Part shown: positions 1-64,000 of the stretch, piece after piece
Numbering within the stretch: the first letter of the stretch is position 1
How the letters are laid out: every line of letters begins with the position of its first letter
Origin: Polynucleobacter sp. MWH-Jannik1A5
GTDB taxonomy: Bacteria > Pseudomonadota > Gammaproteobacteria > Burkholderiales > Burkholderiaceae
Assembly: GCF_018881795.1 (NCBI RefSeq)
Contig: NZ_JACVPQ010000001.1
Location: forward strand, 759,376 to 823,375
Reading direction: 5' to 3'
Length of the DNA stretch: 64,000 bases
Made by a program: the position numbers and the translations under genes
Notes under the pieces: generated by a model
Databases searched by the model: none
What the model saw: only the letters and a program-made list of their open reading frames with translations
What the model was told of the DNA's origin: nothing

Positions 1-367
1 CTTTATGCATGGCATACATGACTTTTTCATTGAGAGCGTCACCTTTGCCCATTGCTTCAAGGGCATAAAACAATTGGCTATGCGGCATGAAATCATCACG
101 AAAAGCTACAGGAACCCTCTTGAAAGCGACGTCTTTAGGCTGGCGCTTAACCCAGCTGCTAAGCTCAGGCTCAAAGTCATAGCAATGCGGGCAACCGTAC
201 CAAAAGAACTCAATAACTTCAACCTTCCCTTTAGTCTCTACCGGCTGCGCAATCGGCAATATACGGTAATCAAAACCCTCTTCAATTTTTTGACTTTGAG
301 CGCTAGCAATGCCACTTAAAGCAAGAAATACAAATAATGTAATTACTCTTTTGCTCAATGAAATCAT
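1..367 (-). CDS. dsbA: Thiol:disulfide interchange protein DsbA, 3' end beyond window
   Basis: Periplasmic thiol oxidase that introduces disulfide bonds into secreted proteins. The first 122 residues are visible. Residues 1-23 form a signal peptide ending in ASA, and the thioredoxin-like active site CPHC lies at residues 59-62, preceded by the typical EFFWYG strand. The ATG at 367-365 overlaps the TGA stop of the upstream SPOR gene by 4 nt, so the two genes are probably translationally coupled. The gene runs off the left edge, so the conserved cis-proline region and C-terminus cannot be checked. The active-site motif and signal peptide make the family call secure. Confidence 0.92.
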   Translation of the reverse strand, partial: MISLSKRVITLFVFLALSGIASAQSQKIEEGFDYRILPIAQPVETKGKVEVIEFFWYGCPHCYDFEPELSSWVKRQPKDVAFKRVPVAFRDDFMPHSQLFYALEAMGKGDALNEKVMYAMHK

Positions 368-975
368 GATTTACTGGATTTAATTAATGTTGGTTTGATG
401 CCGATGCCGCTCAATTTATCTCGAACTGGATTACTCTCTTCAACACTGTTATATGGACCCACGCGAACACGCCATAAAGTATTGCCATCAGCCGTGACCT
501 CACTTAACTGCGCTTGTATACCTTGAATAGCTAAAGTGGCTTTTTGCGCATCTGCATCTGCGCGCTTATTAAAGGCGCCGACTTGCAAGAAATAAATAGC
601 TTCGGATTTAGTTGCAGTAGAAGGTGCGTCAGTAGACTTTTTGCCACCAACCAAGTCACCAATTGGATCGGCTGATGCAGGCGCAGGTGATTTACCTTGA
701 AGCGGCTTATTTAAATCCACTGGTTCCGCAGGGGCGGCTGTTTCACCTTCAGCGGGTGCGGCAGAAGGTTTGATTGTTAATGGAAGACTGGGAGCGCGCA
801 TACCAGGTCTTTCTTGGGGGGTATTCTTGGAAAGATAAAAAGCGATAACGAACGCGATTCCGAGACCAACACCTAAACCCAAGATAAAGCCAAGAATAGT
901 GCCACCATATTGGGTATTTTTACTATCCACGCGGTGCTGTACAAAGCCAGTTTTCTGATTCGGTGTTTTCATCAT
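364..975 (-). CDS. SPOR-domain protein (FtsN-like membrane-anchored)
   Basis: Inner-membrane protein with a short cytoplasmic N-terminus, one glycine-rich transmembrane helix at about residues 23-49, a Pro/Ala-rich periplasmic linker (about 50-120) and a C-terminal SPOR domain (about 125-203) starting AIYFLQVGAF. SPOR domains bind denuded septal peptidoglycan, which points to a division role like FtsN. Two ATG codons stand in tandem at the start (975 and 972). It sits 35 nt after argS and overlaps dsbA by 4 nt. The same order argS-SPOR-dsbA is known from other Burkholderiales. Whether it is the true FtsN cannot be decided from sequence alone. Confidence 0.85.
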   Translation of the reverse strand: MMKTPNQKTGFVQHRVDSKNTQYGGTILGFILGLGVGLGIAFVIAFYLSKNTPQERPGMRAPSLPLTIKPSAAPAEGETAAPAEPVDLNKPLQGKSPAPASADPIGDLVGGKKSTDAPSTATKSEAIYFLQVGAFNKRADADAQKATLAIQGIQAQLSEVTADGNTLWRVRVGPYNSVEESNPVRDKLSGIGIKPTLIKSSKS

Positions 976-1010
976 TTCCTCATCTTACATCTACACCCCG
1001 TACCTCGCCA

Positions 1011-2738
1011 TTACATCTTTGCTGGCGCGGATACCCCGAGTACTTTTAGGCCATTTTGCAATACTTGACGTGTTGCCGAGAGCAATGCAAGACGCGCTAA
1101 CTTTAAATTTTGGTCGTCAACCAATACCCGATCGGCGTTGTAGAAGGTATGGAAATCGCCCGCTAAATCCCGCAGGTAAAAAGCCAAAGCATGAGGGGCC
1201 AACTCTTCTGCAGCTGCTGTCAGCATTTCTGGATATTCCGCTAAACGACGCAGCAAATGATCAGACGCCTTACTTTGCAGGAGGGATAAATCCGCTCCAG
1301 CCAGGTCTACCGTTTTTCCACCCCATTGCTGCAAGATTGAGCTGATTCGCGCATGTGCGTACTGCACATAGAAAACAGGGTTCTCGTCATTCTGCTGCAA
1401 GGCTAAATCAATATCAAAAACAAATTCCGTATCTGCTTTACGCGAGATCAAGAAAAAGCGCACAGCATCACGACCACGCTGCAATGCTAATTCCCGCTCT
1501 TCAGGAGTCATCTCTGAAGTAACACCACCAGACCATTCCACTAAATCTCGGACGGTGACATATGAACCGGCACGCTTAGAAATTTTGACCTCTTCACCGT
1601 GACGCATCACCGTGACCATCTTATGCAATACGTAATCGGGATAAGTTTTAGGGATATCCCAGCCACGTTTCTGCGCTACACCCTGCAAGCCTGAGCGAAC
1701 ACGGGCAATTGTTCCATGATGATCGCTACCTTGCACGTTAATCACCTTCTGAAAGCCACGATTCCACTTGCTTGTGTGATATGCAACGTCCGGCACAAAA
1801 TAAGTAAAGCTACCGTCGGACTTACGCATCACACGATCTTTATCATCGCCATCATCCGTAGTCTTTAACCACAATGCGCCTTCAGATTCATAGGTCTTAC
1901 CTATGCTTTGTAAATCGCCAACGATTTGAGCCACACTACCGTCGGTATACAAAGAGGATTCGAGGTAATAGCAATCGAATTTGACACCGAAGGTTTTTAA
2001 ATCAATATCTTGTTCATTGCGAAGATATGCAACCGCAAATTGACGAATTGCCTCAATATCATCTTTAAATTCGGGTGAGGCTTTAAATGCTGCGGCAATC
2101 TCTGCAATGTATTCGCCGTTATAGGCTTGTTCAGGCCAGTTCGCGTCGCCAGGTTTTAAGCCCTTCAGGCGAGCCTGGACTGATATCGCTAAATTTGCAA
2201 TTTGTACGCCAGCGTCGTTGTAATAAAACTCGCGGTGTACTTTGATACCTTGGGTCGCCAATAAATTGGCAAGGGCATCACCTAGTGCAGCCTGCCTGCC
2301 ATGACCCACATGCAGGGGGCCCGTTGGATTGGCTGAGACAAACTCAATCATGGCGCTTGAGGCCGATCCACTGCTTAATGGGGATTCACCAAAATGCGCG
2401 CCCGAGGAAAGTATCTCCTGCACTACGGCAGTTTTAGCGGCATTACTTAAACGGAAATTGATAAATCCAGGACCAGCGATCTCGCAAGAGGAAATGAGCT
2501 GATTAAAGCCCGCCTGCTGCTGGAGGCGCTCAACCAAAGTTTGCGCAAGCTCACGTGGATTGAGTTTCCAGGCTTTCGAAAGCTGGAGAGCGATATTACA
2601 GGCAACATCACCATGATCAACAGCTTTGGGGCGCTCCAAACGAGGCGCTGGGGCAGCCTCTAGGCCGCGCTCGTGAGCCAAGCCTGCCAGGGCAGCACTC
2701 AGCATTTCAATTAAGCGATTTTTATTAGTAGACAACAT
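1011..2738 (-). CDS. argS: Arginyl-tRNA synthetase
   Basis: Class I aminoacyl-tRNA synthetase charging tRNA-Arg. The 575-residue length is normal. The HIGH signature appears as HVGH at residues 143-146 within [13 protein letters not shown], and the KMSKS-loop counterpart as [12 protein letters not shown]. The N-terminal additional domain and the C-terminal all-helical DALR anticodon-binding domain are both present. The start MLSTNKNRL is taken as given; a later Met at residue 12 is possible. It is divergent from the DUF1840 gene at 2774, with 35 nt between them, and is probably the first gene of the argS-SPOR-dsbA unit. Confidence 0.97.
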
Positions 2739-2773
2739 AGATAAGTGAGTTTATCAGGTGGTAAGCTATCGAA

Positions 2774-3091
2774 ATGATCTATCAATTTCGCTCAAAGGCT
2801 GGTCCAGACGTCATCATGCTGGCGGATCTGACCAAACGAATTTTTGATATCTTGGAACGCCCCTTGGAGTCTCGTGGGATCCTAACGGTTGAACAACTTC
2901 CAGAACTGATCACCGCGCTAGAAACTGCCATACTCAAAGATCTTGAAGAACGAGCCAAAGTGAATGAGGATTCTGAGCATGGCGCAGAGAAACCTAAGCT
3001 GGCTGATCGCCTTGGGCAACGCGCCTACCCATTTCTAGAGCTCATGAAGCAGGCTAGAGCCAAAGACGAACCCGTTATGTGGGGCGTTTAA
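2774..3091 (+). CDS. DUF1840 family protein
   Basis: A 105-residue cytoplasmic protein matching the DUF1840 pattern seen in Betaproteobacteria: an N-terminal strand ([16 protein letters not shown]), then a helical region with [12 protein letters not shown], and a C-terminal [12 protein letters not shown]. No catalytic motif or membrane segment is visible and the function is unknown. The nearest Shine-Dalgarno-like tract, AGGTGG, lies about 13 nt before the ATG, which is long. Its last 4 nt overlap the 3' end of the convergent metH gene. Confidence 0.8.
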
Positions 3092-5838
3092 TCGAGTAAG
3101 CTTGCCAGCTGGCGCCGGGTATCTTCAACGCTCTGGCCGCGGCGTTTTGCCAAATCCTCAACCTGATCATCAGACAACTTGCCCACATTAAAGTAGCGTG
3201 CATCCGGATGAGCAAGATAGAACCCACTCACGCTAGAAGCAGGGTTCATTGCCATAGACTCGGTCAGAGTCATGCCAATATCTTCAGAGCCGATGACTCG
3301 CAGTAAATCTTGTTTAACTTCATGCGCAGGACAGGCTGGATAGCCAGGGGCTGGGCGGATGCCGCGATACTCTTCATTGATCATTTGATCATTTGTCAAA
3401 AGCTCATCGGTTGCATAGCCCCATAAATCGGTACGGACACGATGATGCATCAACTCAGCAAAAGCTTCTGCCAATCGATCTGCTAAAGCTTTCAACATAA
3501 TTGCGCTGTAGTCATCATGCTTTGCCTGAAACTCAGCAACTTTCTTTTCAACGCCATGACCAGTTGTCACAGCAAAGCAACCAAGATAGTCAGCAACGCC
3601 AGAGTCCTTTGGGGCAACGTAGTCTGCTAAACAACGATTCGGTCTGCGTACACCCTCTACCACCGGACGCTCAGATTGTTGGCGCAAGTTATGCCACACA
3701 AATAAAGGATGTTGGCGTGATTCATCGCTATACAAAACAATATCGTCACCAATCGTATTGGCAGGATAGAAAGCGACTACGGCATCGGCTTGAAGCCATT
3801 GACCTTTAATCAACTTATCAAGCAAGGCTTGGGCATCGGCATATACCTTGCGCGCCTCAACCCCCACAACCTCGTCATCCAGAATCGCTGGAAACTTGCC
3901 CGCCAGATCCCATGTTTGAAAGAATGGCGTCCAATCGATATATTTAGCAATATCGCTCAATGCAAAGTTTTTAAATACACGGCGGCCAATAAACTTTGGT
4001 TTTTCAGGAACATAAGAGGCCCAGTCCAACATTTCGCGATTCTTGCGAGCTGCAGCCAAGGAAATTGTTGGCGCAGCTTTCTTATTGGCATGTTGCTCGC
4101 GAATACGGACATAGTCATCACGCAAATCTTGAATAAATTTCTTAGCGCTTTCATCGGATAGCAGACTTGAAGCAACCGATACTGAACGAGATGCATCAGG
4201 CACATAGACCACTGGGCCATCATAGTGTGGAGCAATTTTCACCGCAGTATGTACGCGAGAAGTAGTAGCCCCACCAATCATGAGTGGGATTTGGCGCTCA
4301 CGGAAATAGTCATCACGCTGCATCTCCTGAGCGACGTAAGTCATCTCTTCGAGCGATGGCGTGATCAAACCAGATAAACCAACGATATCCGCATTCTCTT
4401 CCTTAGCGCGCTTCAAAATTTCTGCACAAGGAACCATCACACCCATATTGGCAACTTCAAAGTTATTACATTGCAGAACAACGGTCACAATATTTTTACC
4501 AATATCGTGTACGTCGCCCTTCACGGTAGCCATCACAATCTTGCCTTTTGCCTTAGCTTCACCACCTGCGGCAATATGTTGACGCTTTTCTTCTTCAATA
4601 TATGGAATCAAGATCGCAACGGCCTGCTTCATGACGCGGGCACTCTTAACCACTTGTGGCAAGAACATCTTGCCTGCACCAAATAAGTCACCAACTACGT
4701 TCATACCATCCATGAGCGGACCTTCAATGACTTCAATTGGTCTGCCGCCTGCACCCATAATTTCAGCGCGCAGTTCTTCTGTATCTTCTTCAATAAAAGT
4801 GGTGATGCCATGCACCAGAGCATGCGTTAGGCGCTCACGAACTGGGCCTTCTCGCCACACCAAATTTTCAACTTGCTTAGCGCCACCACCTTTAAATTGA
4901 TCGGCAATATCTAACAGACGTTCTGTTGGAGTTTTGCCGTCTTTTTCTTTAAAGCGATTAAGAACAACGTCCTCTACGCGCTCGCGTAATTCAGGGTCTA
5001 GGTCAGCATAAACACCCAACTGACCGGCATTAACGATACCCATATCCATGCCAGCCTGAATGGCGTGATACAGAAACACGGTATGAATCGCTTCACGCAC
5101 ACGATCATTGCCGCGGAAGGAGAAGCTCACATTAGAAACACCGCCGCTTACCTTGGCGCCAGGTAAATTTTCTTTAATCCAACGCGTGGCATTAATAAAG
5201 TCCACTGCATAGTTGTCATGCTCTTCAATACCAGTAGCAATTGCAAAAATATTGGGGTCAAAAATGATGTCTTCAGCAGGAAAACCGATTTCATTGACCA
5301 AGATCTCATAGCAGCGCTGACAAATTTCAGTCTTGCGCTTAAATGTATCGGCCTGACCTACTTCATCGAAAGCCATCACCACAGAAGCGGCACCATAACG
5401 ACGAATCAAACGTGCTTGCTTTCTAAACGGCTCTTCGCCTTCTTTCAAAGAAATTGAATTGACGATTGGTTTGCCTTGAATGCATTTCAAGCCCGCCTCA
5501 ATCACGCTCCACTTGGAGGAATCAATCATGATTGGTACGCGGGCAATATCAGGCTCAGAGGCAATTAAATTTAAGAAGCGAGTCATGGCCGCTTCTGAGT
5601 CAAGCATCGCCTCATCCATATTGATGTCGATCACTTGTGCACCGTTCTCAACCTGCTGACGCGCTACCGCAAGCGCCTCATCAAATTGATTATTCAAAAT
5701 CATGCGCGCAAATGCTTTAGAACCTGTAACGTTAGTGCGCTCACCAATGTTCACAAAGCCAACATCAACAGTAACGTTAAAAGGTTCAAGACCAGAGAGT
5801 TTCATTGCTGGCATTACTTTTTTCTCGATCTTGCTCAT
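3088..5838 (-). CDS. metH: Cobalamin-dependent methionine synthase, C-terminal subunit (folate, B12 and activation domains)
   Basis: Carries the methyl-tetrahydrofolate-binding domain (about residues 10-300), the cobalamin cap and B12-binding domains with DVHDIG (lower axial His at residue 444), and the SAM-binding reactivation domain with [12 protein letters not shown] near residues 828-839. Together with the upstream gene it makes a complete MetH, which transfers methyl from 5-methyl-THF to homocysteine. The 916-residue length matches full MetH minus its homocysteine domain. The ATG at 5838 overlaps the stop of the N-terminal gene by 4 nt (ATGA). Both parts keep their key residues, so this is a natural split and not a decayed gene. 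Confidence 0.95.
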
Positions 5839-6899
5839 ACTGCCGCCTCTGCATTCTCTTTATAGAAAGCACGTGGCTTACGTTTCGCAACCGCATTTGC
5901 AATCGCACGAATATGATCAGGCGTAGTACCGCAGCAGCCACCAACTAAATTGACTAAGCCATCTTTTGCAAAACCATCGACCAGACTTGAGGTGATTTCA
6001 GGTGTCTCATCAAAGCCGGTGTCGCTCATTGGGTTAGGTAGGCCAGCATTGGGGTAGCAAGATACTGCAGCATCACATATGCGAGCCAACTCTGCAATGT
6101 AAGGACGCATCAGCGCAGCACCGAGCGCACAGTTCAAACCAAACGTCAGTGGCTTAATATGACGCAAGCTGTTCCAAAATGCTTCAACGGTTTGTCCTGA
6201 CAAAATACGACCAGACGCATCAGTTACCGTTCCGGAAATCATGACTGGTAAACGCTCGCCAGTTTCTTCAAAAAATTCATCAAGCGCAAAGAGTGCAGCC
6301 TTAGCATTGAGCGTATCGAAAATGGTTTCGACTAAAAATAAATCCACGCCACCAGCAAACAATCCTTCAATCTGTTCACGGTACGAAGCACGCAAAGCAT
6401 CAAAGGTCACATTGCGTGCGCCTGGATCATTCACATCAGGTGAAATGCTTGCTGTCTTGGGTGTAGGCCCAATCGCGCCCGCAGCAAAACGTGGCTTATC
6501 TGGCGTGCTGTACTTTTCACAAGCTGCGCGAGCCAATCTGGCAGAGACTTCGTTCATCTCACGTGCTAAGCCGGCCATCTTGTAATCTTCTTGCGCAACT
6601 GAGGTGGCACCAAAAGTATTGGTTTCAATAATGTCTGCACCCGCATCCAAGTACTGCTCATGGATCTTGCTAATGATTTGAGGTTGAGTCAGTACGAGTA
6701 ACTCGTTATTGCCTTTAATGTCGCCGGGATGATCGGCAAAGCGGCTGTTGCCTGGCAAGCCACGGTAGTCAGCTTCAGTTAATTTATATTGCTGAATCAT
6801 GGTGCCCATAGCGCCATCCAAAATCAGAATGCGCTGCTTTAAAAGCTCGGGAAGCTTTTGACCGCGGGTATAAGGCTGGGACAAACCATTAGATTGCAT
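5835..6899 (-). CDS. metH: Cobalamin-dependent methionine synthase, N-terminal homocysteine methyltransferase subunit
   Basis: Homocysteine-binding TIM barrel of MetH encoded as its own 354-residue protein. The N-terminal part has [13 protein letters not shown], and the three zinc ligands are intact: Cys257 (GLNCALGA) and Cys322-Cys323 ([10 protein letters not shown]). The gene stops just before the C-terminal subunit with a 4-nt ATGA overlap. It is divergent from phaM, and only 74 nt separate the two start codons, too little for a cobalamin riboswitch. A two-gene MetH is known in Burkholderia and Ralstonia relatives. Confidence 0.95.
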
Positions 6900-6926
6900 T
6901 GTTAAACCGGGATTAATCTCTAGAAT
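6899..6926 (+). promoter_or_regulatory. Candidate sigma-70 promoter for phaM
   Basis: A TTGTTA -35 like hexamer (6899-6904) and a TAGAAT -10 like hexamer (6921-6926) are separated by 16 nt. The predicted start lies about 40 nt before the phaM ATG. The -35 overlaps the first codon of the divergent metH gene. This is a match to consensus only. Confidence 0.4.
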
Positions 6927-6973
6927 CCCTTATTCTATTGGAAAAGCGACTTTTCATTTACCCCGGAGCCCCT

Positions 6974-7423
6974 ATGTTTGGAACCATTCCTGAATTTAAT
7001 CAAAGCCTAGATATGTTTAAGACCATGTGGGGACAAGGTGCAGCTGCTCAGGCTGGACAGTTTCCATTTACAACCGACGCATCCAAGGCTGCTGGCGGCT
7101 TTGGGGCCGCCTTTCCAGGCTTAGATGTAGATGAGCTAGAAAAACGCATTAAAGACCTTAAAAGCGTTGAAAACTGGCTCAATTTGAACCTCAACATCCT
7201 CAAGTCAACCATCCAAGGCTTAGAAGTTCAGCACGCCACCATGATGGCCCTCAAATCCTTTGGCGATGCCGTCTCTGCAGCAGGAGCAGCAGCTACAGCA
7301 CCAAAGGAAGAATCCGAGACTAAAACGACAAGTGCTAAACCGCGGAAAACCGCAACACGCCGTCGTCGCAAAGCTGGCGACGCAACTTACCTCGACGAAG
7401 TAGGTAATTCAGATGAGCAATAG
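6974..7423 (+). CDS. phaM: PhaM-like polyhydroxyalkanoate granule-associated protein
   Basis: A 149-residue protein resembling PhaM of Ralstonia, which activates PHB synthase and tethers PHB granules to the nucleoid. The N-terminus MFGTIPEFNQSLDMFKTMWG and the central helical block (DVDELEKRIKDLKSVENWLNLNLNIL, quoted in part) fit the family. The C-terminus is basic (KPRKTATRRRRK), suited to DNA binding. I chose the ATG at 6974 because CCGGAG lies 6-7 nt upstream; an in-frame start at 6938 adds a 12-residue extension that fits no family pattern. Its last 89 nt overlap the convergent MBL hydrolase. Confidence 0.85.
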   Translation: MFGTIPEFNQSLDMFKTMWGQGAAAQAGQFPFTTDASKAAGGFGAAFPGLDVDELEKRIKDLKSVENWLNLNLNILKSTIQGLEVQHATMMALKSFGDAVSAAGAAATAPKEESETKTTSAKPRKTATRRRRKAGDATYLDEVGNSDEQ

Positions 7424-8420
7424 CCTCACCCATCGCAAAAGTAAGTTGATGAATATCTAATTCACGCTTAAACAAGACCGGCACAATCTCTCGAGCATGT
7501 GCCGGTTTTTTACATGCGCTTAAGGCATCAGCTAAGCGATCATCATGATGCGCTTTTAGTTGCGCAATACGCGGTCTGATTCCTGTAAATGGCTTTCCAT
7601 GAGAAGGCAATACCAAAGTATCTTCTGGCAATGTTAAATATTTTTCAATAGAGTCTAAATATAGGCCCAGGGGGTCTGCATCTGGATCAGCGTCGTAAAC
7701 ACTGACGTTCGTAGAGATGCGAGGTAACAGCATATCTCCAGAGATCAGTACACCTAGCTCTTTACAAAATAGAGAAGCATGTTCAGGCGCATGTCCATAA
7801 CCCATCATGACTTGCCAAGCATGTCCGCCAATTGAAATACTCTCACCATCAATAATGCGACGATATTGACGTGGTACTCCAGGAACCATATTGCTGTAGT
7901 AATTGGATCGTGCTCTAATTTTTTCTAAATCTTCTGGTGCCGTTAAGCCATGTCTTTGAAAATGATCTGCAGAGCCTCCGCTGCCGGCGCGTGCACCCAC
8001 TGCAGCACCACCCTCTTTGCAGCTTAACCATTGCGCAGTTAAATAATCCGTCATGGAGATCCACAAAGGCACATTCCATTTCTCACATAGCCATTGCGAT
8101 AAGCCCACATGATCTGGGTGCATATGTGTCACTATGACGCGCAAGACTGGCAAGCCTTCAAGCTGAGTAGCAAAGACCTGCTCCCATGAAGCTTTTGTCT
8201 CATCATTGGCAATACCGCAATCCACAATCGTCCAACCTGAAATACCGTCGATTTCATCACGCAGCAACCATAGATTGATATGGTCCAAAGCAAACGGTAG
8301 GCGCATCCGAATCCAACGAACACCTGGTGCAACCTCAATACTGCTACCCACTTCCGGAAGAGCCTCTCCTAATGGATAATGGATCTCAGCTTCAGCACTT
8401 GCTTTGTTTTGAGTAATCAT
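7335..8420 (-). CDS. MBL-fold metallo-hydrolase
   Basis: A 361-residue soluble metallo-beta-lactamase-fold hydrolase. The metal-binding signature HMHPDH is at about residues 98-103, followed by further ligand regions GYGHAPEHASL and SHGKPF. The C-terminal helical region ends MGEAIAHLNYLL, seen in the glyoxalase-II-like/lactonase-type branch with a C-terminal cap. The substrate cannot be deduced. It is divergent from the DUF1289 gene (35 nt apart), and its 3' end overlaps phaM by 89 nt on the opposite strand. Confidence 0.85.
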   Translation of the reverse strand: MITQNKASAEAEIHYPLGEALPEVGSSIEVAPGVRWIRMRLPFALDHINLWLLRDEIDGISGWTIVDCGIANDETKASWEQVFATQLEGLPVLRVIVTHMHPDHVGLSQWLCEKWNVPLWISMTDYLTAQWLSCKEGGAAVGARAGSGGSADHFQRHGLTAPEDLEKIRARSNYYSNMVPGVPRQYRRIIDGESISIGGHAWQVMMGYGHAPEHASLFCKELGVLISGDMLLPRISTNVSVYDADPDADPLGLYLDSIEKYLTLPEDTLVLPSHGKPFTGIRPRIAQLKAHHDDRLADALSACKKPAHAREIVPVLFKRELDIHQLTFAMGEAIAHLNYLLRRGKLRRQLCDDGVLRFSAV

Positions 8421-8455
8421 GATTTAACGTAATTTCTTTTATCTCTAGGTTTGCT

Positions 8456-8632
8456 TTGACAACAGTTCCATCGCCTTGCATTAATTGGTGTGACATTAAC
8501 CCTGAAAATGGTTACTGTCGTGGCTGCTATCGTACCCTTACTGAGATTGCTGATTGGTCTGATATGTCCAATCCCGAGAAGCTTGAGGTTTGGGCACAAT
8601 TATCTATTCGCAAACCCCAAGCACCACAGTAA
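8456..8632 (+). CDS. DUF1289 small cysteine-rich protein (TTG start)
   Basis: A 58-residue protein readable between the MBL hydrolase and the AcuI-like gene. It has four cysteines, at residues 8, 12, 21 and 24, in the pattern CINWCDINPENGYCRGCYRT, followed by LTEIADW. This is the DUF1289 signature (cysteine cluster, then RT-EI-W), probably a metal-binding knuckle. No ATG or GTG exists in the frame after the upstream stop. The best start is TTG at 8456, 5 nt after TAGG. The stop TAA is at 8630-8632. Neighbourhood with an MBL hydrolase is common for this family in Burkholderiales. Confidence 0.82.
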   Translation: MTTVPSPCINWCDINPENGYCRGCYRTLTEIADWSDMSNPEKLEVWAQLSIRKPQAPQ

Positions 8633-8653
8633 AAATAATCTTCAGCACTCTCT

Positions 8654-9637
8654 TTATTTGTTGACGTCGACAATTAGACGTCCACGCACATTCCCCGCCA
8701 TTAATTCCTGCGCATATTTAATGGACTCTTCTAGAGAAATTTCATGGGAGATTTCGTCTAAAGTTTTTAGATCAACCAGCTTGCTGAGTTGCTCATAAGC
8801 AGCGATCCGTTTTGCACGTGGCACAGTTACGCTATTAATGCCATACAAAGTAACTCCACGCAAAATAAATGGTGCAACAGTAGATGGAAAATCCATTCCT
8901 TGCGCCAGTCCACAAGCCGCTACCGCACCATCACTCTTGGTCTGTGCGCAAGCATTGGCCAAGGTATGACTGCCTACGCTATCGACTACTGCAGCCCAAC
9001 GCTCTTTAGCCAATGGCTTGCCAGGAACAGATAGACCGGCACGATCAATTACCTCGGCTGCACCCAACTTTTTCAGATAGTCTGCTTCTGCCATACGCCC
9101 AGTGCTAGCCACAACAGTGAAGCCCAGTTTGCTTAAGAGCGTTATTGCAAAGCTGCCTACACCTCCTGCAGCACCTGTAACCAAAACCTCACCATCGCTT
9201 GGTTTGAGCCCATGCTTTTGTAGCGCCATGACACACAGCATCGCGGTATAGCCTGCAGTGCCAATAGCCAATGCTTGTTTAGCGGTAAATCCTTTTGGCA
9301 ATGGAATCAACCATTCGGCCTTGACGCGGGCCTGTTGCCCCAAACCACCCCAATGCCCTTCGCCCACCCCCCAGCCGTTGAGCAGCACCATATCGCCAGG
9401 CCTGAAGTCAGAACTAGTGCTCTCAATCACCTCACCTGCAAAATCGATGCCCGGCACCATTGGAAAGCTTCGTACCACTGGACCCTTACCGGTGATGGCT
9501 AAGCCATCCTTATAGTTGAGCGTGGAGTACAGCACCTTTACGCGAACATCACCCTCTGGGAGACTAGCCTCATCTACCTGAGCCAATTCTGCGCGATAAC
9601 CTTGATCGTCTTTATTTACCAATATTGCTTTAAACAT
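8654..9637 (-). CDS. acuI: Acrylyl-CoA reductase-like / YhdH family zinc-free alcohol dehydrogenase
   Basis: A 327-residue medium-chain dehydrogenase/reductase of the YhdH/AcuI branch. It begins MFKAILVNKDDQGYRAEL, has STLNYKDGLAITG and PMVPGIDFAGEV near the N-terminus, and a Rossmann fold with VLVTGAAGGVGSFAI at about residues 148-162. The zinc-ligand cysteines of true alcohol dehydrogenases are missing, as expected. AcuI reduces acryloyl-CoA to propionyl-CoA with NADPH. The exact substrate here is inferred from family. The gene is convergent with DUF1289 (21-nt gap). Confidence 0.85.
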   Translation of the reverse strand: MFKAILVNKDDQGYRAELAQVDEASLPEGDVRVKVLYSTLNYKDGLAITGKGPVVRSFPMVPGIDFAGEVIESTSSDFRPGDMVLLNGWGVGEGHWGGLGQQARVKAEWLIPLPKGFTAKQALAIGTAGYTAMLCVMALQKHGLKPSDGEVLVTGAAGGVGSFAITLLSKLGFTVVASTGRMAEADYLKKLGAAEVIDRAGLSVPGKPLAKERWAAVVDSVGSHTLANACAQTKSDGAVAACGLAQGMDFPSTVAPFILRGVTLYGINSVTVPRAKRIAAYEQLSKLVDLKTLDEISHEISLEESIKYAQELMAGNVRGRLIVDVNK

Positions 9638-9724
9638 GTCTCATCCTTTTAGAGCGAGGTATTTCCCCGCAGCAATTGCTTAATAGGTTTATCCTAACGA
9701 GCATTGCTGATTATGGAGGTTTCC

Positions 9725-10021
9725 ATGAAAAAAATTCTACTATTAACTACGATTTCTGGCTTATTGCTATCCGGGTGCTCTTCCACCCAAATCAATATGT
9801 CAATGGGTAACATGCGCCTCATTAGTTCAAGCGCAGCGCCACAGGATGTTATGGATTTCGCCACTAAGACCTGTAGAAATGATTTTTATGAGGGTGCCAG
9901 CTTCTTATCTAAGGCGGGCAAAGAATATCGATTTAAGTGTGTAAAAGCTGAAGAAAATGAAATCTTGATTCCTATTCCCGGCACAACTATTGCAGATTCT
10001 GCAAAAACTGAAGTTAAGTAA
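9725..10021 (+). CDS. Small predicted lipoprotein, function unknown
   Basis: A 98-residue protein with a short basic N-terminus, a hydrophobic core and a lipobox LLSGC with Cys at residue 18, so it is probably lipidated. The rest is short, with two further cysteines in TCRNDF and FKCVKA, and no known domain. The start at 9725 is supported by a strong GGAGGT 4 nt upstream; the in-frame ATG at 9713 lies ahead of this site and would spoil the signal peptide. The flavin reductase starts 9 nt after its stop. Confidence 0.75.
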   Translation: MKKILLLTTISGLLLSGCSSTQINMSMGNMRLISSSAAPQDVMDFATKTCRNDFYEGASFLSKAGKEYRFKCVKAEENEILIPIPGTTIADSAKTEVK

Positions 10022-10030
10022 GCAAAGCTA

Positions 10031-10531
10031 ATGACCCCATTTACCTCACAAGAGCTGCGCAAAGGTTTTTCATCATTTGCAACCGGGGTCACTGTCATTA
10101 CCTGCCTGGATGAAGAAAATAATTCTCATGGCATCACGATTAGCTCGTTTAATACAGTCTCATTAGAGCCTCCACTGATTCTCTGGAGTCTTAAGAAACA
10201 TTCACGCCTCATGCCCTGGGTTGAGCTTGGGAAAAAGCATCTCATTCATGTGCTAGAACGTTCGCAAGAAAATCTAGCCATGCATTTTGCTACAGTGAAA
10301 GTAGATCAATTTAATGGCATTGACCATAAGCTTGCAGCCAGCGGACTTACTCAAATTGAGCATTGTGTGGCGTATTACGAATGTGAAACTGTTTGCGTTC
10401 ATATTGGCGGTGATCACAACATCATCGTAGCTAAAGTCATTAACTTAAAAAATCATCCAGAACGAGAGCCTCTCATTTTTGCGCGCAGTAAATTTGTTGG
10501 TCTCGATTTCACAGAAAATAAATCTAGTTAA
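10031..10531 (+). CDS. Flavin reductase family protein
   Basis: A 166-residue FMN-binding split-barrel protein. The motifs FSSFATGVTVITC, GITISSFNTVSLEPPLILW and FARSKFVGL are typical of the flavin reductase (HpaC/DIM6-NTAB) family, which supplies reduced flavin to partner monooxygenases. No monooxygenase gene is adjacent, so the partner is unknown. It starts 9 nt after the lipoprotein gene and is followed by a GST gene after 27 nt; the three may form a small operon. Confidence 0.85.
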   Translation: MTPFTSQELRKGFSSFATGVTVITCLDEENNSHGITISSFNTVSLEPPLILWSLKKHSRLMPWVELGKKHLIHVLERSQENLAMHFATVKVDQFNGIDHKLAASGLTQIEHCVAYYECETVCVHIGGDHNIIVAKVINLKNHPEREPLIFARSKFVGLDFTENKSS

Positions 10532-10558
10532 CACCAACTACCTTCGCAAGGAAATGCC

Positions 10559-11221
10559 ATGATGCGTTTATGGGGTCGCAAAAGTTCTATCAACGTTCAA
10601 AAAGTGTTGTGGTGTCTTGCTGAGCTAGGCCTTAAGGAAGGTAAAGATTTTGAGCGTATTGATGCTGGTCTGCACTTTGGCGTTAATAACACCCCGGAGT
10701 TTTTAAAACTCAATCCAAATGGCTTAGTACCAACGCTCGAAGATGGCGACGTTGTACTCTGGGAGTCCAATACCATCATGCGTTACTTGGTACGTCAACA
10801 TGACAAAGCTGGACGCTTAACTGCAGATATCAAAACCCAATATGAATCCGAGAAATGGATGGATTGGCAATTGGGCACGATGTGGCCAGCACTACGTATT
10901 GCATTTTTGGGGCTAACCAGAACACCAGAAGCTGAACGTAATCACCAAGCGATCTTGAAGGGCTATCAAGAAACTAATCGACTACTTGGCATGCTTGATC
11001 AAACACTAGCCAAACAAAATTACTGCTCAGGCAATCAATTTCAGATCGGCGATATCGTTCTCGCCCTCTGTGTCAGCCGCTGGATTCTGCTAAACAAAAC
11101 CTTCCCACAGCAAACTGGAGAGCGTGCAGATCTCAAGAATATTGATGTATGGCTAAAACGCCTCGAAGAAGAAACTTGCCTTAACGATATTGCCGAGAAA
11201 GAACTCAATATCGTTAAGTAG
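10559..11221 (+). CDS. Glutathione S-transferase family protein
   Basis: A 220-residue protein with an N-terminal thioredoxin-like GST domain (MRLWGRKSSINVQKVLWCLAE; NPNGLVPTLEDGD with the cis-Pro; WESNTIMRYL with the Glu-Ser glutathione-binding pair) and a C-terminal all-helical domain. GSTs conjugate glutathione to electrophiles or act as peroxidases; the substrate here is unknown. An AAGGAAA tract precedes the ATG at 10559, and a tandem ATG follows immediately. It is convergent with the RND pump gene, 18 nt away. Confidence 0.9.
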   Translation: MMRLWGRKSSINVQKVLWCLAELGLKEGKDFERIDAGLHFGVNNTPEFLKLNPNGLVPTLEDGDVVLWESNTIMRYLVRQHDKAGRLTADIKTQYESEKWMDWQLGTMWPALRIAFLGLTRTPEAERNHQAILKGYQETNRLLGMLDQTLAKQNYCSGNQFQIGDIVLALCVSRWILLNKTFPQQTGERADLKNIDVWLKRLEEETCLNDIAEKELNIVK

Positions 11222-11239
11222 TTTTTCTGATTTGTATTT

Positions 11240-14200
11240 TTACTGTTGCTTAAACTTTTTAGCGTGGTGATCAGCACCAATAAATAGGTACATTGCTGGC
11301 ACTACAAATAGCGTAAATAGCGTACCAATAGATAGTCCGGTAAAGATCACAATGCCCATAGACTGTCTGCCCGCAGCGCCAGCCCCAGAAGCAATAACCA
11401 AAGGTAATACACCTAAGACCATCGCAGCAGTTGTCATCAAAATAGGGCGCAAACGAACACTACTGGCCTCTACGATGGCATCTAGTTTGCTGCGTCCAGC
11501 TTCTTGCAACTCATTAGCAAACTCTACGATCAAAATACCGTGCTTACTAATTAATCCCATCAATGTGACAAGGCCAACCTGGGTGTACACATTGAGAGTC
11601 GTAAATCCTAAGTTAATAAAGATTAAGGCGCCGAATAAAGCCAATGGCACAGAAACTAAGATCACAATCGGATCACGGAAGCTCTCAAACTGAGCTGCAA
11701 GCACTAAGAACACAATCAAGATCGCAAAAAACATGGTGACTAAGAAGCCGCCAGACTCTGCCATAAACTGACGTGATGGGCCGGCGTAGTCCATGCTGTA
11801 ACCATTAGGAGCAACTTCTTTTAAGGTCTGACGCATGAACTCTAATAAATCCGCCTGTGAGATAAATGGCGTACTTACACCCGAGATCGTGGCTGAATTC
11901 AATTGCTGAAAGTGATTAATTGACTGAGGCACCACTCTTTGCTTAATGGTTGCAATAGTACGCGCCTGAACCATGGCGCCACTTGGAGTGCGGATGTAGT
12001 AATCCAAGATTTGATCTGGATTTAAACGATCAACTTGTTTCACTTGTGGAATTACTCGATAAGAGCGTCCTGCTACTGAGAAATAATTCACGAAGCCGCC
12101 GCCCAAAGCTGCGGAGAGTGACGCACCTACTTGTTGTTGAGTCATTCCAAGAGCAGCCACTTTTTCACGATCGATTTCTAAAACGTCTTGAGGCTTATCA
12201 ATCTTCAGATCAGAATCTACGAAGAAGAAGTTGCCACTACGACGAGCTTTATCAAGCACCGCCTGTGACACTTCATTTAAGGCCGAATAAGATTCAGTGG
12301 TATTGATCACCACCTGTACTGGCAAGCCTTGTGCGCCCGGTAGCGCAGGGAATTGGAAGGCTGCAACACGGGCGCCTGCAATGGTATTCCACTTCTGCTG
12401 CATATCTTCCTGGAACTTTGTAGCATTGCGATTACGCTCGCCCCAGTCTTTGAGCAAAATACCGCCAAAGCTAGAAGTTGGACTAGTGATCTGAAACGCT
12501 TGTTCATATTCTGGTTCTGCAGCTGCAATTGCATAGATTTGGTCGGCGTAAGTCTGCATTTGATTAACCGTACTATTAGGCGGTCCTGATGCTTGCATCA
12601 ATACAATGCCCTGGTCTTCCGTTGGCGCTAATTCAGCGCGTGCAGTTGCATATAAATATCCAACGCCACCTAGCAAGATTACGCCCATCACAATAATGAC
12701 TTGCCACGTGCTTAATAATTCACGCAAAGTACTTTGGTAGCTGTGATGCACCTTATCAAAGATACGATCAATTTTTTGGACAAATGATGAGGCTTCTTGT
12801 TCTTCGGTAAAGATACGCGAGCACATCATTGGTGAGAGTGTTAACGCAATCAACCCAGAAACTGCTACAGCACTAGCCAAAGTAAACGCAAATTCAGTAA
12901 ACAATGCTCCGGTTAAGCCACCTTGGAAACCAATTGGGATATATACCGCAATCAGCACGACTGTCATCGCCAAAATAGGGCCGCCTAATTCACGCGCAGC
13001 GATTAATGAAGCCTCTAAAGGCGACTTTCCTTCCTTCATGTGACGGTCAACGTTTTCAACCACGATGATGGCGTCATCCACCACCAAGCCAATTGCTAGC
13101 ACTAAGGCCAAGAGGGTGAGCAAGTTAATGGAATAACCTAAAACCTGCATCAAGAAAAATGTGCCAATGAGAGATAAAGGCATCGCAATGACTGGAACCG
13201 CAACAGCACGAGCGCTACCCAAAAAGAGGTAGATCACTACGGTCACAATGACCAAAGCCTCTAACAATGTAGAAACTACTTCGTCAATGGAGCTGGTAAT
13301 AAATTTGGTGGAGTCATACACAATCTTGCCAGTCATCCCGATTGGCAATTGCTTTTGAATATCAGGCACCACATCCCGTACACGCTGCGCTACGTCTAAT
13401 AAATTAGCTTGTGGTGCAACCTTTATCGCGATAAATACCGAGCTTTTGCCACTGAAAGCAACGTTCGTGTTGTAGTCCTCGGAACCTAATGTGACGTTAG
13501 CTACCTGATCAAGGTAAACAATATTTACCCCATCTTTTTTTACAACTAACTTACGAAACTCTTCTAACGTATGTAAATCGGTTCCAGCAACCAAATCGAC
13601 CGACACCATATCGCCCTTGGTGCTTCCCACGGCTGAAAGATAATTATTTGCCGATAAAGCGCTATAGACATCATCTGCACCAACGCCCAAACCGGCCATC
13701 TTTTCACGATCAAGCCAAGCGCGTAAAGCGAACTTACGACCGCCCGTAATTTCTGCATTCTGCACGCCTTCAACAGAGTCTAGCTTTGGCTTAACTACAC
13801 GCAATAAGTAATCAGTAATTGCGTTGTTGGGGATTTCATCGCTATAGAAACCCATATACATCGCGGCAGTTGATTGACCAACTTGTACCGTCAAAATCGG
13901 CTGCTGAGCTTGCGGTGGCAGCTGATTCTTAACTGCACTAATTTGAGTTTGTATCTGAGTTAATGCCGCGTTTGAGTCGTAATTTAACTTCAATGTTGCA
14001 ATAATGGTTGAGACACCACTCACACTGGCAGAAGAAAGGTAATCAATGCCCTGCGCCTGAGCTATAGAAGCTTCTAGGGGTTGTGTAATAAAACCCGCAA
14101 TGGTTTCTGGATCTGCACCATAGTAGGCTGTTGTAATGGTCACAATCGCATTTTGCGTTTGCGGATACTGATTTACTGGTAAGGATCCAATTGCCTTTAA

Positions 14201-14275
14201 ACCAAAGATCAGTACCAGGGCGCTCACTACCATGGAGAGCACTGGCCTACGGATGAATATGTCGGTCCAATTCAT
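11240..14275 (-). CDS. RND efflux permease, HAE1 (AcrB/MexB) family
   Basis: A 1011-residue inner-membrane proton-driven drug exporter. It starts MNWTDIFIRRPVLSMVVSAL, the usual first transmembrane helix, and has two repeated halves each with a large periplasmic loop. TM4 carries the proton-relay Asp pair in GLVVDDAIIVVENVDRH. The C-terminal half contains GLISKHGILIVEFANE. It is the last gene of an outer-membrane channel, adaptor, pump operon, starting 7 nt after the adaptor. No regulator gene is adjacent. Substrate range cannot be predicted. Confidence 0.93.
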   Translation of the reverse strand: MNWTDIFIRRPVLSMVVSALVLIFGLKAIGSLPVNQYPQTQNAIVTITTAYYGADPETIAGFITQPLEASIAQAQGIDYLSSASVSGVSTIIATLKLNYDSNAALTQIQTQISAVKNQLPPQAQQPILTVQVGQSTAAMYMGFYSDEIPNNAITDYLLRVVKPKLDSVEGVQNAEITGGRKFALRAWLDREKMAGLGVGADDVYSALSANNYLSAVGSTKGDMVSVDLVAGTDLHTLEEFRKLVVKKDGVNIVYLDQVANVTLGSEDYNTNVAFSGKSSVFIAIKVAPQANLLDVAQRVRDVVPDIQKQLPIGMTGKIVYDSTKFITSSIDEVVSTLLEALVIVTVVIYLFLGSARAVAVPVIAMPLSLIGTFFLMQVLGYSINLLTLLALVLAIGLVVDDAIIVVENVDRHMKEGKSPLEASLIAARELGGPILAMTVVLIAVYIPIGFQGGLTGALFTEFAFTLASAVAVSGLIALTLSPMMCSRIFTEEQEASSFVQKIDRIFDKVHHSYQSTLRELLSTWQVIIVMGVILLGGVGYLYATARAELAPTEDQGIVLMQASGPPNSTVNQMQTYADQIYAIAAAEPEYEQAFQITSPTSSFGGILLKDWGERNRNATKFQEDMQQKWNTIAGARVAAFQFPALPGAQGLPVQVVINTTESYSALNEVSQAVLDKARRSGNFFFVDSDLKIDKPQDVLEIDREKVAALGMTQQQVGASLSAALGGGFVNYFSVAGRSYRVIPQVKQVDRLNPDQILDYYIRTPSGAMVQARTIATIKQRVVPQSINHFQQLNSATISGVSTPFISQADLLEFMRQTLKEVAPNGYSMDYAGPSRQFMAESGGFLVTMFFAILIVFLVLAAQFESFRDPIVILVSVPLALFGALIFINLGFTTLNVYTQVGLVTLMGLISKHGILIVEFANELQEAGRSKLDAIVEASSVRLRPILMTTAAMVLGVLPLVIASGAGAAGRQSMGIVIFTGLSIGTLFTLFVVPAMYLFIGADHHAKKFKQQ

Positions 14276-14282
14276 CTGCTAT

Positions 14283-15614
14283 TTATTCCTGAGGCTTTGG
14301 ATCGGGTGAGTTTGCTGGCAGCACTTTGTTATTAACAATCAGTGGTGTGCCATTCTTTAGCTTCAGCTGCCCACTAGTAACTACGGTTGCTCCCTCATCG
14401 ATACCTTTGAGGATAGCCACTTGATCACCGCGTGTTAAACCGGTTGTGACAAATACTTGTTGCGCCTCAAGAGCGGGCTTACCTTGCTTGTCTTTTTTGC
14501 CAGTAGGTTTAGCAATAAAGACTGTGGAGCCGTAAGGGTTGTAAGTAACCGCTGTTTGAGGCAAGGTTAAGTATTTAACTTGATCACCTACCTTAATATT
14601 TACGTTAGCAAACATTCCCGGCAGAATTTTCTTATCCGGATTAGCGAGTTGAGCCTCTACCTGAATATTTCGAGTATTGGTGTCTACCTTTGGGCTAACG
14701 GCAGTTATCTTGCCTGTAAAGCTGGCATCCTTAAATGCATCGGTTGTCACCACAACTTCTTGGCCAACCTGAATTTGCTCAGCATTATTTTGTGGCAAAT
14801 TGAAATCCACAAAAATAGGGTCTAAGGTTTGTAGCGTTAATAACTTATCGCCCGGATTTACATACTGGCCTGGGTTAATAGCCACAATGCCGATACGCCC
14901 GCTAAATGGCGCTTTGAGATTTTTCTTCGCTACTAGAGCAGTCTGTTGCTCCACCTGGGCTTGCTTTGATTTAGCATCTGCGGCACTGGTATCAAATACG
15001 TTTTTGCTAATTGCCTGAATTGCCAGCTGCTGTCTATCACGCTCGTTGATTACTTTCGCTAAATCTGCCATTGCTTTTAATGAATTTAATTGCGCAATAT
15101 CAGAGGCATCATTTAGCTTAATAAGAAGCTCGCCTTCTTTAACATCTTGCCCCGACTTAATCGGCACTGTTTGTACCAAGCCGCCAAGTTCGGTACTGAG
15201 CTCAACACCTCTAAATGCGCGCACATTACCAACGCTAGTTAATTTAGGCTGCCACTCAGATGCTGCGACCACCATCGTGGATACGGTTGCCGGAGGCAAA
15301 CCCATTCCCGCGATGAAATGCTTAATCATGAATGTCTTTAACTGATTAAAAGCAAATATCAAGCCTAGCAACAGAAATACGCCGCAGAGCATGATGATCA
15401 TGCGACGTTTCAACGGCTCCATAGCCATCAACTTCTCATGAGTTTTGGTGTTGCGCCATTTTTGTCCCATGCGAGACCAAAATGCTTTTGCTTTTTCCCA
15501 AAGAGCAATGACTCTCTCACGCAATTTCCATTCAATTGCTTTGCGTTGCATCCATACCCATAAGGCAAGAATCAAGGCAACGAGCTTGTTTTTAATTTGT
15601 TCCAGAAGTTTCAT
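14283..15614 (-). CDS. RND efflux periplasmic adaptor (membrane fusion protein)
   Basis: Connects the pump to the outer-membrane channel. From about residue 75 the protein has one membrane anchor (IIMLCGVFLLLGLIFAF), then barrel-sandwich/lipoyl, hairpin and beta-barrel segments with KAPFSGRIGIVAINPGQYV. The first 70 residues form an unusual tryptophan-rich, strongly basic amphipathic extension before the anchor. The ATG at 15614 overlaps the upstream channel gene by 23 nt and has no clear ribosome site; starts at residue 63 or 65 (15428, 15422) are alternatives, with AGAAG just before the first. Confidence 0.88.
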   Translation of the reverse strand: MKLLEQIKNKLVALILALWVWMQRKAIEWKLRERVIALWEKAKAFWSRMGQKWRNTKTHEKLMAMEPLKRRMIIMLCGVFLLLGLIFAFNQLKTFMIKHFIAGMGLPPATVSTMVVAASEWQPKLTSVGNVRAFRGVELSTELGGLVQTVPIKSGQDVKEGELLIKLNDASDIAQLNSLKAMADLAKVINERDRQQLAIQAISKNVFDTSAADAKSKQAQVEQQTALVAKKNLKAPFSGRIGIVAINPGQYVNPGDKLLTLQTLDPIFVDFNLPQNNAEQIQVGQEVVVTTDAFKDASFTGKITAVSPKVDTNTRNIQVEAQLANPDKKILPGMFANVNIKVGDQVKYLTLPQTAVTYNPYGSTVFIAKPTGKKDKQGKPALEAQQVFVTTGLTRGDQVAILKGIDEGATVVTSGQLKLKNGTPLIVNNKVLPANSPDPKPQE

Positions 15615-17175
15615 TTTGATCTTTGTTCGCTATGTCTTTTGGTTTAAAAGCAGGGCCTTCACGATTCCACCAGCCGCCGCCGAGCGCTGCAAATAAAGCA
15701 GCCGTATCTGAGAAACGAGTTGCTTGTGCAGAAACTGATTTCACTTTGGCTTGTTGATACTGATTTTGGTAATAGAGCACTGCTAAATAACTTGCTGTGC
15801 CTAACTTGTATTGCTGCTGTACTAAATCTAAAGTTTCATAGGCATAACGCTCTGCATCTGAGGCTGCCTTCAACGCTTGAGCGCCGGTCTCTAACGCACG
15901 TAATGCATTAGCCACTTCCTGAAATGCATTTAAGACGGTTGCTTGATATTGGAAAGCAGCTTGTTCGTAGTTCGCAATAGCGCCGCGACGTTGTGCCAAT
16001 AGTTGGCCGCCTTGGAAAAGCGGTTGCAATATGCCACCACCAATTGACCAAAGAGCAGAGTTCGGCCCAAATAATGCAGCGGAAGTAAGGGCTGCAGAAC
16101 CAATGGATCCGGTGATATTGAATTGCGGCAATAAATTAGCGGTAGCAACGCCCACAAAGGCATTTTGGGCCTTGAGTTGAGCCTCAGCAGCACGTACGTC
16201 AGGACGTTGGCGCACCAGGCTGGATGGCACTGAGAGCGGTAACTTCTCAGGCAAATGCAAGTTTGCTAAATCAAATTTAGCAATATTTGCATTGCTTGGA
16301 ATTTCGCCCACCAATACTGCCAACTGATTACGTGCAAATGCTAGATTTCTTTCATAGTTGAACAGATCAACTTGAGAGCTTGAAACTAATGTGCGTTGAG
16401 ATGTGACGTCTACTTTTGAAACCGTGCCAATCACTAATTGCTTCTCCGTTACTTCGGCAAGATTGGTTTGGGCCTTCAGAATTTCTTCTGTAGCTTGCAT
16501 TTGCGCACGCAGGGCTGCTTCTCGTACTGCGCCTGTTACCACATTAGCAGTTAAAGAAAGATAGGCACCTTCCAATTGAAACTGCGCAACTTCAGCTTGT
16601 GCACGAGCACCCTCAACCGCGCGTCGTGCCCCACCAAAGACATCCAACTTATAAGTCACATTAACTGAAGTGTTATACAGGTTGTAGGTATCTGAACCAT
16701 ATGGAAGTCCGTAGATAGCAGATGGTTGAAGTTGACGGGTTGCTGTACCGCCAAGACCAACAGCTGGAAAGTATTGACCGCCAATTTGTGCGTTGACATT
16801 TTCTTGAGCGGCTCGTAATGCAGCATCAGCAGCACCTAAGTTTGGATTTTGTTGGAGCGCTCTCTTAATTAAGGCATCAAGCTCTGCAGACTTATAGAGC
16901 TCCCACCATTGCGCTTCAATATCAGCGCCCTCTACAAACTCTTGTTCACTACCGCCAGGCACTCCAGGCGCAGGGGTCAGTGTCTTAGATAAAGTAGTTT
17001 CAGTATAAGAAGAAGTCTTAGGCGCTTCCGGTTGCTTAAAGTCTGGCCCAACCGCGCACGCAGAGAGAGCTGCCACACAAATTAGTGGGATTAACTTCAA
17101 ACATGAGCTTGGGTTTATCAACGGAAACATGAGTTGCAACAAATATCCTCTTTTACAAGAGTTATTTGAACACAA
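15592..17175 (-). CDS. Outer-membrane efflux channel lipoprotein (NodT/OprM family)
   Basis: TolC-like outer-membrane factor of the efflux system. It has a lipobox LSAC followed by AVGPDFKQPEAP, which is the typical mature N-terminus of this family, then two repeated helical OEP domains with LVRQRPDVRAAEAQL. The start is uncertain. The longest frame begins at 17175, the ATG at 17130 (MFPLINPSSC) gives a normal signal peptide, and TTG codons at 17142 or 17139 sit a few bases after AGAGGA. It is the first gene of the operon and overlaps the adaptor gene by 23 nt. Confidence 0.9.
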   Translation of the reverse strand: MCSNNSCKRGYLLQLMFPLINPSSCLKLIPLICVAALSACAVGPDFKQPEAPKTSSYTETTLSKTLTPAPGVPGGSEQEFVEGADIEAQWWELYKSAELDALIKRALQQNPNLGAADAALRAAQENVNAQIGGQYFPAVGLGGTATRQLQPSAIYGLPYGSDTYNLYNTSVNVTYKLDVFGGARRAVEGARAQAEVAQFQLEGAYLSLTANVVTGAVREAALRAQMQATEEILKAQTNLAEVTEKQLVIGTVSKVDVTSQRTLVSSSQVDLFNYERNLAFARNQLAVLVGEIPSNANIAKFDLANLHLPEKLPLSVPSSLVRQRPDVRAAEAQLKAQNAFVGVATANLLPQFNITGSIGSAALTSAALFGPNSALWSIGGGILQPLFQGGQLLAQRRGAIANYEQAAFQYQATVLNAFQEVANALRALETGAQALKAASDAERYAYETLDLVQQQYKLGTASYLAVLYYQNQYQQAKVKSVSAQATRFSDTAALFAALGGGWWNREGPAFKPKDIANKDQNETSGTN

Positions 17176-17182
17176 AAATGCA

Positions 17183-17206
17183 ATCAGGGCTCCGTAAAGC
17201 CCTGAT
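17183..17206 (-). terminator. Candidate terminator after glmS
   Basis: A perfect 9-bp stem, ATCAGGGCT/AGCCCTGAT, with a 6-nt loop lies 54 nt past the glmS stop and ahead of the efflux operon. On the minus strand it is followed by TTGCATTTTTG, a broken T-run, so termination may be partial. Confidence 0.6.
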
Positions 17207-17260
17207 TTATCTACTGAAATTTGTTCACAACTTTAGATGAATGTCAAACGGACTGGAAAT

Positions 17261-19093
17261 TTATTCAACAGTAACACTCTTAGCCAAATTTCTTGGCTTA
17301 TCGACGTCAGTACCTCGTGCGCAAGCAGTGTGATACGCCAGCAACTGAAGTGGCACCACATGAAGAATAGGTGACAAATTGCCGTAGTGCTCCGGAAGCT
17401 TAATTACGTTGATGCCCTCACTACTAGAGATATGGGTATCTTGATCAGCAAATACATAAAGCTTGCCGCCACGTGCTTTTACTTCTTGCATATTGGATTT
17501 GAGTTTTTCTAGCAACTCATCCTTTGGGGCAACCGTTACTACCGGCATCTTGTCGGTCACTAGCGCAAGCGGTCCGTGCTTTAACTCACCAGCGGGATAT
17601 GCCTCTGCATGAATATAAGAAATCTCTTTGAGTTTTAAAGCGCCTTCCAATGCAATAGGGTAGTGCAAACCGCGCCCTAAGAAGAGTGCATTTTCGCATT
17701 TAGCAAAAGCATCGCTCCACGCAATAATTTGTGGCTCAAGAGCTAGTACTGCATGTAAAGCTTTAGGTAGATGACGTAGCTCACGGAGTAATTCATTTTC
17801 TTTTTCAGCAGAAATTCTGCCAGCGCGTTTTGCCAATGAAACTGCTAGCAGATATAAGGCTAAGAGCTGTGTAGTAAATGCTTTTGTTGAAGCAACGCCA
17901 ATTTCAGCGCCAGCCTTAGTCAAGAAATTCCACTCGGTTTCGCGAACCATCGCACTACTTGCCACATTACAAATTGCTAGGGTATGTTTATGACCTAAGC
18001 TCTTCGCATGACGTAAGGCGGCCAGGGTATCCGCTGTTTCACCCGATTGTGAAACCACCACAATTAAAGTTCTTGGATTTGGAACGGTAGTGCGATAGCG
18101 ATATTCACTCGCAATTTCAACTTGGGTTGGAATGCCTGCAATATCTTCTAACCAGTATTTAGCAACACATGCAGAATAATAACTAGTGCCACAAGCCAAG
18201 ATCAAAATTTGATCAAACGATTTCCAGTCCTCAGGGTTTGCATTAAATAATCCTGGGCCAAACTCAGCAATGTTGGCAAGCGTATCGCCAATGGCTCTAG
18301 GCTGCTCAAAAATTTCTTTTTGCATGTAATGCTGATACGGACCTAAATCAACTGAATCAGCTTGCGCAGGCATAGACTTCAACTCTCTTTGGACAGGCTT
18401 GCCCGCCTGATCAATCACCTCAACATTATCCGCCTTAAGAACTGCAACATCACCCTCTTCCAAATACAGCATGGAATGTGCGCGACCTGCCAAAGCCAGG
18501 GCATCAGATGCTAAAAAGTGCTCATGGTCTCCTATTGCCACCACTAGAGGTGATCCGACGCGCGCGCCCACCAGGATGCTTGGGTTGTCTTGGGCAATTA
18601 CGCCGATAGCATATGCACCATGTAATTTGGGGAGCACTGCTCTAACCGACTGAGCAATATCTTTTTGTCCGTTAGCAACATATTGCTGATGAACTAAGTG
18701 TGCAATGACTTCGGTATCCGTTTCCGAAGTAAATACATAACCAGCAGCTTTTAATTCAGCACGAAGTGATTCGTAGTTCTCAATAATGCCGTTATGTACA
18801 ACAGCAATTAAGCTATTTGAGATATGTGGATGAGCATTTTGCGTATCTGGCTTGCCGTGAGTTGCCCAGCGCGTATGCGCAATACCGAGAGTGCCAACAA
18901 AATCCTTGCCTTGCTCAGCTAACTCAGAAACACGTGCTGTAGTGCGCGCCCGTTCAATTGGGTGTTTAGCATCATTGCCATTGATGACCGCAAAACCACA
19001 AGAATCATAACCGCGATACTCTAAGCGGCGTAAGCCCTCAACTAAAACATCAACGATATTTTTATGGGAGGCTGCGCCAACAATACCGCACAT
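17261..19093 (-). CDS. glmS: Glucosamine-fructose-6-phosphate aminotransferase (isomerizing)
   Basis: Makes glucosamine-6-phosphate from fructose-6-phosphate and glutamine, the entry step to UDP-GlcNAc for peptidoglycan and lipid A. The 610-residue length matches E. coli. Cys2 of MCGIVGA is the N-terminal glutaminase nucleophile. Two SIS sugar-isomerase domains follow, with [13 protein letters not shown] and [15 protein letters not shown]. The C-terminus ends [10 protein letters not shown], the usual form. The ATG overlaps the glmU stop by 1 nt, so it is the downstream gene of a glmU-glmS unit. No glmS ribozyme is possible in that spacing. Confidence 0.97.
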
Positions 19094-20592
19094 TATTTTT
19101 TACCTTTTGTAGTTTTCTTAACTACTTTTTTTGCGGTCTTCTTAGTTGCAGACTTCTTTACGGTTGCTTTTTTAGCAGGGCTCTTTTTCTCTTGCTTCAC
19201 TGGGCGCTGCCACTGCAGGGAAATTTGCTTTGCCCTTGATACTGTCAGTTGATTTGCTGGTGCATCCTTCGTCAGGGTAGTACCAGCACCTAATGTGGCA
19301 CCGCGGCCTACGCGCACCGGCGCAACTAACTGCGTATCAGAACCAATAAAGACATCATCCTCAATAATCGTTTGGTGTTTATTAACACCATCGTAGTTAC
19401 AAGTAATAGTACCTGCACCAATATTGACTCTCGAGCCAACAATGGAGTCGCCAACGTAAGCCAAGTGATTGGCTTTGCTATTAGCGGCAATTTTGCTGTT
19501 CTTCACTTCTACAAAGTTACCGATATGCACATCGTTTGATAAATCTGCACCAGGACGTAAACGTGCATAAGGACCAATGACAGATTGACTGCCTACTTTT
19601 GCGCCATCTATATGGCTATACGCATGAATAGCTACACTCTTACCAATAACACTATTTCGAATTACGCAATACGGCCCAATCTTTGTGCCGGCACCTAAAG
19701 TAACGCAGCCTTCAAATACGCAACCTACGTCAATTGATACATCTGTGCCGCACTCTAAAGTGCCGCGTACATCAATACGCGCAGGATCCGCAAGAGATAC
19801 TCCCGCATCCATTAATTGATTGGCAATATTGATCTGATGAACGCGCTCTAAAGCAGCTAGTTGATCGCGACTATTAACTCCAACAGTTTCAAACTCATCA
19901 TCAGCCTGAGTGGTGCGAATAGGCACGCCATCTTTAACTGCCATAGCAATGACATCTGTCAGGTAGTACTCGCCCTGTGCATTACTTGCACGCAAAGCCT
20001 TGAGCCACTTTTTTAAAGAGTTCGTTGGCAACACCATGATGCCAGTATTAATCTCTTGAATCTGCTTTTGCGCTAGAGTTGCGTCCTTTTCCTCAACGAT
20101 CTCTTTTACCGAGCCATCAACATCACGAACGATGCGGCCATAACCAGTGGGATTGCTTAAGTTTTGCGTCAGAAGTGCAAGCGCACTATCTTGACCGCGC
20201 ACACCATCCGCTAACTTTGCTAATTTGGCGAGTGTCTTTTTTGTTGTCAGTGGAACATCGCCATACAAAACTAATGTGGGCTCTTGTGTATCCAATTTTG
20301 GTAGCGCCTGCAATAACGCATGGCCTGTGCCCTTTTGCTCAGCTTGAAGTGCAGTAACTACTTTGCTGTAATCTGAGTTTTCTTTGCTTGCATTCACTAA
20401 GAATGTTTTAACGTCTGCTGCACCATGTCCCACCACAACAACAGGGCCAGTTTTTGCTTTCTTATCCTGTAAAGAAAGTGCGGTATTGAGAACGTGTTGA
20501 AGTAGCGGTTTGCCTGCCAATGTTTGCAGGACCTTGGGCAAGGCGGATTTCATCCGCTTTCCTTGCCCAGCAGCCAATATGACGATATTCAT
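19093..20592 (-). CDS. glmU: Bifunctional N-acetylglucosamine-1-phosphate uridyltransferase / GlcN-1-P acetyltransferase with Lys-rich tail
   Basis: Catalyses the last two steps to UDP-GlcNAc. The N-terminal pyrophosphorylase has [17 protein letters not shown] at residues 6-22; the C-terminal left-handed beta-helix acetyltransferase has [12 protein letters not shown] and NFVEVKNS. At 499 residues it is about 40 longer than E. coli GlmU. The excess is a C-terminal tail: the last 31 residues hold 15 lysines in KK pairs with Ala, Thr, Ser and Val, like histone H1-type tails. It overlaps ttcA by 4 nt and glmS by 1 nt. Confidence 0.96.
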
Positions 20593-21497
20593 AAAGGGGG
20601 ATTATAAGACCCCTGAATCATGGTTCCACAGGCTAATTCATCTAATTCAGCCTCATCAATTGCCTTATCGCCAGCAGATCTAGCAGCAATCCCAGACAGT
20701 TCGGTAGAAATCTCCAGATTTTTGAAATCAAAAGCCTCCCCATCCATTAAATGGGACGGGACGATATGGTGCATGGAGCGAAATAAGTTCTCTATTCGAC
20801 CTGGATGCTTCTTTTCCCAGTCACGGAGCATCTCCTTCATGACCTGACGCTGGAGATTAGGCTGACTGCCACACAAGTCACATGGAATGATGGGGAAGTT
20901 CATGTCGGCCGCGTAACGCTCTAGTAACTTTTCAGGAACATAGGCTAAAGGGCGAATCACAATATGTTTACCATCATCTGAGCGTAGCTTTGGTGGCATA
21001 CCTTTGAGCTTACCCGCATAGAACATATTGAGCATCAACGTTTCTAAGATGTCATCACGATGATGGCCTAAAGCAATCTTGGTTGCACCCAACTCATCTG
21101 CCACGCGATACAAAATTCCACGACGCAAACGTGAGCACAATCCACAAGTAGTTTTTCCTTCGGGAATTACGCGCTTCACGATGCTGTAAGTATCTTGCTC
21201 TTCAATGTGATATTGAACGCCTAAACCCTTCAAGTAATTAGGCAATATTTCAGCAGGAAAGTTAGGCTGCTTTTGATCTAAGTTCACGGCAACGATTTCA
21301 AAATTGATTGGTGCACGTTCCCGCAACTTCATCAATATGTCGAGCATGGCATAACTATCCTTACCGCCAGATACGCACACCATCACTTTATCGCCATCTT
21401 CAATCATGCCAAAGTCGCCAATGGCTTGACCAACCAAGCGACAGAGTTTTTTCTCTAGCTTGTTTTCTTCGAAGACAACTTTACGTATATCGCCCAT
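20589..21497 (-). CDS. ttcA: tRNA 2-thiocytidine biosynthesis protein TtcA
   Basis: Thiolates C32 of certain tRNAs using ATP and an iron-sulfur cluster. The PP-loop [10 protein letters not shown] is near residues 45-54, and the cluster-binding CxxC motif appears as [10 protein letters not shown], with another CDLC further on. The 302-residue length is normal. It lies 30 nt after folB and overlaps glmU by 4 nt, so it probably shares a transcript with both. Confidence 0.95.
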
Positions 21498-21527
21498 AAC
21501 TATTGTGTTCTTTTCTAAACTCTTTTC

Positions 21528-21923
21528 CTAAGCGGTCTTAATGCGAAATACTTCAACACCTACCGAATGGCAATCCGGGTAGACATCGGGCTTAGCCGTG
21601 CTCACCCGTGCAGCCAATACCTTAGGGTGCAACAACATTGCTGTCACGATGTCATCACAGAAGGTTTCCTGTAAATGAATATGGCCCTGAGAGGCTCTAG
21701 CCTTAATGGTTTCACGCATAAAGTCATAATCCACCACCTCATCCAACTGGTCTTGAGTTGGCGTGTTCATTGCCAAGGGAATATATAGATCTACATTAAG
21801 AATGACACGTTGTTCTGCTTTTTTTTCAAAGTCATGTACACCGATGTTGATATAGATTTCATAGTCACGTAGAAACAAACGTCGACAGTCAATAAGGGCG
21901 GGATGAGAGAGAATGGCATGCAT
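21528..21923 (-). CDS. folB: Dihydroneopterin aldolase
   Basis: Folate biosynthesis enzyme converting 7,8-dihydroneopterin to 6-hydroxymethyl-dihydropterin and glycolaldehyde. The 131 residues show the T-fold FolB pattern: LFLRDYEIYINIGVHDFEKKAEQRVILNVDL near the N-terminus (quoted in part), DYDFMRETIKA in the middle, and VSTAKPDVYPDCHSVGVEVF at the end. It lies 23 nt downstream of an SDR gene of pteridine-reductase type, which supports a folate context. Confidence 0.92.
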   Translation of the reverse strand: MHAILSHPALIDCRRLFLRDYEIYINIGVHDFEKKAEQRVILNVDLYIPLAMNTPTQDQLDEVVDYDFMRETIKARASQGHIHLQETFCDDIVTAMLLHPKVLAARVSTAKPDVYPDCHSVGVEVFRIKTA

Positions 21924-21946
21924 GAATGTTTGCTTTTTAAAAATAC

Positions 21947-22756
21947 TTAATTGGTTTTAAACATGACATCTCGTGTGGATGGCAATAAATGCTGTCCACC
22001 ATCGACATATAAAGTGGTGCCAGTAATAGCATTAGACTCAGCAAGAAATACTGCTGCTTTTGCGATATCCGCTGGGGTTGAAGATTTTCCTAATGGCGTC
22101 ATCTGATGTGCCTTTGTAAAACCTTCATTTGTTTGATCGCCTGATGGAAGCGAGATTCCGGGCGCCAATCCCACAACTCGTAGATGCGGAGCAAAATCCA
22201 TTGCTAGTAACTCAACAGACGAGAGAAGCGCAGCCTTTGATAGCGTGTAGGACAAATAATCTGGATTGAGATTAATGAGTTTTTGATCCAGCAATTGAAT
22301 GACTGCTGGGATCACATCAGATTTATTGGACTTGCTCTTTTGGCACTCAAACATCAGCTGGGCTAGCAAAATAGGTGCGGCTAAATTAACCTGCATGTGA
22401 GCTTGCAAGCCTTTTCCACTTAAAGGACTATTGGAGTTAGCGCGATCGTATTCAAAGATAGATGCACTGTTAACCAAACAACTTAAATTAGGGAAGGCAT
22501 TGCTAACGGCCTTAAAAAGATCTTGGGTTGCCGCTTCATCAGCCAAATCCGCCTGAAAAGCCTCGGCCTCAACCCCTAACCCACGAATTTCCTCGATAGT
22601 TTTGCTAGCTTCTTGGGCTGATCGCCCATAATGAACGGCAACATCCCAGCCCTGACGGGCAAACTGCAAAGCAATTTCTCGACCGAGGCGCTTCGCAGCG
22701 CCCGTCACCAAAACTGCCTTTACTTGCTGGGATGGGGGTGTTGAACTAGGGTTCAA
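21947..22756 (-). CDS. SDR oxidoreductase, pteridine reductase / FolM-like
   Basis: A 269-residue short-chain dehydrogenase. The cofactor motif is TGAAKRLGREIA; the Arg in this TGxxxRxG form is characteristic of NADPH-dependent pteridine reductases. The active-site Tyr and Lys are in YLSYTLSKAALL, and the C-terminus has TGTTLYVDGGQHL. Its position directly before folB supports a role in reducing dihydropterin or dihydrofolate. The start is TTG at 22756 (NPSSTPP follows), since no ATG precedes the Rossmann motif. It is divergent from the MidA-like gene with 25 nt between. Confidence 0.82.
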   Translation of the reverse strand: MNPSSTPPSQQVKAVLVTGAAKRLGREIALQFARQGWDVAVHYGRSAQEASKTIEEIRGLGVEAEAFQADLADEAATQDLFKAVSNAFPNLSCLVNSASIFEYDRANSNSPLSGKGLQAHMQVNLAAPILLAQLMFECQKSKSNKSDVIPAVIQLLDQKLINLNPDYLSYTLSKAALLSSVELLAMDFAPHLRVVGLAPGISLPSGDQTNEGFTKAHQMTPLGKSSTPADIAKAAVFLAESNAITGTTLYVDGGQHLLPSTRDVMFKTN

Positions 22757-22781
22757 TTAAATTCTCTTAGACTAGCGAGCT

Positions 22782-23969
22782 ATGGATATTACCTTGACCA
22801 GCCTTGAAACGGAGCATAGTGAGCTTCTGAAGGCCAAAATAGCCTCTCAGATCGCCTCACAAGGCGGATGGCTGCCCTTTTCTCGCTATATGGAGATGGC
22901 CTTATACGAGCCCGGAATGGGCTATTACAGCGCTGGGGCCCACAAACTGGGCGCGGGTGGCGATTTCACCACCGCCCCTGAATTAGGCCCCCTTTTTGGC
23001 GCTGCCATCTGCTCAACTCTTTTGCCAGTACTTGAAGGCCTCAAAGAAAAGGGTTTACCCACTCAAATTTTGGAGTTTGGCGCAGGCACTGGAAAGCTAG
23101 CCACATCCATACTGACCCGCCTTAATGACCTTGGCTTTCAATTGGATCATTACGACATTATTGAAATTTCGCCAGATTTAGCCGAGCGCCAACAGGAAAG
23201 AATTGGCGGCACTATTCAGCAACTCAATTTCAAAACTCAGTCCCGTTGGCTTACTGAACTACCAAAAAATTTCAAAGGTGTCATTCTTGCTAATGAAGTA
23301 ATTGATGCCATTCCTTGTGATGCCATCATTTATCAAAATGGATTTTGGTATTGGCATGGCGTTTCTTTTGAAAACGAAAAACTCGTTTGGAAGACGGGCT
23401 CTCCAGTAGAGCAAAAATTACTTCCAGAAAGTTTATTAAGTAGCGACTTCTCAGAGGGCTATGTCACTGAACTGCACACACCAGCAAATGCTTGGATGCA
23501 ACAAGTTGCTCGGCATTTAGATACTGGCTTATTTCTTACATTTGATTATGGATTTCCAGAAGCTGAGTACTATCACCCTCAAAGACTTGAAGGTACTCTG
23601 ATGGCTCACCATCGCCATCATGCAATTCAAGATCCATTTCATCTTCCCGGTCTTTGTGACTTAACTACGCACGTTGAATGGTCTCAAATCGCTCGCAGCG
23701 CATTATCCGAAAATGCAGATGATGTTTATCTCACTAATCAGGCAGCCTACTTACTAGATGCCGGTATTGGTGATATTGCTTTGGAGATTGGCGATCCAAG
23801 TGATCCAGAAACGTTTCTTCCAATTTCTAACTCTTTACAGAAGTTATTGTCTGAGGCAGAGATGGGCGAACTCTTTAAAGCCTTTGCATTCTCTAAAAAC
23901 TTAGAAAGTTTGCTGCCAGGCTATGTACTTGAAGATCTGCCAGGTCTACGCGGCAGAAATCGGCTGTAG
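22782..23969 (+). CDS. SAM-dependent methyltransferase, MidA/NDUFAF7 (COG1565) family
   Basis: A 395-residue protein with the family N-terminus (GWLPFSRYMEMALYEPGMGYYSAG, quoted in part), KLGAGGDFTTAPELGPLFG, and the SAM-binding loop ILEFGAGTGKLA. In mitochondria NDUFAF7 dimethylates an arginine of the NDUFS2 subunit of complex I; the bacterial target is not established. The C-terminal part has DYGFPEAEYYHPQRLEGTL, another family hallmark. It is convergent with cca, 8 nt apart. Confidence 0.88.
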   Translation: MDITLTSLETEHSELLKAKIASQIASQGGWLPFSRYMEMALYEPGMGYYSAGAHKLGAGGDFTTAPELGPLFGAAICSTLLPVLEGLKEKGLPTQILEFGAGTGKLATSILTRLNDLGFQLDHYDIIEISPDLAERQQERIGGTIQQLNFKTQSRWLTELPKNFKGVILANEVIDAIPCDAIIYQNGFWYWHGVSFENEKLVWKTGSPVEQKLLPESLLSSDFSEGYVTELHTPANAWMQQVARHLDTGLFLTFDYGFPEAEYYHPQRLEGTLMAHHRHHAIQDPFHLPGLCDLTTHVEWSQIARSALSENADDVYLTNQAAYLLDAGIGDIALEIGDPSDPETFLPISNSLQKLLSEAEMGELFKAFAFSKNLESLLPGYVLEDLPGLRGRNRL

Positions 23970-23977
23970 CTTTTCGC

Positions 23978-25108
23978 CTAAGCCTCTAGGGCTGTAGTGA
24001 TTGCTGCCAATCTGGCAGACTCGAACGCGCTGCCTATCCGCTCGCCATTGGAACGGTCTTCAGCTGCCACGCCAGAAATAATTTCTGCGGTATTGATTGC
24101 TTGGGTGCTCCTCATTGCATTTAACAAGGGCAAGACATTCATTCCCAGATTGTCAGCAAGATTCAAAATTGCCTGTACACGATCTGGCTTGCGCCAAAGA
24201 TCTGCGCGATTAAACCAAGCCAGAATATCTACTGCCTGATAGGAATGGTTAAGGTATTTATTTACTAAAACTTTCAGGTCACTAAATATTTCTGCGAAAT
24301 CTCGTACTTCGATTGGCATGCGTACACAATCGGCCCACGAGCGAATTTCCATGGCGGGTAAATCCATCAGGGTAATTGCGCAACGCTCATCCAAACTATT
24401 GCCGGCACATGAGAAATGCGCAATTAACGCCTCGCGAAAAGACTCTTCGGATAACTTGGTGACCAATGTCGACGGCAATAGCGTACTAGCGGCACCCGTA
24501 TTCAATAAGACCTGAAATAAATGCAAGGGCTTAGCAGCAACCATACCTCTTGCGAGCTCTTGCCAAATACGTTCGGCCGATAAGGCCTTCAACTCACCTG
24601 ACTGAACAATGGCTTTTAAGGCTGCCAGAGTTTCATTGGCTACGCTAAATTCTGGGAAACGTGCGGAGAATCGCGCGATACGCAATAGACGTAATGGGTC
24701 TTCTGCAAATGCATCAGACACATGCCGAAATATTTTGGCAGCCAAATCTTTCTGGCCGTTATAAGGATCAATAATCGGACCAAACTGTTTTCCGTCTGAG
24801 CCCACTTCTTGCGCCATTGCATTAATTGTTAAATCACGTCGCTCTAAATCTTGCTCCAAGGTAACGGAGGGATCGGCATAAAAATGAAAACCTTTATAGC
24901 CTTGACCAGTCTTACGCTCAGTACGAGCAAGTGCGTATTCAGCCTGGGTCTCTGGATGTAAGAAGACTGGGAAATCTTTACCTACAGGGCGATAGCCCTT
25001 AGCCACCATCTCTTCTACGCTGGAGCCGACCACAACATAATCAATATCGTGCACAGGCAAACCCATCAAGGTATCTCGTATAGCTCCGCCTACTGCATAG
25101 ACTTTCAT
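23978..25108 (-). CDS. cca: CCA-adding tRNA nucleotidyltransferase
   Basis: Adds or repairs the 3'-CCA of tRNAs. The N-terminal class II nucleotidyltransferase has [11 protein letters not shown] and the metal-binding HDIDYVVV, followed by [10 protein letters not shown] and [15 protein letters not shown]. The length is 376 residues, against 412 in E. coli. In the C-terminal half I cannot find the HD phosphohydrolase signature of E. coli Cca, so the phosphatase activity is probably absent. It overlaps the upstream NDUFA9-like gene by 1 nt. Confidence 0.93.
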
Positions 25109-26016
25109 TACTGCATACCTTCCAAACTACGACGACTCATTTTGAATATGTCAGTCAACGCATCAACGCTATTTTCAGGCAACGTATTGGGCAATTGCAT
25201 AGAGGCAATATTGTCACGCGACATTAGGGTTGGCCCGGGCAAAAATTCAAATGCGAGAGCCTGTAAATAGCCAACAAAGGCAGGCACCGGAATAATGGTG
25301 CAACTGGTTTTTGCCTTACGAGCCGCAAACTCAACGATTTCCTTCATCGTATAAACGGTCGGGCCGACTAAGTCATAGGACTGATGAATCGTTTGAGGCA
25401 TTGATAGAGATTTCACAAAAGCAGATGCAACATCATCTACGCTCACCGGCTGAAACTGAGCCTGATGATTCGCTAAAGGCATAGCAGGAAACAACTTTGT
25501 TAACTTAGAAAATAAATTAATGAATTGATCTTGCGCTCCAAAAATGACCGATGGCCTAAAAATAGTCCAATCCAAATTGCTTGCCTTCACAGCTGCCTCG
25601 CCATCACCTTTACTACGCTGATACATAGAAGGGCCACTAGAATTAGCTCCTAATGCACTCATGTGTAAATAGCGCTTTAGGCTATGCAACTGCATCGCCG
25701 TAATAATATTTTTTGGCAAATCTACATGAGCCGCCTTGAATACTTTTCCATAAGGCTGCGCCGGTTTGTCATGTAAGACGCCAACCAAATTGATCACTGC
25801 TCCATTTGCTTTAATGCGTCCACAAAGCCCCTGTAATTCATCAAATTCATGAATATCAGCTTCTACTACGTGAACTTTCGGCAACATACGCAATTCACGT
25901 GCCGCAGCTAAATGGCCAGTTGGAATCAATACAGAATAGCCCGCAAGCTGAAGTTGTGCTGCAATGACCCGCCCTACAAAACCATTACCACCAATCAGAA
26001 GGATGTCGTATTTCAT
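25108..26016 (-). CDS. NAD(P)H-binding protein, complex I NDUFA9 subunit family
   Basis: A 302-residue atypical SDR. It opens with a Rossmann nucleotide-binding loop ([16 protein letters not shown]) and has [25 protein letters not shown], quoted in part, containing the YxxxK-like segment, then [10 protein letters not shown]. Bacterial members resemble the mitochondrial NDUFA9 accessory subunit, but Betaproteobacterial copies lie outside the nuo operon and their role is not known. The neighbours slt and cca are the usual ones for this gene in Burkholderiales. Confidence 0.82.
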
Positions 26017-26052
26017 ATGAGACTTTCTTTACCCAATAAGGTAACTGCTCGT

Positions 26053-28011
26053 TTAAGGAAGCTCAGATTGAGTTGCAGCCTTCGGTGCAATAACACCCAA
26101 TCGTTGCTTTAAAGATTGTGTCTGGCCATTCATTACAGATGAATAGTAATTTGCATTAGAGAGTACGTTCTTCACATATACACGTGTCTCAGTAAATGGG
26201 ATGGTTTCTGCAAAGATAGCGCCCTCTGTAGGGCCAGATAATTTTTCACGCCACGCCTTTGAACGTGAAGGTCCCGCGTTATATGCTGCCGAGGCCAAGA
26301 CCCAAGAACCATCTAGATCTACTAGAACCATATTCAAATAGTTACTACCCAGAGTCAAATTCGTATTGGTATCGCTCAGCTTGTCATTGGTGTAATTTGT
26401 CATGCCGATTTTTTTAGCGACATACTTTGCCGTATTAGGCATCACCTGCATCAAGCCGGATGCACCGACAGAGGATGAAGCATTCATAATGAAGCGCGAC
26501 TCCTGACGAATCAAGCCATATGCCCAAGCGAGATTCAAATCGATTTGACGTGCAATTGGAGACAACTCCTCTTTAAAAGGCGTTGGGTAACGCAAACTAA
26601 AGTCATGCTCTTGTTTTGTTCGATCAGCGGTATTTACAACACGGTCATAGAGGTGAATACGCTTCGCGTACTCTGCAGCAGCCAATAACTGCTTGTCGCT
26701 CATGTTGCGTAATTCCCAATTCCATTCGCGGTTACCTTCAAAGCGGAGATTCATGGCATATAAGCGCTCACCACGAACAAATCCTTTACGGCTTGCCATC
26801 GCATCAATTTCTTGCTCAGTCACCTTAGTTTTCGCAGGGGCATGATTTGATTTGCCCAACTCTTCGCGTGCGAGCTGACCATAAAAATTATATTGATCAG
26901 CAATCAACTCAAAACTATCCTTGGCTTTGGCATCCTGGCCTTCCGCTTTTAATGCCCGGCCATACCAATAGGTCCAAGCAGGATCTTTAGCGCGTACCGA
27001 AGGATTCATGCCATCAATCGCATTCTTTACCAGAGCCCAATCTTTAGCACGCAAACCAGCACGAACTTTCCACTCTTGCGATTCAACAGAAAGGAGTTCG
27101 TTGTAACCAAGCTCCTGCTGTAAGCGATAAGCATCATCCGCATTGGGATCTAACTTCTTCGCCAAGAATTGTCCGATCACACCCCATGCAACCGCTTGAT
27201 TCTCTTTGCTGTAACGCGGTGCATTTTGAGAAAAGTCGCGATAGGCTTTTGCTGGATCGGCTTTAGCGGCTTTCACAATATCTGCGATTGGGTCTTCGCC
27301 GCCAAGACGACGTGCCATAGTGTCATAACCTCTTTCGCTAGCAGCACGCCCAATTGCTTTGGCTTCACTTGGAGTCATTCCTCCAGCTGCAACTAGCGAT
27401 GGCACTAATTCTTGACATGCCTGCCCAAAGTAACTTGGGTCCAATAGAACTGATCGTGAATCAATTGCTAGCTTGGTTGGATTTTCACCTTGCGATAACT
27501 TAGATAACAGGGAGTAGCACTTCACTTGTGTGTCGTCATCTAATACAAACTTAGTATATTCAACATCAAAACGCGCCCAATCTCTTCGCTTGCCCAAAAC
27601 CAAAAGCCAATCGTTGCGCATCCGGTCTGCCAAAGCTGTACCTTGATATTGATTTAAGAACGCAACCACTTGGGCATCAGCGCTATAGTCATTACGCGCA
27701 CCGCCAGCACTATCGAATAATTGTGGCTTAATGCGGAAATAGGCTACGTAGTCATCAAATGGATAATTTGCCAACGCAGAAGAGAGTTGCTGCGTCCGAA
27801 ATACATCATTCTTTTTTGCAGCCTCACGCAGATCGATAAACATCCGGTCAGTATCGGTAACTTCCGCAGGCGCAGCTTTGCTTTCGTAGGACTTTGGCAG
27901 GCTTGGCTTTTTAAGCTTTTCTGCAAAGCTACTAGACATACTCAGCGCTAGGCCCAAGATCAGAATCTTGGCCATCCAAAGGTGCTTGCTACTAAATATT
28001 ACGGACTTCAT
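26053..28011 (-). CDS. slt: Soluble lytic murein transglycosylase
   Basis: A 652-residue periplasmic enzyme that cleaves the MurNAc-GlcNAc bond to give 1,6-anhydro muropeptides. The N-terminus has a signal peptide (about residues 1-30, ending SSFA). A long alpha-helical superhelix domain follows. The C-terminal lysozyme-like domain has RQESRF with the catalytic Glu at residue 504, then GASGLMQVMPNTA and AYNAGPSRSKAWR. The AmpG-like permease encoded at 36847-38166 would import its products. Confidence 0.93.
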   Translation of the reverse strand: MKSVIFSSKHLWMAKILILGLALSMSSSFAEKLKKPSLPKSYESKAAPAEVTDTDRMFIDLREAAKKNDVFRTQQLSSALANYPFDDYVAYFRIKPQLFDSAGGARNDYSADAQVVAFLNQYQGTALADRMRNDWLLVLGKRRDWARFDVEYTKFVLDDDTQVKCYSLLSKLSQGENPTKLAIDSRSVLLDPSYFGQACQELVPSLVAAGGMTPSEAKAIGRAASERGYDTMARRLGGEDPIADIVKAAKADPAKAYRDFSQNAPRYSKENQAVAWGVIGQFLAKKLDPNADDAYRLQQELGYNELLSVESQEWKVRAGLRAKDWALVKNAIDGMNPSVRAKDPAWTYWYGRALKAEGQDAKAKDSFELIADQYNFYGQLAREELGKSNHAPAKTKVTEQEIDAMASRKGFVRGERLYAMNLRFEGNREWNWELRNMSDKQLLAAAEYAKRIHLYDRVVNTADRTKQEHDFSLRYPTPFKEELSPIARQIDLNLAWAYGLIRQESRFIMNASSSVGASGLMQVMPNTAKYVAKKIGMTNYTNDKLSDTNTNLTLGSNYLNMVLVDLDGSWVLASAAYNAGPSRSKAWREKLSGPTEGAIFAETIPFTETRVYVKNVLSNANYYSSVMNGQTQSLKQRLGVIAPKAATQSELP

Positions 28012-28095
28012 TCTTGCGATCTAACCCTATATGTATTTGCACGGCTGCAACCGGACAACAACTTGATTACTATATCTTCTAATTTTCGCCTGATA

Positions 28096-28722
28096 ATGGT
28101 CGATATGCACGGTAATTCACCAAAAACTCTTCGCCAGGATTTATTAAAACAACGCAAAGAATTTGCTTTGGGGGATGGGTATGCCACTGCGGAAACAAAC
28201 TTGACCGCAAATCTGAGCCAATTTTTAGCAGGAGCTGGAAAATCCATTCGATCGATAGCGCTTTATTGGCCCATTCAGAACGAAATAGATTTGCGCCCTC
28301 ATTTATTGACCTGGGCGAAAAATGACAAGCAATGTCGACTTGCGCTCCCATTTGCACGTCCTGATCAGCATCTTGATTTCTTTGAGTGGCAAGAGGGTGA
28401 TGAATTACTTCCAAGCAAGCATGGCGTTCCTGAACCCAGGCCAGAGAATGTTTTGAGACCACAACTCATTCCTGGCTGCATCCTTATTCCTTGTGTGGGT
28501 TGGTCTTGCTCAGCGGTGGATGGCAAAGCGCAGTACTGGCGTCTGGGCTACGGCGGAGGCTACTTTGACCGCACCTTAGCGCAACTGCGAAAAAATAACC
28601 CGAAGCTCATTTGCATAGGGGTTGGATTTGATTGGCAAAAACTAGATGATTCCCAATGGGGCCCTCAAACACATGATGAGCCCCTGGATATGCTCCTAAC
28701 AGAGTCTGGCTTGTACAGCTAG
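28096..28722 (+). CDS. 5-formyltetrahydrofolate cyclo-ligase
   Basis: Converts 5-formyl-THF to 5,10-methenyl-THF with ATP. The signature WRLGYGGGYFDRTLAQL is near the C-terminus, preceded by PGCILIPCVGWS. An in-frame start at 27982 would overlap the divergent slt gene and adds 38 residues without family character, so I prefer ATG 28096 or 28105; neither has a strong ribosome site. With the 28096 start the length is 208 residues, close to the family norm. Its stop is 1 nt from the convergent metF stop. Confidence 0.88.
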   Translation: MVDMHGNSPKTLRQDLLKQRKEFALGDGYATAETNLTANLSQFLAGAGKSIRSIALYWPIQNEIDLRPHLLTWAKNDKQCRLALPFARPDQHLDFFEWQEGDELLPSKHGVPEPRPENVLRPQLIPGCILIPCVGWSCSAVDGKAQYWRLGYGGGYFDRTLAQLRKNNPKLICIGVGFDWQKLDDSQWGPQTHDEPLDMLLTESGLYS

Positions 28723-28723
28723 A

Positions 28724-29554
28724 TTACTTCGTTAAGTCTAAATTATCGGCAATCGCCAAAACAGCATCAGCCTGATTGAGTGAATAGAAATGGATTCCAG
28801 GAGCACCAGCAGTTAGCAGCTGATCGCACAAATCCGTGACCACCTCTTCACCAAATGCACGAATAGAGGCAATGTCATCGCCATAGGATTGAAGGCGCAA
28901 ACGAATCCATCGTGGGATTTCTGCACCGCAGGCATCGGAGAATCTTAATAACTGGCTACTGTTTGTGATTGGCATGATTCCAGCAATGATGGGTTGAGTA
29001 ACGCCCAAGTCATATGCCTCATCCACAAAGCGGAAGTACGCATCGCTGTTATAAAAATACTGGGTGACCGCAGAGTTCGCGCCCGCCTTCATTTTTTGCA
29101 CAAAGAAATCTACATCGCTAGCAGGCGACTTTGCCTGTGGATGCGTCTCTGGATATGCAGCGACATCAATATGAAACCAATCGCCTGTTTCTGCACGAAT
29201 AAATTCTACTAATTCATTGGCATGATGAAACTCGCCATACTGGCCCATACCAGAAGGTAAGTCACCGCGCAAAGCCACAATTCGCTTTACGCCTAAGGCT
29301 TGATATTGCTTCAACATTTCGCGCACGCTTTCACGTGAGCTGCCAACACAAGATAAGTGTGGGGCAACTGCTGCACCAGCAGCATGTATGTCGCTTACCA
29401 CTTTTAATGTGCCAGACTGTGTAGAGCCGCCAGCACCAAAAGTCACGGAATAAAACGCAGGCTTGAGTGTTTCACTGAAACGCTCGCGCACAAGATGTAA
29501 CTTACTCTCACCTTCAGGTGTTTTTGGAGGAAAGAATTCAACGCTTAATTCCAT
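28724..29554 (-). CDS. metF: 5,10-methylenetetrahydrofolate reductase
   Basis: FAD enzyme making 5-methyl-THF, the methyl donor for MetH. The 276-residue TIM barrel begins MELSVEFFPPKTPEGE, with the catalytic Glu in EFFPPK, and has VTFGAGGSTQ, HLSCVG, VALRGDLP, and ITQYFYN-type AVTQYFYNSDAYFRF. It lies 37 nt after ahcY on the same strand and so probably shares the ahcY transcript and its riboswitch control. Confidence 0.96.
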   Translation of the reverse strand: MELSVEFFPPKTPEGESKLHLVRERFSETLKPAFYSVTFGAGGSTQSGTLKVVSDIHAAGAAVAPHLSCVGSSRESVREMLKQYQALGVKRIVALRGDLPSGMGQYGEFHHANELVEFIRAETGDWFHIDVAAYPETHPQAKSPASDVDFFVQKMKAGANSAVTQYFYNSDAYFRFVDEAYDLGVTQPIIAGIMPITNSSQLLRFSDACGAEIPRWIRLRLQSYGDDIASIRAFGEEVVTDLCDQLLTAGAPGIHFYSLNQADAVLAIADNLDLTK

Positions 29555-29591
29555 GATTTTGGGCCTAGGTATCTATTGAATGTTAATTGGA

Positions 29592-31037
29592 TTAATAGCG
29601 ATAGTGGTCAGCCTTGTACGGGCCTTCCTTCGTTACACCAATATAAGAAGCTTGCTGATCTGACAACACAGTCAACTCCGCATTGAGAGTCTTGAGTTGT
29701 AAGCGTGCAACCTTCTCATCCAAATGCTTAGGCAAGGTGTAAACACCGATTGGGTATTTATCTGTACCTACGGCATTCCACAATTCAATTTGAGCAATCA
29801 CTTGATTTGCAAATGAAGAGCTCATTACGTAAGAAGGATGTCCTGTACCGCAACCAAGATTAACTAAACGTCCTTTGGCCAAAATGATGATGCGCTTTTC
29901 AGGCTTGCCATTGACAGCCGGGAAAATTACATGGTCAACTTGTGGCTTAATTTCTTCCCACTTGTATTTTTCAATACCAGCTACATCGATCTCATTATCA
30001 AAGTGGCCGATATTACAAACGATGGCTTGGTTCTTCATCTTTGCCATATGGTCATGCGTAATCACATGGTAGTTGCCTGTTGCAGAAACAAAGATATCTG
30101 CTTTGTCAGCAGCGTAATCCATAGTTACAACACGGTAACCTTCCATTGCAGCTTGCAATGCACAAATTGGATCAACTTCTGTTACCCACACTTGAGCAGA
30201 TAAAGCGCGCAATGCTTGTGCAGAACCTTTGCCCACGTCGCCGTAGCCGCAAACTACTGCAACCTTACCAGCAACCATCACGTCAGTAGCGCGCTTAATC
30301 GCATCAACTAAAGATTCGCGGCAACCGTAGAGGTTATCGAATTTGCTCTTAGTAACGGAGTCGTTTACGTTGATTGCTGGGAACTTCAAATCACCCTTGG
30401 CAAACATTTGATACAAACGGTGTACGCCTGTAGTGGTTTCCTCTGTAACGCCTTTTACTTTTTCCAAGCGTGTTGAGTACCAAGTAGGATCTTGCGCCAA
30501 TTTCTTTTTAATGGCCGCAAACAAAATAGTTTCTTCTTCGCTAGTTGGGTGATTCAAGCAGGCTTGATCTTTTTCAGCGCGAGCACCAAGGTGCAATAAC
30601 AAAGTAGCGTCGCCACCGTCATCCAAAATCATGTTGGTGTAGCCGCCATCCGCCCACTCAAAAATACGATGGGTAAAGTCCCAGTACTGCTCAAGGGTTT
30701 CGCCTTTGATAGCAAACACAGGAGTGCCGTTAGCAGCAATTGCTGCAGCAGCATGATCTTGTGTAGAGAAAATATTGCATGAAGCCCATTGCACTTCAGC
30801 ACCAAGTGCCTCCAGAGTTTCAATCAGCACGGCTGTTTGAATAGTCATATGCAATGAACCAGTAATGCGTGCGCCACGGAGTGGCTGCTGTGCAGCAAAC
30901 TCATCACGAATTGCGATCAAGCCAGGCATCTCCGTTTCGGCAATCGCAATTTCTTTTCGACCAAAGTCAGCCAAAGTGATATCAGCAATTGCGCAACGAG
31001 TTGCTACAAAGTTATTTAAATCAGAAACGGTATTCAT
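29592..31037 (-). CDS. ahcY: S-adenosylhomocysteine hydrolase
   Basis: Splits S-adenosylhomocysteine into adenosine and homocysteine, relieving product inhibition of methyltransferases. The 481-residue protein has the NAD-binding [19 protein letters not shown], the substrate region [17 protein letters not shown], and the C-terminal KADHYRY. I chose ATG 31037 ([10 protein letters not shown]), which has TGGAG 6 nt upstream. The 20-residue extension to 31097 would read through the riboswitch platform and is unlikely. It stands between metK and metF and is preceded by an SAH riboswitch. Confidence 0.97.
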
Positions 31038-31077
31038 TAATGCTCCAGCTAAATACGATCCAATGCTGGAGTAGAAA

Positions 31078-31108
31078 CTCGCTAGCCATTGAATCATGGG
31101 TTAGCGAG
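31078..31108 (-). promoter_or_regulatory. Expression-platform hairpin of the SAH riboswitch
   Basis: CTCGCTA (31108-31102) pairs with TAGCGAG (31084-31078) and is followed by TTTCT, a weak T-run 41 nt before the ahcY start. The CTC of the first arm is shared with the CGCTC pseudoknot strand of the aptamer, so aptamer and hairpin should exclude each other. This fits an ON switch in which SAH prevents an early stop of transcription. The mechanism is inferred. Confidence 0.65.
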
Positions 31109-31203
31109 CGCGGTTGCAATTAGCAAACTCCGTTTAGGAATCCACTCCCTTCAAGCCTGGGGAAGTACTGGGTCTCAGTATTCCTTGCAACGCTCCTTGA
31201 AGG
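31104..31203 (-). ncRNA. S-adenosylhomocysteine (SAH) riboswitch aptamer
   Basis: Read on the minus strand, the element shows the SAH riboswitch core. P1 is CCTTCAAG (31203-31196) with CTTGAAGG (31155-31148). The conserved GAGCGTTGCAA follows P1. A P2 hairpin pairs GGAATACTG (31184-31176) with CAGTACTTCC (31170-31161), then comes CCAGGC. A downstream AACCGCGCTC supplies CGCTC (31110-31106), which pairs with GAGCG (31195-31191) as the pseudoknot. The SAH riboswitch is a known family that turns on SAH-recycling genes when SAH accumulates, and ahcY is its classic target. Sequence, fold and target all agree. Confidence 0.9.
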
Positions 31204-31233
31204 TATGCCGTAATTGTAAACAATTACGGCATA
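31204..31233 (-). other. Perfect 13-bp hairpin between metK and the SAH riboswitch
   Basis: TATGCCGTAATTG and CAATTACGGCATA form a perfect dyad with a 4-nt loop. It begins 38 nt after the metK stop and abuts the riboswitch P1 stem. No T-run follows on the minus strand, so it is not a standard intrinsic terminator. It could be an RNA-stabilising 3' end of metK mRNA or a protein site. Confidence 0.6.
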
Positions 31234-31271
31234 TTTCGCCTCAATACGCCTACAAACTGCGTATTTCCTAC

Positions 31272-32438
31272 TTAAAGACCTGCTGCGGCACGTAATGCAG
31301 CTGCCTTGTCTGTTTGCTCCCAAGTAAATTCTGGCTCCTCACGACCAAAGTGGCCATAAGCAGCAGTCTTCTTATAAATTGGGCGCAAGAGGTTGAGCAT
31401 CTTCACAATGCCTTTTGGACGCAAGTCAAAGTGCTCAGAAACCAATTGAGCAATCTTCTCATCTGAAATTTTGCCTGTACCAAAGGTGCTCACCATTACT
31501 GAAGTTGGCTTAGCAACACCAATCGCGTATGAGATCTGAATCAAGCACTTGCTTGCCAAACCAGCAGCAACCACGTTCTTCGCAACATAACGGCCAGCGT
31601 ATGCAGCAGAACGGTCAACCTTGGATGGATCTTTGCCAGAGAAAGCGCCGCCGCCGTGGGGGGCTGCACCGCCGTAGGTATCCACAATAATTTTGCGACC
31701 AGTTAAACCGCAATCGCCTTGTGGACCGCCGATAACAAAACGACCTGTTGGGTTAACCAAAAAGTTGATAGCACCTTTGATCAAATGTTTAGGCAATACT
31801 GGTTTGATGATTTCTTCAATGACTGCTTCACGCAATTTCTCGAGAGAAATATTTTCATCGTGCTGAGTAGACAGTACAACGGTATCAATAGAGTCGGGCT
31901 TGCCATCCACATAACGCAAGGTCACTTGTGACTTAGCATCAGGGCGCAACCAATTCAAACGACCATCACGACGCAACTGGGATTGACGCTCAACCAGGCG
32001 GTGTGAAAGGTGAATTGGCAAAGGCATCAACTCTGCAGTCTCGTCACAAGCGTAACCAAACATTAAGCCTTGGTCGCCAGCGCCTTGATCCAAGCCGTCA
32101 TCATGAGCTTTATCAACGCCTTGAGCAATGTCAGGGCTTTGCTTGTCGTAGGCAACTAATACTGCACAACCTTTGTAGTCGATACCGTAGTCAGTGTTGT
32201 CGTATCCAATTTCGCGCAAGGTATTGCGTGCAACTTGGATGTAATCAACGTTAGCGTTCGTAGTGATCTCGCCGGCCAAAACTACCAAGCCGGTGTTGCA
32301 CAAAGTTTCTGCCGCAACACGTGCGGTTGGATCTTGAGCCAAGATGGCATCGAGAATCGAATCAGAGATTTGGTCCGCTACTTTATCGGGGTGACCTTCA
32401 GAGACTGATTCTGAGGTAAAGAAGTAATCATTTGCCAT
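31272..32438 (-). CDS. metK: S-adenosylmethionine synthetase
   Basis: Makes SAM from methionine and ATP. The 388-residue protein has the N-terminal ATP and metal site [16 protein letters not shown], the flexible-loop region [12 protein letters not shown], and the glycine-rich [21 protein letters not shown], quoted in part. It is the first gene of the metK-ahcY-metF run. The ATG follows an AAGGAA tract. About 120 nt of leader with possible secondary structure lies between the predicted promoter and the start. Confidence 0.97.
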
Positions 32439-32471
32439 TGCATATTCCTTATTTAATTAACACATCATTTG

Positions 32472-32542
32472 GACAACTCGACGTGCCAGGAACTACAACG
32501 GCGACGCTTTAGCAGAATTTATGAATCGCTCTGCAAGTTGTC
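32472..32542 (-). promoter_or_regulatory. Possibly structured 5' leader of metK
   Basis: On the minus strand GACAACTTG (32542-32534) can pair with CGAGTTGTC (32480-32472), nine pairs including one G-U, closing a 53-nt region. An inner stem CAGA/TCTG is possible. I recognise none of the known SAM riboswitch cores here. Pairs of this length can occur by chance, so the structure is a candidate only. Confidence 0.3.
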
Positions 32543-32561
32543 TTAACTCAGCGATGAATGA

Positions 32562-32591
32562 ATTTTATCCGAAAAACGTCCAATCCATCAA
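32562..32591 (-). promoter_or_regulatory. Candidate sigma-70 promoter for metK
   Basis: On the minus strand TTGATG (32591-32586) and TAAAAT (32567-32562) are separated by 18 nt. Transcription would start near 32555, giving a leader of about 117 nt before the metK ATG. This rests on consensus matching only. Confidence 0.4.
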
Positions 32592-32640
32592 GGAAGGTCA
32601 AAATCCACACACTGAGAGCGGCATTGAATATCATTAGGGG

Positions 32641-33501
32641 GTGCGAAAACTCTTACTTAAGCTCTGCCTCAATACGATTGCCGTGCTTCCCCTTGCTCTA
32701 GTACAGCTGATTGGGGCTTTTTTAGGCATGCTTGCTTATGTCGGCTCCAAGCAATACCGCGCTCTCTTTCGGCCGCAGTATGAGGCTGTGGTGAATGATC
32801 GAGGCCTTCCCTTCCGGCTTTGGGGGGCAGTTAGGGCCTCTGGCATGCTGTTCTCAGACAGTCTGTGGATTTGGCGCAATCCAGAAAAAGCTCTTAAATT
32901 AGTTGAGGTTCATAACTGGGATGTCGTTGAAGCAGCAATCAGCGAAGGTCATGGTTTGGTAATGCTCACCCCTCACTTGGGTGGCTTTGAAATTATTCCT
33001 CGCGTGTTAGCCCAACATTTTCCTGCAACCATTCTCTATCGACCATCACGCCAAGAATGGCTTAACGAAGTAGTTGAAGAGGGTCGCGCCTATCCCAATA
33101 TGCATTTTGTTCCGACCAACCTTAATGGCGTTCGTCAAATGACTAGAGCGCTTACACGTGGTGAAGCAATTGGCATTCTTCCAGATCAAGTGCCTAGCGG
33201 TGGCGAAGGTGTATGGGTGCCATTCTTTGGGCGTCCTGCTTACACAACCCCGTTGCCAGCTCGTCTTGCCAATCGTAACAACACACCAGTAGTGATGTTT
33301 ACTGCTAAACGCAAAGGTATTGGGGCTGGCTGGTTAATGCAAGCAACACGTCTTGCGCCCTTGTCCGAGAATGCCGACATAGCAGCTGCGGAGCTTAATG
33401 TTGCAATTGAAAATGCAGTGCTTATTGCACCCGAGCAATTCATTTGGTCATATAACCGCTACAAGCATCCCGCCGGTGCAGAATTGCCCCCAAGCAATTA
33501 A
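32641..33501 (+). CDS. Lysophospholipid/lipid A acyltransferase (LpxL/HtrB family), copy 1
   Basis: A 286-residue membrane-anchored acyltransferase. An N-terminal hydrophobic helix (about residues 10-32) precedes the catalytic HX4E motif HLGGFE, followed by GEAIGILPDQVPSGGEGVWVPFFG (quoted in part), matching the LpxL/HtrB family that adds secondary acyl chains to lipid A. The start is GTG at 32641, directly after a stop codon in frame and with GGGG touching it, so the ribosome site is poor. It is followed 23 nt later by a second family member. Confidence 0.87.
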   Translation: MRKLLLKLCLNTIAVLPLALVQLIGAFLGMLAYVGSKQYRALFRPQYEAVVNDRGLPFRLWGAVRASGMLFSDSLWIWRNPEKALKLVEVHNWDVVEAAISEGHGLVMLTPHLGGFEIIPRVLAQHFPATILYRPSRQEWLNEVVEEGRAYPNMHFVPTNLNGVRQMTRALTRGEAIGILPDQVPSGGEGVWVPFFGRPAYTTPLPARLANRNNTPVVMFTAKRKGIGAGWLMQATRLAPLSENADIAAAELNVAIENAVLIAPEQFIWSYNRYKHPAGAELPPSN

Positions 33502-33524
33502 ATAAAATCGTTATTATTTCTGGA

Positions 33525-34424
33525 ATGACCTGGTTACAAAACCTCTTCAATTTCTTGGCGCTCAGTCTTCTGCGCCTCTTTGCTTTTTTACCCTATACGA
33601 TTACCGTCCACGTGGGCTATGGCCTGGGTTGGCTTGCAGCCCATATTCCGAACGGGCGTAGCAAAGTAGTCAAAACCAATTTGCGTTTGTGCTTTCCGAA
33701 TCTGAGCGAAGAAGAAATAGACACACTCGCAATTGAGCACTGGAAATTATTTGGTCGCAGCGTACTAGAAAGGAGTCGCATCTGGCTTGGTAGCGGTAAA
33801 CAAATTACCGATATCGTCACCATTGAATCAGCGATTACCTTAGGAGATCGCAAACCACGCCTTCTCATCAACCCGCACTTTGTTGGTCTTGAAGGCGGCT
33901 TCATGGCACTTTCAGTATTGGCCAATGAGCACGATTGGCCGCGTGGAGCGGGTCTTTACCAAAATATGAAGAACCCTTTCTTCAATCAAAAAATGATTGA
34001 ATGGAGAAATCGTTTTGGTGGCAAGTCCATTGAAAGACAAAGTCGCTTACGGGATCTCATTCGCGAAATTCAAACGGGTAACTTTATTTTTATTGCGCCT
34101 GATATTGATTTAGGACCCCGAGATTCGGTCTTTGTTCCCTTCTTCGGCATCCAAACCAATACCATTACCTCTGTATCCCGCCTAGCACGGCTTAGCGGGG
34201 CTGAGGTGTGCCTTATGACAACTACGTTAAATAAAGATCGCAAAGGCTATACCTGCCACATCAGTGCGCCTTTGCCTAACTTTCCAAGCGATGATGCTGA
34301 GAAAGATACTGCACGTCTCAATCAATATATTGAGGAGCTTGTTCGTGAAAGACCAGCAGAGTACTATTGGGTACATAAGCGCTTTAAACATAGGCCGCCT
34401 GGCGAACCTAGTCTTTACGATTAA
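33525..34424 (+). CDS. Lysophospholipid/lipid A acyltransferase (LpxL/LpxM family), copy 2
   Basis: A 299-residue paralog downstream of copy 1. The catalytic HX4E motif is HFVGLE in [11 protein letters not shown]. Other blocks are [45 protein letters not shown] and [16 protein letters not shown]. The same blocks recur in copy 3 at 56730, so the two are close paralogs, while copy 1 is more distant. Tandem LpxL-type genes before dapF are common in Burkholderiales. Which acyl chain each adds cannot be told. Confidence 0.87.
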
Positions 34425-34435
34425 ATGGAAATATT

Positions 34436-35338
34436 TTGAGCACCAACACAAACAATCCAGTACGCAAGTTACGCTTCACCAAAATGCATGGTGCTGGCAA
34501 TGACTTCATTGTGCTCAATGGCATTGATCAAGATCTCAGCGGCATTTCACGTGAGCAATGGCAAGCATTGGCACACCGCCAATTTGGCATTGGCGCTGAT
34601 CAAATTCTGCTCGTTGAAAAAGCGACACGCCCAGATGCTGATTTTCGCTATCGCATCTTTAATGCTGACGGCGGCGAAGTGGAACAATGTGGCAACGGCT
34701 CACGTTGCTTTGTGCGTTTTGTACTCGATCAAGGCCTTTCCAATAAGAACCCATTACGCGTAGAAGTGGCGCACACTGTTATCACCCTCAAATCTCATGC
34801 GGATGGGCAAGTAGAGGTGGATATGGGGGCTCCCATTTTTGAGCATAGCCTCATTCCATTTAATGCCAATGGTTTAGCGAGTGTTCAAGAGTTTCAAGAA
34901 ACGTTATATGCACTCCCCTTAAACCACCCTGCTACCCATGATAGTTTGGTGGGGGTCTTATCTATGGGCAACCCACATGCAGTGCAAGTAGTTGGCGACG
35001 TTGATAGCGCGCCCGTCCTCGAGGAAGGCCCTGAGATTGAAAAGTTTGCCGCGTTCCCCAAAAGAGTGAATGCAGGCTACCTACAAGTCATCAATCGCAA
35101 CGAAGTTAAATTACGCGTGTTTGAGCGCGGCGCAGGAGAAACTTTAGCTTGCGGAACCGGCGCTTGTGCAGCAGTTGTTTCTGGCATTCGCAGGGGCTTA
35201 TTAGATTCACCGGTAAAGGTTCATACACGTGGTGGCGATCTTCAGATTGGGTGGGCAGGAACCATTGATGGCGTTGCTCAACCAGTCATCATGACTGGTC
35301 CTGCGGTTACTGTATTTGAAGGTGAGACAGAAATCTAA
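34436..35338 (+). CDS. dapF: Diaminopimelate epimerase
   Basis: Converts LL- to meso-diaminopimelate for lysine and peptidoglycan synthesis. The 300-residue protein has [17 protein letters not shown], the first catalytic Cys in [13 protein letters not shown], and the second in [11 protein letters not shown]. The start is TTG at 34436, preceded by TGGAAATATT; the first in-frame ATG would cut into the conserved MHGAGND motif. It lies 11 nt after the acyltransferase gene. Confidence 0.96.
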
Positions 35339-35356
35339 GAGCGCTTGCTCTTAGAT
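35333..35356. terminator. Hairpin shared by the convergent dapF and pyrE stops
   Basis: A perfect 10-bp stem, ATCTAAGAGC/GCTCTTAGAT, with loop GCTT contains the TAA stop codons of both dapF (35336-35338) and pyrE (35353-35351). There is no T-run on either side. It probably marks the common 3' end of both messages. Confidence 0.5.
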
Positions 35357-36019
35357 GCCGTATTTTTCGCGGTAGGCCTTTACTGCAGGCAAATAATTAG
35401 TTAACTGAGTATCACTTGAAGCAGTTAAGAAAGACATCAAGCCAGCTAGGTTAGCAATCGAGATCACCGGCAAACCAAACTCTTGTTCTACTGCTTGTAC
35501 AGCAGATTTATCACCAACCTCAACAGCATTACCCGAACGCTCCATACGATCCAAAGCAATCAATACTGCAGCAGGCTCTGCTCCAGCTTTACGAATCAGA
35601 TCCACAGACTCTCTTACAGAGGTTCCAGCAGAAATCACGTCATCAATAATCACCACTCGCCCCTTAACAGGAGCGCCCACCAAGACCCCACCTTCGCCAT
35701 GATCTTTTGCTTCTTTACGGTTATAGGCGTAAGGAACATTGATGCCATCATCAGCCAAAGCGATTGCTGTAGCAGCTGCCAGCGTGATTCCCTTGTAGGC
35801 TGGTCCATATAGCATGTCGAATTGCAGCTTCGACTCTTGTAATGCTTTGGAATAGTAGCGGCCTAGCGCACTCAAACGAGCGCCGTCGTTGAATTCGCCG
35901 GCATTAAAGAAATAAGGCGAGAGTCTGCCCGCTTTGGTTTTAAACTCCCCGAAGGACAAAACCTTTGCCTCTAAGGCAAAACGTATAAAGTTATCTTGAT
36001 TTGAATTATTTGAGCTCAT
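35351..36019 (-). CDS. pyrE: Orotate phosphoribosyltransferase
   Basis: Pyrimidine biosynthesis enzyme joining orotate and PRPP. The 222-residue length is normal for the E. coli-type enzyme. The PRPP-binding motif is [13 protein letters not shown], preceded by the flexible loop [13 protein letters not shown]. The ATG at 36019 is divergent from xth, whose start is only 8 nt away, so the two promoters must overlap the genes. Confidence 0.95.
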
Positions 36020-36027
36020 AGGCCTAC

Positions 36028-36810
36028 ATGTTACGCATCATTTCCGCGAACCTCAACGGTATCCGTTCCGCAGTCAAAAAAGGCTTTCTGCCATGGGCTG
36101 CTCAGCAAAAAGCTGACTTCATTTGCATGCAAGAACTCAAGGCCCAGCGTGATGATTTAGAAGACGCCATTCTCAATCCTGATGGCATGCATGCCTTTTT
36201 CCATCATGCCGAGAAGAAAGGCTATAGCGGCTGCGGTATTTATACCCCACACAAGCCTGATGAGGTCTTGTACGGGTATGGCAATGAAGAGTTCGATGCT
36301 GAGGGGCGTTATGTAGAAGCACGCTTTAAGGGGCTTTCTGTCATTTCGGTTTATATGCCCTCTGGTTCAAGCTCACCAGAGCGACAAGAGGCCAAATACC
36401 GCTATCTTGATAGCTTCCTCCCGCATCTCGTAGCTCTCAAAAAATCAGGTCGAGAGATTGTGCTTTGTGGTGACGTCAATATTGCCCATCAAGAAATTGA
36501 TTTAAAGAACTGGAAAGGTAATCTCAAAAATTCTGGCTTCTTGCCAGAGGAGCGCGCATGGCTCAGCAATCTATTTAACAAAGTGGGTTACGTTGATGTC
36601 TATCGCCAGCTTGAACCTGAGGCAACTGAAGCTTGTTACACCTGGTGGAGCAATCGCGGGCAAGCCTATGCAAAAAACGTAGGGTGGCGCATTGACTATC
36701 ACATCAGCACACCAGGTATTGCGCAAACCGCTAAGAAAACTGCTGTTTATAAAGGTGAAAAATTTTCGGACCACGCACCACTCACTGTGGATTACGACTG
36801 GAAGATTTAA
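36028..36810 (+). CDS. xth: Exodeoxyribonuclease III (AP endonuclease)
   Basis: DNA repair nuclease of the exonuclease/endonuclease/phosphatase fold. The 260 residues show [15 protein letters not shown], the metal-binding Glu in [19 protein letters not shown], the [18 protein letters not shown] block with the catalytic Asp-Asn, and the C-terminal [13 protein letters not shown] with the Asp-His pair. Length and motifs match XthA family members. Confidence 0.94.
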
Positions 36811-36828
36811 GTGGTAGTAAATTGCAGT

Positions 36829-36864
36829 AAAAAAGAGCGGGAGAGATTACTCTCCTTCTTTTTT
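36829..36864. terminator. Bidirectional terminator between xth and ampG
   Basis: GGAGAG (36840-36845) and CTCTCC (36850-36855) form a stem with loop ATTA, with AAAAAAG upstream and TTCTTTTTT downstream, so it can work on both strands. The stop codon of the convergent ampG gene lies inside it. Confidence 0.75.
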
Positions 36865-38166
36865 GATCTGCACGATCTTGAAATGAATCGTGGCCCAAAT
36901 TAAGAGCAGCACCGGAGCACCAATAATGGCGGTACCAAAGAAGAATGCTTGGTACCCAAAGTTATCTACAAATACTCCTGAGAAGCCCGCCAACCATTTA
37001 GGTAGCAGCAACATCATGGAGCTAAATAAAGCGTATTGCGTTGCCGAGTAGCGGATATTCGTTAGCGAGGATAAAAAAGCAATAAAGGCTGCGCTTGCAA
37101 TGCCTGAGCTCAGGTTGTCTGCAGAGATTACCCAGATCAAGCCATGTAAGTCATGGCCTTGTGTCGCCAACCAAGCAAACAATAAGTTACTGACTGCAGA
37201 AAGTATGGCGCCAACAAACAAAATTCTCAGCACTCCAAAACGAAGAGTGAGGACGCCACCAACAAAAGCGCCCACTAAGGTCATTACAACACCAAATACT
37301 TTGCTCACTGCTGCCACCTCATCCTTGGTGTAGCCCATATCTACATAAAACGGATTAGCCATAATGCCCATCACCACATCACTAATTCGGTAGACGGCAA
37401 TCAAAGACAAAATGAGAACTGCATGCCAGCGATAGCGGGTAATAAATTCTGCAAAAGGCTCAACCAGGGTTTGATAGAGCCATGCTTTTGCAGTGCGTAC
37501 TTTTGTCAGCTCGTATTTGACCGGCTCTTTACTCAATAGCGTTGTGATAACGCCAACTCCTATAGAGGCTGCCATACAGAGGTATGCAAATTGCCATGCA
37601 CTCGCATCGTAACCACTACCCGTCTCCGCTCGTGCAGCAAGCCAAAGAACACCAGCTCCAGCCCAAATCAAGGCCAATCGATAGCCAGTTTGATAAGTTG
37701 CCGCTAAAGCTGCTTGATGATCGCTATTGGCTGATTCAATCCGAAAGGCATCTAGGGCAATATCTTGAGTGGCGGAACCAAATGCCACCAGGAGCGCACA
37801 CCAAACAATCGAATTAAGTGCGAGCTTGGGATCAAGTGTCGACATACCAACAAGTCCCAAAATAATGAGGGCTTGTGCAAAAAGCAGCCAACTGCGCCGT
37901 CGACCAAACAGCTTGGTAAGAATGGGGATTTGCAAACGATCTACAAGGGGCGCCCACATCCACTTAAAGGCATAGATCAAGCCAACCCAGGTTAGGTAAC
38001 CAATAGTACTGCGATCAATTCCTGCCTCGCGCAGCCAAAAACTCAAGGTACCCAAAATCAGCAGCAAGGGAAGGCCCGCGGAGAAGCCCAAGAAAAGCAT
38101 GCGCAAACAAGGCCATTCGAGATAAACCCGAAAATCTTTTATCCAAGATTGGACTGCGGTTAACAC
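36847..38166 (-). CDS. ampG: MFS transporter, AmpG muropeptide permease-like
   Basis: A 439-residue 12-helix major facilitator protein with AmpG-type features: LFLGFSAGLPLLLILGTLSFWLREAGID (quoted in part), TIGYLTWVGLIYAFKWMWAPLVDR (in part), GSATQDIALDAFR. AmpG imports GlcNAc-anhydroMurNAc peptides for cell-wall recycling, which fits the Slt enzyme encoded at 26053-28011. The start is GTG at 38166, with AAAGG directly before it. It is the last gene of the long minus-strand run, 15 nt after metW. Confidence 0.85.
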   Translation of the reverse strand: MLTAVQSWIKDFRVYLEWPCLRMLFLGFSAGLPLLLILGTLSFWLREAGIDRSTIGYLTWVGLIYAFKWMWAPLVDRLQIPILTKLFGRRRSWLLFAQALIILGLVGMSTLDPKLALNSIVWCALLVAFGSATQDIALDAFRIESANSDHQAALAATYQTGYRLALIWAGAGVLWLAARAETGSGYDASAWQFAYLCMAASIGVGVITTLLSKEPVKYELTKVRTAKAWLYQTLVEPFAEFITRYRWHAVLILSLIAVYRISDVVMGIMANPFYVDMGYTKDEVAAVSKVFGVVMTLVGAFVGGVLTLRFGVLRILFVGAILSAVSNLLFAWLATQGHDLHGLIWVISADNLSSGIASAAFIAFLSSLTNIRYSATQYALFSSMMLLLPKWLAGFSGVFVDNFGYQAFFFGTAIIGAPVLLLIWATIHFKIVQIKKEGE

Positions 38167-38181
38167 CTTTGTATTTTTATC

Positions 38182-38775
38182 CTAGGCGCGACGAATGCGG
38201 AACAAGGCGAGACTGCCAAATAGGTTTGGCATCAAGGTTACTTGGCGACCCTCATGCAAGATACATTGATCGAGAATCTTTAAGCCAAGACTAGAGGCTA
38301 GTTTTTCAAAGTCAGCAACCGTGAGCACGCGCACGTTTGGCGTGTTGTACCACTGGTAGGGCAAGCTCTTAGAGACTGGCATGCGACCCAAGCCCACCGC
38401 TAGGCGATGTGACCAATGGCCAAAGTTTGGAAAAGAAATAACAGATTCTTTTCCTACGCGAACGACTTCGCGCAAAATCTTTTCAGTTTGATGAATGGTT
38501 TGCAAAGTTTGTGAGAGAACAACTGTGTCAAAACTATCATCTTCAAAAAGCGCTAAGCCACCCTCCAAATCCTGTTGGATGACATTCAACCCTTTTTGCA
38601 CGCAAGACAGTACGCGTGAATCATCAATCTCAACGCCATAAGAATGCACAGGCTTTTGTTTCTGTAAGAACTCTAAGAAACTACCGTCACCACAACCCAA
38701 ATCTAATACTTGAGTATTTGGTGCAATCCAATTGGCAATAGCAGCAAAGTCGGCGCGTTTATTTAGATTGCTCAT
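38182..38775 (-). CDS. metW: Methionine biosynthesis protein MetW
   Basis: A 197-residue class I methyltransferase-fold protein with the SAM-type loop [15 protein letters not shown] near residues 21-35 and the family block [10 protein letters not shown]. MetW works with MetX-type homoserine acyltransferases in methionine synthesis in Proteobacteria. The ATG overlaps the metX stop by 4 nt, so the two are co-translated. Confidence 0.93.
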
Positions 38776-39911
38776 ACTTGAGTCTCACGCATTTGCTTAA
38801 AGTAGGCGCGCACCAGATTGTGATAACGAGCGTCATCCAATAAGAAGGCATCATGCCCATGAGGCGCATCAATCTCCGCATAAGTTACTTCGCTCTTATT
38901 GCTCAACAAAGACTCCACAATCTCGCGACTACGATTTGGCGGGAAGCGCCAATCAGTAGAAAAACTCACAACCAAGAATTTGGCTTGCACTTCCGCCAGG
39001 GCGCGGTTCAAGCTGCCGTCGTAACGACGTGCAGGATCAAAATAATCAAGCGCACGAGTAATCAGTAAATAAGTATTGGCATCAAAGTAGGTTGAAAACT
39101 TATCGCCTTGATGGCGGAGATAACTTTCAACTTCAAATTCAACATCAAAACTAAAGCGGTAGTCATTGGATTCGCCATTAGGGCGTTGTAATTCGCGCCC
39201 AAATTTTTCTGCCATATCGTCATCAGACAAATAGGTGATGTGCCCAACCATGCGAGCTAAACGTAAACCACGTTTAGGTACTACGCCATGCTCGTAATAG
39301 TTGCCGCCATGAAAATCGGGGTCAGACAAAATGGCATTACGTGCCACTTCATTGAATGCAATATTTTGAGCGCTCAGTTTTGGCGTAGATGCAACTACGA
39401 CACAATGATCTATTCGCTTGGGAAACTGGATAGCCCAAGCCATTGCCTGCATACCGCCCAAACTGCCGCCCATCACAGCAGCGAACTTTCGGATGCCCAA
39501 CTTATCAGCTAAACGCGCCTGAGTGTTCACCCAATCCTCAACGGTAACTACCGGAAACTCCGCACCGTAAGGCTTACCTGTAGCGGGATTAATGCTCATA
39601 GGCCCAGTAGAGCCAAAGCAAGAACCTAAATTATTTACACCGATGACGAAGAAGTGATTGGTGTCCACTGGCTTGCCTGGGCCAATCATGTTGTCCCACC
39701 AACCGATATCTGTTGGATCTTCTGGACTTGGTCCGGCTACATGATGTGATGCGTTGAGTGCATGACAAACCAATACGGCATTACTTTTGTCTGCGTTGAG
39801 CTTGCCGTAGGTTTCAATCACTAAATCGTAGCCAGACAACACAGCGCCACTCTGCAAAGGCAAGGGCTCGGCAAAATGAATGGTATTTCTAGAGAGGTTT
39901 AGCTCGCTCAT
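38772..39911 (-). CDS. metX: Homoserine O-acyltransferase MetX
   Basis: An alpha/beta hydrolase-fold enzyme of 379 residues that activates homoserine for methionine synthesis. It has the nucleophile elbow [13 protein letters not shown], the oxyanion region [12 protein letters not shown], the [17 protein letters not shown] block (quoted in part), and the C-terminal catalytic His in [12 protein letters not shown]. Family work assigns many proteobacterial MetX enzymes that pair with MetW to the succinyl-CoA-using type, so acetyl versus succinyl is open. It overlaps metW and slmA by 4 nt each. Confidence 0.94.
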
Positions 39912-40558
39912 TCTGAAAGGAGAAGGCGCAAACTAACATCGGATGCTTCGGTGGGCAACTTCTTAAACCCGCTACGGGCAAAGCGATGCCAACGACCCAA
40001 AACAAAACTCATCAACATAGCAGCACGAATACTAACCTCTTCTTGACCCAGTTGCGCCCAATTGCCGCCTTGGGTTTGCGCGATTCGCAATGCCTGCTTA
40101 AGGGATGCTTCGACACGATCCAACACTTGTGTAATACGCTCTTGCAAACGATCATCCTCTTGCAATAAAGCATCACCCAATAAAACACGAGTCATGCCGG
40201 GATTCTTTTCTGCGAAGAACAAGAGCATTTGCAAAATACCGCGCGCCTGAGCAAGACCAGACTCTTCTTTTTGGTTGATCTGATTAATCAAGCCAAAAAC
40301 AGTTTGCTCAATAAAAGAAATCAGGCCCTCAAACATCTGCGCCTTACTCGCAAAATGGCGATACAAGGCAGCTTCTGAAACTTGAATCTTCGCTGCTAAA
40401 GCGGCAGTGGTAACGCGCTCACCTTTCGGGTTTTGTAGCATTTCTGCGAGCACTTGCAAGATCTGTAGACGGCGTTCACCAGGCTTAGGACGCTTGCGTG
40501 TCTTAGCGGCGTCAGCGCTGCTGTCGTTTATATCTGCTGGCTCTAAAGATTCACGCAT
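39908..40558 (-). CDS. slmA: Nucleoid occlusion factor SlmA (TetR family)
   Basis: A 216-residue DNA-binding protein that blocks FtsZ ring assembly over the nucleoid in E. coli. The N-terminal part is charged ([19 protein letters not shown]), and the TetR-type helix-turn-helix is in [31 protein letters not shown], quoted in part, at about residues 48-78. SlmA placement between argB and metX is typical for this lineage. I could not locate its binding sites by eye. Confidence 0.88.
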
Positions 40559-40568
40559 GCTTATCTAC

Positions 40569-41471
40569 TTATCTGGAGCGGATCATCGTACCGAATGCTT
40601 GCTCGGTCAGAATCTCTAGCAATAAAGAGTGTTCAATACGGCCATCAATAATGTGCACTGAATTAACGCCGCTCTTTGCTGCGTCTAATGCAGAAGAAAT
40701 CTTAGGCAACATACCGCCAGAAATCGTGCCGTCAGCAAACAAGCCATCGATCTCACGTGCAGTAAGGTCGGTTAAAAGAGTGCCGTTTTTATCCATCACG
40801 CCCGGAATATTGGTCATCATGACCAGCTTCTCTGCGTGCAAAATTTCAGCCATCTTGCCAGCTACCAAATCTGCATTGATGTTGTAAGCCTGACCTTCTT
40901 CGCTAAATCCAATCGGGGAGATCACCGGAATGAAGGCGTCGTCCTGCAAAGCTTTTACAACTGCAGGATTAATGGCCTCGATTTCGCCAACAAATCCCAA
41001 ATCAATAGTTCCGCCAGCAATCTTTTCATCGGCAACCAACATCTTCTTGGCGCGGATAAGTCCACCGTCTTTACCGGTCAAGCCTACTGCCTGGCCGCCA
41101 AAGTGGTTAATCAACATCACAATGTCTTGTTGCACTTCGCCGCCGAGAACCCATTCAACTACTTCCATGGTCTCTTCATCGGTAACGCGCATACCTTGAA
41201 TAAAGGTGCCAGTCTTACCAATCTTTTTGAGAGCTTCATCAATTTGCGGTCCGCCGCCATGAACCACCACTGGATTCATGCCAACGAGTTTCAACAAAAT
41301 AACGTCGCGTGCAAAACTTTCTTTGAGGCGCTCTTCAACCATAGCGTTTCCGCCGTACTTGATCACGATAGTTTTGCCGTGATACGAGCGGATGTAAGGC
41401 AAAGCCTCAGCCAAAATCTCCGCCTTTAATAAAGGAGAGATATCACTAATAGTTGGTAAATGCTTAGTCAT
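40569..41471 (-). CDS. argB: Acetylglutamate kinase
   Basis: Second step of arginine biosynthesis, phosphorylating N-acetylglutamate. The 300-residue protein has [10 protein letters not shown], the substrate loop [14 protein letters not shown], and [27 protein letters not shown] (quoted in part). The motif set matches the long-chain type seen in Betaproteobacteria. It lies 13 nt after dksA and 10 nt before slmA. Confidence 0.96.
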
Positions 41472-41484
41472 TGCTACTTAAAAT

Positions 41485-41973
41485 TTATTCGCCAAATAGT
41501 TTTTGACGGAGTTCACGACGCTCTTGAGCCTCAAGAGATAAATTGGCTGTAGGCCTTGCAATTAAACGGTTCAGGCCGATTGGCTCACCAGTTTCTTCAC
41601 ACCAACCGTAATCACCAGATTCAATACGCGCCAGTGCTTGCTCTACTTTTTTGAGCAACTTACGCTCACGGTCACGTGTACGTAACTCCAAGGCATGCTC
41701 TTCTTCAATCGTGGCACGATCCGCAGGATCTGGAACCAAAATATTTTCACGCAAATGTTCTGTTGTCTCGGATGCATTCTTCAGAATGTCATCTTTGAGG
41801 GTGAGTAATTTTTGACGGAAAAAATCTAACTGGGCAGCACTCATGTAGTCCTTCTCGGACATCTTGAGCAATTCAGCTTCCGTTAAGGGCGCGCCTTTTG
41901 GAGCTTTTGTGCTCGCAGCCTTGCTGCTGGCTTTTGCAGCAGCTGCTGGTTTTGTTGCTGTTTTTACCGTCAT
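41485..41973 (-). CDS. dksA: RNA polymerase-binding factor DksA, cysteine-poor zinc-finger variant
   Basis: Secondary-channel regulator of RNA polymerase acting with ppGpp. The 162-residue protein has an Ala/Lys-rich N-terminal extension of about 35 residues, the coiled coil with the Asp pair region (DPADRATIEEEHALELRTRDRERKLLKK, in part), and a C-terminal zinc-finger region GDYGWCEETGEPIGLNRL. Only one of the four zinc-ligand cysteines of E. coli DksA remains. Such variants are known in other Proteobacteria. It lies 119 nt after a zinc-type CobW gene and is followed by argB. Confidence 0.92.
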   Translation of the reverse strand: MTVKTATKPAAAAKASSKAASTKAPKGAPLTEAELLKMSEKDYMSAAQLDFFRQKLLTLKDDILKNASETTEHLRENILVPDPADRATIEEEHALELRTRDRERKLLKKVEQALARIESGDYGWCEETGEPIGLNRLIARPTANLSLEAQERRELRQKLFGE

Positions 41974-42021
41974 CTCATTCTTCCTTGGTTTGAAGCATTA
42001 TTGCCTCATTCTGCCAAACTT

Positions 42022-42049
42022 TTATTACCCTCGAATCAATATTTCTCAA
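42022..42049 (-). promoter_or_regulatory. Candidate sigma-70 promoter for dksA
   Basis: On the minus strand TTGAGA (42049-42044) and TAATAA (42027-42022) are 16 nt apart, which would start transcription about 40 nt ahead of the dksA ATG. The -35 hexamer lies inside a CAATATT repeat cluster. Confidence 0.35.
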
Positions 42050-42064
42050 TATTCATAATATTGA
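42036..42064. repeat. CAATATT repeat cluster, inverted repeat ahead of dksA
   Basis: TCAATATT (42036-42043) and AATATTGA (42057-42064) are perfect 8-nt inverted arms. A third copy, CAATATT at 42047-42053, lies between them, in direct repeat with the first at a 10-nt pitch and in inverted repeat with the last across a 3-nt gap. It overlaps the predicted dksA -35 box, so it may be an operator or a hairpin. Confidence 0.55.
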
Positions 42065-42092
42065 CCGTGGCGGCGGATTGTACCCGAATCTT

Positions 42093-43154
42093 CTAGGCCA
42101 AACAGCCTTCTAGCCCAGCCAGTAGGGTGTCTTTAGGCAAGTCGATGCCAATAAACACCATCCGGGTTTGCTTGGGTTCAGCACCCCAGGGACCAGCCAA
42201 ATCGCTGCCCATCATCTGATGAACCCCCTGAAACACCACTTTTCGGGCACTTCCCTTCACATAAAGCACGCCTTTGTAGCGCAGCATCTTTTCGCCAAAG
42301 ACCTCCAAAATGCCTCCAAGGAAATCTTCCAGCTTTTTGTGATCAAAGGGTTTATCACTACGAAAAACAAAGGATTGAATGCGGTCTGTATGACCAGCAT
42401 GTCCATGGTGATGATCGTGGCTGTGATCGTGGCCACAGGTGCTGTGATCATGATCGTGACTATGGTCATGGCCACAATGTTCGTGATCATGGTCATCTTG
42501 CTCCAAGAAGTGCGGATCGATATCCAGCTTGGCGTTCAGATTAAAGCCCTTAAGGTCCAAAACCGCATTCAGTGGCACCACACCCTTAGAAATGCCAGAA
42601 ATCGGCGCTCTTGGGTTCATATGCATCAGACGATTGCGCAAAGCATCTACTTCTGCAGGAGTAACTAAATCCGTCTTGGTAATAAAGATTTGATCGGCAA
42701 AGCCAACCTGGCGCTGGGCTTCTTCATGTTCATTGAGCTGCAGCTGACCGTGCTTAGCGTCAACCAGGGTAACCACAGCATCTAAGACATAGTGATCAGC
42801 AACATCATCATCCATAAAGAAAGTCTGGGCTACAGGACCGGGATTAGCAACGCCCGTGGTTTCAATCACAACGCGATCAAAGCTAATCTTCTTATCCTTG
42901 CGCTGCTCCCAAAGCTCATTTAGCGCTTCAACGAGGTCGCCACGAATGGTGCAGCAAATACAGCCATTACTCATTTGCACAATATTCTCTTGGTTGTCTT
43001 GCACCAAAATATCGTTATCAATATTTTCTTCGCCGAACTCATTCTCAATCACGGCAATTTTTTTGCCATGCTCTTCAGTCAGAATGTGTTTAAGCAATGT
43101 GGTTTTGCCGCTTCCTAAGAAGCCCGTCAAAATGGTTACCGGAATTAATGCCAT
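42093..43154 (-). CDS. CobW/COG0523 GTPase, probable zinc chaperone (ZNG1/YeiR type)
   Basis: A 353-residue G3E GTPase. The P-loop is [11 protein letters not shown] at residues 9-19, the metal motif CICC is in [12 protein letters not shown], and ITKTDLVTP is the G4 region. A histidine-rich linker of about 35 residues ([17 protein letters not shown] and more) separates the GTPase from the C-terminal CobW domain, which suits zinc handling. I chose ATG 43154 ([11 protein letters not shown]) over the frame start at 43169 because the family begins right before the P-loop. Its location beside a cysteine-poor dksA recalls zinc-starvation gene sets. Confidence 0.88.
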
Positions 43155-43223
43155 GGATGATCCAATCAAAATCTAGAGGCTAAAGTTTCCCAAAGCGGGA
43201 AACCTTCTATCTTACCGAGTTCC

Positions 43224-44225
43224 TCAGTCTTTGCCAGCCTTTGCGCGTGGATGCGCTTTATCGTAGGCCTGGGCAAGGTGCTGAAAGTCAAGGGAGGTAT
43301 AAATCTGGGTGCTAGCGATGCTGGCGTGCCCCAACATCTCCTGGACGGCGCGCAAATCTTGTGATGACTGCAACACATGACTTGCAAAGCTATGTCTCAT
43401 CATATGGGGGTGCACATGCGTTGGTAAACCAGCGCGCATGGCTAAGGTGCGTAAGCGTGCCTGCACTGTGCGTGGCGATAAACGCTTACCTGTGGCAGAT
43501 AAAAATAGTGCGATTGACTCTTCGGTGTAGCTTCCGGCATCGCGCAGCTCTCGCCATGCCATAAGAGATTTCATAGCGGGCACACCAACAGGAACGGAGC
43601 GTCGTTTACCGCCCTTGCCCAAAACCGTTACCTCCGCAGCATCCCAATCCAACCAACCTGCAGACTCATGTTGGCGATCTTTACTTTGCATCACATCAAT
43701 ACCCAAAAGCTCTGAAAGACGCAAGCCCGAGGAATAGAGCAGATCAATAATTGCCGCATCCCGAATCGACTCTAAATCCTTTTTCTCTTCCGCCTCTTTG
43801 ACTGCTTGATTTACCAAAGCAAGCGCCTGCTCAACAGATAAAGCTTTAGGCAAAGACTTCAAGCGCTTAGGCGCCTTGACATCATCTACGGGGTTTGCAA
43901 CCAGTGCGCTTGTTACCTTACCTGCGCGTGCATCACGTCGCGCATCTTTTTCGCTGAGCCAGTCATACCAACCACGCCATGCAGAAAGTGCTCTCGCAAT
44001 ACTTCTCGAAGATTTACCTTTTGAATGCAAACGGCCAGCCCAACGACGCACATGCCCATTGCTTACCTTTAAAAGTTCAATGGCGTCTTCAAGGGCAAAG
44101 TTTTGTAAATCACTCAGGTCCATGCCATACGCTTTGAGCGTATGCGGCGAGAGTTGGCGCAAGACATGCAACTCATGCAAATACTCTTGCATGAGGGGGT
44201 GAAGGTCAGTCGCCTTTAATTTCAT
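43224..44225 (-). CDS. xerC: Tyrosine recombinase XerC
   Basis: Resolves chromosome dimers at dif together with XerD. The 333 residues have an N-terminal SAM-like core-binding domain and the catalytic domain with Arg in YSSGLRLSELL, HPHMMRHSFASH (His and Arg), the later His in LGHASIASTQIYTSL and the nucleophile Tyr in the same block. It follows DUF484 with a 20-nt overlap, a standard gamma/beta-proteobacterial pair, and lies in the gatCAB run. Confidence 0.94.
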   Translation of the reverse strand: MKLKATDLHPLMQEYLHELHVLRQLSPHTLKAYGMDLSDLQNFALEDAIELLKVSNGHVRRWAGRLHSKGKSSRSIARALSAWRGWYDWLSEKDARRDARAGKVTSALVANPVDDVKAPKRLKSLPKALSVEQALALVNQAVKEAEEKKDLESIRDAAIIDLLYSSGLRLSELLGIDVMQSKDRQHESAGWLDWDAAEVTVLGKGGKRRSVPVGVPAMKSLMAWRELRDAGSYTEESIALFLSATGKRLSPRTVQARLRTLAMRAGLPTHVHPHMMRHSFASHVLQSSQDLRAVQEMLGHASIASTQIYTSLDFQHLAQAYDKAHPRAKAGKD

Positions 44226-44880
44226 AAGCTTGGATGCGATCCAAAGCTGCGGCAGTGAGTTCAGCGATCTGACGCAAATAAAACGCGCCCATGTCTGCAG
44301 TAAAGCGGGATTCGTCTTTACTTGCTAGCAACAACACTGCTGGCGATTGATTGGCGCCAATACTTTTGCCCAGCGGCAAGCCAATAGCAACCATGCTTTG
44401 CCACTCAGGATCAATAGTGGTTTGACTTGCTAAAAGATCTACGCTGGCAGCAGCCAACTCTTTTGCAGAACCACACAAGGGAGTGTCAACCCAAGGACTA
44501 AATGCAGAATTCGGTGACAGCAATTGCGCAGACTCCACTTCAAAGACTTCGGCCAAGCCAGAAGTAATCGCAGACTCTACATCGGCTTTATTGTTTGCTT
44601 TCATTAAACGCAAAAGCCAAGCAACTAAACTTTGCTGCGTTTTATCGTTACGACTACCAAAGTGCAGCATCTCACTTAAGCGACGATTGAGTTCTTGATT
44701 TTGTGTACGCAACACCGTCATCTGACGCTCTTGCAAAGAGATAGCACGATCTTCATGGGGATGCTTAATACGAATCTCATTGAAGAGATCAGCATAGCGC
44801 TCAAAAAAGCCTGGGGTTACACGCAACCACTCAGCAACTAACTCTTCTTGCTCGGCTTGTTTCGGATCTATTGCGCTCAT
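44206..44880 (-). CDS. DUF484 family protein (GAF-like)
   Basis: A 224-residue cytoplasmic protein. The N-terminus has VAEWLRVTPGFFERYADLF and a short coiled coil (SLQERQMTVLRTQNQELNRRL, in part), followed by a GAF-like domain ending RQIAELTAAALDR. DUF484 genes usually precede xerC; the role is unknown. The ATG at 44880 is preferred over a TTG at 44883. It starts 27 nt after gatB. Confidence 0.85.
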   Translation of the reverse strand: MSAIDPKQAEQEELVAEWLRVTPGFFERYADLFNEIRIKHPHEDRAISLQERQMTVLRTQNQELNRRLSEMLHFGSRNDKTQQSLVAWLLRLMKANNKADVESAITSGLAEVFEVESAQLLSPNSAFSPWVDTPLCGSAKELAAASVDLLASQTTIDPEWQSMVAIGLPLGKSIGANQSPAVLLLASKDESRFTADMGAFYLRQIAELTAAALDRIQAYEIKGD

Positions 44881-44907
44881 CAATTGCTTTCTAAAAATGT
44901 TCTTTTG

Positions 44908-46380
44908 TTAACCCAGCTTTTTACGCAAGAGTTCATTTACCTGACCAGGATTGGCTTTGCCTTGAGAGGCTTTCATGATCTGGCCCACCAAAGCATTAAA
45001 TGCTTTCTCTTTGCCAGAACGGAACTCTTCAACCGATTTCTGATTCGCCGCCAAAACTTGATCAATGATGGCCTCAATTGCACCGCTATCACTAATTTGC
45101 TTCAAACCCTTGGCATCAATCACTTGATCTACAGTGCTAATGGTCTTGCCTGCAAGAGCCTCTTCCCAAAGAATCGCAAAAATGTCTTTAGCAATTTTGT
45201 TGGAGATAGTGCCATCCGCGACGCGAGTCAGTAATGGCGCTAAATGTTCCGCCTTTAATGGCGCATCTGCCGCAGCAATACCAGCACGATTTAATGACGA
45301 TGCAAGTTCGCCAGCAATTAAATTAGCCGCTGCTTTTGCTAATGGCTTACCAACGATTGCCAATAGGTCTTCAAATACTTTTGCAGTATCACGATCTTGC
45401 GTGAGCAACTGCGCATCGTAGGCGCTTAAACCAAATTCGCTTTGCCACTGATCACGCAACTGCGCAGGGAGTGCAGGCATCTTGCTACGCACAGCTTCAA
45501 TCCATGCATCATCAATGACTACAGGCAATAAGTCAGGGTCCGGGAAGTAGCGATAGTCATTCGCATCTTCTTTGCTACGCATGCTACGTGTTTCACCGCG
45601 ATCGGGATCATATAAACGGGTTTCTTGAACGACGGTACCGCCATCTTCAATTAACTCAATTTGACGACGCACCTCGTATTGAATTGCCTCTTCCAAGAAA
45701 CGGAAAGAGTTCAGATTCTTAATTTCGCAACGGGTACCAAACTCTGCTTGCCCCATAGGGCGAACAGATACGTTTGCATCGCAACGGAATGAACCTTCTT
45801 GCATATTGCCGTCACAAACACCCAGCCAAACCACCAGGCCATGTAGTGCTTTGGCATAGGCAACCGCCTCTGCGGCACTGCGCATTACGGGCTCAGTCAC
45901 GATTTCCAGCAAAGGTGTTCCTGCGCGATTTAAATCGATGCCACTAGAAGGCTCTTCATGGGGGCCAGTAAAACCTTCTTCGTGGACTGATTTACCTGCG
46001 TCTTCTTCCATGTGGGCGCGAGTGAGCTCAACTACCTTCACCTCATCGCCAACCAGGATTTCAACTTTTCCTCCAACTACAACTGGAATTTCCATTTGGC
46101 TAATTTGATAGCCCTTAGGTAAATCAGGATAGAAATAGTTCTTACGTGCAAAGATGCTTGCCGGTGAAATCTTTGCATTCACTGCTAGCCCAAAACAAAT
46201 CGCATGCTCTACTGCTTGGCGATTGAGCACTGGCAATACACCAGGCAGCGCAAGGTCCACCGCACATGCTTGCGTGTTTGGCTCCGCACCAAAGCGCGTG
46301 CTTGCACCACTAAAAATCTTCGACTGTGTTTGTAATTGTGCGTGGGTCTCTAGACCAATAACGACTTCCCATTGCATCAT
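44908..46380 (-). CDS. gatB: Aspartyl/glutamyl-tRNA amidotransferase subunit B
   Basis: Kinase and tRNA-recognition subunit that helps convert Glu-tRNA-Gln or Asp-tRNA-Asn. The protein starts (M)[15 protein letters not shown] and has [14 protein letters not shown] and the C-terminal Yqey tail ending [14 protein letters not shown]. Two tandem ATG codons, at 46380 and 46377, follow AGGTGG; the first overlaps the gatA stop as ATGA. The frame extends 10 codons further upstream, but that part has no family support. Confidence 0.96.
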
Positions 46381-47894
46381 GCCACCTCGCTTGCTTGACG
46401 CAAATGCCAATCACTGGCCTGCTGATATTGATGAGCTACCTGCAAGAGGCGTGCTTCAGAAAAATAATTGCCGATGAGCTGCATGCCAATAGGTAAATTA
46501 TTGGCATTAAATCCGCATGGCACACTCATTGCCGGCAGGCCTGCCAAGTTTGTTGATAGCGTATAAATATCTTCTAAATACATTTGCACAGGGTCTTTTG
46601 ACTTTTCACCTAAGCGCCAGGCTACATCAGGGGCTACGGGCCCCAAGATGACATCACATTGATTAAAAGCCGCCTGAAAATCTGCCGCAATAATGCGACG
46701 AATCTTTTGTGCCTGCAGATAGTAAGCATCATAGTAACCATGACAAAGGACATAGGTTCCAATCATGATGCGGCGCTTTACTTCCGAGCCAAAACCCTCG
46801 GTGCGAGACTTGGCATACATATCACCAAGATCACGATATTCATTTGCGCGATATCCGTAACGAACACCATCAAAGCGACTCAAATTACTCGATGCTTCTG
46901 CAGGTGCTAAAACGTAATAAACGGGGATAGATAATTTGGTTTTGGGCAAACTTACTTCAATTAATGTGGCTCCTAAGTTTTCTAAAAGCTTGGAGGCTTC
47001 ATTAACGGACTTGGCAACATCGCTTGCTAAACCTTCAGCAAAAAATTCTTTTGGTAAACCAACACGCAAACCATCTAGTGGTTTTGCTGAATTGTTGTTT
47101 CCATCTTTCCAGTTTTGGTTGAGGTAACGGCCGTAATCTTCTCCGGAGTCCGCTAAAGAAGTGGAGTCACGTGGATCATGCGAAGACATTGCTGAAAGCA
47201 GCAAAGCGCAATCTTCTGCGGTCTTGCCCATCGGGCCCGCTTGATCGAGTGAAGATGCGTAGGCAATCATGCCGTAACGAGAAACACGCCCATAGCTGGG
47301 CTTAATTCCAGTTAAGCCACAAAATGCAGCTGGCTGGCGAATTGAGCCGCCTGTATCGGTACCAGTAGCAATCGGCGCTAACCCAGCAGCAACTGCTGCT
47401 GCAGAGCCGCCTGAAGAACCGCCGGCAACGTGCGCGGCATTCCATGGATTTAAAACCGGGCCGTAAGCAGAGTTTTCATTAGAAGAGCCCATAGCGAACT
47501 CATCCATATTTGTCTTGCCCAGACAAACCATGCCAGCGCCATGGGGATTGTTTTCATCTGGGATACCCAGATTCGCCACTACCGTGGCGTCGAATGGGCT
47601 CTGGTATCCCTCCAGGATTTTGGAGGCTGCAGTCGACTTCCAGCCACGCGTTACAAAGACATCTTTATGTGCAATGGGGATGCCGGTTAACTTGCCCGCT
47701 TTCCCAGATGAAATTAACTGATCTGCTTTATTAGCTTGCTCTAAGCTTAAGTGAGCATTCACATCAAGATAGGCATTCCACTGCTTTCCAGCTTCAATAC
47801 GGTTCAAAAAGTACTGAGTGAGCTCGGTGCTAGAAACCTTTTTAGCGGCTAGCGCTTTTGCCATTAAGGCTATAGGAGTGTTGTGCCAACTCAT
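46377..47894 (-). CDS. gatA: Aspartyl/glutamyl-tRNA amidotransferase subunit A
   Basis: Amidase-signature glutaminase subunit releasing ammonia for the transamidation. The 505-residue protein has the catalytic Lys in IPIAHKDVF, the Ser-cisSer-Lys signature in [34 protein letters not shown] (quoted in part), and [15 protein letters not shown]. Its start overlaps gatC by 4 nt and its end overlaps gatB by 4 nt, giving a tight gatC-gatA-gatB operon. Confidence 0.97.
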
Positions 47895-48184
47895 TCGATC
47901 ACCCTTGGTACAAGGAAGTAGCCATCCTGCTGCGCAGGGGCTGACTGCATGTTTTCGGCGCGATGGTCAGACTCGGTCACTTGGTCAGCACGCATAGGCT
48001 GGGCCAAATCACGCAAAAAGAGAATGGGATGAGCCAAAGGCTCAAGCCCGCTTGTATCAACGGCCTGCATTTCCTCCACCAAGGAAAAAATGGCCTGCAA
48101 TTGAGGCAAAACTGCCTCAGCTTCTGCCTGATTTAACTCAAGCCTAGAAAGGTGCGCAATGCGCTGGACATCATCAAGTTTCAT
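47891..48184 (-). CDS. gatC: Aspartyl/glutamyl-tRNA amidotransferase subunit C
   Basis: A 97-residue helical stabilising subunit of GatCAB. The N-terminal [24 protein letters not shown] (in part) and the C-terminal [17 protein letters not shown] are family features. It is the first gene of the operon and divergent from mreB, with 61 nt between the start codons. Confidence 0.95.
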
Positions 48185-48221
48185 GGGGCGCTAGAGTATC
48201 ATTCCTATATATTTTCATTAA

Positions 48222-49289
<1,068 letters not shown>

Positions 49290-49313
49290 GCGACATACAC
49301 GTCGACCAGGGAA

Positions 49314-50249
49314 TTGCAACATAGCGCTCCACCACTTTTCAGACAGGGCATTCCGGCCTTACTTAAACTGATTGTCTGTCTGTCGATCAGCATCGCTCTG
49401 ATGCTGATCGATTTTCGTTTCAAAGCACTCGATCCCATCCGCAACAACGTCAATTGGATTTTGCGTCCGCTTGAATACGTCATGATGATGCCGCGCAATG
49501 TACTTGAAGCAACATCAGAATATTTCACCACTAGATCAACTCTGGATCAAGAAAACCAAGTGATGAAAGTGCGTCAAGCGGAACTTTCTCTGCTGGCAAA
49601 TCAATCAGAATTTTTGATGGTGGAAAACCAAAACTTGCGTGAGCTGATGGCTTTGCAAAAACAGGTGCCATTTAAAACACTTCCAGTAGAAATTCTATTT
49701 AATCCACCGAACCCTATTTCACAGCGCATTGTGATTAATCGCGGGAGTAACGACGGCCTTAAGCTAGGCAACCCGATTGCCAATGATTCCGGTATTTTGG
49801 GTCAAGTAGTTCGCCTGTATGAGCGCTCTGCCGAGGTTTCTCTGCTGGAAGACCGTGATTTTGCCGTTCCGGTGCAGGTGGCGCGTAACGGACTTCGTGC
49901 AGCCGTCTTTGGTGCAGGGCGCGGTAACCCGCTAGAGCTTCGCTACCTACCAGTAGCAAGCGATCTTGAGGTCGGGGATATTTTGCTAACCTCTGGAATT
50001 GATGGCATTTACCCTCCCGGTTTTGCAGTAGCCGTCATTAGCAAAATTGAACGCAATGTCGATAAGAATTCCTCAAATGTATTTTGCGTACCAGTTGCAG
50101 CAGTAAATCGCTATCGTCAAGCATTGGCGCTTTTATATGATCCGCAGTTTGATGCTAAAGCTCCGACGCTGAATAACAAATCAGCAACCGGTGCGCCGCT
50201 AACAAACACCCCCGGTAGACGTCAAACTCGTGCGCGGGGAATGCAATGA
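49314..50249 (+). CDS. mreC: Rod-shape determining protein MreC
   Basis: Bitopic inner-membrane scaffold linking MreB to PBP2. It has 311 residues, one N-terminal transmembrane helix (about 14-36), a coiled coil (TRSTLDQENQVMKVRQAEL and following), and the periplasmic beta domains with VVRLYERSAEVSLLEDRDFAVPV (in part). The start is TTG at 49314 after CCAGGG; the first ATG would fall inside the membrane helix. It ends in a 4-nt overlap with mreD. Confidence 0.94.
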   Translation: MQHSAPPLFRQGIPALLKLIVCLSISIALMLIDFRFKALDPIRNNVNWILRPLEYVMMMPRNVLEATSEYFTTRSTLDQENQVMKVRQAELSLLANQSEFLMVENQNLRELMALQKQVPFKTLPVEILFNPPNPISQRIVINRGSNDGLKLGNPIANDSGILGQVVRLYERSAEVSLLEDRDFAVPVQVARNGLRAAVFGAGRGNPLELRYLPVASDLEVGDILLTSGIDGIYPPGFAVAVISKIERNVDKNSSNVFCVPVAAVNRYRQALALLYDPQFDAKAPTLNNKSATGAPLTNTPGRRQTRARGMQ

Positions 50250-50770
50250 TTGATTTCCAAAGCGGCTATATTCTGCGCCCGGTAAATCCGGTCTTTATTT
50301 ACTTCAGCTTATTTTGTGCGCTGCTATTAAATCTATTGCCGATTGGTAACTATGGCTGGGTACCCGATTGGTTGATTCTCTGTATTGTGTTTTGGAATAT
50401 TCATCAACATCGATATGTGAGCGTGATCACCGCGTTCATTCTTGGTCTCATGATGGATGTTCATAACTCCGATCTCCTAGGCTTGCATGCCTTTAGTTAC
50501 TCGCTTGTTGCTTATGTCGCCATCTCATGGCACAGACGTATTGTGGCTCTCACGGTGCTGTCACAAGCATTACATCTGCTGCCGATTTTCTTATTGGTAT
50601 CACTCTTTCCCGTGCTGGCACATTGGTTGCTAAGCGGCGAACTATATTGGTGGGCTCTCACAGGCGCTATTCAAGCACTGATTGAGGCGATGCTCTGGCC
50701 ATTAGCAACGCGCATCCTCCTTGCGCCACAGCGTCGCCCTATAGATGTTGATCACAATCGACCACTCTAA
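50246..50770 (+). CDS. mreD: Rod-shape determining protein MreD
   Basis: A 174-residue integral membrane protein with five or so hydrophobic helices and the family segment WVPDWLILCIVFW followed by GLMMDVHNSDLLGLHAFSY. It is part of the elongation complex with MreC and RodA. Its ATG overlaps the mreC stop (ATGA), and mrdA follows 8 nt later. Confidence 0.93.
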   Translation: MIDFQSGYILRPVNPVFIYFSLFCALLLNLLPIGNYGWVPDWLILCIVFWNIHQHRYVSVITAFILGLMMDVHNSDLLGLHAFSYSLVAYVAISWHRRIVALTVLSQALHLLPIFLLVSLFPVLAHWLLSGELYWWALTGAIQALIEAMLWPLATRILLAPQRRPIDVDHNRPL

Positions 50771-50778
50771 GAATTAAG

Positions 50779-52686
50779 ATGGTTTCTTTTAAAAAACCTG
50801 ATCTAGACTCATTTCAAGAGCGCATTCACATTGCGACCTTGTTTGTCACCGTTTGTTTTTTATTACTTGTTACTCGCCTTGTATGGCTTCAACTAGTCAG
50901 CCATGGAAAATATGCGCTGTTAGCAGAGAGTAATCGTATTGCGCTCGTCCCCGCTCCAGCAAACCGAGGTCTTCTGATTGATCGCAATGGCATTGTGATC
51001 GGCAGGAATTATTCTGCCCTCACTCTGGATGTGAATGCCGAGGAGGTCAAAGGCAACGTAGACCAATTAATCAACGAACTTTCTGAAATCATTGATATTT
51101 CCCCCAGGGATCGCCGTAATTTCAAGCGCTCCCTAGAAGATTCTCGCAATATGGGCACTTTTCCCCTCCGCTCGATGCTCAACGAGACCGAAACAGCCCG
51201 TTTTATGGCCAATCGCTACCGTTTTCCTGGGGTAGAAATCCGCGCCCGCAGCTTCCGAGAGTACCCATATAACGAATTAGCCTCCCATTTGATTGGCTAT
51301 ATTGGCCGCGTTTCTCAGAAAGATAAGGAGCGCATGCAGGCCGAAATCGAGGGCGCCAAGGCTGATGATCCAGACGCTTTGCAGGCATCTTTCTTGCCAG
51401 GCATTCAGTACGTTGGAAAGATTGGTTTAGAGCAAAGCTACGAAACTGTTTTGCGTGGAGTGCCTGGATACGACCAAGTCGAAATTACTGCTGGCGGAAA
51501 ACCGGTGCGCACACTTTCTAGTTCGCCATCAGTTCCAGGAAAGAATGTGGTTCTCTCGGTTGATATCAAGCTGCAATATTTAGTTGAGCAGCTTTATGGA
51601 AATTTCCGAGGTGCGTTCGTGGCAATTGAGCCAGAGACTGGCGATGTCTTAGCATTTGTTTCTAAACCCAACTTCAATCCAAATGACTTTGTTGAGGGCA
51701 TTGATTCGGTGACGTGGAAAGAGCTAAACGACTCACCACAAAAGCCACTCTATAACCGCCCGCTGAAAGGCATCTACCCACCAGGTTCAACTTATAAACC
51801 TTTCATGGCACTAGCTGCCTTAGAAAATAAAAAGCGCACGCCATCACAAACAATTTCTGATCCTGGTTACTTTGACTTTGGTAATCACACATTCCGTGAT
51901 GACAAAAAAGGTGGCCATGGCATTGTGGATATGCAAAAGTCGATTGTTGAATCTTGCGACACCTATTACTACTTGCTTGCACGCGATATGGGCGTGAACA
52001 TGATGCATGACTTTATGAAGCCGCTTGGCTTTGGCCAAATCACTGGCATTGATTTACAAGGCGAGGCAAGAGGTGTCCTACCTTCTACCGAATGGAAGAA
52101 AAACACTTTTAAAAAGCCAGAGCAGCAAAAATGGTATGAAGGTGAAACTATTTCTCTAGGCATTGGTCAGGGCTACAACGCTTTCACTATTTTGCAATTA
52201 GCCCATGCAATGGCTAACGTAGCAAACAACGGCATCGTCATGAAGCCTCACTTAGTCAAAGCAATTGAAGATCCGTTCACGCGAAATAGAGTACTCACAA
52301 CACCTAAAGAAAGTTATCGCATCGATCTCAATGCCGAAAATATTGAAGTCATTAAGAAGGCGATGCTTGAAGTGAATATTTCAGGCACTTCTGCAGCTGC
52401 ATTTAAAGGAACCGGATATCAAGTTGGCGGAAAAACTGGAACTGCACAAGTTTTTAGTTTGAATTCAAAAGAATATAAGCACAGTGCTACTGCAGAGTTC
52501 TTGCGCGACCACGCTTTATATATTGCATTCGCTCCAGTAGATAAGCCAACCATTGTGATTGCCATGGTTGTCGAGAATGCAGGCTTTGGAGCGCAACACG
52601 CAGCACCAATCGCACGTAAGGCATTGGACTATTACATTGAGGGCAAGTGGCCTAAGGAGATTCCTGAATGGAAAAGAGCCCCTTAA
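50779..52686 (+). CDS. mrdA: Penicillin-binding protein 2 (peptidoglycan DD-transpeptidase MrdA)
   Basis: Class B PBP for lateral wall elongation. The 635-residue protein has a cytoplasmic start, one transmembrane helix at about residues 17-38, the pedestal dimerisation domain, and the transpeptidase domain with Ser-x-x-Lys in PPGSTYKPFMAL, SxN-equivalent SCD in VESCDTYYYL, and KTG in GGKTGTAQVF. Its 3' end overlaps rodA by 19 nt. Confidence 0.96.
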   Translation: MVSFKKPDLDSFQERIHIATLFVTVCFLLLVTRLVWLQLVSHGKYALLAESNRIALVPAPANRGLLIDRNGIVIGRNYSALTLDVNAEEVKGNVDQLINELSEIIDISPRDRRNFKRSLEDSRNMGTFPLRSMLNETETARFMANRYRFPGVEIRARSFREYPYNELASHLIGYIGRVSQKDKERMQAEIEGAKADDPDALQASFLPGIQYVGKIGLEQSYETVLRGVPGYDQVEITAGGKPVRTLSSSPSVPGKNVVLSVDIKLQYLVEQLYGNFRGAFVAIEPETGDVLAFVSKPNFNPNDFVEGIDSVTWKELNDSPQKPLYNRPLKGIYPPGSTYKPFMALAALENKKRTPSQTISDPGYFDFGNHTFRDDKKGGHGIVDMQKSIVESCDTYYYLLARDMGVNMMHDFMKPLGFGQITGIDLQGEARGVLPSTEWKKNTFKKPEQQKWYEGETISLGIGQGYNAFTILQLAHAMANVANNGIVMKPHLVKAIEDPFTRNRVLTTPKESYRIDLNAENIEVIKKAMLEVNISGTSAAAFKGTGYQVGGKTGTAQVFSLNSKEYKHSATAEFLRDHALYIAFAPVDKPTIVIAMVVENAGFGAQHAAPIARKALDYYIEGKWPKEIPEWKRAP

Positions 52687-53819
52687 TCAAAGTTAAAGGA
52701 TTTTTCTTTGGTATTTTTTCCGGATTAGATCGCCAGCTCGGCCTTATTCTGCTTGGCTTAGCGGCTATCGGCTTTTTTACTTTTTTATCGGCGAGTCAAA
52801 ATACTCCCGTGCAAATTTTAGAAGAGGTGCGCAATCTCGCGCTCTCTTTTGTAGTCATGTGGATCGTGTCACGTATACCGCCTAAGTGGCTAGAGATGGG
52901 CGCAGTTTGGATTTATGGATTTGGCGTTGCTCTTTTAATTGCAGTAGCTGCATTTGGCTTAATTAAAAAAGGTGCACGTCGTTGGCTCAATATTGGGGTT
53001 GTGATTCAGCCATCTGAGATTATGAAAATTGCAATGCCCCTGATGCTTGCTTGGTATTTTCAGAAACGTGAAGGCATTCAAAAATCTTGGGACTACGGTG
53101 TTGCTGGAATTATTTTGGCAATCCCAGTGTTTTTAATCGCACGCCAGCCCGATCTGGGAACTGCTCTTTTAGTTTTTGCAGCCGGTCTTTACGTCATTAT
53201 TTTGGCAGGGCTACCGTGGAAATGGATTTTGCCTTTTGTTGCTTTAGGCGTTATTGGCATTCTGTTAATTATTATTTTCGGCAGCATTATCTGTGCACAT
53301 GATGTGGTTTGGCCACTCGTACACAATTATCAAAAGCATCGCATCTGCACTTTATTGGATCCCACTAGCGATCCATTAGGCAAAGGCTTTCACACCATTC
53401 AATCTATGATTGCGATTGGTTCTGGCGGATTCTTCGGCAAGGGTTGGTTTCAAGGAACTCAGGCGCACTTAGAATTCATTCCAGAAAAACATACTGACTT
53501 TGTATTTGCGGTTTTCTCTGAGGAATTTGGTCTGTTAGGTAACTTGGTTTTACTGGCACTCTTCTTTGCCTTAATTAAAAGAGGGCTCGCCATCTCTGCA
53601 AGCGCACCAAATTTATTTACGCGCTTGTTAGGCGCCGCCGTGACTTTGATTTTCTTCACCTATGCATTTGTGAATATCGGCATGGTGAGCGGTCTATTGC
53701 CGGTAGTTGGAGTGCCACTGCCATTTATTAGTTATGGCGGTACCGCTCTTGTGACCCTGGGATTTGGTGCCGGCATATTGATGAGCATTCATCGTCATCG
53801 CCGTTTAGTGCAAAGCTAA
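52668..53819 (+). CDS. rodA: Peptidoglycan glycosyltransferase RodA
   Basis: SEDS-family polymerase partnering PBP2. The 383 residues give about ten transmembrane helices, with GARRWLNIGVVIQPSEIMKIAMPLML (in part), ARQPDLGTALLVF, the FIPEKHTDFVFAVFSEEFGLLG loop (in part) and VGVPLPFISYGGTAL near the end. The ATG lies inside the mrdA 3' end. A bidirectional terminator follows 44 nt after the stop. Confidence 0.96.
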   Translation: MEKSPLIKVKGFFFGIFSGLDRQLGLILLGLAAIGFFTFLSASQNTPVQILEEVRNLALSFVVMWIVSRIPPKWLEMGAVWIYGFGVALLIAVAAFGLIKKGARRWLNIGVVIQPSEIMKIAMPLMLAWYFQKREGIQKSWDYGVAGIILAIPVFLIARQPDLGTALLVFAAGLYVIILAGLPWKWILPFVALGVIGILLIIIFGSIICAHDVVWPLVHNYQKHRICTLLDPTSDPLGKGFHTIQSMIAIGSGGFFGKGWFQGTQAHLEFIPEKHTDFVFAVFSEEFGLLGNLVLLALFFALIKRGLAISASAPNLFTRLLGAAVTLIFFTYAFVNIGMVSGLLPVVGVPLPFISYGGTALVTLGFGAGILMSIHRHRRLVQS

Positions 53820-53862
53820 TTTAGAAACAACTGTTAATACCCCGAAGCATTTTCTAGGGAAT

Positions 53863-53890
53863 AAAAAAGCCCGGCATGCCGGGCTTTTTT
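53863..53890. terminator. Bidirectional intrinsic terminator between rodA and hup
   Basis: A palindromic GC-rich stem AGCCCGGC/GCCGGGCT, with AT in the centre, is flanked by six A on the left and six T on the right. It should stop transcripts from both the rod-shape operon and the convergent HU gene. Confidence 0.9.
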
Positions 53891-53906
53891 ATCAACAAAG
53901 GAAGAA

Positions 53907-54191
53907 TTACTTCTTACGCTTGTTAACTGAATCTTTAAATGCTTTACCAGCAGAAAACTTAACAGTTTTTGCAGCAGCGATTTTGAGTGGCTCGCCAGTT
54001 TTTGGGTTACGACCCATACGTGCAGCACGCTTGCCAGAAGCAAATGTACCAAAGCCGATCAGTTGTACTGAGTCACCTTTAGTAACAGCTTTGATGATTG
54101 TGTCGATAGCAGAATTCAATGCGAATTCAGCTTTGGCTTTAGAAATCTCCGCGTCGTCAGCAATCGCTGCGATTAGTTCGGCTTTGTTCAA
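53907..54191 (-). CDS. hup: HU family DNA-binding protein (TTG start)
   Basis: A 94-residue nucleoid protein. After the initiator it reads [21 protein letters not shown], in part, and has the DNA-binding arm with [24 protein letters not shown] (in part) and the C-terminus ending [13 protein letters not shown] chose TTG at 54191 because AAGGAG is 6 nt upstream and HU proteins begin with (M)NK. A longer frame to 54227 would add [12 protein letters not shown], which is not part of the family. The terminator at 53863-53890 follows the gene. Confidence 0.95.
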
Positions 54192-54223
54192 GTGAAGCTC
54201 CTTATAGATATTGATGTCAGCGC

Positions 54224-54252
54224 ACATTACGCTTACATGATTTTAACCACAA
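54224..54252 (-). promoter_or_regulatory. Candidate sigma-70 promoter for hup
   Basis: On the minus strand TTGTGG (54252-54247) and TAATGT (54229-54224) are separated by 17 nt. The predicted start gives a short leader of about 26 nt with the AAGGAG site, ahead of the TTG start codon. Confidence 0.45.
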
Positions 54253-54304
54253 AAAATTACAAAAATAAAGTTGCGTTACAGCAATTTTTTACTTCAACTA
54301 CAAA

Positions 54305-54667
54305 CTACTCATCCAAAACTACGATATCAGAAACAAAATACTCCGTATCGCCAAAACAGGTTGTCGGCAAGCCGATGTGTTGCTCATACTTTAGGGCAAC
54401 TTTTTTTCCTAAATTAGCATTTATTTTTTGCGCCACAGCATCTTCACGCACCGTAAAGAGGAATTTTTCTGACATCGTGCCGGGCATAGAGACCATCGCC
54501 AACTCACCCTCCCAGGTTTTACATACATACCCACGATTAGAGAATTTCTGCACATATCCAGCACGCTCGCCACTTCCGTAGCTCCAATTCAGCATGGCCC
54601 ACGTATAGACTGAAATAGCCACTAACCCAATTAAAACAAGGCTTAAGAGCCACTTTATAAAGCTATT
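54305..54667 (-). CDS. Small membrane-anchored protein of unknown function
   Basis: A 120-residue protein. Residues 5-26 (IKWLLSLVLIGLVAISVYTWAM, in part) form a single membrane helix or uncleaved signal; the rest, with two cysteines (YVCKTW and PTTCFG) and mostly strand-like segments, should be extracytoplasmic. I do not recognise a named domain. ATG 54667 has AAGGAA 8-9 nt upstream; a longer frame start at 54697 lacks such a site. It is divergent from lpxO. Confidence 0.7.
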   Translation of the reverse strand, partial: NSFIKWLLSLVLIGLVAISVYTWAMLNWSYGSGERAGYVQKFSNRGYVCKTWEGELAMVSMPGTMSEKFLFTVREDAVAQKINANLGKKVALKYEQHIGLPTTCFGDTEYFVSDIVVLDE

Positions 54668-54760
54668 CATCAGAATTTCCTTGGTAAATCTACACACAAA
54701 CCCTAGTCGGGTGCTTATATCTTCTATATGAAGTATATGAGCATCCAGTTGCGAGAAATA

Positions 54761-54814
54761 GTCTATTTAAGGCCTATATCCAAATTAAAATATCGATAAC
54801 TACCTTAAATAGAC
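54761..54814. repeat. 12-bp perfect inverted repeat ahead of lpxO
   Basis: GTCTATTTAAGG (54761-54772) and CCTTAAATAGAC (54803-54814) are perfect inverted arms with 30 nt between, ending 7 nt before the lpxO ATG. It could be a paired operator with centres 42 bp apart (about four helical turns) or an RNA stem at the start codon. Confidence 0.7.
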
Positions 54815-54821
54815 AAAAGCC

Positions 54822-55724
54822 ATGGAAATTCGTCACGTTATCTTTTTTGTTTTTGTAGTATCAGCAATTTACGTCTATTACAGGGGAAAGGTGCGTTTTG
54901 GCGTAGTGAGATCTCTCACTGACTACCAGGTGCTTCTAGCACCAGTAAATACCCTGCTGTACCTATTTTCAAAAGTGAAGGCAAGCGCCTTTATTCCAGT
55001 TAGTCAATTTCCTGAAATGAAACCCATTCAAGACAATTGGGAAACCATACGGCAGGAAGCGCTTTCTTTGCAGGAGGGTGGATCCATTGCTGCAGCAACC
55101 GGATACAACGACATTGGCTTTAATTCTTTCTTTCGCACTGGTTGGAAGCGTTTTCACCTATGCTGGTACGGAAAAGAGGTGCCGTCAGCCCAAGCTAAAT
55201 GCCCTAAAACAGTGGCACTGCTGAAATCCATCCCCTCCATTAAGGCGGCCATGTTTGCCTCATTGCCGCCCGGCGCAACCTTGGTACGCCACCGCGACCC
55301 TTATGCAGGCTCCTTGCGCTATCACATTGGTCTATCTACGCCAAACAACCCCAAGTGCTTCATTGACGTCGATGGTGAGCGCTATTACTGGAAAGATGGT
55401 GAAGCGGTGATGTTTGATGAGACCTACATTCACTATGCTGCCAATGAAACCGACCAGCAAAGAATTATCTTATTTTGTGATGTCGAGCGTCCTGTGTACA
55501 CCAAAATAGTTCAGCTACTGAATCGCTGGTTTGGTCGATATGTCATGAGTGCAGCTTCTTCTCAAAACGTAGAAGGCGAAAAAGTTGGTTTTGTAAATGT
55601 TCTTTTTACCTATTTCTACCAACTCCGCGCGCAAGCCAAAAAACTTAAAGCAAAACATCGCACCGTTTACTACGTAGGCAAGTGGGTGCTGATTCTAGGA
55701 ATTTTGTGGGCCATTTTTTGGTAG
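54822..55724 (+). CDS. lpxO: LpxO-like lipid A 2-hydroxylase (aspartyl/asparaginyl beta-hydroxylase family)
   Basis: A 300-residue Fe(II)/2-oxoglutarate dioxygenase. A membrane helix at about residues 3-20 is followed by the hydroxylase core with HRDPYAGSLRYHIGL (iron-binding His and Asp-region), CFIDVDGERYYW, and YIHYAANETDQQRIILFCD with the second His and the 2-oxoglutarate Arg. A second hydrophobic segment closes the protein (WVLILGILWAIFW). LpxO hydroxylates a secondary acyl chain of lipid A. No Shine-Dalgarno is visible; an inverted repeat ends just before the ATG. Confidence 0.87.
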   Translation: MEIRHVIFFVFVVSAIYVYYRGKVRFGVVRSLTDYQVLLAPVNTLLYLFSKVKASAFIPVSQFPEMKPIQDNWETIRQEALSLQEGGSIAAATGYNDIGFNSFFRTGWKRFHLCWYGKEVPSAQAKCPKTVALLKSIPSIKAAMFASLPPGATLVRHRDPYAGSLRYHIGLSTPNNPKCFIDVDGERYYWKDGEAVMFDETYIHYAANETDQQRIILFCDVERPVYTKIVQLLNRWFGRYVMSAASSQNVEGEKVGFVNVLFTYFYQLRAQAKKLKAKHRTVYYVGKWVLILGILWAIFW

Positions 55725-55737
55725 GCTGATTTTGGTT

Positions 55738-56034
55738 TTAGGGGCTTAGTAACTGAACAATTTGCTCAGGACTAATGGGGCCCCATATTTCCACTCTTTT
55801 CTTGCGGCTATTTTGACCAGACACGAATTGAATTTGCTTTTGAGGCACTCTCAGCTGCTTGGAAAGCCAGGCCAATAGGAGTTCATTTGCCTTATTTTCA
55901 AGGGCCGGCGCCTGTAGAGAAATTTTTAAGCAGCCGTCATGAAGGCCAACCACTTTTGTTTGTTTTGCCCCAGGCTGGCAATGCAAATTGAGAGTGATCC
56001 CAGTGGGGGTTTGTTTTAACCAAATAGGTGTCAT
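55738..56034 (-). CDS. DUF167 / YggU family protein
   Basis: A 98-residue cytoplasmic protein with the YggU fold signature: LNLHCQPGAKQTKVVGLHDG (first part), LKISLQAPALENKANELLLAWLS (in part), and VSGQNSRKKRVEI. The biochemical role is unknown. ATG 56034 is preferred over a TTG one codon upstream. It is divergent from the carbonic anhydrase gene with about 20 nt between. Confidence 0.88.
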   Translation of the reverse strand: MTPIWLKQTPTGITLNLHCQPGAKQTKVVGLHDGCLKISLQAPALENKANELLLAWLSKQLRVPQKQIQFVSGQNSRKKRVEIWGPISPEQIVQLLSP

Positions 56035-56056
56035 CAAAGTACTTTAAACTGAATCC

Positions 56057-56728
56057 ATGACGATGAAGAATTCTCAAGCTTTAGAGCAGCTATTTACAAA
56101 CAATCGCACCTGGGCAGAAAGCATGATAGCCAAGGATGCCAACTTTTTTAAGCGCCTTGTCTCTCAACAGGCCCCCGAATACCTTTGGATTGGTTGCTCT
56201 GATAGCCGAGTGCCAGCAAATGACATTGTTAATTTGTTGCCTGGTGAATTATTTGTCCATCGAAACGTTGCAAACGTCGTTGTCCACACAGATTTAAATT
56301 GTTTATCCGTGATTCAGTTTGCAATTGATTTACTTAAAGTGAAGCATATATTGGTGGTGGGCCATTATGGATGCTCAGGCGTTCATGCGGCACTAACAGA
56401 TAAGCGAGTCGGTCTGGCTGACAACTGGTTACGCCATGTCAAAGACGTGCATCAAAAACATGAGCGTTATCTAGGCGACATGATCCCAACCCAAAAACGT
56501 CAAGATCGTTTATGCGAGCTCAACGTCATTGAGCAAGTAGTGAACGTTTGTGAAACCACTATCGTGCAAGATGCTTGGGCGCGCGGACAGGATCTAACCG
56601 TTCATGGCTGGGCTTATCGACTTGAGACTGGTCTGGTGAACGACTTGGGCATGTCAAGCAGCTCGGTCGAAGAAATGACTGAGCGCTATGCTAAGTCTGT
56701 AAAGCGCTACGAACAAGATCAAAACTAA
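56057..56728 (+). CDS. can: Beta-class carbonic anhydrase
   Basis: Interconverts CO2 and bicarbonate. The 223-residue protein has the zinc-binding Cys and the Asp-Arg dyad in CSDSRVPAN, and the second His and Cys in HYGCSGV. It resembles the E. coli Can type, and the length is right. The LpxL-like copy 3 begins 1 nt after its stop, so the two are probably co-transcribed. Confidence 0.94.
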   Translation: MTMKNSQALEQLFTNNRTWAESMIAKDANFFKRLVSQQAPEYLWIGCSDSRVPANDIVNLLPGELFVHRNVANVVVHTDLNCLSVIQFAIDLLKVKHILVVGHYGCSGVHAALTDKRVGLADNWLRHVKDVHQKHERYLGDMIPTQKRQDRLCELNVIEQVVNVCETTIVQDAWARGQDLTVHGWAYRLETGLVNDLGMSSSSVEEMTERYAKSVKRYEQDQN

Positions 56729-56729
56729 T

Positions 56730-57629
56730 TTGCTCAAATCTTTTTCTAATCAAGTAGTTGTTGCGCTACTCAAGCTTCTCTCACTACTACCCTATAGATT
56801 ACTAGTTGCCATTGGTTATGGGCTTGGCTATATTGCTGCTCGCATTCCCGGCGATAGAAACCGGGTTGTGAAAACTAATCTCCGCCTATGCTTTCCCCAA
56901 TTAAGCTCAGCTGAAATTGATAGCTTATGCAAACAACACTGGCGTTTGCTTGGTCGCAGCCTCGTAGAAAAAAGTATTATTTGGTGTGGCAGTTCAAAAC
57001 AGTTGGGCAATATGATCGAGGTAAAGTCAGCAGTAGATCTCTCTAGCAAAAAACCGCGCATCCTCGTCAATATGCACTTCACAGGTATTGAGGGCAGTAT
57101 TATTTTGAGCGCACTGTCCAAAGAAAAGCACTGGCCACGGACTTCTGGATTTTTTCAAAGAATGAAAAGTCCATTCTTTAATAAAAAAATTATTGAATGG
57201 CGCAATCGCTTCGGTGGAAACTCCATTGATCGACAGGGAAATGCTAAAGCCATCATTCGCGAAATTCGTAACGGCGATTTCATCATCATTGCACCAGATA
57301 TTGATTTAGGTCTAAAGGACTCTGAGTTTGTACCGTTTTTTGACATCCAAACGAATACGATCACTACGATTTCTCGCTTAGCTAAAATTACAGGCGCCGA
57401 TGTCTGCCTGATGACAACCACCTTGAAGGCGGATGAGTCTGGCTACCTGTGCGAAATTGGAGAGCCTTTGGAGAATTTCCCAGGAGTTGATCCAAAATCA
57501 GACACTGCTCGTCTAAACCAATATTTTGAAGAGAAAATTCGATTGCGCCCAGCGGAATACTACTGGGTTCATAAGCGGTTCAAAAATCGCCCAGATAACG
57601 GTCAAAGCCCCTATAACCCTTCTATCTAG
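56730..57629 (+). CDS. Lysophospholipid/lipid A acyltransferase (LpxL/LpxM family), copy 3
   Basis: A 299-residue close paralog of copy 2 (33525). Shared blocks include [37 protein letters not shown] and [13 protein letters not shown]. The HX4E motif is HFTGIE in NMHFTGIEGS. The start is TTG at 56730; no nearby ATG precedes the membrane helix. It lies downstream of carbonic anhydrase and near lpxO. A role in adding an acyl chain to lipid A is inferred from family. Confidence 0.86.
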   Translation: MLKSFSNQVVVALLKLLSLLPYRLLVAIGYGLGYIAARIPGDRNRVVKTNLRLCFPQLSSAEIDSLCKQHWRLLGRSLVEKSIIWCGSSKQLGNMIEVKSAVDLSSKKPRILVNMHFTGIEGSIILSALSKEKHWPRTSGFFQRMKSPFFNKKIIEWRNRFGGNSIDRQGNAKAIIREIRNGDFIIIAPDIDLGLKDSEFVPFFDIQTNTITTISRLAKITGADVCLMTTTLKADESGYLCEIGEPLENFPGVDPKSDTARLNQYFEEKIRLRPAEYYWVHKRFKNRPDNGQSPYNPSI

Positions 57630-57654
57630 AGGTCTTTTGTCCTATCATTAAGGG

Positions 57655-58407
57655 ATGACTGAACGTATTGGGCTATTCGCCGATCTCCATAGTAATTTAG
57701 AAGCCTTTGAAGCCTGTATGGCTCGTGCGCAAGAGCTTGGAGTAACCCGAATGGTTTTCTTGGGTGACCTAGTTGGCTATAACGCCGACCCTGCAGCGCT
57801 CATCGATCGAATTGCTGATCTTGTGGAGAAGAAGCAGGCCATAGCCATCCTTGGCAATCATGATGAAGCTGTTTTTAAGGACAGTCGAAGTCAAATGAAC
57901 TCCAGCGCCAATGCTGCCATCGAGTGGACTAAGTCTCAGCTCAAGCCTAGTCACGTGGAGTTCTTAAAAAATCTACCGCTCATTATTCAAGAGGACGAAA
58001 TTTGTTTTGTTCACGCCTCTGCACATAACCCTGCCGACTGGAATTACATTACCGATAGCATGAGTGCATGGCGGTGCGTACAAAACTCTGGAAAGAATTA
58101 CACCTTTGTAGGCCATGCACATGAGCAGGCATTGTTTTATCAAAGCGCCGTTGGAAAACTCATTCGCTTTGCACCACATCCCGGCGATGAAATTCCAGTG
58201 CTTCACCATCGCCAGTGGGTAGGCGTTGTAGGCTCCCTTGGCCAGCCAAGAGATGGCAACCCTGAGGCCTGTTTTGCCATTTTCGAACCTGAAGCGGAAG
58301 TTCTCACCTTTCATCGCACACCCTATGATCACTTTACTGCTGCAGACAAAGTGCGTCGTGCCGGGCTGCCAGAAGACTTAGCAAATCGCCTTATTACGGG
58401 CAGGTAA
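57655..58407 (+). CDS. Metallophosphoesterase
   Basis: A 250-residue calcineurin-like phosphoesterase. The dinuclear metal motifs are visible: FADLHSN, FLGDLVGYNADP, LGNHDEAV, and the later FVGHAHEQALF. It belongs to the YfcE/MJ0936-like group; the substrate is unknown. It ends 5 nt before a kinase-Usp gene, so the two probably form a unit in which one enzyme might reverse the other, which is a guess. Confidence 0.85.
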   Translation: MTERIGLFADLHSNLEAFEACMARAQELGVTRMVFLGDLVGYNADPAALIDRIADLVEKKQAIAILGNHDEAVFKDSRSQMNSSANAAIEWTKSQLKPSHVEFLKNLPLIIQEDEICFVHASAHNPADWNYITDSMSAWRCVQNSGKNYTFVGHAHEQALFYQSAVGKLIRFAPHPGDEIPVLHHRQWVGVVGSLGQPRDGNPEACFAIFEPEAEVLTFHRTPYDHFTAADKVRRAGLPEDLANRLITGR

Positions 58408-58412
58408 ATCTA

Positions 58413-59831
58413 ATGGCAATTAATACTGATATTGAAGCAGTAGACGATATATTTCAAGAAGGCAAAATAGTTGATGGATTTACCTTAGGCAAGGAAGTTC
58501 ATCGTGGCGGAATGGCCAGCCTTTTTTCTGCAACCAAAGAAGGTATTGATGTTCCTATTCTGCTAAAGATACCGCGCGTTGGTAGAGATCAGCCTGTAGA
58601 AAGCTTGATTGGCTTTGAAACTGAGCTCACCATCTTGCGCTCACTTAAAAGCCCATACGTTCCAAAGTATCTGGGCTCTGGCAATATGGCCACGCGCCCA
58701 TATATTGCAATGGAATGGGTGGAAGGCAGACCTCTTGAGGACTACATTAAAGAAGGTAAAGTTTTTACGATTGATGAAGTTGTCCGCATTGGCGCGGATC
58801 TTGCGCAAGCAGTTCAATCACTGCACTCTCAAGATGCAATCCATCTTGATATCAAGCCTGAAAATATTTTGGTTGATGAGAAGGGCAAGTTAACCCTCAT
58901 TGATTTTGGTTTGTCACATCATGCTCGCTATCCTGATTTGCTGGCCGAAGAAATGCGAAAAGGCGTTGGCTCTGCGCCCTATATCTCCCCCGAGCAAGTA
59001 GCTGGTATTCGCTCTGATGCACGTAGTGATATTTTTTCTATCGGTGCAATCATGTACGAGCTGCTGACTGGTGAACTACCATTTGGCAATCCCCAATCAA
59101 TGAGTGGCTTACGTCGAAGAATGTGGGCAGAGCCATTCCCACCAAGGGCAATTCGTAGAGAAATTCCTCGCTGGCTTCAAGAAGTTGTTTTAAGGTGCCT
59201 TGAACCTCGTGCCGCAGATCGCTACCAAAGTGCTGCGCGCTTGCGGCAAGTGCTGAGGGATCCCGAGGGCGTCACACTAACGGAGCGGGCTGACCGTGTT
59301 GAGCCGCCTAGTTTTTGGCAAAACCTGAAGGGGATGTTTAAAGCTGCTGGCTATGAACCCTCCCCAAGTCCACGTCCGAGCATGGGGAACTTTGACGCGC
59401 CCCTCATGATTGCGGCAATTGATACTCGCCAGTCAGATGAAGACTTACGAGAGCGTATGCAAATTACTGCAAAGAACCTTTTGCATGCCTATCCTGAAAG
59501 TCGATTAGTTTGCTTGAGCACCATTAGCAGCACACCAACATTCGAAGGAAACCAAGAGAGTGAGACTGCCAGCGGTATTGTGCGCGGTCATTTAGTACAG
59601 CTAATGGATTGGGCTAAACCGCTAAAGCTTCCGCCAGAGAGAATTTCTTATCACGTACTAGAGGCTCTTGATCCAGCATCCCGAATTGTAGAATTCGCGA
59701 AAGACAATGATGCATCCCTCATTCTGATTGGAGCATCACATAAGCTACCTAACAAAGTAACGCCATGGAGAACCTCTATGACTAAGATTGTCGAAGAGGC
59801 GCCCTGCAGCGTGCATATTGTCAGGACTTGA
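58413..59831 (+). CDS. Fused serine/threonine protein kinase and universal stress protein
   Basis: A 472-residue two-domain protein. Residues about 25-280 form a Hanks-type kinase: glycine loop EVHRGGMASLF, Lys in ILLKIPR, catalytic loop HLDIKPEN, DFG in LIDFGLSHH, then SAPYISPEQ. The Arg before the catalytic Asp is Leu, so it is a non-RD kinase. Residues about 330-472 form a UspA domain ending VEEAPCSVHIVRT, with LILIGASHKLP. Kinase-Usp fusions are known in Burkholderiales; the target is unknown. Confidence 0.88.
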   Translation: MAINTDIEAVDDIFQEGKIVDGFTLGKEVHRGGMASLFSATKEGIDVPILLKIPRVGRDQPVESLIGFETELTILRSLKSPYVPKYLGSGNMATRPYIAMEWVEGRPLEDYIKEGKVFTIDEVVRIGADLAQAVQSLHSQDAIHLDIKPENILVDEKGKLTLIDFGLSHHARYPDLLAEEMRKGVGSAPYISPEQVAGIRSDARSDIFSIGAIMYELLTGELPFGNPQSMSGLRRRMWAEPFPPRAIRREIPRWLQEVVLRCLEPRAADRYQSAARLRQVLRDPEGVTLTERADRVEPPSFWQNLKGMFKAAGYEPSPSPRPSMGNFDAPLMIAAIDTRQSDEDLRERMQITAKNLLHAYPESRLVCLSTISSTPTFEGNQESETASGIVRGHLVQLMDWAKPLKLPPERISYHVLEALDPASRIVEFAKDNDASLILIGASHKLPNKVTPWRTSMTKIVEEAPCSVHIVRT

Positions 59832-59880
59832 TCTAGGCCCATCAACTCCCCAAGGCTAGCAATTGACGGATAATGCGTAC

Positions 59881-60618
59881 ATGGAAGAAAAAGTACGCGT
59901 CTCAAAATTACTCTCTGAGCTAGGCCTGTGTTCACGCCGTGAAGCTGACTCTTATATTGAGCAAGGTCTCGTAACAGTAGACGGTGAAGTAGTGAATGAA
60001 TTGGGTGTTCGTGCTTTTCGTCATCAAAAAATAGAGTTGCAATCTGGCGCCAAAGCGCAACAAGCTTCTCGCATTACCGTGATCCTTAATAAACCTGTTG
60101 GTTACATATCTCACTACGATGATGAGCAAGAATATCAACCTGCAGCCTCTTTGATTACTCCAGAAAATTACTTTGCCAGCCCCCTAGATAAAGGGAGAAG
60201 TCCTCGCTTCAACACTAAAGGTCTAGCACCTGCTGGAAGATTGGATATTGACTCTACTGGCATGCTAGTTCTTACTCAAGATGGGCGTATTGCCAAATTA
60301 TTGATTGGTGAAAATAGTCCCATTGAAAAAGAATATTTAGTACGCGTTGAAGGAATGCTTTCTTTTGAAGATTTGGATCGCTTAAGACATGGTCTCTCAC
60401 TTGATGGAGTAGAGCTAAAGCCTGCACAAGTAAGCTGGCAAAATGAAGATCAGCTTCGCTTTGTATTGCGCGAAGGACGCAAGCGCCAAATACGTCGGAT
60501 GTGTGAGATGGTGGGCCTCAAAGTATTGGGTCTCAAACGCGTCAGAATGGGTCGTATCTCACTAGGCCCACTGCCGCCAGGCCAATGGCGCTATGTAAGG
60601 CCTGAAGAGCAATTCTGA
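59881..60618 (+). CDS. Pseudouridine synthase, RsuA/RluB/E/F family (RluF-like)
   Basis: A 245-residue rRNA pseudouridine synthase. An S4 RNA-binding domain (VRVSKLLSELGLCSRREADSYIE, in part) precedes the catalytic domain, with the essential Asp in GRLDIDSTGMLVLTQDG. REGRKRQIRRMCEMVGLKVLGLKRVRMG, in part, is the family C-terminus. The short insert-free form is closest to RluF or RsuA; the site is not known. ATG 59881 is preferred over TTG 59863, though neither has a clear ribosome site. Confidence 0.85.
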   Translation: MEEKVRVSKLLSELGLCSRREADSYIEQGLVTVDGEVVNELGVRAFRHQKIELQSGAKAQQASRITVILNKPVGYISHYDDEQEYQPAASLITPENYFASPLDKGRSPRFNTKGLAPAGRLDIDSTGMLVLTQDGRIAKLLIGENSPIEKEYLVRVEGMLSFEDLDRLRHGLSLDGVELKPAQVSWQNEDQLRFVLREGRKRQIRRMCEMVGLKVLGLKRVRMGRISLGPLPPGQWRYVRPEEQF

Positions 60619-60634
60619 AGCGGCTCGCCCGCTT
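60618..60634. other. Short hairpin overlapping the prfC -10 box
   Basis: AAGCGG (60618-60623) and CCGCTT (60629-60634) form a 6-bp stem with loop CTCGC right after the pseudouridine synthase stop. It shares its last base with the TATAAT box. With no T-run it may be a weak terminator or chance. Confidence 0.3.
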
Positions 60635-60639
60635 ATAAT
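60634..60639 (+). promoter_or_regulatory. Candidate -10 box for prfC
   Basis: A perfect TATAAT lies 31 nt before the proposed prfC start codon. A good -35 at normal spacing is lacking; TTCTGA at 60613-60618 would leave only 15 nt. Transcription would start near 60646, giving a leader of about 24 nt. Confidence 0.4.
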
Positions 60640-60669
60640 TGCGTCCAAACTGATATTAAGTAGCGCAAA

Positions 60670-62304
60670 ATTACCATCGAAACTTCCACCTCCAGCACGC
60701 CAGGCGCAGAAGTACTTAGACGTCGCAGCTTTGCCATCATCTCTCACCCAGATGCCGGCAAAACTACGCTTACTGAAAAACTATTGCTATACGCGGGCGC
60801 CATTCAAATTGCTGGCAGTGTGAAAGCCCGTAAAGCAAGCCGCCATGCAACCTCCGACTGGATGGAGATTGAAAAACAACGGGGTATCTCTGTAGCAAGC
60901 TCGGTAATGCAAATGGAATACCGCGATTGCATCATTAACTTATTGGATACGCCGGGCCACCAAGATTTCTCCGAAGATACCTACCGAGTATTAACTGCCG
61001 TTGACTCGGCTCTGATGGTGATTGATGCTGCCAATGGTGTCGAATCCCAAACATTGCGCTTGCTTGAAGTCTGCCGCGCACGTAATACGCCTATTGTCAC
61101 CTTCATCAACAAGATGGATCGTGAAGTAAAGCCGCCAATGGAACTCATGGACGAGATCGAAACCGCTCTCGGTATTGAAGTGGTTCCATTTACTTGGCCA
61201 GTCGGCATGGGCAAATCCTTTGCGGGAGTTATCGACATTGCCAATATGCGGATGCGAATGTTCAAAGCAGGCGAAGATCGCGTAACCGAAGACTCACATG
61301 CGGTTGTAGATGTAAATGATCCAGCACTGAAAGAACGTTTAGGCACGGACTTAGAAAATGCTCTGGGTGAGGTAGAGCTAATTAAAGAGGCAATGCCTGC
61401 CTTTAATCTCGAGGCCTTTCTAGCTGGTCGTCAGTCGCCTGTTTTCTTTGGTTCTGCAATCAACAACTTCGGCGTACGTGAGATTCTAAATACATTAGTT
61501 GAACTAGCGCCATCACCAGGTTCACGCAAAGCGCTGCAACGTGAAGTCAGCCCTGCAGAAAATAAATTCTCGGCGGTCGTCTTCAAGATTCAGGCCAACA
61601 TGGATCCAGCGCATCGCGACCGAGTGGCATTTTTAAGAATCTGCTCTGGTCATTTTCAGCGCGGCATGAAACTCAAGATTTGTCGTAATGGCAAAGAGGT
61701 GCGCACGAACAATGCGCTTTCCTTCTTATCGCAAAGACGCGATATTTTGGACGAAGCTTTTCCAGGCGACATCATTGGCCTGCCCAATCATGGATTACTT
61801 CGCCTTGGTGATACCTTAACTGAAGGGGAGCAATTACAGTTCACGGGCCTGCCATTTTTTGCACCAGAGATTTTCCGCATGGTTGAGTCTGCAGATCCAT
61901 TACGCTCAAAACAATTACGCACTGGACTAATGCAATTAGGTGAAGAGGGCGCTATTCAGGTCTTTAGACCAATGGCTGGTGGCACGATGTTGTTAGGCGC
62001 ATTTGGCCAACTCCAGTTCGAAGTAGTAAGCCACCGTCTGCAAACAGAATATGGCGCAGAGGTACGTCTATTGCCTGCCCGCTATAGCTTGGCCCGCTGG
62101 GTTAGCTCCGATGATCCTGTAGCGCTGAAAAAATTTACCCAAGAAAACATTCACCGCATGGCAGAAGATGTCGTAGGCGCATCTGTTTTCTTAGCATCCC
62201 ATAAATCAGAATTAGATGTCGCTCAACAGCGCTGGGAATCAATTCAATTCCACGCCCTGAGAGAGCATGCTGGCCTAATTTATCAATCAGATTTAGCTGG
62301 CTAA
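60670..62304 (+). CDS. prfC: Peptide chain release factor 3, apparent ATT or ATC start
   Basis: GTPase that recycles RF1/RF2 from ribosomes. With the extended frame it has 544 residues. The P-loop SHPDAGKTTLTEKLL is at about residues 27-41, G3 is DTPGHQDF, G4 NKMD, and the RF3-type C-terminal domains follow. An in-frame TAG stands at 60661-60663. Between it and the P-loop there is no ATG, GTG, TTG or CTG; the first TTG (60784) would remove the P-loop. The start must be ATT 60670 or ATC 60676, or there is a sequence error. Confidence 0.9.
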   Translation: MTIETSTSSTPGAEVLRRRSFAIISHPDAGKTTLTEKLLLYAGAIQIAGSVKARKASRHATSDWMEIEKQRGISVASSVMQMEYRDCIINLLDTPGHQDFSEDTYRVLTAVDSALMVIDAANGVESQTLRLLEVCRARNTPIVTFINKMDREVKPPMELMDEIETALGIEVVPFTWPVGMGKSFAGVIDIANMRMRMFKAGEDRVTEDSHAVVDVNDPALKERLGTDLENALGEVELIKEAMPAFNLEAFLAGRQSPVFFGSAINNFGVREILNTLVELAPSPGSRKALQREVSPAENKFSAVVFKIQANMDPAHRDRVAFLRICSGHFQRGMKLKICRNGKEVRTNNALSFLSQRRDILDEAFPGDIIGLPNHGLLRLGDTLTEGEQLQFTGLPFFAPEIFRMVESADPLRSKQLRTGLMQLGEEGAIQVFRPMAGGTMLLGAFGQLQFEVVSHRLQTEYGAEVRLLPARYSLARWVSSDDPVALKKFTQENIHRMAEDVVGASVFLASHKSELDVAQQRWESIQFHALREHAGLIYQSDLAG

Positions 62305-62326
62305 TTTACCCGCCGCTCTAAGCAAT

Positions 62327-62572
62327 CTAACGCGGCATCTTGCAATCAAATACGGCGACCAATGGAGTATCACTACTCCGAAATGAGGCGATCTTGCCGT
62401 ATTGCTGGCAATAAGCATTTGCCTTATTAGTTAACTGTTCAATGGATTCGCCACTGCTATTTAAAAAAGTCACGTGATTGGCGTCTGACGCATCGGTATA
62501 TACCGCAGCACAAGCACTCAATATAAATATGCAGCTTACGCAAAGCATGAAATTTTTTAGTAATGTGTTCAT
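62327..62572 (-). CDS. Small predicted lipoprotein, function unknown
   Basis: An 81-residue protein with an N-terminal hydrophobic stretch and lipobox LSAC at residues 18-21, followed by AAVYTDASDANHVTFLN. Two more cysteines (AYCQQYG and FDCKMP) may form a disulfide. No domain is recognised. It is convergent with prfC, 22 nt apart, and lies 21 nt after the DUF2798 gene. Confidence 0.65.
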   Translation of the reverse strand: MNTLLKNFMLCVSCIFILSACAAVYTDASDANHVTFLNSSGESIEQLTNKANAYCQQYGKIASFRSSDTPLVAVFDCKMPR

Positions 62573-62593
62573 TTAGAGCTCACTCATATGTAT

Positions 62594-62830
62594 TTAGGAT
62601 TTATTAAGGCTCAGCTTTTCTAGAAGCATTGCAGTAATTTTGCTGGCAGTCGGCCGATAAATCAAAATACAGACAATCGCTACTGGATAGGCCACCAGCC
62701 AAACCTCAAGCCATAACCAAAAGAAATTTTCTGCAGGGCCTACTCGCACAAATGTAGTTGCAAGCGTAATGCTCAGAGACATTAAGAAGCCCATTACAAG
62801 GGCAAAAACTAAACTGGGTAAATTCATCAT
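62594..62830 (-). CDS. DUF2798 family membrane protein
   Basis: A 78-residue protein with two transmembrane helices (about residues 5-27 and 36-59) and a short basic tail. The pattern of an N-terminal helix with FALVMGFLMSLSIT, then WLWLEVWLVAYPVAI, is that of DUF2798, of unknown function. Two ATG codons stand in tandem at the start (62830, 62827). Confidence 0.78.
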   Translation of the reverse strand: MMNLPSLVFALVMGFLMSLSITLATTFVRVGPAENFFWLWLEVWLVAYPVAIVCILIYRPTASKITAMLLEKLSLNKS

Positions 62831-62956
62831 GGTTACATCATAGCTTCTGCAGGCGTTAACTGTTATTCTGGACTGTGATCACTATTGTGCGCCCTAGATA
62901 GGGGAATCTCTTGAGCAAGCCTTTGAGATTCATCATTCCATTACTCTAGGAAATTT

Positions 62957-63139
62957 ATGGCTGTAGGCCAAAACCAAAGAACCAGAAAAAACGACTCTAT
63001 GCTTACCAAAACTGGTAAAGCGCGTTTAGGGCCCCTTAACACAGCGCAGCTTACTAAATTATTAGAAGCAAGCACAAAACCAAAAGAGAAAAGCAAAATA
63101 TTGCGAGCACTTAGCAAACATAAAGTTGTTGTCGCATAA
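62957..63139 (+). CDS. Small basic protein, function unknown
   Basis: A 60-residue, lysine- and arginine-rich protein without membrane segment or cysteine (GQNQRTRKNDSMLTKTGKAR at the N-terminus). AGGA lies 5-8 nt before the ATG, and a strong terminator follows 0-2 nt after the stop, so it forms a complete single-gene unit. No family is recognised. The composition suggests nucleic-acid or ribosome contact, which is a guess. Confidence 0.6.
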   Translation: MAVGQNQRTRKNDSMLTKTGKARLGPLNTAQLTKLLEASTKPKEKSKILRALSKHKVVVA

Positions 63140-63171
63140 TTAAAAAGCCCCGTTACTGGGGCTTTTTAATT
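63138..63171. terminator. Bidirectional intrinsic terminator
   Basis: Perfect 14-bp arms AATTAAAAAGCCCC and GGGGCTTTTTAATT with loop GTTACT. It ends the small basic gene on the plus strand and can serve the convergent EamA gene on the minus strand. Confidence 0.9.
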
Positions 63172-63205
63172 ACATCGCCATATAAAAGTGAGAAACAAAA
63201 ATTGA

Positions 63206-64000
63206 CTAGACTCTTCTCACCAACATTCTTTTACCGAGCATTACTGTAGACACTACCAAAACTGCGAAGATTAAGTTCATTGCTGTGAGGGAATCACCAA
63301 GCAAAATGCTGGCTGCCACTAGAGTGCAGAATGGCTGGACTAACTGGACCTGGCTTACTCTTGCAATGCCACCAATCGCAAGGCCCTCATACCAAAAGAA
63401 GAAGCCAAGAAACATCGAGAAGATGCTGAGATACATAAAGCTCATCCATGCTACGACACCTGCATCAATATATTCAGGGCTATATGTCAGCCAAGCCATC
63501 GCCAAATTGATGGGCAATGAGATTACCAATGCCCATGAAATAACTATGCGGGGATTTATCTTCCTTGAAAGCTCGCCGCCCTCTACATAACCAACACATG
63601 CACTGATGCCGCCCAAGACCAAAAGGCCATCAATATAAGTAAAGCTGCCCGAGCTCTTGAGCAGTGCATATAAAACAACTAGGCCAGCGCCCAGTAGAGA
63701 TACCAGCCAAAAACCCAATGAAGGTCGCTCTTTAAAGCGCAGCACCCCAATTACCGTTGTAGCAAGTGGCATCATTCCCAAAATAACAGCCCCATGAGAC
63801 GAAGAGCCATGGGTCATTGCTACAGTGGTAAAAATAGGAAACCCAAATACAACGCCTAGGGCTATCACTACAAACTTTGTAAGTTCGACTTTGGTCGGCA
63901 TGCCTTCTTTTTTATAGGCAAGATATGCTAGCGCGACTAAGCCTGCCAAGCTTGCTCTTCCAAAAGCAATGAAATAAGGGTTAAAACTTAAAACAGCAAT
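63206..64000 (-). CDS. EamA/DMT-family transporter, 5' end beyond window
   Basis: An integral membrane protein with two repeated EamA modules. The visible 264 residues give about nine helices; the frame stays open to the right edge (FNPYFIAFGRASLAGLVAL), so the true start lies outside. Features are GVVFGFPIFTTVAMTHGSSSHGAVI (in part) and FFWYEGLAIGGIARVSQVQLVQPF (in part) near the second module end. DMT exporters carry diverse metabolites; the substrate is unknown. Confidence 0.85.
   Translation of the reverse strand: MAVLSFNPYFIAFGRASLAGLVALAYLAYKKEGMPTKVELTKFVVIALGVVFGFPIFTTVAMTHGSSSHGAVILGMMPLATTVIGVLRFKERPSLGFWLVSLLGAGLVVLYALLKSSGSFTYIDGLLVLGGISACVGYVEGGELSRKINPRIVISWALVISLPINLAMAWLTYSPEYIDAGVVAWMSFMYLSIFSMFLGFFFWYEGLAIGGIARVSQVQLVQPFCTLVAASILLGDSLTAMNLIFAVLVVSTVMLGKRMLVRRV

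Follow-up and report, generated by a model that had tools for sequence, protein, structure and literature searches.

The window analysed here, a stretch of 64,000 nucleotides from the freshwater bacterium Polynucleobacter sp. MWH-Jannik1A5, carries on its minus strand a SAH riboswitch between metK and ahcY-metF, which folding models suggest is probably a translational ON switch that would unmask the ribosome-binding site of ahcY. The ahcY enzyme clears a toxic by-product of methylation, and the sensor is predicted to switch its gene on. The riboswitch class, its target and its operon partner are known, and only the refolding downstream of the aptamer adds anything to them. What is observed here is the aptamer match, together with the sequence elements and how they are conserved; the switch itself is a prediction. 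All features described below lie on the minus strand.

A cmscan search of the entire window against Rfam 15 at the gathering threshold gave RF01057 (SAH) as the sole match, at 31204-31099, with 48.3 bits against a gathering score of 37 and an E-value of 7.6e-6 over model positions 1-78 of 78. The search of the whole genome found this single copy. The preliminary description of this DNA had placed a SAH riboswitch core here, with the right coordinates, and had proposed an Infernal search with the Rfam SAH model; the full-length covariance-model match above gathering is the outcome of that search. P1, P2, the GAGCG/CGCTC pseudoknot, GCAA and AGGC are all present. P1 (31203-31197 with 31154-31148) follows from sequence and alignment, and P2 (31184-31176 with 31170-31161) has one bulge and was paired by eye, two of its pairs being non-standard in the RF01057 alignment. 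The pseudoknot was likewise read by eye, the RF01057 model being nested; its 5′ strand GAGCG (31195-31191) lies in GGAGCG at 31196-31191, and its 3′ strand CGCTC at 31110-31106. As an assignment from sequence, the match confirms that the element between metK and ahcY-metF is a SAH riboswitch aptamer. Riboswitches of this class bind SAH and discriminate against SAM. The family had rightly been called known beforehand: it is RF01057, and the class with its ahcY/metF target is published, as far as the available part of Leyn 2014 (PMC4239095) goes.

The gene following the aptamer is ahcY (adenosylhomocysteinase, 29592-31037), recognized by a PF05221 match in this genome; the closest named record to its product is that of P. 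yangtzensis MWH-JaK3, with 99% identity. In the list of open reading frames the longest in-frame version of ahcY begins at 31097, within hairpin A (see below). The likely start, preferred on sequence features, is ATG 31037 (MNTVSDL), which has the Shine-Dalgarno GGAG at 31046-31043. We compared 144 leaders of the genus Polynucleobacter (86 distinct), of which 143 precede ahcY, as one (L032) does not; GGAG stands before the chosen start in 143 of the 144 and is GGGG in one. The 20-residue N-terminal extension that would begin at ATG 31097 was rejected: though in frame in many leaders, it is missing or different in several (L020, L026 and L073), and its bases sit in hairpins A and C.

The metF-like ORF (28724-29554) lies 37 bases 3′ of ahcY, and metK (31272-32438) lies upstream of the aptamer and of a promoter-like box; both names were taken over from the preliminary description. 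This gene order is common among the 45 nearest loci, where a metF match follows ahcY in 44 (the remaining one, L191, is cut short), a metK match precedes it in 42, and the aptamer core stands ahead of it in 43. Of the two loci without the core, L174 starts within the aptamer, and in L189 the corresponding place, at the end of a contig, holds unrelated sequence. In the available part of Leyn 2014 (PMC4239095) the core SAH regulon consists of ahcY and metF, and metK is not controlled by SAH riboswitches. The control of metF had been claimed as well. Its operon membership is published for the class (same source, in the part available), and the gap here is 37 bases, but its control is weaker than was claimed, because control that is translational would reach metF only through coupling or through message stability or decay. 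The gene would be co-transcribed with ahcY and would follow it by one of these routes.

The promoter-like box is TACAAT at 31218-31213, a -10-like hexamer 16 bases ahead of GGAGCG. TAYAAT was found 15-17 bases ahead of GGAGCG in 142 of the 144 genus leaders, with a shuffle expectation of 0.5%; one exception has the box at 22 bases, and in the other it is lost at a contig end. A sigma-70-type hexamer pair was sought in the window and none was found. The position of the box suggests a transcript start near the 5′ end of P1, with metK outside the control of the riboswitch because the box separates it from the aptamer. This is what the preliminary description had held for metK, and the class agrees with it in the available part of PMC4239095. 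The box is TATAAT in 25 leaders, and in 23 of them its TAA closes an open frame whose last residues are AGL, like those of metK. L032 and L051 have kept TATAAT though no frame with this ending precedes it. In the 23 leaders (for example L014, L021 and L036) the metK stop codon lies inside the box, so that metK ends within the -10-like box and the two are fused.

Between metK and the aptamer there is also a perfect 13-bp inverted repeat with a loop of four, TATGCCGTAATTG-TTTA-CAATTACGGCATA (31233-31204), which overlaps the -10-like box and abuts P1. Its centre, AATTGNTTACAATT, occurs once in the genome, and no U-tract follows the repeat in the window. The 13-bp arms are present in 87 of the 118 TACAAT-type genus leaders. 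In a set of 42 different 30-mers from 117 loci, one of the inner pairs is G-C in 15, C-G in 12, A-T in four, T-A in three, G-T in two and unpaired in six, and the seven outer pairs are each broken in 6-18 of the set. A protein operator at this palindrome was considered and seems less likely, as several inner bases that change in compensating pairs fit base pairing better. Perhaps the repeat insulates the aptamer in RNA reading through from metK, or forms a hairpin at the metK 3′ end.

How could an aptamer that ends at 31099 act on the Shine-Dalgarno at 31046-31043? Three hairpins are available downstream. Hairpin A (31108-31078) pairs CTCGCTA (31108-31102) with TAGCGAG (31084-31078) and has an inner CCAT/ATGG. 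Hairpin C (31071-31043) pairs CTCCAGC (31071-31065) with GCTGGAG (31049-31043), and its 3′ arm covers the Shine-Dalgarno. The middle hairpin B (31080-31069) takes one strand from each neighbour, the 3′ arm from A and the 5′ arm from C, and pairs GAGT (31080-31077) with ACTC (31072-31069) around the loop TTCT. It is the predicted tip of an ON-state rod (31105-31048), in which GCTAA (31105-31101) would pair with TTAGC (31052-31048) and the loop of A with the loop of C. The preliminary description had overlooked hairpins B and C, as well as the -10-like box and the 13-bp inverted repeat.

The elements form a chain of five segments: GAG (31195-31193), which is part of the pseudoknot 5′ strand, CTC-1 (31108-31106), GAG-2 (31080-31078), CTC-2 (31071-31069) and GAG-3 (31045-31043), which belongs to the Shine-Dalgarno. 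CTC-1 belongs both to the pseudoknot strand and to the first arm of hairpin A, where the preliminary description had put it. Without SAH, CTC-1 would pair with GAG-2 in hairpin A and CTC-2 with GAG-3 in hairpin C, and the Shine-Dalgarno would be hidden. A second OFF form is predicted as well, an extended rod at whose base the pseudoknot strand pairs directly with GAGC in the Shine-Dalgarno; the computed folds of some species (L006, L008, L009, L020 and others) have this pairing. With SAH, the pseudoknot would capture CTC-1, and GAG-2 would be free to pair with CTC-2 as hairpin B. The loop of A and that of C, together with GCTAA/TTAGC, would then zip into a single rod, leaving GGAG open to the ribosome.

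Each of the 18 sequence clusters of the genus leaders (85% identity) has a representative in which hairpin A can form, and this, together with RF01057 in 143 of 151 genus genomes, makes the hairpin more than a product of chance. The preliminary description had SAH switch ahcY on by blocking this hairpin. The ON direction holds in the folding computations, but the blocking of A would not by itself suffice, because 31 bases separate its end at 31078 from the Shine-Dalgarno and the clade has no clean U-tract after it. The predicted hairpin C and rod are the link that the reading with A only is missing. That description gave its platform logic as an inference, a standing which it keeps here.

The refolding was evaluated by the opening energy of the region from GGAG to ATG, with an energy model that ignores pseudoknots, tertiary contacts and kinetics; in the run over the 144 leaders the sequences were cut at the pseudoknot strand. 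Folded without constraint, the window leader is predicted to form hairpin A and a C-type hairpin over GGAG. When CGCTC is withheld, the predicted optimum is the rod without its base, with GGAG outside it. Blocking of CGCTC lowered the opening energy in all 144 leaders, on average from 7.37 to 3.32 kcal/mol, and by more than 2 kcal/mol in 137. When the middle was shuffled with CGCTC and the start region kept, the mean effect over the 18 clusters fell from 3.51 to 0.28 kcal/mol. The real effect was reached by at most three of 60 shuffles in 15 clusters; in the other three (L010, L032 and L072) no switching effect beyond the shuffles was detected. In a scan of the full 200-base leader with five-base blocks CGCTC ranked second of 152, the first being the block one base upstream. 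The effect in the full leader was 2.5 kcal/mol with CGCTC blocked and 2.2 kcal/mol (5.66 to 3.51) with both pseudoknot strands blocked. The minimum-free-energy cost of freeing CGCTC is 4.4 kcal/mol for the window, with a range of 2.4-9.1 across the 18 clusters, a cost which, we infer, a 5-bp pseudoknot with its ligand can pay.

Outside the genus, 63 of 84 loci could be parsed, and 21 were dropped where the pattern did not match strand or start. The effect exceeded 1 kcal/mol in 39 of the 63 and 2 kcal/mol in 28, and was negative in six, in a set in which at least one start (that of L210) is plainly in the wrong place and one organism can be represented by more than one locus, the shuffle control covering the genus clusters only. 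By eye and uncounted, hairpin A is visible in L205, L206, L207, L218 and L231.

The next level of comparison was covariation. A change from A to G at the middle base of GAG-2 leaves hairpin A intact through a wobble pair, so a change of partner speaks for hairpin B. Of the 128 leaders with A at this base, the local fold pairs it with T in 121 and leaves it unpaired in seven; of the 15 with G, it is paired with C in 11, with T in three and unpaired in one. These are counts of sequences and not of independent events, from local folds of which some are weak (-0.6 kcal/mol in L010). In the one remaining leader, L022 (genome G016), GAT replaces GAG on the 3′ side of hairpin A, with one pair lost in both A and B. 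Against shuffles, the complementarity of B and of the loop-loop pairing gave Fisher p-values of 1.3e-6 and 7.3e-5 when the 18 clusters were combined. Individually each was below 0.05 in four of the 18, and in the window's own cluster the values were 0.51 for B and 0.32 for loop-loop, where the fixed boundaries also cut the loop.

Within the window type (34 sequences) the loop of hairpin B, the place in which a U-tract would be expected, varies at all four positions, and 31077 and 31072-31069 are invariant. A covariation signal in B that was reached by one of 2000 permutations was discarded, being due solely to L054, which is in another register; without L054, hairpin B has no two-sided changes among the 34 sequences. 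For the loop-loop pairs, again without L054, the paired-cell count was reached by 403 of 2000 permutations, and two pairs with two-sided changes by 52 of 2000. The pairs of A, C and the rod base have no two-sided changes within this type. Covariation within the window type is thus weak, and it is mainly thermodynamics, backed by controls, that speaks for the predicted refolding, with covariation giving only part of the support.

One may ask on this account whether the aptamer is real and the hairpins downstream of it incidental, A and C serving, for example, as message stability elements. The weak covariation, the three clusters of 18 without coupling and the opposite sign in six of 63 relatives would agree with it. 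Such an explanation is very improbable in our opinion, given the shuffle and block-scan controls and the A-T/G-C swap in hairpin B across the genus. The translational switch is the preferred and probable reading.

Does hairpin A act on transcription or on translation? The natural reading of the preliminary sketch is that A is an intrinsic terminator and SAH an antiterminating ligand, with ahcY and metF both controlled at transcription. The window's hairpin A is indeed stable, at -15.9 kcal/mol, T makes up five of the eight bases following G31078, and a run of 6-8 T follows the hairpin in 14 of the 144 genus leaders (L005, L014, L015, L016, L018, L019, L021, L024, L025, L030, L036, L072, L090 and L109). 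The other 130 have no such run, and in 116 of the 144 the ten bases that follow A hold runs of no more than 1-2 T. An intrinsic terminator combines a GC-rich stem with a U-tract; in the window hairpin A has the stem, but its tail, TTTCTACT, is not conserved. Positions 31076-31073 vary among the 34 window-type sequences (T27/A6/C1, T26/C8, C24/G5/T5 and T25/C8/G1, respectively). The terminator scan of the window did not call the hairpin, with a loop limit of 3-8 which would exclude A anyway. We consider control by a terminator unlikely here, and the output in the window is most likely translation.

It might also be supposed that both layers operate, hairpin A pausing or partly terminating transcription and hairpin C masking the ribosome site, with a mix that shifts between clades of the genus. 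Some leaders with a U-tract also have a hairpin over the Shine-Dalgarno and a large fall in opening energy, for example from 12.9 to 3.9 (L014), from 10.3 to 2.4 (L021) and from 10.5 to 2.5 kcal/mol (L025). The tail in the window is poor, however, and L072, with eight T, is almost without hairpin C (-0.7 kcal/mol) and has no switching effect, as if one layer had been exchanged for the other and not mixed with it. This combination seems to us less probable still than the terminator.

On the ahcY tree the U-tract label requires at least three changes. The tree was built with FastTree from 264 kept ahcY columns and 149 rows, of which 140 were labelled genus rows; 13 labelled rows had a T run of at least five, and L032 and three short rows were dropped. 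For hairpin A the best reading is a switch strand which in some lineages became, or was, a terminator.

From here a broader and more tentative proposal can be made, which we regard as possible but doubtful. About 60 bases with two complete folds, either a pair of hairpins or a single rod, would form a five-segment relay, by which the aptamer controls a Shine-Dalgarno some 60 bases away from the pseudoknot strand in the manner of dominoes, and the same relay would be a terminator in some lineages of the genus and a ribosome-site mask in others. If it is true, Polynucleobacter would be a natural series in which a riboswitch changes its mode of control while aptamer and target are kept. The genus may offer a natural experiment of 144 leaders with one aptamer class, those with 6-8 T after hairpin A standing against those without, and the shift of riboswitches between transcriptional and translational control would become testable with a handful of natural leaders.

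How constant is the aptamer itself? RF01057 was found in 188 of 200 genomes of a family sample, in 20 of 25 genera. Of the eight genus genomes without it, five have an ahcY match and three (G033, G057 and G143) have none. In four of these five ahcY lies at a contig edge, its first matched base being 1, 2, 47 or 74, and in the fifth, G129, about 180 bases from an apparent contig end. The locus L189, seemingly on this G129 contig, has a normal leader from the loop of hairpin A onward, and some 120 unrelated bases before it (L189:1-125) stand where the aptamer and hairpin A's 5′ arm would be. A real loss of the aptamer was rejected here in favour of what is probably a misjoined contig end. The genome G033, rated 100% complete and consisting of one contig, gave neither an RF01057 nor an AhcY match. 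Searches with MetK and MetF of the window, these two run without a positive control, likewise found nothing in it. It could be taken for a natural ahcY knockout, but with MetK and MetF also missing the cause is probably a missing stretch of sequence and not biology. In one genus MAG there is a second RF01057 match of 53.3 bits (L032, at G015:C86:22063-22156), about 20 kb from the ahcY copy. The ORF downstream of it reads DGAMGTMLQRY, which we take to be typical of MetH.

The SAH riboswitch class was reportedly defined by Wang 2008. The platform proposed here is undescribed in the available parts of PMC4239095, PMC8632094, PMC10907184, PMC3280964, PMC11477058 and PMC2864571. A terminator readout of the relay in the genus was likewise not found in these parts of the literature searched, and we make no claim that either is absent from print. 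One relative, a Sulfuriferula MAG, has by pattern matching SAH-aptamer-like cores before both a metK match and ahcY (L228:348 and L228:1660). The core before metK contrasts with the available part of Leyn 2014 (PMC4239095), where metK is not under SAH riboswitches.

The RF01057 riboswitches upstream of ahcY in beta- and gamma-proteobacteria share with the window the aptamer, the pseudoknot strand, the ahcY target and the metF partner, and differ only in the downstream platform, which in Polynucleobacter is predicted to be a compact rod of A, B and C. Judged by eye, the Thiobacillus type seemingly has short direct masking, CACG..CGTG around GGAGG, in place of the rod, and the Cupriavidus type seemingly has hairpin A with a distant C instead of a compact relay. 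Terminator/antiterminator platforms resemble the present one in a strong hairpin that shares an aptamer strand, and in the T runs of the minority of genus leaders listed above, but the clade of the window differs from them in having no conserved U-tract. In translational riboswitches that sequester the Shine-Dalgarno, GGAG is paired in one of two mutually exclusive folds and free in the other. The Polynucleobacter leader would do the same, in contrast to a single anti-Shine-Dalgarno strand, through a predicted intermediate relay of hairpins, GAG-CTC-GAG-CTC-GAG.
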